This document shows, one piece after another, positions 1-25,224 of a stretch of 25,224 nucleotides of DNA (positions within the stretch are counted from its first letter, which is position 1; every line of letters starts with the position of its first letter). The stretch is from a virus. The position numbers and the translations under genes were made by a program. The stretch spans positions 1-25,224 of the IMG/VR virus record IMGVR_UViG_3300017922_000009. One strand, given 5' to 3'. A model generated the notes under the pieces. The model had not been told where the DNA came from. It saw nothing but the letters and a program-made list of their open reading frames with translations, and did not search any database.

Positions 1-2469
1 CTTTGGAATCTTACCCATGGACGGCATTATTGGTGCGTTCACGTCATCTGGCTCCGGCAGTTCCGGCATGCTACCCAACACCGGGTTGATTACAGCTTGT
101 CCGGACACTTCCGGAATCTCGGGTATTGGTCCCAGTACCGGTGTTACCGGCGGGTGCCCTCCGCCCGAAGGCTTTGGAAAATCCCATATATCGCTTGGCA
201 TTTCTTCAATCATCGGAGCGATTGTAACTTGACCTGTGGCCTTTGCCGGTACCGGTGCTGTGAGCATGGCCCCGGCCAGTACTCCGGTGGCTACGGTTTT
301 AAGAAAGCCGCTGCGTGATTTAATGCCGCCTGCAATAGTCTCCACGAATGCCCTGCCGCTGCGGGTGAGGGTGGAGAGAGGGCCTTCCTTAGCATCTGAG
401 AAGGGGAGGAGGCGGCGTACCTTGGCCAGACCTTCTTTTACCACTTCCACCGGTTTATTTATTACGCTTTTCACCCCGTCCGTGAATGCATCCAGGAGGG
501 CTTTACCTGAGTTTAAGAACTCCGTACCCTTGGCCTTTATGGCCGCTATGATCTCGGTAATCTTTTGCGGTATCAGCTCCACCAGGTTGCCGAAGATTCG
601 GGCGGCTATCACTTTAATTTGGTCCCAGTTTTGAGCTATGAGCATTGGAATACCAATCACCGGCATTAGCACAGCCAGTATCATGGGTCCGTATGTCCTG
701 GCCAGGCTGACTATATTTTCGAATATGCCGGCAAACCATTCGCGAGCACCTGCGACCTTAAGCATAAAGGCGTCCCACGCGTTGCCGAGAAATTCCGTTA
801 CCGCGTCCCAATTGCGCCACAACAGGTAAATGGCGGCCCCCAGGGCGATTATACCCAGTACCACCCATGTGATAGGGTTGGCCAAAAGGGCCGAGGTGAA
901 GGACCAGACAGCTGCAATTAGGGGCGGCAGGTATGTCACCGCCGCGCGGATCGCTGCGCGTCCTAGTGCGGCCATGCCGATGGCTATTCGTTGAATTGCC
1001 ACCCGGGCGTAGACGGCTGCGGTTAGGGCGAAGTGTTTCAGCGTTGCGGCGAGGGTTAATATTTTAGGTAGTAGCTGGATTATATGTAAACGTAGCACAC
1101 CAAACCACCTAACCAACGTCCCGAAAGCGGCAGGAATGAAGTTTTTAAGCCAAAATATTCCTTTCTTTATCTGCCCTAATCCCCACATGACATACCCAAC
1201 CATCATGACTATGCCTGAGCCAATAGCTGAAATGGGGGCAATAATAGCTAGGGCTGCTCCACCTATAGCCAAAAGCAATAATGTAGTGCGTACTATGGTA
1301 GGGTGAGCATCGGCCAATTCTTTGAATCCCTGCGCCCATGATTTTATCCGGGGCACCATTAACTTAATTAACGGAGCCAGTTCATCACCAATGCTGGCCT
1401 TTAAAATGTCTATATTCTGAGAAATAACATCCAGTCCGGCCCCAAGATCAGAATTCATAGCCGCTGCCATGCTTTCAGTAAATGCCGTTCCGTCACGCAT
1501 AGACATACCCAGCTGATCAACATTACTTCGCAATTGTCCAACTTTACCATATAAAAGATCCACCAGCGCCACAGCTTCTTCAGTACCAAACGCCTTTTGT
1601 ATCTCTTGCTTTTCCATGGCATCCAGCGTTTCGCCGTACTTACTGCGCAACCTGTCCAATATGCCGGCCATACCTAAAAGCTGATTATTACCGTCGACGA
1701 AACTTACTCCCAGCGCTTCCCCGGCCTTTGCCGCTGATTGCACAAACGCCTTATACTTGGTACCTGCTTCTCCTCCTGGCATAGTAGCCTGCAACATTCC
1801 CAGCACAGCCAATTGCTCCTCAAAAGGACGCTGTGCCGTGGTAGCCGCCGCACCTAAAGTGGTTAGGGCCTGAGACATTTGCGAACCGGTGGTTTTAAAA
1901 CTCTGCACGCTGGCCGCAATTCCGGCGCTGAACATCTCGCCGAATTGCATATCGGTCATGTCGCTGTACATATCTTTATATATACCGTACCCAGTGGCGA
2001 ATAGGCTGGTCATTTCCGCCGTGGTTGACTTGGTAGCCTTACCCGTCAGCGCGGCCATTTTCGTAAACTCGCCCACAGCCTCGTCTGATAATGACGAAAT
2101 ACCTGATTTTATGTCATAAGCAGAGGAGATAAATTGAGCTTCTGTGGTTCCAGACCAGGTTTCGGCAAAACTTACAGCCGCTTCTTCTATGGCTTCCAGG
2201 TTTTCTATGCCCACAGAAGCCAGCTCACCAAGCGCCCTCTGGTTATCTACTGTTGGCCGCAACAAACCAAAGAGGGCATTATTCACCTGGTCGGCAGAAC
2301 CTTGAATCATAGCCCCGGATACTGCCATGCGGTTGCCAAAGTCTATCATTCCTGTGGCTCGATTTATTTGCTGCTCAAAATCATTTAGATTCCCGGCCAT
2401 GCGCCGCACTGGGCCGGTAAACCTGTCGATTGCGCTAAACATAACCGACAAATTATACAAAGCTTCCAC
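1..2469 (-). CDS. Phage tail tape measure protein (partial, C-terminus off the window)
   Basis: This gene encodes the tape measure protein that sets tail length and is packed inside the tail tube. The frame is open from a GTG at 2469 to the left window edge, giving 823 codons with no stop. GGAGGTG at 2475-2481 is the ribosome site; an ATG at 2471 opens a different frame and was rejected. The N-terminal part is rich in Ala, Gly, Met and amphipathic helices. Hydrophobic stretches lie around 480-900, one reading WVLGIIALGAAIYLLW, as expected for a protein that enters the membrane during DNA ejection. The visible C-terminal end is proline-rich (PELPEPDD, PIMPSMG). It follows the tail chaperone pair, the normal order in contractile and siphovirus tails. 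Family identity is confident from length, composition and position; no specific domain was recognised. Confidence 0.9.
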   Translation of the reverse strand, partial: MEALYNLSVMFSAIDRFTGPVRRMAGNLNDFEQQINRATGMIDFGNRMAVSGAMIQGSADQVNNALFGLLRPTVDNQRALGELASVGIENLEAIEEAAVSFAETWSGTTEAQFISSAYDIKSGISSLSDEAVGEFTKMAALTGKATKSTTAEMTSLFATGYGIYKDMYSDMTDMQFGEMFSAGIAASVQSFKTTGSQMSQALTTLGAAATTAQRPFEEQLAVLGMLQATMPGGEAGTKYKAFVQSAAKAGEALGVSFVDGNNQLLGMAGILDRLRSKYGETLDAMEKQEIQKAFGTEEAVALVDLLYGKVGQLRSNVDQLGMSMRDGTAFTESMAAAMNSDLGAGLDVISQNIDILKASIGDELAPLIKLMVPRIKSWAQGFKELADAHPTIVRTTLLLLAIGGAALAIIAPISAIGSGIVMMVGYVMWGLGQIKKGIFWLKNFIPAAFGTLVRWFGVLRLHIIQLLPKILTLAATLKHFALTAAVYARVAIQRIAIGMAALGRAAIRAAVTYLPPLIAAVWSFTSALLANPITWVVLGIIALGAAIYLLWRNWDAVTEFLGNAWDAFMLKVAGAREWFAGIFENIVSLARTYGPMILAVLMPVIGIPMLIAQNWDQIKVIAARIFGNLVELIPQKITEIIAAIKAKGTEFLNSGKALLDAFTDGVKSVINKPVEVVKEGLAKVRRLLPFSDAKEGPLSTLTRSGRAFVETIAGGIKSRSGFLKTVATGVLAGAMLTAPVPAKATGQVTIAPMIEEMPSDIWDFPKPSGGGHPPVTPVLGPIPEIPEVSGQAVINPVLGSMPELPEPDDVNAPIMPSMGKIPK

Positions 2470-2470
2470 A

Positions 2471-2498
2471 TTGACACCTCCGGTGGCGATGGTATATT
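2471..2498 (+). promoter_or_regulatory. Sigma-A-type promoter of the rightward moron
   Basis: A perfect -35 box TTGACA (2471-2476) is followed after 16 bp by TATATT (2493-2498), one mismatch from the -10 consensus. The predicted RNA start near 2505 leaves a very short leader that begins almost at the AAAGGAGG ribosome site (2506-2513). The -35 box overlaps the ribosome site and start of the leftward tape measure gene, so both strands use the same bases. No operator is visible, which suggests expression in the lysogen. Inference from sequence only. Confidence 0.75.
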
Positions 2499-2522
2499 CT
2501 ATATCAAAGGAGGTTTTGGTAA

Positions 2523-2756
2523 ATGTTTGAATTCCTCATGATATTTTTATTCTTTCTTGGCATCGGTGCTGTTATTGGGCTATTTTACGGTCTAATTCGT
2601 GGACTTCCTCAATTGATTGCCGCTTTATTTGACTTAGCAATAACCACTAAGAACGCGTTTCGAGACAGTGTTCGTGATATAAAAGCCATCTGCAAGCCAG
2701 GACCGGAAGGTGTTGAAGCAGCCAGAGAGGTTTTGAACCGTGACCGGCAGCACTAA
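2523..2756 (+). CDS. Small membrane protein, moron; candidate lysogenic-conversion or superinfection-exclusion factor
   Basis: This 77-aa protein is encoded opposite to every neighbouring late gene. AAAGGAGG lies 9 bases before the ATG, a textbook ribosome site. Residues 1-40 are strongly hydrophobic (MIFLFFLGIGAVIGLF, then LPQLIAALFDLAI), giving one or two membrane segments. Residues 42-77 are charged and hydrophilic (KNAFRDSVRDIKAICK), presumably cytoplasmic. It sits between the tape measure gene and the tail chaperones, a pair with no required gene between them. It has its own promoter and its own terminator, whose loop contains the stop codon, which is the hallmark of a moron. I do not recognise a family. 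A role in superinfection immunity or host-surface change is inferred from this architecture alone; a holin-like role is a weaker alternative. Confidence 0.8.
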   Translation: MFEFLMIFLFFLGIGAVIGLFYGLIRGLPQLIAALFDLAITTKNAFRDSVRDIKAICKPGPEGVEAAREVLNRDRQH

Positions 2757-2774
2757 GCTGCCGGTTTTCTATTT
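2743..2774 (+). terminator. Rho-independent terminator of the moron
   Basis: ACCGGCAGC (2743-2751) and GCTGCCGGT (2757-2765) form a perfect 9-bp stem with a 5-base loop, followed by TTTTCTATTT. The moron stop codon TAA is in the loop. Read leftward the hairpin is followed by CACGGTTCAAAA, with no T-run, so late mRNA should pass. Confidence 0.85.
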
Positions 2775-3362
2775 ACCCTTTCACAAGTTCCGCGAAAGCC
2801 ATCAATACTCCCCGCTGCACCGCCACGGCACGGCGATCCTCATAAAAGTATGCCTGCGCCGCCATCTCCAAAAAATCATCATCCCCCAGGTCGTCCAACT
2901 CCTCCCGGGAAAGAGCGAAATAATACTGCACCAGGGCCTCCGCCTGCGGGAGTCCATCCTCCCGCAGGTCTTGCACCCGTTTTACAATTTCTTGGATAAA
3001 AAATCTTGATTGGTACCTACAATCCTTTGCAGCTCGTTACCCACCGCAATAGCCAGTCCCGGCCTGTCCTCAAACAACTGCTTTACTCTTTCCTCAGAAG
3101 GATACAGGAGGCAGCCGTAAACCATATTATGCATTGCCTTGTAAGCGTCTTTCATGGCTTCTTTGGTAAACCTGGATAGCTGCGGCCTGCCCGGCCTCCG
3201 AAAGTAAAAAGTGGGCATTTCATCTTCGCTAAACCCGTCATCTTTAATCTCATAAACGTCACCGTATTGCTGTTTCCACTGCTCGATTTGCGACTGGGAA
3301 ACCTTATCCTTTTCTGTTTTTGCTGTGCCAGTGCTTACAACTGCATTTTCATCTCCACCCAA
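2773..3362 (-). CDS. Tail assembly chaperone GT, fusion made by -1 frameshift
   Basis: Frameshifting at 3003-2997 joins the first 122 residues of the G protein to a 74-residue extension read in the -1 frame, giving about 196 aa. The extension starts IQEIVKRVQDLREDG and is open without a stop from the slip site to the TAA at 2773. It contains acidic helical segments (REELDDLGDDDFLEM) typical of the T domain. A separate start at GTG 2976 has no ribosome site ahead of it, which argues against independent translation. The known role of such pairs in dsDNA phages is to coat and fold the tape measure protein and recruit tube subunits. The tape measure gene is the next gene downstream, apart from the inserted moron. 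Confidence 0.85.
2943..2968 (-). repeat. Perfect 10-bp inverted repeat downstream of the frameshift site
   Basis: Read on the minus strand, CCTGCGGGAG (2968-2959) and CTCCCGCAGG (2952-2943) pair perfectly around a 6-base loop. The hairpin lies inside the GT extension. The 28-base spacer from the heptamer is longer than the usual 5-9 bases for a stimulatory stem, so a role in frameshifting is possible but unproven. There is no T-run, so it is not a terminator. Confidence 0.6.
2982..3362 (-). CDS. Tail assembly chaperone G
   Basis: This 126-aa product ends at the TAA at 2982 when ribosomes do not shift. It has an acidic, Gln- and Lys-rich N-terminus, then a helical part (LSRFTKEAMKDAYKAM, RVKQLFEDRPGLAIAVGNEL). 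It lies between the tail tube and tape measure genes, where dsDNA phages keep the G/GT chaperone pair (Mu gp41/42 position). G is the major form; the shifted GT form is minor. Its last codons contain the slippery heptamer. Family assignment rests on position, size and the frameshift rather than on a recognised domain. Confidence 0.85.
   Translation of the reverse strand: MGGDENAVVSTGTAKTEKDKVSQSQIEQWKQQYGDVYEIKDDGFSEDEMPTFYFRRPGRPQLSRFTKEAMKDAYKAMHNMVYGCLLYPSEERVKQLFEDRPGLAIAVGNELQRIVGTNQDFLSKKL
2997..3003 (-). promoter_or_regulatory. Programmed -1 frameshift site T TTT TTA
   Basis: On the minus strand the zero frame reads GAT TTT TTA, so T_TTT_TTA has the canonical X_XXY_YYZ phasing: position 3003 is the third base of a codon counted from 3362. 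The zero-frame stop is 13 bases past the heptamer, and the -1 frame is open for 74 more codons. A 10-bp hairpin lies 28 bases downstream. Confidence 0.85.
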
Positions 3363-3385
3363 TTTTCTTGCCTCCCTTTAACTAA

Positions 3386-3817
3386 TCAATTGGGCTCCAG
3401 CCCGTTATCATTAATCCCGCCCAAAATAAGGAACTCATACTCCACTTTATTACTCTTATCGCCCTGGCTGCCGGAACGGGATACTTTAGTGATTTTACAC
3501 TGCTTCAAAACATCCGTTGTTGACGGCTGATCCTCATTGGCGTATGACACCGTGATAGGGAAGGGGGGGAGACGGTACAAGCTAGTACTTTGCTGCTTGG
3601 CATATTGCGTAAACTTATTATGCTCTTCCCGCAATAAAGTTGCCTTGCCGCTGGCTGAGTAATTACCGGTACCGTATCCCAGGGGGTTACTGCCCTTACC
3701 GTAAACAGCCTCTATTTCTTTCTCGTCGCTATACTCGATACTGTCTATATCCACCAGTGTTCCGTGCGGCATTTGCACCGTGATGTCTTCCCAACTGTAG
3801 CGCTTGCCATTAATCAT
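3386..3817 (-). CDS. Phage tail tube protein
   Basis: This 143-aa protein has the size and pattern of Mu-like and Firmicutes myophage tube subunits. It begins INGKRYSWEDITVQMPHG, followed by the conserved stretch YSASGKATLLREEHNKF and a C-terminal beta-rich half ending KVEYEFLILGGINDNG. Tube subunits stack as hexamers inside the contractile sheath. It is encoded directly downstream of the sheath gene and ahead of the tail chaperones, the standard order. GGAGGTG at 3825-3831 precedes the ATG at 3817. Mu gpM is the positional counterpart. Confidence 0.88.
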   Translation of the reverse strand: MINGKRYSWEDITVQMPHGTLVDIDSIEYSDEKEIEAVYGKGSNPLGYGTGNYSASGKATLLREEHNKFTQYAKQQSTSLYRLPPFPITVSYANEDQPSTTDVLKQCKITKVSRSGSQGDKSNKVEYEFLILGGINDNGLEPN

Positions 3818-3836
3818 CTACCAACACCTCCTTTTC

Positions 3837-5261
3837 TTACTGCGAGGCTGCGGGGTTTTCGTACCCCACTTCCAGCTCGATCCATCTCATTATGGCCATG
3901 GGTACAATCCTGATTTTTGCCCTGATTGTACTGGTGGCTAGTATATCCTGATCCAGTGGTATAATAACCCGCCCTCTGGCTATTTCCTTATTGGACGGGC
4001 TGGACATAATCTCCAGCGGCTGTGTCAGGTCAGCTTCAAGGGGTTTTATGCTCTGGGATAGATTGGTGGGGTCAAGCTCCCCGTGTTCAGATTTTAAAGC
4101 CGCATTGCGCACCAGGGTGCAGGCCCTGTCCATTGGTCGCCTGACCTCCACGTATTGATAGTCAGAAACACTCTCGGCAGCAATCCTCCCGTTGGTAATA
4201 TAAAAACCGGAAAGACCTATATACTGCCTGAAAGTAACGAACCCCGCCTGGTCAAGTGCCAAAATATGCCCGTCATTTATCCCGTCCGGCTTAAGAGCTA
4301 GTATTCCAGGAACGGGACCCAGTCTCACTTTACCGGGGGACTCCTGTACGCCTATACTGCTAACCCTCCCGGCATACAAACCGGCGGCGTTTCTGTCCAC
4401 CTGGCGTCCGGTGTTCATGTCCATTATTTCCCCGCGCCCGGCACATATCGAAACCCTTGTGGATGCAAAGTTTGCAATCTCATCCAGCAAAGCCTGTGTC
4501 CAGGCGTCCGCATCCTCTCCGGAATCAGGGCCACGCGCTTCGCAAAGCATGTGTATATACCGGTAATTGCCTTCCGCCTCGGCGGCTTTTACATCGGCAG
4601 CCGCCCACATTGCGGCATCCGACTCACCGACAATATGAATAAACTCGAAAAGGTAACTGGAATCCAGCAAAGTATCTATGGCCTCATTTACTTTGGCAAC
4701 GCTGGCCTGCGGTGCCTCAGTGGAAAATGTGTATTTATCTCCGGCGGCAAATGACTGAGCGGGGTCGGTTGCATATTCGCTAAAAGTCAATGTTATTCCG
4801 GTCCCGGTAATCTCATATGCTCCAAGTTCGGGAACAGTGATCTTCTTGGACCAGGTATCCCCGCCGTCCAGGCTGTACCTAAATATAGCCTCATTGAGAG
4901 TGCCGCCGTCCAATATTTCCACTACCACACTGTAAGCGTCCAGCGGCGAACCGGCAGCCGTCATATCACCCTGGCCGATCTTATCTGAACTTACCTCACC
5001 CACAGTGCCGGCAATATCACCTTCGGCTCTTACGACATAAACAGTGCGAGCTCCGCCTGCAAAAGAATCAAAAAGGGCGTTAACCAGGGGACCGGTACCC
5101 AACTTATCAACAATCTGTCCGGGATCGGTGATACTCGTAATGCTATTCACCGTCCCCGCCGAGCACACACCAACTTTAGCCTGCAGCCCCGAAGCGGAAG
5201 GGGGTAATACTCCCAGTCCGCCGTCTAATATATTTACATTTACATCCGGCAAACCCGGCAT
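3837..5261 (-). CDS. Contractile tail sheath protein (DUF2586-like)
   Basis: This 474-aa protein forms the contractile outer sheath. The N-terminus (PGLPDVNVNILDGGLGVLPP) and the later stretches FRQYIGLSGFYITNGRIAA and YVEVRRPMDRA resemble the DUF2586 sheath type found in Mu-like phages of Gram-positive bacteria. The C-terminal domain (STIRAKIRIVPMAIMRWIEL) is where neighbouring sheath subunits interlock. An inserted beta-rich region at about residues 105-185 (GGTLNEAIFRYSLDGGDTW) looks like a surface domain. The ATG at 5261 directly abuts the stop of the preceding gene. Mu gpL is the functional counterpart. Confidence 0.88.
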   Translation of the reverse strand: MPGLPDVNVNILDGGLGVLPPSASGLQAKVGVCSAGTVNSITSITDPGQIVDKLGTGPLVNALFDSFAGGARTVYVVRAEGDIAGTVGEVSSDKIGQGDMTAAGSPLDAYSVVVEILDGGTLNEAIFRYSLDGGDTWSKKITVPELGAYEITGTGITLTFSEYATDPAQSFAAGDKYTFSTEAPQASVAKVNEAIDTLLDSSYLFEFIHIVGESDAAMWAAADVKAAEAEGNYRYIHMLCEARGPDSGEDADAWTQALLDEIANFASTRVSICAGRGEIMDMNTGRQVDRNAAGLYAGRVSSIGVQESPGKVRLGPVPGILALKPDGINDGHILALDQAGFVTFRQYIGLSGFYITNGRIAAESVSDYQYVEVRRPMDRACTLVRNAALKSEHGELDPTNLSQSIKPLEADLTQPLEIMSSPSNKEIARGRVIIPLDQDILATSTIRAKIRIVPMAIMRWIELEVGYENPAASQ

Positions 5262-5486
5262 TTACTTCACCTTCCTTCTCATCGGCCCTGAGAGCCATTT
5301 GTTTTTAGCATCTAAAAACTGCTTTTCAGTCAGCTTCTTACCTTCCCCCCACCCGCAAGCGGCCTTAAGACCGGCCATTACCCAGGCCGGAGTGGGATGT
5401 TTTTGAGCCAAATCTTCAATAGTATAAGTAGGCTCCCCGGCATTCTTTTTATCAGCATTGACTTCACTTGCTTTCTTGCCCATCAT
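5262..5486 (-). CDS. Small conserved tail-module protein
   Basis: This product of about 74 aa lies between the tail terminator and sheath genes, the position of Mu gp38. The central part (YTIEDLAQKHPTPAWVMAGL, then ACGWGEGKKLTEKQFLDAK) looks like a small helical fold and ends in basic residues (MRRKVK). GGGGAGGTG precedes three consecutive possible starts (GTG 5489, ATG 5486, ATG 5483). The ATG at 5486 overlaps the upstream TGA by one base, so translation is probably coupled. I do not know a biochemical function; a structural or assembly role is inferred from its place. Confidence 0.75.
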   Translation of the reverse strand: MMGKKASEVNADKKNAGEPTYTIEDLAQKHPTPAWVMAGLKAACGWGEGKKLTEKQFLDAKNKWLSGPMRRKVK

Positions 5487-5992
5487 CACACCTCCCCGGT
5501 TTCAGTTTCGATCACCAGCGCGCTGGACAGATCAAAAATCGGTACCGCATAATCTTTGTAAACACCACCCTCGAATGTTACCGCCACCACCGCCGCATCC
5601 TGCTGCTTTAAAAGGCTTGGGTCATCATCCGGGCTGCTCTCCGGAACACTCACCAGTATGGCGTTACTATTTTTATCCCATATCCTGCGGGCCAGGCCGG
5701 CTAAAAAATCCCTCTTAGCCGCACCGGCCTCATCCCCGCTGCGGTGAACTATACGCACACTCACTTGCAATACATGCCTGTAAATTCTGCGCCGGTAAAG
5801 GTATTGCTGGTTCTCCGCATCAAGCTTTCTAGCCACCAGGGAACCGTCATATTGGAACTTTTCTTTTCCCTGTACAAGCTGGGCATACGGCGCAGCTTGA
5901 TGCTTTCCGCTGCCTTCCGCTTCAGTGTTTATCCTGCTTATACCTATAGATTGCAGCAAGCTTACCAGGTGATTCCGGCACGGGCTGATCAT
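5486..5992 (-). CDS. Tail terminator / head-tail joining protein (Mu gp37-like)
   Basis: This protein of about 168 aa has the alpha/beta layout and position of Mu gp37-type proteins, which cap the finished tail and form the head-tail joint. An N-terminal helix (LVSLLQSIGI) precedes strands (YLYRRRIYRHVLQVSVRIVH) and a second helix (GAAKRDFLAGLARRIW). It ends in strands (AAVVAVTFEGGVYKDYAVPI). The ATG at 5992 forms an ATGA overlap with the stop of the preceding gene, with GGAGG about 10 bases upstream. A GTG at 6001 sits on the ribosome site and was rejected. Confidence 0.72.
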   Translation of the reverse strand: MISPCRNHLVSLLQSIGISRINTEAEGSGKHQAAPYAQLVQGKEKFQYDGSLVARKLDAENQQYLYRRRIYRHVLQVSVRIVHRSGDEAGAAKRDFLAGLARRIWDKNSNAILVSVPESSPDDDPSLLKQQDAAVVAVTFEGGVYKDYAVPIFDLSSALVIETETGEV

Positions 5993-6465
5993 TCTAAACA
6001 CTCCTCCAGGTGCTCGGCTATGATGTCGTCAATTGCCTGGCGGTCATCGTCGCTAATACCTATAAACGGTCTCGCCGGAATTTTAACTTTTTTCTTGCGC
6101 GCCCATCGACCGCCAACTTTGAAGTGTAAATACCTGGATTGCTTTGTCTTTATGGTCCTGCCTTTTTGATGCACGGGAGCTATTTTATTATTGGTACCCA
6201 CTTCCACCAAATCCGGACGGGCATGGTAGGTTATGCTGTTGAACAAATTACTGGTGTCTCGCAGCGTTTGGCCGCCTTCCTCTTTGGCGCGTATAGATTC
6301 CGGCCACTTACTGCCGTCCGGGGCCGTCCCGGTTTTAAACCGCTGCTTAGTACTGGACACCAGGTGCTCGCCGATTTCTTTATAAATTGCGGTAAAGTTA
6401 AGTCTCACCATGCGGTGTAGATTATTTTCCAGCCTCGACCAGTCACCGGCGATTAGTACACCCAC
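5989..6465 (-). CDS. Phage virion morphogenesis protein (Mu gpG-like tail completion)
   Basis: This 158-aa protein matches the tail-completion family that includes Mu gpG. It has an N-terminal helix (RLENNLHRMVRLNFTAIYKE), then the characteristic RFKTGTAPDGSKWPES and LRDTSNLFNSITYHA stretches. A basic segment follows (GRWARKKKVKIPARPFIGIS), then a C-terminal helix DDRQAIDDIIAEHLEE. It starts at GTG 6465, with GGAGG at the usual distance and the previous stop immediately upstream. In Mu the G gene lies between F and I; here it sits among the head-tail joining genes. Confidence 0.88.
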   Translation of the reverse strand: MGVLIAGDWSRLENNLHRMVRLNFTAIYKEIGEHLVSSTKQRFKTGTAPDGSKWPESIRAKEEGGQTLRDTSNLFNSITYHARPDLVEVGTNNKIAPVHQKGRTIKTKQSRYLHFKVGGRWARKKKVKIPARPFIGISDDDRQAIDDIIAEHLEECLE

Positions 6466-6888
6466 CTAAAACCCCTCCATCTTTTTGCGTGAGAATTTGC
6501 GTTCATCGCTTACAATAACCACCCCCGTTTCCGGTGGTGGCTGCGGCTGCCCCAAAGTGATAACTCCCTTTGCTATATTCTCCAGCACCCGGACCGCGTT
6601 TTTGTAGCGGTCCAGGATGCTGCGGTCAGCGCTGTCCTCATCATAACCGCGCCGGGAAAACAAGTTGTATATAGCAATATCGGCCGCCAACTTCTTTATA
6701 AAAGGGGGAACAGGATTAAAGGGAACTTCATACCTGGCCATGCAATAACCGTTTATTTCACTGGTCGCATCTTCAATGGCCTGGTTTACCTTATCAGCGT
6801 CAACCTGTCCCGTGCCCTCATCATCGGTACACTCAATAAGAACACCCTCTGAAACCTTCCCCAGCAGATCTTCCATGGTGCAATACAT
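6466..6888 (-). CDS. Head-tail connector, DUF1320 family (Mu gp36-like)
   Basis: This 140-aa protein is typical of DUF1320. It starts MYCTMEDLLGKVSEGVLIEC, continues with DADKVNQAIEDATSEINGYC and a helical stretch FIKKLAADIAIYNLFSRRG, and has a flexible C-terminus with a poly-Pro segment (QPQPPPETG). The family is a small helical adaptor between portal and tail. GGTGAT lies about 8 bases before the ATG. It sits between a gp35-like gene and the tail-completion gene, as expected. Confidence 0.87.
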   Translation of the reverse strand: MYCTMEDLLGKVSEGVLIECTDDEGTGQVDADKVNQAIEDATSEINGYCMARYEVPFNPVPPFIKKLAADIAIYNLFSRRGYDEDSADRSILDRYKNAVRVLENIAKGVITLGQPQPPPETGVVIVSDERKFSRKKMEGF

Positions 6889-6890
6889 TC

Positions 6891-7223
6891 TTAATTATCA
6901 CCAACCGGTGCCAGTACAGCTGAGATTTTATCTACAATCTGCTGCTTGGTAGCGTTGACCGGCAACTCTACCTCCAAGGTATCGGCAAATTTTTTAAGCT
7001 GCGACACGGTCATCCTTTGCAGGTCTTCCACATCGGTGCTTTTCTTTTTAACCTCTTTATCATCTTCCACGGCAACTTCTTCCACAATGAGCATGGGCTC
7101 GGCTTCAAGCTTTTTTACCTGCTCCTTACTGAAGTAGCCATCCTCGTAAATCACCGGCTTTGCCGGGTGCTCCACTCCGCAACGGCGAAAGCCATTGCGG
7201 AGAGATATAATTCTAATCGGCAT
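6891..7223 (-). CDS. Mu gp35-like head protein with SAP/HeH-like C-terminus
   Basis: This 110-aa protein has an N-terminal beta segment (RIISLRNGFRRCGVEHP) and the stretch FSKEQVKKLEAEPMLIVEEV typical of gp35/FluMu-type head proteins. An acidic and lysine-rich linker follows (EDDKEVKKKSTD). The C-terminal 45 residues (RMTVSQLKKFADTLEVELP, KQQIVDKISAVL) look like a SAP or HeH helix-extension-helix fold, which often binds DNA. It lies between the major capsid and DUF1320 genes. The exact role in the head is not known to me. Confidence 0.78.
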   Translation of the reverse strand: MPIRIISLRNGFRRCGVEHPAKPVIYEDGYFSKEQVKKLEAEPMLIVEEVAVEDDKEVKKKSTDVEDLQRMTVSQLKKFADTLEVELPVNATKQQIVDKISAVLAPVGDN

Positions 7224-7251
7224 AGACTCATACCCCCGAGATTAATATTTT

Positions 7252-8142
7252 TTAAGCTTCACCGGTGCTGCCGTAGGCCAGCTGCCACAATCCATAACCG
7301 GCATTATCCCGGCAGTCAGCACCATACAGAAACTCTTTGCGCATAAATACATTTTCATCGGAAGGATTATCCAGGGCTACAAACTCGGCCTTTTTCCTTC
7401 TCTGGAAAACAAGGGGCTTAACCGGCTTCTTGGTGTCCATCAAAAACCATGCTGTCGGATTGCTGGACAGGGCCGGGACCACCATTAACTCTGCCGTATT
7501 GCGATTCACGTTTGTGGACCCGTTTGCATTGCGTTCCGCCAGCAGTATCTCCCGTCCCACCCCATCCAACTGAGGAGGAACCACCAGCAAGTCAGGCACA
7601 ATATTCAGCGGCCTGTCGTGCTCATCTTTGAGACTCATCATCTGCGACCTGGCTGCTGAATAGGATGCGGGTGCCAGGGCTGCCGTCCCCTTATTGCTCT
7701 GTATGGGACCGCCGCCGTCCTTATGGTCGTCATCGAAGAAATACTGACCGTCATAACATAGGTTGGTAAAACCGTCAGCAAGTAAAGCAAATATGAGCTC
7801 ATCCGGGTGCAGCGCTGCCGATTGTCCCAAAGCCTGAATAATGGGGTTATAAAGCCCTATAGAATCGTCTTCGATATCGTCTCTGTCCACGCCCACAGTG
7901 GCTTCATAAGACTTATTCTTTATAGTGAAACCGTAAGCCGACAGGTTTTGAACTACCCGGTCTCCAACCCACTCCCGCATGCGCGGCACCTTACCCAGCC
8001 ATTTATACTCTTCCGACTTGGTGGTAGAGGGGACTTCCGTCGCAATCCTCGTATATTGAGGCTTGGCATCTTTAAGCGCGTTATTGAAAATGACTTTGAA
8101 TCCACGGTAAATACTTTGTAACGCCGCCTGATTTACAATCAT
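7252..8142 (-). CDS. Major capsid protein, Mu gpT family
   Basis: This 296-aa protein is the major head subunit. It begins with the conserved MIVNQAALQSIYRGFKVIFN and continues with YKWLGKVPRMREWVGDR, followed by the SYEATVGVDRDDIEDD stretch. Later motifs are HPDELIFALLADGF, the central CYDGQYFFDDDH, and a C-terminal FLYGADCRDNAGYGLWQLAY, all characteristic of Mu-like gpT. The fold is of the HK97 type. The gene lies between the decoration protein and the gp35-like gene. Confidence 0.96.
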   Translation of the reverse strand: MIVNQAALQSIYRGFKVIFNNALKDAKPQYTRIATEVPSTTKSEEYKWLGKVPRMREWVGDRVVQNLSAYGFTIKNKSYEATVGVDRDDIEDDSIGLYNPIIQALGQSAALHPDELIFALLADGFTNLCYDGQYFFDDDHKDGGGPIQSNKGTAALAPASYSAARSQMMSLKDEHDRPLNIVPDLLVVPPQLDGVGREILLAERNANGSTNVNRNTAELMVVPALSSNPTAWFLMDTKKPVKPLVFQRRKKAEFVALDNPSDENVFMRKEFLYGADCRDNAGYGLWQLAYGSTGEA

Positions 8143-8157
8143 TACTTATTCAACCTC

Positions 8158-8565
8158 CTAATTAATCTCCACCCAAACTCCGTCAGGTTCAACCGCCAGC
8201 ACCTTGCCAGCCGGCGATCTTGTGCCGGTACCGTCGGTGGCCGCCACCGTCTGGTCGTCTACTATGTAGCAAGTGCCCAGGAGATGTGACCTGTCAACGG
8301 TGTCTACCCCGTCATTGGCGAACTTAAATACACCGCGTCTTACCCGCACCTTTGCCGCCCCGTCACCACCGGCGGAATTATCCACGTACTGCTCTGACCT
8401 GCCGGCGCTTACCACATCAACTGCGGTGGAACCTGGCTCTGCATACCCGGTGGCATTTTTAACTACCAGGGCTCCGGCATATATCACTGCCCCTGCGGCC
8501 ACTTCCAGCTCCAACATTTCACCCTTGCGGTATGGAGTATTCCTGCCTGTTGTTAATGCCGGCAT
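8158..8565 (-). CDS. Capsid decoration / stabilising protein
   Basis: This 135-aa protein is Ala-, Gly- and Val-rich and predicted to be mostly beta. It starts PALTTGRNTPYRKGEMLELE, followed by AAGAVIYAGALVVKNATGYA, a pattern typical of DUF2190-type and Mu-like head decoration proteins that bind the outside of the capsid. Its ATG overlaps the protease stop at 8565, so translation is coupled. Position between protease and major capsid supports the call. Confidence 0.82.
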   Translation of the reverse strand: MPALTTGRNTPYRKGEMLELEVAAGAVIYAGALVVKNATGYAEPGSTAVDVVSAGRSEQYVDNSAGGDGAAKVRVRRGVFKFANDGVDTVDRSHLLGTCYIVDDQTVAATDGTGTRSPAGKVLAVEPDGVWVEIN

Positions 8566-9119
8566 TACTTTTCATCCTCCCCATAAAACTTTTTAAACTC
8601 TTTATCATCAATCCCCAACATCTTGTTGACCTGCATCTGCATGTCGTCAACTTCCGTGCTTGAAGGCTGGTGGTTCGGACTTCCCCCGCTTACGTCTGTG
8701 CCAACGGGCACAACAACCGGGGCCTGCTCAAGAAAAGCCTTAAACCCTGACGGGTCTTTCAGCGCGTATTCCTCGGCCCATTCTTTTTGCGCCGGAGCGA
8801 TCTTGCCGTCTTTCATGGCACTTTGTACCAGCTCGTCACGGTCTTTCTCATCCAGCCGCTTTTTTAGCTGATTAAACTGCTCCACCGGAACATATCCGGC
8901 AGGGTTTTTAAGGGAAATAATCTTACCCTTTACCTGGTCAGCCGTGGACTTCTTGTCCATTTCCAGAGCTCCCACAACTTCATCCTTAAAAGATTGCAGC
9001 TCCTCCAGCTCAGGCTGCCCCTCTTTTTTCTTTAATTTCTCCAGTGCGCTGTTTACCTGCTCGTCCGTAGCATCGTCCGGCAGCCCCAGCGCCTTCAAGA
9101 TCATCTTGCGAAATTCCAT
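8565..9119 (-). CDS. Internal scaffold protein (Mu gpZ-like), in-frame start inside the protease gene
   Basis: ATG 9119 is in frame with the protease gene and is preceded by GAGGGGG (9134-9128) eight bases upstream. It would give a 184-aa product beginning MEFRKMILKALGLPDDATD, containing only the charged helical scaffold region. In Mu the scaffold Z is made the same way inside gene I. The start is inferred from the ribosome site and this precedent. Confidence 0.65.
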   Translation of the reverse strand: MEFRKMILKALGLPDDATDEQVNSALEKLKKKEGQPELEELQSFKDEVVGALEMDKKSTADQVKGKIISLKNPAGYVPVEQFNQLKKRLDEKDRDELVQSAMKDGKIAPAQKEWAEEYALKDPSGFKAFLEQAPVVVPVGTDVSGGSPNHQPSSTEVDDMQMQVNKMLGIDDKEFKKFYGEDEK

Positions 9120-9629
9120 TTCTTCATCCCCCTCATCAGGACTGTGTTTATTTACTATCGGCACCATGCCGTCCACCGCCGGGACATTGGTCAGTGCGGC
9201 AGAGTGAAATATGGCCGGGCGCTTATCTGACTTTCTCACCCAAATTACGGGGGAGAGGTACTTATATTCTTTATTGGCCAGGTATTCACCGGCCCTTGTG
9301 GTCCATTCCACTTGCGCCCACAGACCGTCCCGGCCTTTATCAACCAAACTCTTGATCCATCCCGCAGCGGGAGCCTGCACGTCCTTTAATGTTTGGTGCT
9401 CGTAGTCTATTACAATGTCGTTCTTTTCGCTGTCAAAGTTTGCAATAATATCACGGAACGCTTGCTCATCGGCAAAAAATGTCCCTTTCTTACTTTTTAC
9501 AAGCCCGTAGGGGAGGACTTGTATTTCCCCAGGCGCTCCGTCAACCCGGCTGCCGTCCAGTATCATCCGGTCCATTTTCCCCGGTTTATGGTTAAGGATC
9601 ATTAGCTCATGGCTAGGAACTTGTAGCAA
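8565..9629 (-). CDS. Mu gpI-like prohead protease with C-terminal scaffold domain
   Basis: This 354-aa protein is the maturation protease of the prohead. The N-terminal half carries the family motifs DIVIDYEHQT (His78) and EYKYLSPVIWV. It also has FHSAALTNVPAVDG, with Ser143 as the likely nucleophile. From about residue 171 the protein is highly charged and helical (KKLKKKEGQPELEELQSFKD), which is the scaffold. It appears to start at TTG 9629, with AGGTGGTGA six bases upstream. The C-terminal half can be made separately from an internal start at 9119. Downstream lie decoration and capsid genes. Upstream is an unusual 240-bp non-coding gap. Confidence 0.92.
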   Translation of the reverse strand: MLQVPSHELMILNHKPGKMDRMILDGSRVDGAPGEIQVLPYGLVKSKKGTFFADEQAFRDIIANFDSEKNDIVIDYEHQTLKDVQAPAAGWIKSLVDKGRDGLWAQVEWTTRAGEYLANKEYKYLSPVIWVRKSDKRPAIFHSAALTNVPAVDGMVPIVNKHSPDEGDEEMEFRKMILKALGLPDDATDEQVNSALEKLKKKEGQPELEELQSFKDEVVGALEMDKKSTADQVKGKIISLKNPAGYVPVEQFNQLKKRLDEKDRDELVQSAMKDGKIAPAQKEWAEEYALKDPSGFKAFLEQAPVVVPVGTDVSGGSPNHQPSSTEVDDMQMQVNKMLGIDDKEFKKFYGEDEK

Positions 9630-9647
9630 AAATAATCACCACCTGTC

Positions 9648-9887
9648 GATATGCACGTTACTTTACCCGTTACTCATTGTTATAATAGCGTTAATTCTTT
9701 CATAACCCCCGTTATTCCGCGTTACTTTTTATCTATATAACCAATTAGTCACATAGAGCATCACTCACCCTCAAATCGAATTCTGTGGCTTGATACAGTT
9801 TTATGTCGAAATAACTCCAGGTAAAATGTCACCTCCTGACGTAATAGGCTATATATAGTAAGCGTTATAACCTGCGCCATTACTGCG
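9648..9887. repeat. Central non-coding region with phased CGTTA repeats; candidate gyrase or phage-end-like site
   Basis: This gap of about 240 bp between the MuF and protease genes has no credible gene and is AT-richer than its surroundings. It carries CGTTA at 9656, 9668, 9689, 9710, 9720, 9863 and 9886 on the plus strand, and GTAACG at 9898 just inside MuF. The first five are 12, 21, 21 and 10 bp apart, close to whole helical turns, so they face one side of the DNA. Mu keeps its strong gyrase site at the equivalent place, upstream of gene I. Function here is inferred. Confidence 0.6.
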
Positions 9888-10619
9888 TTACCGCCTTGTA
9901 ACGCCTCTCTTTTGTCTTTCCTTGTAGGCTTTTTGTAGTTCAGGGGGGTATTTGCCGATATCAGGTTCCCACGCGGTCTTAGCCGGGTTATGCGCAAAAC
10001 CAGGATCCGGAACCAGCGGCCTGGCCATTTGCCCCGGCGGTTCTACCATTTGCGGCACCTCGTCGCTCACCTCCAGGCCCCGCCTTATCACATCTCTCTC
10101 TGAAAGACTTTGCACCCCACACCTGCACCGGTAACCGTTGGGTGGGTACCAGGTATCCCAAAACGGGTGATCAACGGGAAACACCTTGCCGTCCAGCGCC
10201 AGGTGAGTGGGCCTGGTGCGGCTGTCATTCACCGCGTCGTACATCCAGTATGGTCTTTTCTCTACCATATCCGGATCGGTCATACGCCGGTACGCACCCA
10301 CACTGTAGGCGGTTTGAATATTGGTACGAAAGATATTGTCCGCCCGGTAGGGGCTTAAACCTTTCCAGCCTTTTTGCTCCAACATTTTATTTACGTTGTC
10401 CCGCCACTCTTTAAAAGTGGTACCTTCCTCCAATACCTTTTGCAGCTCCCGCAGTATATCGTTCAATATGTCCAGCTTAGCAATACCGCTGATTGTAAAG
10501 GCCAATGATTTATACTCTTGTTCGAGCTTTGAAAACTCTTCCGGAGTTAAGCTTACTTTATTCTTAAAAAAGTCAATGGCTTCTTTATAGGGCATAGGGC
10601 CAATTTTAACTTCACTCAT
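9888..10619 (-). CDS. Phage head morphogenesis protein, Mu gpF/SPP1 gp7 family
   Basis: This protein of about 243 aa is the minor head protein that binds the portal. Family motifs are FRTNIQTAYSVGAYRRM and YWMYDAVNDSRTRPTHLALD. The third, PFWDTWYPPNGYRCRCGVQ, contains the Cys-x-Cys of this group. The ATG at 10619 overlaps the portal stop by eight bases (ATGAGTGA) and has AGGTGGA upstream, so it is preferred over an upstream in-frame ATG at 10652 inside the portal gene. The C-terminus ends in a basic tail (KERQKRGVTRR). Downstream is the repeat-rich gap. Confidence 0.93.
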   Translation of the reverse strand: MSEVKIGPMPYKEAIDFFKNKVSLTPEEFSKLEQEYKSLAFTISGIAKLDILNDILRELQKVLEEGTTFKEWRDNVNKMLEQKGWKGLSPYRADNIFRTNIQTAYSVGAYRRMTDPDMVEKRPYWMYDAVNDSRTRPTHLALDGKVFPVDHPFWDTWYPPNGYRCRCGVQSLSERDVIRRGLEVSDEVPQMVEPPGQMARPLVPDPGFAHNPAKTAWEPDIGKYPPELQKAYKERQKRGVTRR

Positions 10620-12162
10620 CAGCAGTCCACCTGCCGTACAGGTCGGCCACAAAGAGGGATCGGGCTATTAAATCCTGCAGGTCCGTCTCGTCCATCTCGC
10701 TGTAAACCCCCACCAGCCTGTCCTTTAATTCTTCCGGAGAGGAAGCGTTTTTGACCGCCTCAATGACCGGATCTAACATCTGTCTTATGGCAGGCAGGCT
10801 TTCTCTCAGGGAGCGGTCAGCTAAGCCGTCAATACTTTGCTGGTTATCCTTCTGCTTGTTTGCCATGGCCAGCATAAGCATACTTTCCAGACCGCCTTTC
10901 ATTGGTAGTGGGGCAGAGGAGGGGGGAGGGGTTAAAAGTTCATCACCATCCCCGGGCTTCGGTATGCCGAATTTCTCATATATGTGATCCTTGGCCACCG
11001 GCAGCCCCATCTCGGTTACTACGGTTTTATATATCCTTGAAGACATCTCCATGTCTTCCGGGGGCTCGTACTTAAACTTTACCCACGGCAGCCGGTTTAA
11101 ATCTGCATTAGGTACGTTAAAGAGAACCAGGGGCTTAATCAGGAATTTACGCAATGTCTCAGACAGCGCTTTACAGTCAGCCTCTTTCAGATCCTGGCGC
11201 ACCTCGTTGTGAGTTTTACTGGCCGCATAACTGCCGGTGGAACCGACATCAGTGGTTAATGTCTGGCCTAGTACAGCTTTAGACATTTCCCTGTTGCAAA
11301 ACTCGGCCAGCACTTCATATATGTTGTCTGACCTCTTTACTGACTCCACAAACTCGATCTCAGTGGCCTTGCTGATTATCCCGGCGGCATCGGTACCCAG
11401 CTGTGTAACTGCCTGGATAAGAGCATCCTTATCCTCTTTACTGGTACCGGTGTCATACTTACCCACGCGTATGGGCATCCCAAACACTTCCGCAAAAGTA
11501 ACCCAGTCCTTAATATCATAATTCTTAAACAGATACATCCAGGCGCACACCCTGAGCACCCCGGCCCTGGATGGGTGCCCCGACTTAGCTTTGTATTTAT
11601 GAATAATAAACTTATTATCGGGAAGCTCGATCCCGTGGGCCATATCGCTTTCAGTCAGCAGCCGCAGCTGGTCAAAATCGTCGAAGCGAAACCTTTTTTG
11701 GTGTATCCATTTCAACTTTTCAACTACAGCTTTACTATCTCTGATCTGCCACATAATCTCGGTGACACCAAAACCCTTGCCTATGGCGTCCAAAAGATCC
11801 AATAAAGCATCTTCTAAGCCTTCGAATTCAAAAGCCTCTCGCACCATGTCGGCTACTTTTGTATCACTTTGATCATCGGAATAGGGCATTATCTCCCAGT
11901 CCAGGCCCAGCACACCATTCTTTCTTGTTTGCAATATGGAATAGAGGTGAGTGTCCTTTTCCTCCATCTCCTCGAAAAGTTCGGCCTGCCTGTATATGTC
12001 GCCCTGATCAGCCTCGCGAAATATTGCCGCCAGGCGCTCCGGGGTTAATCCACGGGAAGGGTAACCGGAAAACTTATCACGTATTGAGGCAACAGCTATT
12101 TCTCTGGTTATCGGCTTTTTGGAACTTATAGGGTTACCGTCCGGTCCGAGTATTTGTGCCAT
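10612..12162 (-). CDS. Portal protein, DUF935 family (Mu gp29-like)
   Basis: This 516-aa protein forms the portal ring through which DNA is packaged and ejected. The N-terminus (GLTPERLAAIFREADQGDIY) and HLYSILQTRKNGVLGLDWEI are classic DUF935 signatures. They are followed by ITEIMWQI-type and NKFIIHKYKAKSGHPSRAGV stretches. The middle includes EVFGMPIRVGKYD, and the C-terminal third is helical with a low-complexity Pro/Ser linker (LLTPPPSSAPLP). The ATG at 12162 abuts the terminase stop. It lies between TerL and MuF, the conserved Mu order. Confidence 0.95.
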   Translation of the reverse strand: MAQILGPDGNPISSKKPITREIAVASIRDKFSGYPSRGLTPERLAAIFREADQGDIYRQAELFEEMEEKDTHLYSILQTRKNGVLGLDWEIMPYSDDQSDTKVADMVREAFEFEGLEDALLDLLDAIGKGFGVTEIMWQIRDSKAVVEKLKWIHQKRFRFDDFDQLRLLTESDMAHGIELPDNKFIIHKYKAKSGHPSRAGVLRVCAWMYLFKNYDIKDWVTFAEVFGMPIRVGKYDTGTSKEDKDALIQAVTQLGTDAAGIISKATEIEFVESVKRSDNIYEVLAEFCNREMSKAVLGQTLTTDVGSTGSYAASKTHNEVRQDLKEADCKALSETLRKFLIKPLVLFNVPNADLNRLPWVKFKYEPPEDMEMSSRIYKTVVTEMGLPVAKDHIYEKFGIPKPGDGDELLTPPPSSAPLPMKGGLESMLMLAMANKQKDNQQSIDGLADRSLRESLPAIRQMLDPVIEAVKNASSPEELKDRLVGVYSEMDETDLQDLIARSLFVADLYGRWTADE

Positions 12163-13791
12163 TTAGTATGCCCCCTTTCGGGTAAAACGCCTGCGTTGTA
12201 CTGTTTCATATTCCATCGGTCCCAGCTGCATCCGTTTCCCTACTGCGAGATACAAAGCTATACGTGCTGAGTTTATGGCCATCCCGAAGTGATTGGGTAC
12301 ATTCTTCTTGTACCGGATGCGCTTTTCACCGCCTTCCTCAACCTCTTCTTTGACCAGCTTAAGAAGGTGCCTTTTCACCGTCTTGTAAATCTCTTCTTCG
12401 CCCGGAGTGCGCGGCTGGGGAAGAAGGGCGGCGGGGGGGTTAGCCGCAAACAAATCAGTTGTCTCGTCCAGTGATTCATTACGGTCTACCGTAACCTTGT
12501 TAACTGCCCGGGCGTCCTCACCCTCAACACCTTCTTTTAACTCATCCCCTTTAAAGTACTGAATATATCCGGTGGCCCTTTCCAGCGCCCGCACCACACG
12601 CTTACTATCCGTCTTATATGGCATGGCATCAATCACCAGCGCACCCACATTAAACGGTCTTTCCAGGGACTGTATCAGCTCCACCAAATCTTCCACATCA
12701 AGTTCAAAAAATGTCAGGCAGCGCATACCGTCAATTCCGTAAGGGGCGGCCACCACCACATGGGCTTTATCACCCATATCTATACCAATTCCAGTTATCT
12801 CGTCGCTGCGATCCCGGAAGTGATACTCACTGTATTCTTCCACCCTGCGCAAAGCCTCCGGGCTTATCGGCTGCATATTACCGCTGTCGGGAATAGACAG
12901 GACGCTGCGCTTAAAGGTAGCAAGTTTACTGGGCTTATCCTTTGCCACCTGCCAGCGACTCCATATCAGCTCCAGTTTTAAGTTTGGAATTATGAGCTGC
13001 GGCACCCGGTAACCTCTGCGTTCTACCCGCTCCGGGTGCTCAGCAACCCAGTGCCCGTTTTCCACATCCAACCCCTTGCCGCATTTGGGACAGACCAGCA
13101 TAACCACGCCGTCTTTTTTCTCAAAATTATCGGGAAAATCTTCTTCCACCGGCGACTCCCGGCTACAGCTCCCGCAGCGAACAAACCATTTCCGCATATC
13201 GCTGGCTCTGTAAAGTTCATCCGTACCGTCTTCTGGAAACAGCGCCACTGAGAAATATTTTTGCCAGGCCAGGTCGGAAGCGCTGATACGGTCTTGCGCC
13301 AGCTCCATATTTTCCGGATCAATTAAAGCAACCTCGTCAAACTTAATCTCGTCCGCCGGTATGGATATGGCACCGGTCTTGGAGACCAGGCCGCGAATAT
13401 ATAAAAAGTGAGTACCTATTTGCTTAAGTCCCACCTGGTCGGTACCGGACAGCCTATCCTTTAAGTAGGGGCTCCGGTTTATATATGGATCAAAACGAGT
13501 GGGGCCGAAGTCCCTGGCCATCTTGTCGGTGGGTAGGTAGTATATCACCGTGCGCCCCTGCACGTCAGCCATATACAACGAGTGTGCAATGGCCAGAGTG
13601 GAAAACCCGGTTTGCGCGCCTTTTTCTATCGTGATATGAGGGTGAGAATTGTAAGCCTCGAAAATCTCTTCCATACACTTGCGGTTCAGCGGATCATACT
13701 TTTTGCCGCTGTCCAGGATGATGTGATCCCGGCAGTAATCCAAAAAAGGCTTATATGATTGTTGTCCCACCAGGTCGTTTAAAATACTCAC
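12163..13791 (-). CDS. terL: Terminase large subunit (Mu gp28-like)
   Basis: This 542-aa ATPase-nuclease packages DNA by the headful mode. The Walker A-like loop is KGAQTGFST (residues 57-65) and the Walker B-like segment is KFDEVALID with Asp152-Glu153. A four-Cys zinc site (Cys206, Cys209, Cys234, Cys237) follows. The nuclease domain begins GIGIDMGDKAHVVVAAPYGI, with the first metal-binding Asp in DMGD, and includes VGALVIDAMPYKTDS. It overlaps TerS by four bases. In Mu this protein cuts host DNA beside the prophage end. Confidence 0.94.
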   Translation of the reverse strand: MSILNDLVGQQSYKPFLDYCRDHIILDSGKKYDPLNRKCMEEIFEAYNSHPHITIEKGAQTGFSTLAIAHSLYMADVQGRTVIYYLPTDKMARDFGPTRFDPYINRSPYLKDRLSGTDQVGLKQIGTHFLYIRGLVSKTGAISIPADEIKFDEVALIDPENMELAQDRISASDLAWQKYFSVALFPEDGTDELYRASDMRKWFVRCGSCSRESPVEEDFPDNFEKKDGVVMLVCPKCGKGLDVENGHWVAEHPERVERRGYRVPQLIIPNLKLELIWSRWQVAKDKPSKLATFKRSVLSIPDSGNMQPISPEALRRVEEYSEYHFRDRSDEITGIGIDMGDKAHVVVAAPYGIDGMRCLTFFELDVEDLVELIQSLERPFNVGALVIDAMPYKTDSKRVVRALERATGYIQYFKGDELKEGVEGEDARAVNKVTVDRNESLDETTDLFAANPPAALLPQPRTPGEEEIYKTVKRHLLKLVKEEVEEGGEKRIRYKKNVPNHFGMAINSARIALYLAVGKRMQLGPMEYETVQRRRFTRKGAY

Positions 13792-14339
13792 TGGCTCACT
13801 TCCTTGGCCTTTTGATCAATTATGCTATGTAGCTTGGCAACAAGATCGGGGTCGGAGGTGACTTCACTTTTCAGAGCCTCCTTAATCTTGTCAGCTGCCG
13901 CCTCTACACCCTTGTTGTAAGTAAACTTAAGCTTCTCCCTATTCACTCCTGAGGACTCCAGTTTCGCAAGGGCTTTGAAAATTTCCGTCACCTTGGCTTC
14001 TTCCAGGTCGGTAATATCAACCTTCATTAGAAATTCCATAATCAACTGCATGGAAAGCTGGTTGGCGGCCTCCGCCATCTCGGTGGCTGGGGCGTCAGGG
14101 TTGGAATCTATGATGGACTTGGCCTGCTCCTTTACGACCCGAAGCCTCTCCAACCGGGACATAAAATCCTTCCCATACCGCCCGACTGAGCTTTTACCTA
14201 TCTTGTGACCCATATCAGCCAAATAATCAGCTATATCCTGGTAGGTATATCCCTCCACCAGCTTTTTGTTTACCGCTTCCACCAGGTCGTCGGGCAATTT
14301 CTCCACCTTGTAATGCTTGCGAGTTTTCTTTCCCCCCAC
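13788..14339 (-). CDS. terS: Terminase small subunit, DUF3486 (Mu gp27-like)
   Basis: This 183-aa protein is the DNA-recognition partner of TerL. The N-terminus has a basic stretch and a helix-turn-helix (KLVEGYTYQDIADYLADMGH, KIGKSSVGRYGKDF), as in DUF3486 proteins. The rest is helical coiled-coil (RLRVVKEQAKSIIDSN, AKVTEIFKALAKLE), suited to oligomer rings. It overlaps terL by four bases. The ATG at 14339 directly follows the stop of the gp26-like gene. Confidence 0.9.
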   Translation of the reverse strand: MGGKKTRKHYKVEKLPDDLVEAVNKKLVEGYTYQDIADYLADMGHKIGKSSVGRYGKDFMSRLERLRVVKEQAKSIIDSNPDAPATEMAEAANQLSMQLIMEFLMKVDITDLEEAKVTEIFKALAKLESSGVNREKLKFTYNKGVEAAADKIKEALKSEVTSDPDLVAKLHSIIDQKAKEVSQ

Positions 14340-14645
14340 CTAGAGCACCACCCCGGGATCTGCCGGGAGGCTTCCTTCCAGAAGGTCGATTCCCGCTGCG
14401 GTTAATTTTGCCAGTGTTCTTTCGACGCCCATCATATCGTCATGCTCTTCCCACACTTTTACATAACCCTTATCGGCCATGTAATCCAAATACCCCTTGA
14501 GTACCGCTGGAGAAGATGGATACTTACGGTCGTTTAGCGTAGTTTCCAAAAGCTCCAGGCTTGCCGGTCCCGGGTATGCGATCTTAAGTATGTGCAAAAT
14601 CTGCCCCCTGGCAATACGCGCTTCATACCTCTCAAGACCTGCCAT
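14340..14645 (-). CDS. Mu gp26-like winged-helix protein
   Basis: This protein of about 101 aa is found next to terS in Mu-like phages. It begins AGLERYEARIARGQILHILK and continues with a helix-turn-helix-like region (SLELLETTLNDRKYPSSPAV, YLDYMADKGYVKVWEE). A wing-like strand pair follows (TLAKLTAAGIDLLEG). The ATG at 14645 lies 8 bases after GGAGG; two earlier in-frame starts are too close to the ribosome site. It overlaps the upstream gene by 14 bases. Its role is not established; DNA binding is inferred from the fold. Confidence 0.8.
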   Translation of the reverse strand: MAGLERYEARIARGQILHILKIAYPGPASLELLETTLNDRKYPSSPAVLKGYLDYMADKGYVKVWEEHDDMMGVERTLAKLTAAGIDLLEGSLPADPGVVL

Positions 14646-14964
14646 GCACATCTCCTCCAATTATTTGGTTTAAACCCTTCGATATTTCACCTATTTCCTT
14701 TGAAATGTTATCCACCTTGTTGTCCAGTGCCGCAATAGCCCTTATAAAATCATCCCGCAGCACATACTGCCTCGGAAGATTTGCTTTCATATCCGCAAAA
14801 TCTCCCTGCAGCTTTTCGATTTTTACATCCTGCTCCTGATGCTTTTCCTTGACCGCCTGCCGTATATCCTTAAGGAAATAGGCTATAATCCCGGCGGCCC
14901 CACACAAAAGGCCGAATAAAATAATCGCTGTTGGCTTGTAAAGTTCTGCCGGCATATCTGGCAT
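14632..14964 (-). CDS. DUF2730-like membrane-anchored coiled-coil protein (Mu gp25-like)
   Basis: This 110-aa protein is the first gene of the late operon. Residues 10-30 form one membrane segment (AIILFGLLCGAAGIIAYFL), followed by a charged coiled coil (RQAVKEKHQEQDVKIEKLQ, LDNKVDNISKEIGEISKGL). The ATG at 14964 has GGAGGGG at 14969-14975, only six bases past the end of the T-run of the upstream terminator. The domain pattern matches DUF2730. A role in lysis or assembly is possible but unknown. Confidence 0.8.
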   Translation of the reverse strand: MPDMPAELYKPTAIILFGLLCGAAGIIAYFLKDIRQAVKEKHQEQDVKIEKLQGDFADMKANLPRQYVLRDDFIRAIAALDNKVDNISKEIGEISKGLNQIIGGDVHGRS

Positions 14965-14980
14965 GCAACCCCTCCACAAA

Positions 14981-15011
14981 TAAAAAAATCCCAGTCCTTA
15001 TGACTGGGATT
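14981..15011 (-). terminator. Rho-independent terminator at the end of the early/middle operon
   Basis: Read leftward, AATCCCAGTC (15011-15002) pairs with GACTGGGATT (14996-14987) in a perfect 10-bp stem with a 5-base loop. A run of seven T follows (14988-14982). It lies 50 bases after the mor stop and only six bases before the ribosome site of the first late gene, so it should stop RNA coming from mor. Confidence 0.88.
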
Positions 15012-15050
15012 CTATAGACATCAAGTATGACTATCAAATAAAGTACTTTA
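15004..15050 (-). promoter_or_regulatory. Candidate Mor-activated late promoter
   Basis: Read leftward there is a perfect 12-bp palindrome TAAAGTACTTTA (15050-15039), TTGATA (15037-15032), a 15-bp spacer, and a -10 box TATAGA (15016-15011). RNA would start near 15005-15004, which puts the palindrome centre close to -40. Mor and C of Mu bind dyads near -40 at promoters lacking a good -35 box. The short spacer here fits activator dependence. The start falls inside the 5' arm of the terminator stem. Confidence 0.6.
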
Positions 15051-15060
15051 GAAATTTACT

Positions 15061-15369
15061 TTACTTTAACCCAAAATCCATGAGGGTTGGACCGGCATCT
15101 TGCTCCGCTAAAATCTGTCGAACCCAAACCTCCGTAAGGCCGTACTTCCTGGCCAACTCCTTGTAGTTATCACCACGGAACTCCTCTTTTATTTTGCTGT
15201 CCCGAACCTTTCTCAAAACCGCGTCCAGCTTGGGAAAATATATTGCCGTGCCGCTAAACTTATCCGCCACTTTTAAGGTGTTTTCCATACCTATCAAATA
15301 CGCCAGGTCGCGGTATGGCTGTGGAAGGTCGGTGGAATCTATCTCATTCATCCATTCGCTTATTTCCAA
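15061..15369 (-). CDS. mor: Mor/C-family transcription activator
   Basis: This 102-aa protein is the middle/late transcription activator. The dimerisation domain reads DLAYLIGMENTLKVADKF followed by SGTAIYFPKLDAVLRK, the typical G-rich turn and YFPK strand of the family. The C-terminal helix-turn-helix is NYKELARKYGLTEVWVRQIL (residues 69-88). TTG 15369 is the likely start, with AAAAGGGG nine bases upstream; ATG 15351 lacks a site. It is the last gene before the terminator and lies next to the palindrome it probably binds. Only one Mor/C gene is visible, so it may replace both Mu proteins. Confidence 0.92.
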   Translation of the reverse strand: MEISEWMNEIDSTDLPQPYRDLAYLIGMENTLKVADKFSGTAIYFPKLDAVLRKVRDSKIKEEFRGDNYKELARKYGLTEVWVRQILAEQDAGPTLMDFGLK

Positions 15370-15384
15370 CCGGCACCACCCCTT

Positions 15385-15597
15385 TTATACTTTATATCCT
15401 TCTTTATTGTCAACCGAGCGACTTTTTGCAGTGCGCTTATTTTCTATTTTCCACAGCTGGTGATTCTCATTTTTTTTAAAACACTCACACTCTCTTTCCA
15501 GGCACCTGGACTCTCTCGCCTGCTTTACCGTAAGCCACAACCGGTGATATTCACACCATCCATAACGCCTGCTTTCCTTCGGCGGCCTGCCCCACAT
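15385..15597 (-). CDS. Small Cys-rich protein, putative zinc binding
   Basis: This 70-aa basic protein carries Cys15-x2-His18, then Cys32, Cys37 and Cys39, a spacing that could hold one zinc ion (CEYHRLWLTVKQARESRC). The C-terminal half is lysine-rich and hydrophilic. AAGGAG lies about nine bases before the ATG. It sits just upstream of mor in the same operon. I do not recognise the family; nucleic acid or protein binding is a guess from the Cys pattern. Confidence 0.7.
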   Translation of the reverse strand: MWGRPPKESRRYGWCEYHRLWLTVKQARESRCLERECECFKKNENHQLWKIENKRTAKSRSVDNKEGYKV

Positions 15598-15603
15598 TTA
15601 TAC

Positions 15604-15840
15604 CTACTCCTTTTTACTTACAACGTATCTTTTTTTAATCTCACCATGATCACCAACTTCACAGTTATGATCAAATAAAAACTCTTTCAAGTCCTCCAAA
15701 GCTTCTTTGTATGTTTCACGCACAGCTCCCACATAGGGACCGGTGATCTTCTTAACTCCCGCAACATAAAAGCCTTCTTTGAGAAAGTACTCATTGTTTT
15801 CTTCCGTGCTGATACAGCATCCGCTTAATTTATCGCTCAT
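15604..15840 (-). CDS. Hypothetical 78-aa protein
   Basis: This small acidic protein has a mixed strand-helix pattern: strands FYVAGVKKI and VGAVRE, then a helix YKEALEDLKEFLFDHNCEVG. Its start overlaps the gemA stop by 11 bases, so translation is coupled. No family recognised. It belongs to the block between gemA and mor, which in Mu-like phages is variable. Confidence 0.7.
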   Translation of the reverse strand: MSDKLSGCCISTEENNEYFLKEGFYVAGVKKITGPYVGAVRETYKEALEDLKEFLFDHNCEVGDHGEIKKRYVVSKKE

Positions 15841-16237
15841 TACAGCAATCCCCGCTTTGCTGGCGATCTCTTATTTTCTTAAGCCCCTCGATGATACGCC
15901 AGGCCATATCAGCCGTAATCCACTCCATATTCTCTACGCCGGCGTACTTTTTAACAAATCCGGACAACCTCTTGGGGTTACTGTCCCAACCCAGCTGACT
16001 GGCCAGCTGCTTTATTTTCCACTTCTGCCTGCTGGAAGCCATGCTCATCCCCGGCTCCCGCCCTTTATACCTTTGTAAATGGTCAATAACATTTTTGGCC
16101 TGAGCTTTAGTGAGGCTGGATATGCTGCTGGACCCGGTAACATTTCTTACGGTCGTCCGGAGCAAATCCTCATCCAAATCCAGCTCTTTGGCTGAGGCCC
16201 AAATCATACGCATTTGCGACTTGGTTATTTTGGCCAT
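15830..16237 (-). CDS. gemA: Regulatory protein GemA, DUF1018 (Mu gp16-like)
   Basis: This 135-aa protein matches the DUF1018 family. It starts MAKITKSQMRMIWASAKELD and continues with DEDLLRTTVRNVTGSSSISS and LTKAQAKNVIDHLQR, ending with GVENMEWITADMAWRIIEGL. In Mu, GemA alters host gene expression and DNA supercoiling. The ATG overlaps the previous TAA by one base (TAATG). Placement upstream of mor matches the Mu layout. Confidence 0.92.
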   Translation of the reverse strand: MAKITKSQMRMIWASAKELDLDEDLLRTTVRNVTGSSSISSLTKAQAKNVIDHLQRYKGREPGMSMASSRQKWKIKQLASQLGWDSNPKRLSGFVKKYAGVENMEWITADMAWRIIEGLKKIRDRQQSGDCCNER

Positions 16238-16554
16238 TACAACATCAACACCGTTTCAATATTGCCGTCCCACTCAATGGTATCCGGCAGTATATTTTTG
16301 TCCGACAGGCTAACCATTTGCTTGAGCTCTTCCAGGTGCGACTTAGATTCACTCATATTATTCGTCCCGGTTTTGTGGTGCATGAGAATCCTAACTTTAA
16401 CACAACCGTCCTTCTTTAAAAGTCTGTTTTTTGCCGTCTCCGGACATTCTTCCAGGTATGCCACATGATACTTGCCGGTTCTCTTATTCTGTAAAATGCA
16501 AGCCATATCATAATCACCTGCATACATTTTTCCATCATTGCCGAAGGTTAACAT
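16237..16554 (-). CDS. Hypothetical early protein
   Basis: This 105-aa protein starts at ATG 16554, overlapping the dnaC-like stop by one base, with AAGGGGG eight bases upstream; longer in-frame starts lie inside the dnaC-like gene and were rejected. Its N-terminal half is beta-rich (MYAGDYDMACILQNKRTGKY, HVAYLEECPET). The rest has a helix SHLEELKQMVSL. I do not recognise a family. It is translationally coupled on both sides, between dnaC-like and gemA. Confidence 0.72.
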   Translation of the reverse strand: MLTFGNDGKMYAGDYDMACILQNKRTGKYHVAYLEECPETAKNRLLKKDGCVKVRILMHHKTGTNNMSESKSHLEELKQMVSLSDKNILPDTIEWDGNIETVLML

Positions 16555-17312
16555 TATCGCATCCCCCTTCTGTAATCTTCTCCATCCACCGCCAGCACGT
16601 AACACATTTCCTTTATCCGTGAGACAATGCGTTCCCATGCCAGCATCGTGTTCCCGTATTCGTCTAGTTCCATATTCTCTAGCGGCACGTTGGTTGTAAT
16701 AATAGTTGGCAGCTGCTCCACGTACCTGGCATTTAAAATAAGGTACAAGCGTTCCACCGCCCAGTCCGATCCTCTTTCCGCCCCCAGGTCATCCAAAAGA
16801 ACCAGGTCCGCAGTTTTAAGGATCTCCAGCCGCTCTTCCGCAGCCGCATTTCCGCCTTCTTTGGGCCTCAGAGAATCCAGCAGATCCGGTACAACTCCTA
16901 CAACTGCCGCCACTGATTGTTTTATTAATTCATTGACAATCCCGAAAGCCAGGTGGCTTTTACCGGTACCGGTCGGCCCCACCAGGCATAAGCCGTTTTT
17001 ATTTTCTCCGGCAAGTTCGCGGTAGCGCTCAACGTAGCGCAAAGCAGACTTATAGGCGGCCGGCTGGCGTTCACCGTTAAAGCCTTTAAGCGTCCTGTCC
17101 CGGTACCGCTTAGGAATTCCTGATACGCTAAAAAGTTTTTCTATCCTGGTGCGCTTTCGCCAATCTTTTTTACACTGGCACTCGCGTACCGTATTCGAAT
17201 CAACGTATACCCATCCGGACCCATCACATCTTTCATAGGGGCAGCCCTTCGTCGTAGAGGCTGCCACCGTAGCTTCCTCTCCGCGGGGTATTTCTCTTGC
17301 TTGTTCCGCCAC
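16554..17312 (-). CDS. DnaC-like replicative helicase loader (AAA+ ATPase)
   Basis: This 252-aa protein has a putative zinc knuckle (Cys24, Cys29, Cys45, Cys47), then an AAA+ domain. Walker A is GPTGTGKS (112-119), Walker B is LVLLDDLGAE (170-179), and sensor 1 is TIITTNVPLE. The helix GIPKRYRDRTLKGF before Walker A is typical of DnaC/DnaI loaders, which place the DnaB-type helicase on DNA. It starts at GTG 17312 with AAGGGGGG eight bases upstream, overlapping the preceding gene by 80 bases. Mu itself relies on the host PriA-DnaC route, so a phage-coded loader is a departure from Mu. Confidence 0.9.
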   Translation of the reverse strand: MAEQAREIPRGEEATVAASTTKGCPYERCDGSGWVYVDSNTVRECQCKKDWRKRTRIEKLFSVSGIPKRYRDRTLKGFNGERQPAAYKSALRYVERYRELAGENKNGLCLVGPTGTGKSHLAFGIVNELIKQSVAAVVGVVPDLLDSLRPKEGGNAAAEERLEILKTADLVLLDDLGAERGSDWAVERLYLILNARYVEQLPTIITTNVPLENMELDEYGNTMLAWERIVSRIKEMCYVLAVDGEDYRRGMR

Positions 17313-17604
17313 TATTTGCGCCCCCCTTCAACACATATTTGGGCCACAAAGCCTCCACCCGTGCCAGGTGATCAACTTTATCCTTCCAGTACCGGTCCCT
17401 GAACAGCCAGTCAATACATGCCTTCCACTGCACAACCGCCGGGGCGTTTTCGCCGGCCAACATATTACGGGCGACGGAAAGCTGTTTCAAGTGCCAGTCC
17501 CGGGGGAACTTACTAACCCCGCGCTCTTTCATCTTTTCTTTTAAATGTGCAACCAGGGCTTTCTCCTCTTCGGAGAAGCCCCGGTTATTTTTCTTTTTGG
17601 CCAC
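17233..17604 (-). CDS. Putative replication-associated protein
   Basis: This 123-aa protein is basic and helical with Trp-rich stretches (FPRDWHLKQLSVARNMLAGE, VVQWKACIDWLFRDRYWKDK, RVEALWPKYVL). This pattern resembles the C-terminal helical domain of phage replication initiators that recruit helicase loaders. The Gly/Ser/Arg-rich tail (GGTSKRNTPRRGSYGGS) looks disordered. It starts at GTG 17604 with GAGGTGA upstream and overlaps the loader gene. Partnership with the loader is inferred from this overlap. Confidence 0.68.
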   Translation of the reverse strand: MAKKKNNRGFSEEEKALVAHLKEKMKERGVSKFPRDWHLKQLSVARNMLAGENAPAVVQWKACIDWLFRDRYWKDKVDHLARVEALWPKYVLKGGANSGGTSKRNTPRRGSYGGSLYDEGLPL

Positions 17605-17613
17605 GTTTTCACC

Positions 17614-17706
17614 TCACATCCAGTGCCTTGCAACGACCAGGGCCGCCACCAGGTACCCGGCGGTAAACCCTATAAAGACGTAAGCCATTTTATCCGCAAG
17701 CCTCAT
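17614..17706 (-). CDS. 30-aa single-pass membrane peptide
   Basis: ATG 17706 overlaps the upstream stop in an ATGA junction and GAGGAAG lies upstream, so this tiny frame is very likely translated. The product has a short charged N-terminus (MRLADKM), a hydrophobic core (AYVFIGFTAGYLVAALVVA) and a basic end (RHWM). It would span the membrane once. Its stop is 10 bases before the next gene. Function unknown. Confidence 0.68.
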   Translation of the reverse strand: MRLADKMAYVFIGFTAGYLVAALVVARHWM

Positions 17707-18368
17707 ACCGTCACTTCCTCGACTTCCAGCCCGACCTTAATCCCCTCATCAACAATCACGGCGTGCCTGATTCTTTTCAAGGCTTCCTTAAATTCCTGGC
17801 TGCCGGTTTTGTATCCGGCTGCCTCCAGCAGGTTAACTATGCTTTCGTAGTTTTTAGCTTCCTTCACGAAGTATGCGAAGTGCTCGGCGTCACTGTCATT
17901 CAGCCCGGCAATACTCTTTAGGTGAACAACATCCTTTTTCCAGTTCCCCTTAAGCTTTTTCTTAAGTGTCCTTTTTGTCTTTTCGTCGCTGGTTATTTGA
18001 GCAATCACATCATCCACCGACTGCTCTATGTAATCGCCCTGAAATACTGCTGTCAGCAGGCGCTTAAAGGGTTCCGAAAGTTTATACTTGGGTTCGGCTT
18101 TTACAAAATCTTTAACCAGCACTTCTCCAATGGCCTGCTTTAAGAATTCGTAAGAAACCAATTTCAAAGTTTCGCTGGTCGTCACTTCCACCTTGGAGTT
18201 ACCGTTCCCCCAAAACTCCACCTGTTTAACCTTCTTGTTTTCTAAGGCATCCAGTGCTTGCTTTTGAAACTCGGCCTTTAACCTGTCGATCTCCTTTTTG
18301 GCCTCTGCCGCCAGGTTAACCCATTTGGCATACTCGTCAACTTTAGCTTTTATGGTGGCCTCATCCAT
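17703..18368 (-). CDS. Hypothetical early protein with N-terminal coiled coil
   Basis: This 221-aa protein begins at ATG 18368, nine bases after GGAGG and overlapping the previous stop by eight bases. Residues 1-50 form a charged helix (KVDEYAKWVNLAAEAKKEID, RLKAEFQKQALDALENKK), then a short beta stretch (KQVEFWGNGNSKVEVTTS). The rest is helical and lysine-rich (KTKRTLKKKLKGNWKKDV, LNDSDAEHFAYFVKEAKNYE). Size and operon place are like the Mu Gam nuclease inhibitor, but I see no clear Gam motif, so the function is left open. Confidence 0.75.
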   Translation of the reverse strand: MDEATIKAKVDEYAKWVNLAAEAKKEIDRLKAEFQKQALDALENKKVKQVEFWGNGNSKVEVTTSETLKLVSYEFLKQAIGEVLVKDFVKAEPKYKLSEPFKRLLTAVFQGDYIEQSVDDVIAQITSDEKTKRTLKKKLKGNWKKDVVHLKSIAGLNDSDAEHFAYFVKEAKNYESIVNLLEAAGYKTGSQEFKEALKRIRHAVIVDEGIKVGLEVEEVTV

Positions 18369-18615
18369 CAGTACCAACCTCCTCTGACATCTTTGCCACG
18401 CAGCCCTGGCACACACTCCTGCCTGCATACATCACCACATTTTCACTGCCCTGGCAAAAGACACAGCGCGGAGTGTGAGGACCTACCACCAGCATCCCAT
18501 CCTTGACGGTGATATCAACTGCCGTGCCGCCCAGGAAACTATATTCCCTCCGAATGTCCGCCGGTATAGTCAGTGTGCCTGATTTGCTGATAACCTTATG
18601 TCTTGGCTTTTCCAT
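18361..18615 (-). CDS. AbrB-type DNA-binding protein fused to a zinc ribbon
   Basis: This 84-aa protein has an N-terminal SpoVT/AbrB swapped-hairpin domain (HKVISKSGTLTIPADIRREY, residues 6-25, then GTAVDITVKDGMLVVGP). It is followed by a C-terminal four-Cys zinc ribbon (Cys51, Cys54, Cys69, Cys72: CVFC and CQGC). AbrB domains bind DNA as dimers, and AbrB-like factors control transition-state genes in Firmicutes. AAGGTGA precedes the ATG. It is in the early operon, so it could retune phage or host transcription after infection. Confidence 0.85.
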   Translation of the reverse strand: MEKPRHKVISKSGTLTIPADIRREYSFLGGTAVDITVKDGMLVVGPHTPRCVFCQGSENVVMYAGRSVCQGCVAKMSEEVGTDG

Positions 18616-18639
18616 TTTCTCACCTTCCTCTTCAATAAA

Positions 18640-19074
18640 CTATTCAACCAACTCAATGGCTTTATTATGATTAATCAAGTGTTTCTTAAGAGAGTTGAAC
18701 GACGTCCAAAACCATGTATAAGTGGTGTATTTAGCGTCAGGATCAAGGAGTCCATTCTCCTTACGAAGGCGCTTTGATATTTTTCGTAATGCCTTCTTTT
18801 CCTTTGTGGAATGTAAGGACTTCACTATTTTACGGAAAAACCTACGACGCTCCTCGCAATCATCCAACAGCCATTTACCTTTGATCACGCCATTTACATA
18901 CACCATAATGACATTCTTAAATTGATTGCGCCGCTCCAGCATCAAAGTTACCTCGTAGCCGTCACAGTTTAACTTGACCGGGTAATATAAATGCTGCAGC
19001 CGCTCCTCAACCTTGTCCCAGTCCTCAACACTCATGCCGCCATCAGGCTTTACCTGGTCCGCTGTTTTGGTCAT
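18640..19074 (-). CDS. Hypothetical 144-aa basic early protein
   Basis: The N-terminus is acidic (GMSVEDWDKVEERLQHLYYP), followed by strands (VKLNCDGYEVTLMLERRNQF, KNVIMVYVNGVIKGKWL). A very basic helical segment follows (RRRFFRKIVKSLHSTKEKKA, LRKISKRLRKENG), with an aromatic C-terminal part (YTTYTWFWTSFNSLKKHL). The basic region suggests nucleic acid binding. Its ATG overlaps the previous stop (ATGA). No family recognised. Confidence 0.75.
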   Translation of the reverse strand: MTKTADQVKPDGGMSVEDWDKVEERLQHLYYPVKLNCDGYEVTLMLERRNQFKNVIMVYVNGVIKGKWLLDDCEERRRFFRKIVKSLHSTKEKKALRKISKRLRKENGLLDPDAKYTTYTWFWTSFNSLKKHLINHNKAIELVE

Positions 19075-19277
19075 TCCGTAACCTCCGGGCCTGCAACATC
19101 CTCAATGGCGGCCCTTTCAATGGTGGCCAGTGAAAGTCTCAGGTCCTCTATGACCGAGCAACCACTACAACCTTTGTCGGCTTGTTCCATTATCGTTTCC
19201 ACCGCTTCCTCAACGGAACTCAGGCCGTCCCTGACGCAAGTAAGCGCCGCCTTAACCGTATCCTTCAGTTTATCCAC
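19071..19277 (-). CDS. Small acidic helical early protein
   Basis: This 68-aa acidic helical protein contains SSVEEAVETIMEQADKGCSG and ends DVAGPEVTE. Three cysteines are present (ALTC, GCSGC). It is coupled to both neighbours by short overlaps. No family recognised. The acidic, helical character would suit a small inhibitor or adaptor, but that is only a guess. Confidence 0.68.
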   Translation of the reverse strand: MDKLKDTVKAALTCVRDGLSSVEEAVETIMEQADKGCSGCSVIEDLRLSLATIERAAIEDVAGPEVTE

Positions 19278-19680
19278 TACGCCTCACCGCCTTTGGAAAT
19301 GGCATCCTTCGCCCATTCATTACAGCCTTCCTGATCATGGCACTCCTAATTCTCTTCACGCCTTGCGCAGTCCGGTTCAATCTTTTTGCTATCTCTTCGT
19401 CCGTCAACCCCTGGACAAACAGCTGCTCGGCATACGCCCGCTCCTTGGCTGTCCAATTACCCTTTTTAATTCTCTGCCCATGCCTGGGTAATGCGGAAAC
19501 CGAACTACCTGCAGATGCCTGCTCTGCCGGCCTGCGAACTCCCGGCTTATACTCCATAAAGCCGGAGGTGGTCACCCTTTGTTGACTCCAAAACTCTCGC
19601 AGCCGGTTATAGCCTCTACCGGTCTTGATGTCCACATGAACAATAGGGTTTTTAAAGCGCTCCTTTAGATCATCACTCAT
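19270..19680 (-). CDS. Helix-turn-helix early regulator
   Basis: This product of about 136 aa starts MSDDLKERFKNPIVHVDIKT. The C-terminal half carries a helix-turn-helix of the WT-ER type (GNWTAKERAYAEQLFVQGLT, DEEIAKRLNRTAQGVKRIRS), similar to GcrA-like or sigma-region-4-like modules. It ends with a basic tail. ATG 19680 has AAGGA eight bases upstream; earlier in-frame starts lack good sites. It is the first leftward gene after the 400-bp gap, so it may start a new transcription unit. DNA binding is likely; the target is unknown. Confidence 0.78.
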   Translation of the reverse strand: MSDDLKERFKNPIVHVDIKTGRGYNRLREFWSQQRVTTSGFMEYKPGVRRPAEQASAGSSVSALPRHGQRIKKGNWTAKERAYAEQLFVQGLTDEEIAKRLNRTAQGVKRIRSAMIRKAVMNGRRMPFPKAVRRSG

Positions 19681-19792
19681 TGCCAAATCCTTCACCCCTT
19701 TCGTATGGCTCCTCATCAGGCTCCGGGTGCCAACCCGGGCGAGGGGGATAGGTTATAAAGGTTTTTGGTTTTGCCTGGTAGAAAAAAGATTG

Positions 19793-20001
19793 TTGACGGC
19801 GGGCAGGTATTTTCGCTTTTTACCTCCATAAGAAGGGAGGTGATTCGATGGCAGATACCTGCAAGATTTGCGGGCAGAAGCTCCAGCCCCCTAAGCTGGA
19901 CGGAACCCGTAATCTGAATGGTGTTTGGACACTCTCTACCAAAGAGTGTCCGGGCCTATTCAGTAAAACCACATAACCAATAGTTGACTGCCCGCCGTCA
20001 A
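19793..20001. repeat. 209-bp segment bounded by perfect 14-bp inverted repeats
   Basis: TTGACGGCGGGCAG at 19793-19806 and its exact reverse complement at 19988-20001 bound a segment holding a tiny rightward gene and an inner 9-bp stem-loop (19927-19935 with 19943-19951). A third copy, TTGACGGCGGGCGG, is at 23252-23265. No target duplication is visible, so a mobile-element origin is not shown. Confidence 0.75.
19848..19976 (+). CDS. 42-aa CxxC-containing small protein encoded against the early operon
   Basis: ATG 19848 follows GGGAGGTGAT, a near-perfect match to the anti-Shine-Dalgarno sequence, with suitable spacing. The product MADTCKICGQKLQPPKLDG has one CxxC knuckle and a lone later Cys (TKECPG), so it may bind zinc as a dimer or partly. 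It lies inside the inverted-repeat segment and on the opposite strand to the flanking early genes. Its ribosome site can pair with ACCTCC at 19822-19827. No convincing promoter was found. Function unknown. Confidence 0.62.
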   Translation: MADTCKICGQKLQPPKLDGTRNLNGVWTLSTKECPGLFSKTT

Positions 20002-20078
20002 AATTAAAATCTTAGTTAACTAACCAGCTTTACATCGGTTTTAAAATGTTTTATTATTGTCCTAGCGGTGGCCGGGTT

Positions 20079-21077
20079 TTAGGCGAAGCTTAGGACTATA
20101 CGACCTAGCTCCTCAACCAGGTCTCCGGTGATTGGTTCGCCGTGGGTAACGTCCAAAAGACGTCCCAAAGCCTTCACCAGCTGCCTGATTCCTCGCTGCC
20201 GCCCTATAGAAGTCAGTAGTTCTTTAGCTTCGGGAGTGGCATTCACGTGGGCTAAGAATCTGCTGGCTTCTTCTTCTGATATGCCCGTTAATTTCTGATA
20301 GTAGCCAATGCGATCCCGAAGCCGTGCCATTTCCGGGCGATCCTCCGCGTATTCCAGGATACGCTGTGCCAGGGCGTGGTTGCCGCACAACACCACACCG
20401 GCGGACTTGGACTTGTCGTAGATGGCCCGGATTGCTTCCAGTACTCGCGGCCCCCGCAGCAGGTCAGCCTCGTCAAAGATCAAAAGACGGGGCTTTCTTT
20501 TTAGCTCCTTTACAACTTTCTTCATCAGGGTAGCGGAAGTGCCCTTAGAGAATATACCCAAAGCCTCGGCGATCTCCACTAGGATGCTTTTTACAGAGCT
20601 TGTCTCATCACAGGTGATAAGAATAGTGCTGCCGCCTTGCTGTTGGTAGTTTTCCAGAGTATATGTTTTGCCGGTACCGGGATTGCCGGTGATCATACCG
20701 AATTCAAGATTATCCAGGCAGGCCCGGCAGATACCCAAAACCCTTTCGCTGTCGCTGGTGGACACGTTCTTCAACTCTCTGACGCTGGTCACAAAACCGC
20801 CTTCCGGCTCCGTAGCACCTTCGGCAATTTCCGGCTTCTCTTCCCAGCGGCCTATTTTGATCAGGTAGGCGCGCACGGATCTACGCAATTTCTCACTTTC
20901 ACTGTAGTCGTTGTTTATATAACGGCTCATTACGGTTCTTGAAACTCCTATTGCTCTGGCCACATCGGCCTTGGTTGTACCTTCCTCGGTAACCACCCGG
21001 CGCAAAGTCTCTCTTTCCCTTGACCAGTTCTCCATAGTTGCTTCCACAGTGTTTTCAACAGCTTGCAAAGCACACAT
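20079..21077 (-). CDS. muB: MuB-type transposition target ATPase
   Basis: This 332-aa AAA+ ATPase is the MuB counterpart, which coats target DNA, delivers it to the transposase and gives target immunity. An N-terminal helix-turn-helix (TTKADVARAIGVSRTVMSRY, residues 34-53) is followed by Walker A GNPGTGKT (131-138) and Walker B LLIFDEADLL (198-207). Sensor 1 is GVVLCGNHAL. The C-terminal domain includes RGIRQLVKALGRLLDV. GGGAGGT is placed well ahead of the ATG at 21077. It directly follows muA. Confidence 0.95.
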   Translation of the reverse strand: MCALQAVENTVEATMENWSRERETLRRVVTEEGTTKADVARAIGVSRTVMSRYINNDYSESEKLRRSVRAYLIKIGRWEEKPEIAEGATEPEGGFVTSVRELKNVSTSDSERVLGICRACLDNLEFGMITGNPGTGKTYTLENYQQQGGSTILITCDETSSVKSILVEIAEALGIFSKGTSATLMKKVVKELKRKPRLLIFDEADLLRGPRVLEAIRAIYDKSKSAGVVLCGNHALAQRILEYAEDRPEMARLRDRIGYYQKLTGISEEEASRFLAHVNATPEAKELLTSIGRQRGIRQLVKALGRLLDVTHGEPITGDLVEELGRIVLSFA

Positions 21078-21107
21078 ATTTTGTACCTCCCTCTATATAA
21101 TTAATCT

Positions 21108-23201
21108 CTAAGCCTTCCCATATTTCCTTATCCACTCATCAAACCTGCCGCCGGCTGCCCTTTGCTTTTGTTTCTGCGGGTTGGTTTTATCCCTCTTACC
21201 GGACCGCTTGGCGGCCTCTTCCATACCGGTTATCATGGTTGTTTCCTTACCACCGGTGGTATCACCGGTAACCTGTACCGGGCCGGCCTGATATCTACTT
21301 GCTGTTACAGCTTCCAGGCCGAACTCCTGACATTCTGCCAGGCGTGCTTTAACTTCTTTCCTGCGCTTGGACCGCTTCTTGATGAACTCTTTCAAATCAT
21401 CCTCGGAAGCTCCCCAGGTTAAGAGCTCCTTATTAGTAGCTGTACAAACATAGTTGCCTGTGCCGGGGTCAAATACCAGGAGCTCGCCGATCCGGTTGGG
21501 GTCATACCGTATTACCACTTTGCGTCCCACATAGTTTTCCAATGCCGGGTGGTGGTACCAGCGACGCTTACCCTTGGTGCCGAAACGCTGGATACCGGAA
21601 GCGCTCACCTTCACCTTGTCGCTGTTCATTAAGCAGATATCCATTGTCCGCTCGTCCGGCAGGCCCTCGCGTACCGGGGGTGTAAGTTCATATTTCTCTG
21701 CCGGAGACATACCCAGCGCGCTGTGCTCTGTGTGGTGATATATGTCAATATAGAATTCCAGCAGCAGGTAAAGCTCTTCCAGGGTTAAAAGCTCGCCGCG
21801 CTCGCACATTTTCTTTTCATTTAAACCGTGCGGGCGTTTCTTGTTGTCACTGCCGCAATAACCGGGTAGATATCTGGCGAACTGGTCAGTCATGGTACCG
21901 AACCATCTTTCCACATGACCCTTTGCCCAGGGGCTATATGCGGTGGCGAATACCGGTTTTATGCTTAATATCTCACATGCACTGCGAACTTCCCGGCTGT
22001 ACTCCCAATCCTCGCTCTTGCGGCCCTTTTTGATCTGCGATTTATAATCCTTACCATTGTCAATGTACAGTGCCTCCGGCAGTCCATAGAATGGTAACTC
22101 AGCGCCGGCACGCTCGCTTAACTCTTCCATGTCCCAGCTGAGTGATGTTAACGCCTGCGCCATGGGCTTGCTTATTCCGCCATCCCAGCCTGAAAGCTTC
22201 TTTTGTAAAATACCGTGCCGTAGGGCCATGGCAATGGTCCTGCCGTTGGCCTGTATGGATAAAGTGACACCTGTTAAAACTCTTGTCGCTACATCCTGCC
22301 AGACCGTCAACCACGGCCTTACCGGGCGGCCCTGGTAGTTTACAAACACATCCATTATGTGGTGGTCGCCTTCCCATACCTGGTTCCGGTATTCCGGATT
22401 CTGGCGCGTGATCTTAGCTGCAAACTTTTTCTCATATGCCTCTTCGCCTTCGCGGGCAAGGCAAACCAGATCCGGTTCGTTTTTCCGTATATCCTCCACC
22501 ACACGGTACACCGTGGCCCGGGAAGGGTAAGGGAGGCTGGTCTTTTCACAGTATTTTTTTAACTTCTTATGCACGTGTGCAGCTTTGGGCTTGTTTAGCT
22601 GCAGCCAGTGGAATCTGATAAACCGTTCCACTTCAGGCTCCACGGCCCTGCGCACCGTTCCTTTGCCCAGGTTGGGCACCTTAATCATTGCCGGCAACCC
22701 CCCTTTTTTGTATGTGTCCACCCACCGGTACAGCGTAGATCTGGAAACGCCATATCTTTCAGCTATCTCTTGAGCTTTCTCAGCCCTGCCGCGCTCGTCG
22801 GAGATCTCTATATATTCCTTGGCAGCCTCCACCTTGCGCTCAGCCTGGCGCAATAATTTCTGAAACCTTTTTTTCCCAACCTTCGCCTCTATCTCGGCCA
22901 GGTTATTCGTAGCCGGTGCCGGTGCCGTTTCCTTTTCTTCCCTCTTATCCTTGCCCTGCTCTTGCAGCTCCCGCCCGTACTTTTCATAGTATTTTCGACG
23001 GGCGGGAGTAGATAGAGAGGACAGGGCGATCAGATAACCCTTACCGTTAACACCACCACCGTAATTAGCTTTAGCTTTTCTTGATATTAACTCACCAGCC
23101 ATGGCTTTTTTCCGTACGGCGCGACTCGTTATCCCCTCAAGCGCTGCCGCCTGGCTGGTTGTTAACCATACTTCCTGCTCCAATTGCCGCGCCTCATCCA
23201 C
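21108..23201 (-). CDS. muA: MuA-type DDE transposase
   Basis: This 697-aa protein is the transposase that integrates and replicates the phage. It starts at GTG 23201 with GAGGTGA upstream. The N-terminus holds a Mu-type winged helix (EVWLTTSQAAALEGITSRAV, residues 10-29), then a helix-turn-helix (AERYGVSRSTLYRWVDTYKK). The catalytic core has Asp279 (WEGDHHIMD), Asp381 (ALYIDNGKDYKS) and Glu431 (KGHVERWFG), the DDE triad. The C-terminal beta-barrel (GRKVVIRYDPNRIGELLVFD) precedes a basic tail that in Mu contacts MuB and ClpX. All key residues are present, so it looks active. Confidence 0.96.
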   Translation of the reverse strand: MDEARQLEQEVWLTTSQAAALEGITSRAVRKKAMAGELISRKAKANYGGGVNGKGYLIALSSLSTPARRKYYEKYGRELQEQGKDKREEKETAPAPATNNLAEIEAKVGKKRFQKLLRQAERKVEAAKEYIEISDERGRAEKAQEIAERYGVSRSTLYRWVDTYKKGGLPAMIKVPNLGKGTVRRAVEPEVERFIRFHWLQLNKPKAAHVHKKLKKYCEKTSLPYPSRATVYRVVEDIRKNEPDLVCLAREGEEAYEKKFAAKITRQNPEYRNQVWEGDHHIMDVFVNYQGRPVRPWLTVWQDVATRVLTGVTLSIQANGRTIAMALRHGILQKKLSGWDGGISKPMAQALTSLSWDMEELSERAGAELPFYGLPEALYIDNGKDYKSQIKKGRKSEDWEYSREVRSACEILSIKPVFATAYSPWAKGHVERWFGTMTDQFARYLPGYCGSDNKKRPHGLNEKKMCERGELLTLEELYLLLEFYIDIYHHTEHSALGMSPAEKYELTPPVREGLPDERTMDICLMNSDKVKVSASGIQRFGTKGKRRWYHHPALENYVGRKVVIRYDPNRIGELLVFDPGTGNYVCTATNKELLTWGASEDDLKEFIKKRSKRRKEVKARLAECQEFGLEAVTASRYQAGPVQVTGDTTGGKETTMITGMEEAAKRSGKRDKTNPQKQKQRAAGGRFDEWIRKYGKA

Positions 23202-23248
23202 TTATACTCTCACCTCACATTGCCACATTTTGCTACAATGAAGAAAAA

Positions 23249-23407
23249 TCATTGACGGCGGGCGGCTGATCCACCCTCTACCTGTTGTACATCGTAACCC
23301 TGCCTCCAAAAATTTAATTCAATATCCCTTAGCGCGGAAGGAATGGCCATAACGTCATTTACGCTTTGATAGACTTTTTCATCAAACTTGGTCATGGCTT
23401 GTAACAC
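23249..23407 (-). CDS. 52-aa hypothetical protein between ner and muA
   Basis: GTG 23407 is preceded by AAGGAGG ten bases upstream. The frame gives MLQAMTKFDEKVYQSVNDVM and continues to DIELNFWRQGYDVQQVEGG, a mostly helical protein. Its last codons contain the third copy of the TTGACGGCGGGC repeat, read as AARRQ. In Mu the genes between ner and A are absent, so this is an extra gene. Function unknown. Confidence 0.65.
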   Translation of the reverse strand: MLQAMTKFDEKVYQSVNDVMAIPSALRDIELNFWRQGYDVQQVEGGSAARRQ

Positions 23408-23440
23408 TTTTTCTCATCCTCCTTCGAGTGATGTTTTTAT

Positions 23441-23512
23441 GTATGCATACTAGGGTTTTGCACCCCTCCCGTAGAAGTATTGAGTTTTGTCAATTAATAA
23501 GAAGGGAGGGGT
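23441..23512. repeat. Palindrome and long-loop inverted repeat between ner and the 52-aa gene
   Basis: GTATGCATAC (23441-23450) is a perfect 10-bp palindrome. ACCCCTCCC (23462-23470) and GGGAGGGGT (23504-23512) form a 9-bp inverted repeat with a 33-base loop, just past the ner stop. There is no T-run. These could be operators or an RNA structure between ner and A; no function can be assigned. Confidence 0.5.
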
Positions 23513-23514
23513 TA

Positions 23515-23715
23515 TTAAGACGCTAAATACTCAGAATCAATATTGAGCACCTTTGCTATCTTGGCCTTGTATTTGGTTCCCGGCCTACCACCATAAAGTA
23601 TCTCTGAGAACCGGTTCTCCGGGATGCCATACTTGAGGCAAAATTGTTTCTGAGTCATTTGCTTTTCAAGAAGCGCTTTCTTAACTTCCAGGCCAAACTT
23701 GGTTAATCTGTTCAC
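23515..23715 (-). CDS. Ner/Cro-like early regulator
   Basis: This protein of about 66 aa is a single XRE-type helix-turn-helix domain (GLEVKKALLEKQMTQKQFCL, KYGIPENRFSEILYGGRPG). The likely start is GTG 23715, eight bases after AGGAGG; the upstream GTG 23724 lies within the ribosome site. It is divergent from the repressor and first in the early transcript, the position of Mu Ner, which damps early and repressor transcription. Its target operators are probably among those in 23810-23915. Confidence 0.85.
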   Translation of the reverse strand: MNRLTKFGLEVKKALLEKQMTQKQFCLKYGIPENRFSEILYGGRPGTKYKAKIAKVLNIDSEYLAS

Positions 23716-23809
23716 GGTTCCCACCTCCTAAAAAGTTTGTTTTCGACAAAACCGAGAATTATGGGAGATTTTTTGGCTTGTATTGTTTGGATTAAAAGGA
23801 GTATATTGC

Positions 23810-23825
23810 TGTGGAATATGTTCCC
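23810..23825 (+). repeat. TGTGGAATATGTTCCC, left copy of a pair flanking the repressor
   Basis: TGTGGAATATGTTCCC here differs at one base from TGTGGAATAAGTTCCC at 24501-24516, just past the repressor stop. The core GGAA-N4-TTCC is a palindrome, as in many operators. The left copy is just downstream of the predicted early RNA start. A role as operator pair is inferred. Confidence 0.6.
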
Positions 23826-23834
23826 TTGGCAAAT

Positions 23835-23863
23835 ATTATAATTCGTAAATACGAATTTAGCAA
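23835..23863 (-). promoter_or_regulatory. Early lytic promoter
   Basis: Read leftward, TTGCTA (23863-23858), a 17-bp spacer and a perfect TATAAT (23840-23835) form a strong promoter for ner-muA-muB. The spacer contains the operator TTCGTA-AA-TACGAA (23842-23855), so a bound repressor would block polymerase. RNA would start near 23829, leaving a leader of about 110 bases before ner. Confidence 0.75.
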
Positions 23864-23915
23864 GGAAAAATGCGTATTTAAACCGTATTTCCTTAAAATA
23901 AATTCGTAAATACGG
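23842..23915. promoter_or_regulatory. Operator cluster of the lysis/lysogeny switch
   Basis: Two inverted repeats TTCGTA-AA-TACG lie at 23842-23855 (perfect, extended by AA/TT) and 23903-23914. Two direct half sites CGTATTT at 23873 and 23884, 11 bp apart, lie between them. All share the CGTA(A/T)TT/ATACG half site. The first sits in the early promoter spacer, and the last is just upstream of the repressor start, which would allow autoregulation. Confidence 0.75.
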
Positions 23916-23931
23916 TGCGGGGTATTTAATT

Positions 23932-24480
23932 ATGATAACGAATAATTCAATTTCTTCAAGAATTAAACACCTTCGAGAGCGTCTAAACCTAAATCAAAAA
24001 CAATTTGCCAGTAGTATAGGAGTTTCTCCCGGCAACGTCAGCGATTGGGAAAAGGGTAGGTCTAAGCCCACAACATCAGCTTTAACAAAAATATCTACAA
24101 CATTTAACATATCTTCAGACTGGATTCTGCTAGGTCACGGTCCAGGCCCCGGAGAATATGAGTTTACTTCCGGAGCTCGTATAAAAGGAATATTAAGAGA
24201 GTTTGTAAAAGAAAGGACGCCGAGTTACAACGCAAACGAAATTACTCAACAACAAATCAATCAAATCGAAGAACTATTGAACATTTTCATGGAATTAGAT
24301 GATGACAGCCGGGAGAAGATTTTACAAATCGCAAAAGCAAAAAAAGAAGGCCGCTCACTGGAGCAGCCAACCAATCCCTTAACAGAAATATATGAAGGTT
24401 TAAATAACAACGAAAAACAACAGGTGCTACAATTTATGAAATTTCTTCTTTTTCAACGAGGCACTGGTAATAAAGATTGA
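23932..24480 (+). CDS. XRE-family phage repressor
   Basis: This 182-aa protein has an N-terminal XRE helix-turn-helix (residues 9-62: IKHLRERLNLNQKQFASSIG, VSPGNVSDWEKGRSKPTTSA, ISSDWILLGHGPGPG). The rest is helical and acidic (QQQINQIEELLNIFMELDDD, REKILQIAKAKKEGRS), probably for dimerisation. No LexA/CI-type peptidase Ser-Lys dyad is visible, so induction is unlikely to be by RecA self-cleavage. It is transcribed away from ner and the early genes. It has a weak GGGG ribosome site. It is the functional counterpart of Mu c, but of the CI/XRE type. Confidence 0.9.
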   Translation: MITNNSISSRIKHLRERLNLNQKQFASSIGVSPGNVSDWEKGRSKPTTSALTKISTTFNISSDWILLGHGPGPGEYEFTSGARIKGILREFVKERTPSYNANEITQQQINQIEELLNIFMELDDDSREKILQIAKAKKEGRSLEQPTNPLTEIYEGLNNNEKQQVLQFMKFLLFQRGTGNKD

Positions 24481-24822
24481 CTATTTTTTTTGTTGCATTT
24501 TGTGGAATAAGTTCCCCATTTGTAAAAGAAGGTACTCATATCATCGACAAAGAATCTTATTAGTGATATTGGGCTTTAAGTGAATATTTATACATTTTCT
24601 TCTAATAATTATTCATTTAAACGTAATTTTATATTTGCCCTACTGTTTTTTATGGAATTTATTTACATTTAGTTTAAAACGTGCTTATTCCTTATATGTC
24701 AATGCTTTCAGTTTAGTTCCGCTGTTCCTCATTTCCGCACCAGCGGTTCCGCACCAATTTATTACCGTTAATACAATTTTATAGTGCAAATATTTTTTAG
24801 TACCTTAAATCTTTTATCAACA
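24481..24822. other. AT-rich non-coding region between repressor and phage end
   Basis: No gene longer than a few dozen codons with a ribosome site was seen. The region contains the second TGTGGAATAAGTTCCC copy (24501-24516) and a direct repeat TTCCGCACCA at 24733-24742 and 24747-24756. It may hold regulatory or transposase sites; none could be assigned with confidence. Confidence 0.5.
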
Positions 24823-24937
24823 CGTTACAATGGTGTAACGCGCATTACTACTGGTGTTTCAATCTGTAATTTATAAAGTGTAACGAACGTTATTTTAATT
24901 ATGTTACCAATCCGTTCGTATACGCCTGGCCGTTACA
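24823..24937. other. Candidate phage end (repressor side) with clustered TGTAACG motifs
   Basis: TGTAACG occurs four times in 115 bp: leftward at 24937-24931 and 24829-24823, rightward at 24834-24840 and 24879-24885. GTAACG-N2-CRTTAY dyads lie at 24835-24848 and 24880-24893. Mu-type elements end in TG...CA, and the plus strand reads ...CGTTACA at 24937, so this is the best terminus candidate. Mu has three transposase sites at each end. The exact boundary and the target duplication cannot be proven without the other end. Confidence 0.5.
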
Positions 24938-25121
24938 TGACTCACTTAATTGATATAACTACCTAAAAATTTGTCTCACTTGCATAAGAATTACCATATA
25001 GAACCCATCTGTCTTAAACCCACGTAAATCGTGGACTTCCCGCCAAATCCCATTAAGACCCGTCATATCCCATCTTTTCTTAAGTACTTTGAGAAGTAAC
25101 AATATTGCTTTGGGGCCTTTT

Positions 25122-25223
25122 TTATACCACCCTGAAACCGATGGACCTTTGGGGCTTTTCTTCCTTTTCCAACCTGCCCAGTATATATTCCTCCCGCGCT
25201 TCTGATTGGTTGTAATAAACAGC
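25122..25223 (-). CDS. Possible 3' end of a host gene (partial)
   Basis: From the right edge a frame reads AVYYNQSEAREEYILGRLEK and ends after SIGFRVV at a TAA at 25122. Its charged, helix-like composition is protein-like. A second frame is also open from the edge to 24959, so this call is weak. If real, it is the host gene beside the prophage. Function unknown. Confidence 0.3.
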   Translation of the reverse strand, partial: AVYYNQSEAREEYILGRLEKEEKPQRSIGFRVV

Positions 25224-25224
25224 C

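Follow-up and report, generated by a model that had tools for sequence, protein, structure and literature searches.

A putative late promoter nested in the early-operon terminator of a Mu-like phage and its relatives

We propose that the 70 bp between the activator gene mor and the first late gene of a Mu-like phage very probably form a nested terminator–promoter switch, in which early RNA would stop at a hairpin and Mor-driven late RNA would start at the tip of that same hairpin and pass. In particular, comparison of the junction DNA with that of related phages supports a late start inside the terminator, such that late RNA would be without the 5′ arm that read-through RNA from mor would carry. 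At the level of sequence the parts of the element are in place, they are conserved among relatives, and their geometry equals that of Mor at the Mu promoter Pm.

Methods

Relatives were gathered by searching for Mor in viral contigs, phage records and genomes, which gave 97 distinct junction tails; the 46 junctions scored had a Mor match at E up to 1e-20 and a clear terminator by script. A −10 was scored as TAnnnT with at least 4/6 matches to TATAAT, starting 6–20 nt before the loop, this zone having been chosen from the first examples. The controls were 87 further terminators of these loci, in mixed contexts, from which the terminator of Mu mor had been removed. The −10 alignment, made on the −10 only, held 46 rows, and 39 after a 70% identity filter; the hairpins of L006, L008, L014, L023, L059, L060, L064 and L065, which the script had missed, were added to it by eye and stand outside the Fisher tests, and row L107 (wrong strand) was left out of the final DNA alignment. 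For the window, the composite element was defined as a palindrome of at least 8/10, a TAnnnT 31 ± 1 bp from its centre and a terminator loop 8–20 nt after the −10 start.

Results

The window, by which we mean the whole stretch analysed (25,224 nt, positions 1 to 25,224 of record IMGVR_UViG_3300017922_000009), belongs to a Mu-like phage whose hosts are bacteria of the Gram-positive type. Its leftward early genes include homologues of the transposase, AAA ATPase and GemA, as well as mor, and the head and packaging genes come next on the same strand (−), on which all window features given below lie. The last gene of the early operon, mor (15061..15369), encodes a Mor/C-family transcription activator according to both Pfam (PF08765, E 4e-17) and PHROG (late transcriptional activator, E 8e-20). 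From mor towards the late genes one meets, in order, a weak palindrome, a perfect palindrome, TTGATA, TAGAAT, a hairpin, seven T, six bases, GGAGGGG and ATG. The first late Shine–Dalgarno site, GGAGGGG (14969..14975), starts exactly six bases past the T-run, in agreement with the original prediction. The first late gene (14632..14964, probable start ATG 14964) is holin/lipoprotein-like (PHROG 462, E 3e-14), and its homologue is also the first late gene in locus L002 and others.

The hairpin consists of a 5′ arm, AATCCCAGTC together with an extra base at 15012 that forms a G–U pair (15002..15012), the loop ATAAG (14997..15001) and a 3′ arm that includes GACTGGGATT (14986..14996). It adjoins a run of seven T (14982..14988), identified in the sequence and by a terminator scan, the first of which is paired in the stem. 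The 10-bp stem and seven T originally assigned to read-through RNA are found at the same positions, with the G–U pair in addition. Folding gives 11 pairs (10 Watson–Crick and the one G–U) and −17.0 kcal/mol (z −5.2), a stability reached in 0/200 shuffles, and the element has the form of an intrinsic terminator, that is, a stable GC-containing hairpin adjoining a T-run.

The −10 hexamer of the late promoter is best placed at TAGAAT (15009..15014), which runs into the terminator 5′ arm and whose register is conserved in relatives, where the hexamers read TAAAAT, TACAAT, TAGAAT, TACACT or TATCAT. The original prediction had chosen TATAGA, which does occur at 15016–15011; we reject it as the −10, given that L003, L098, L104, L107 and others keep TAnnnT two bases later. 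On the basis of the TAGAAT register and the Mor-dyad geometry, late transcription is predicted to start at the last 5′-arm base or the first loop base (15001..15002). The start had been put at about 15005–15004; its placement within the terminator hairpin stands, and it probably lies 2–3 nt further downstream. This shift strengthens the nesting idea, for the possible stem pairs fall from 3–4 to 0: late RNA from +1 would keep essentially no 5′ arm, with a predicted folding energy of 0.0 kcal/mol, whereas a start at 15005 would leave four pairs and a predicted −2.6 kcal/mol. The originally proposed loss of the 5′ arm from late RNA is supported by the anatomy of the window and by homologous junctions, and it is the 3–4 remaining pairs that have to be given up. 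The −35-like TTGATA (15032..15037) stands 17 bp from the −10, TTGATA-17-TAGAAT matching the sigma-70 consensus at 10/12 positions. The −35 match is 5/6 here and 1–4/6 in most relatives, and, judging from this near-consensus promoter, the window phage may make some late RNA without Mor.

The main palindrome, TAAAGTACTTTA (15039..15050), is a perfect dyad with its centre at 15044.5 and is presumed to be the operator of a Mor dimer. The palindrome had been placed near −40; the dyad is there, and given the TAGAAT register its centre is corrected to about −43.5 from the predicted start, the dyad centre in the aligned junctions lying 31.5 bp upstream of the hexamer's first base, with +1 assumed 12 nt after that base. 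A weaker upstream copy, AAAGTAAATT (15053..15062), is found 13 bp from the main palindrome and overlaps the mor stop codon. The 13-bp tandem spacing recurs in L003, L033, L020, L061, L062, L066 and others, and such a pair may be bound by Mor as two dimers or as a higher-order complex; in relatives the upstream copy is often rAAGTAATTT. We infer the binding of Mor to the palindrome from its position and adjacency. Elsewhere in the window there is no further TAAAGTACTTTA site with 0 or 1 mismatch, and the window's late strand has no second operator with a correctly spaced −10. The composite element occurs once in the window against 0.005 per window in dinucleotide shuffles (200 shuffles); it was framed after the site had been seen, and the comparative data are consequently the stronger test.

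As the original prediction proposed, the junction was compared in related phages, and the layout proved conserved across some 46 homologous junctions. At the 5′ arm of the hairpin, 38/46 junctions carry a −10-like hexamer vs 20/87 control terminators (Fisher p 3e-11, with independence overstated by kinship among the loci), and the requirement of a palindrome at the fixed distance as well leaves 26/46 vs 6/87 (p 5e-10, the loci being related by descent). Since two of the six control matches are the genuine junctions of L002 (Desulfotruncus) and L071, in which an extra gene follows mor, the true contrast is larger. TAnnnT is missing from the tested zone in 8/46 junctions, in at least two of which (L062 and L103) it lies just outside that zone, and BalMu-1 (L021) fits the layout poorly. 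The extra small genes between mor and the nested element span L002:5369-5671 and L071:1794-2069, and in both loci the element still stands directly before the late genes.

Alignment on the −10 only brings out a conserved A at −35/−34 and a conserved T at −29/−28, relative to the hexamer's first T, with an information content of 1.06 bits for A −34 and 0.85 bits for T −28. The dyad in this alignment has its centre 31.5 bp before the hexamer's first T, with the weaker copy 13 bp further upstream; if that T is taken as −12, the dyad centre falls at −43.5, which equals the published position of the Mor dyad in Mu Pm (PMC4287176). In a test blind to the −10, a span of ~84 nt was searched, and 26/43 best palindromes fell 38–53 nt ahead of the loop. 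Two scans of viral contigs with the operator plus −10 pattern, in which mor was ignored, returned 19 loci; mor lies upstream only in L121 and L138, and by inspection these are also the only two of the 19 with a nested hairpin.

Measured from the first loop base, the predicted starts of the 38 scored rows fall between 8 nt upstream and 4 nt downstream. The 5′ arm contains the entire −10 in 17 of these rows and a part of it in 15, while in the other 6 the −10 closely precedes the arm. Predicted hairpin energies average −18.7 kcal/mol for read-through RNA vs −2.6 for late RNA, the window giving −17.4 and 0.0. About a third of the relatives with a −10 in range have their start 5–8 nt inside the arm of a long stem, so that late RNA would retain a small stem-loop, as stable as −11 kcal/mol in L058; being several nt off the T-run and no longer abutting it, this shortened hairpin should terminate poorly. 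Where the −10 is within the stem (TACACT, TATCAT, TATGAT, TACCAT), the 3′ arms vary in step and pairing is kept.

Variants of the arrangement were also seen. In L020, L099 and L114 mor is followed by two hairpins in succession, the first with TATAAT in its 5′ arm and without a T-run, the second with a T-run. In Pasteurella phage AFS-2018a (L038:4600-4680), TATACT runs into a terminator hairpin directly before an amidase gene, Shine–Dalgarno-like bases lie in the 3′ arm, and an ATG stands right past the T-run; this element could be a Gram-negative version that gates translation of read-through RNA too.

Discussion

Phages need their early genes to end and their late genes to wait, and the known solutions are antiterminators, new sigma factors and separate sites. 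For the window phage we suggest that a polymerase of the early operon would copy the whole hairpin and T-run and terminate, so that the late genes would be off while Mor is made. Mor from the early operon would bind the palindrome, or both palindromes, at about −43.5 and help a sigma-70-type polymerase to use TAGAAT, and RNA would initiate at about 15002–15001, the tip of the terminator hairpin. This late RNA, only ~21 nt long at the end of the T-run and with no 5′ arm to pair, would continue without an antiterminator. Polymerases terminating at the hairpin would also cover the late promoter, which would add exclusion for as long as early transcription runs. Within this scheme we infer the exact +1, the dependence on Mor, the efficiency of termination and the covering of the promoter; the separation of early from late expression, and the dispensability of an antiterminator, would both follow from the anatomy.

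The overlap could be read as mere packing, in which a terminator and a promoter of the ordinary kind are placed back to back, with a saving of space and no regulatory meaning. Phage junctions are indeed compact, many of them under 100 nt, and overlap by itself is no proof that early read-through harms the phage; nevertheless we regard this reading as unlikely, considering that nesting is kept in junctions of 100–161 nt and that junction length (69–161 nt) is uncorrelated with the −10-to-loop distance (r = 0.10, that distance being bounded to 7–21 nt by the search zone). Nesting across this range of lengths, without such a correlation, argues against mere crowding. It also speaks against packing that the element is kept whole ahead of the late genes where an extra gene has entered after mor, and that, from one divergent phage to another, the −10 and the stem vary jointly.

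Other phages usually rely on antitermination, which here would call for a late promoter upstream of the hairpin (or for transcription from the early operon itself) and for a phage antiterminator or an attenuation step that lets late RNA through the full terminator. We consider this highly improbable, as the conserved −10 falls at or within the 5′ arm, so that RNA begun there would not contain the full stem, and as Pfam and PHROG both assign the mor product to the Mor activator family; provided that the conserved −10 is used, the predicted start is the hairpin tip and not a site upstream of a complete terminator. Barely credible to us is a palindrome that serves as an autoregulatory or repressor site of mor, with the true late promoter elsewhere. 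The palindrome does stand at the end of mor, where putative Mor binding could block the early polymerase, but its spacing to the −10 is fixed in many divergent loci, the window's late strand has a single copy of it with a −10 at the right spacing, and where an extra gene follows mor its neighbour is the late gene rather than mor.

The nested terminator–promoter switch that we favour has its closest known counterparts in phage Mu. Like the present junction, Mu Pm has an activator of this family, a dyad (that of Mor, centred at −43.5) and a −10 (PMC4287176); most members have a weak −35 or none, but the window has its near-consensus TTGATA. In Mu, however, Mor drives a middle operon making C, and C activates the late promoters, whereas here the late genes directly follow mor. 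A search for Pm in Mu by dyad plus −10 geometry gave no convincing site; directly after mor, Mu (L067:676-699) has a terminator-like hairpin, AAAGCCGG-TTAAT-CCGGCTTTTTTT. The C-activated late promoters of Mu (Plys, PI, PP and Pmom) resemble the late promoter proposed here in having a Mor-related activator and a dyad upstream of the −10 (PMC4461284; PMC4287176), but there are several of them in Mu and one such site on the window's late strand. An ordinary operon junction, with a terminator followed by a promoter, likewise ends one operon and begins the next; the difference is that bases are shared here, the 5′ arm containing or abutting the −10 and the predicted +1 lying at the hairpin tip. In the fold-back inhibition of IS10/Tn10, read-through RNA bears an inverted-repeat arm that disables expression, and transcripts from the promoter of the element itself begin within the repeat and lack that arm. 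The likeness lies in the read-through RNA being disabled by an arm that the element's own RNA does not carry; fold-back inhibition acts on translation, whereas the block predicted here is transcription termination.

We found no earlier description, among the open-access papers searched, of an overlapping terminator and promoter, or of Mu-like Mor late promoters with terminators, and we rate the candidate promoter-in-terminator switch as known parts newly combined, lineage-wide and in dozens of related phages. In Gram-positive genetics it would serve as a compact design for an insulated promoter, and it makes precise predictions for cultured relatives, namely Faecalibacterium phage Mushu and the prophage of Desulfotruncus alcoholivorax DSM 16058.

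Finally, the layout has been conserved although the sequences have diverged strongly, which suggests selection for the nesting itself. It is quite possible, and we put this forward more tentatively than the proposal for the window phage, that Mu-like phages of Gram-positive-type bacteria share the switch as a lineage, one 70-bp element acting as both early terminator and activator-dependent late promoter. Early transcription would then neither enter the late genes nor leave the promoter uncovered, and the two states would be mutually exclusive without an antiterminator, a repressor or an alternative sigma factor. If this is true, early and late expression in these phages would be separated by the geometry of one hairpin.
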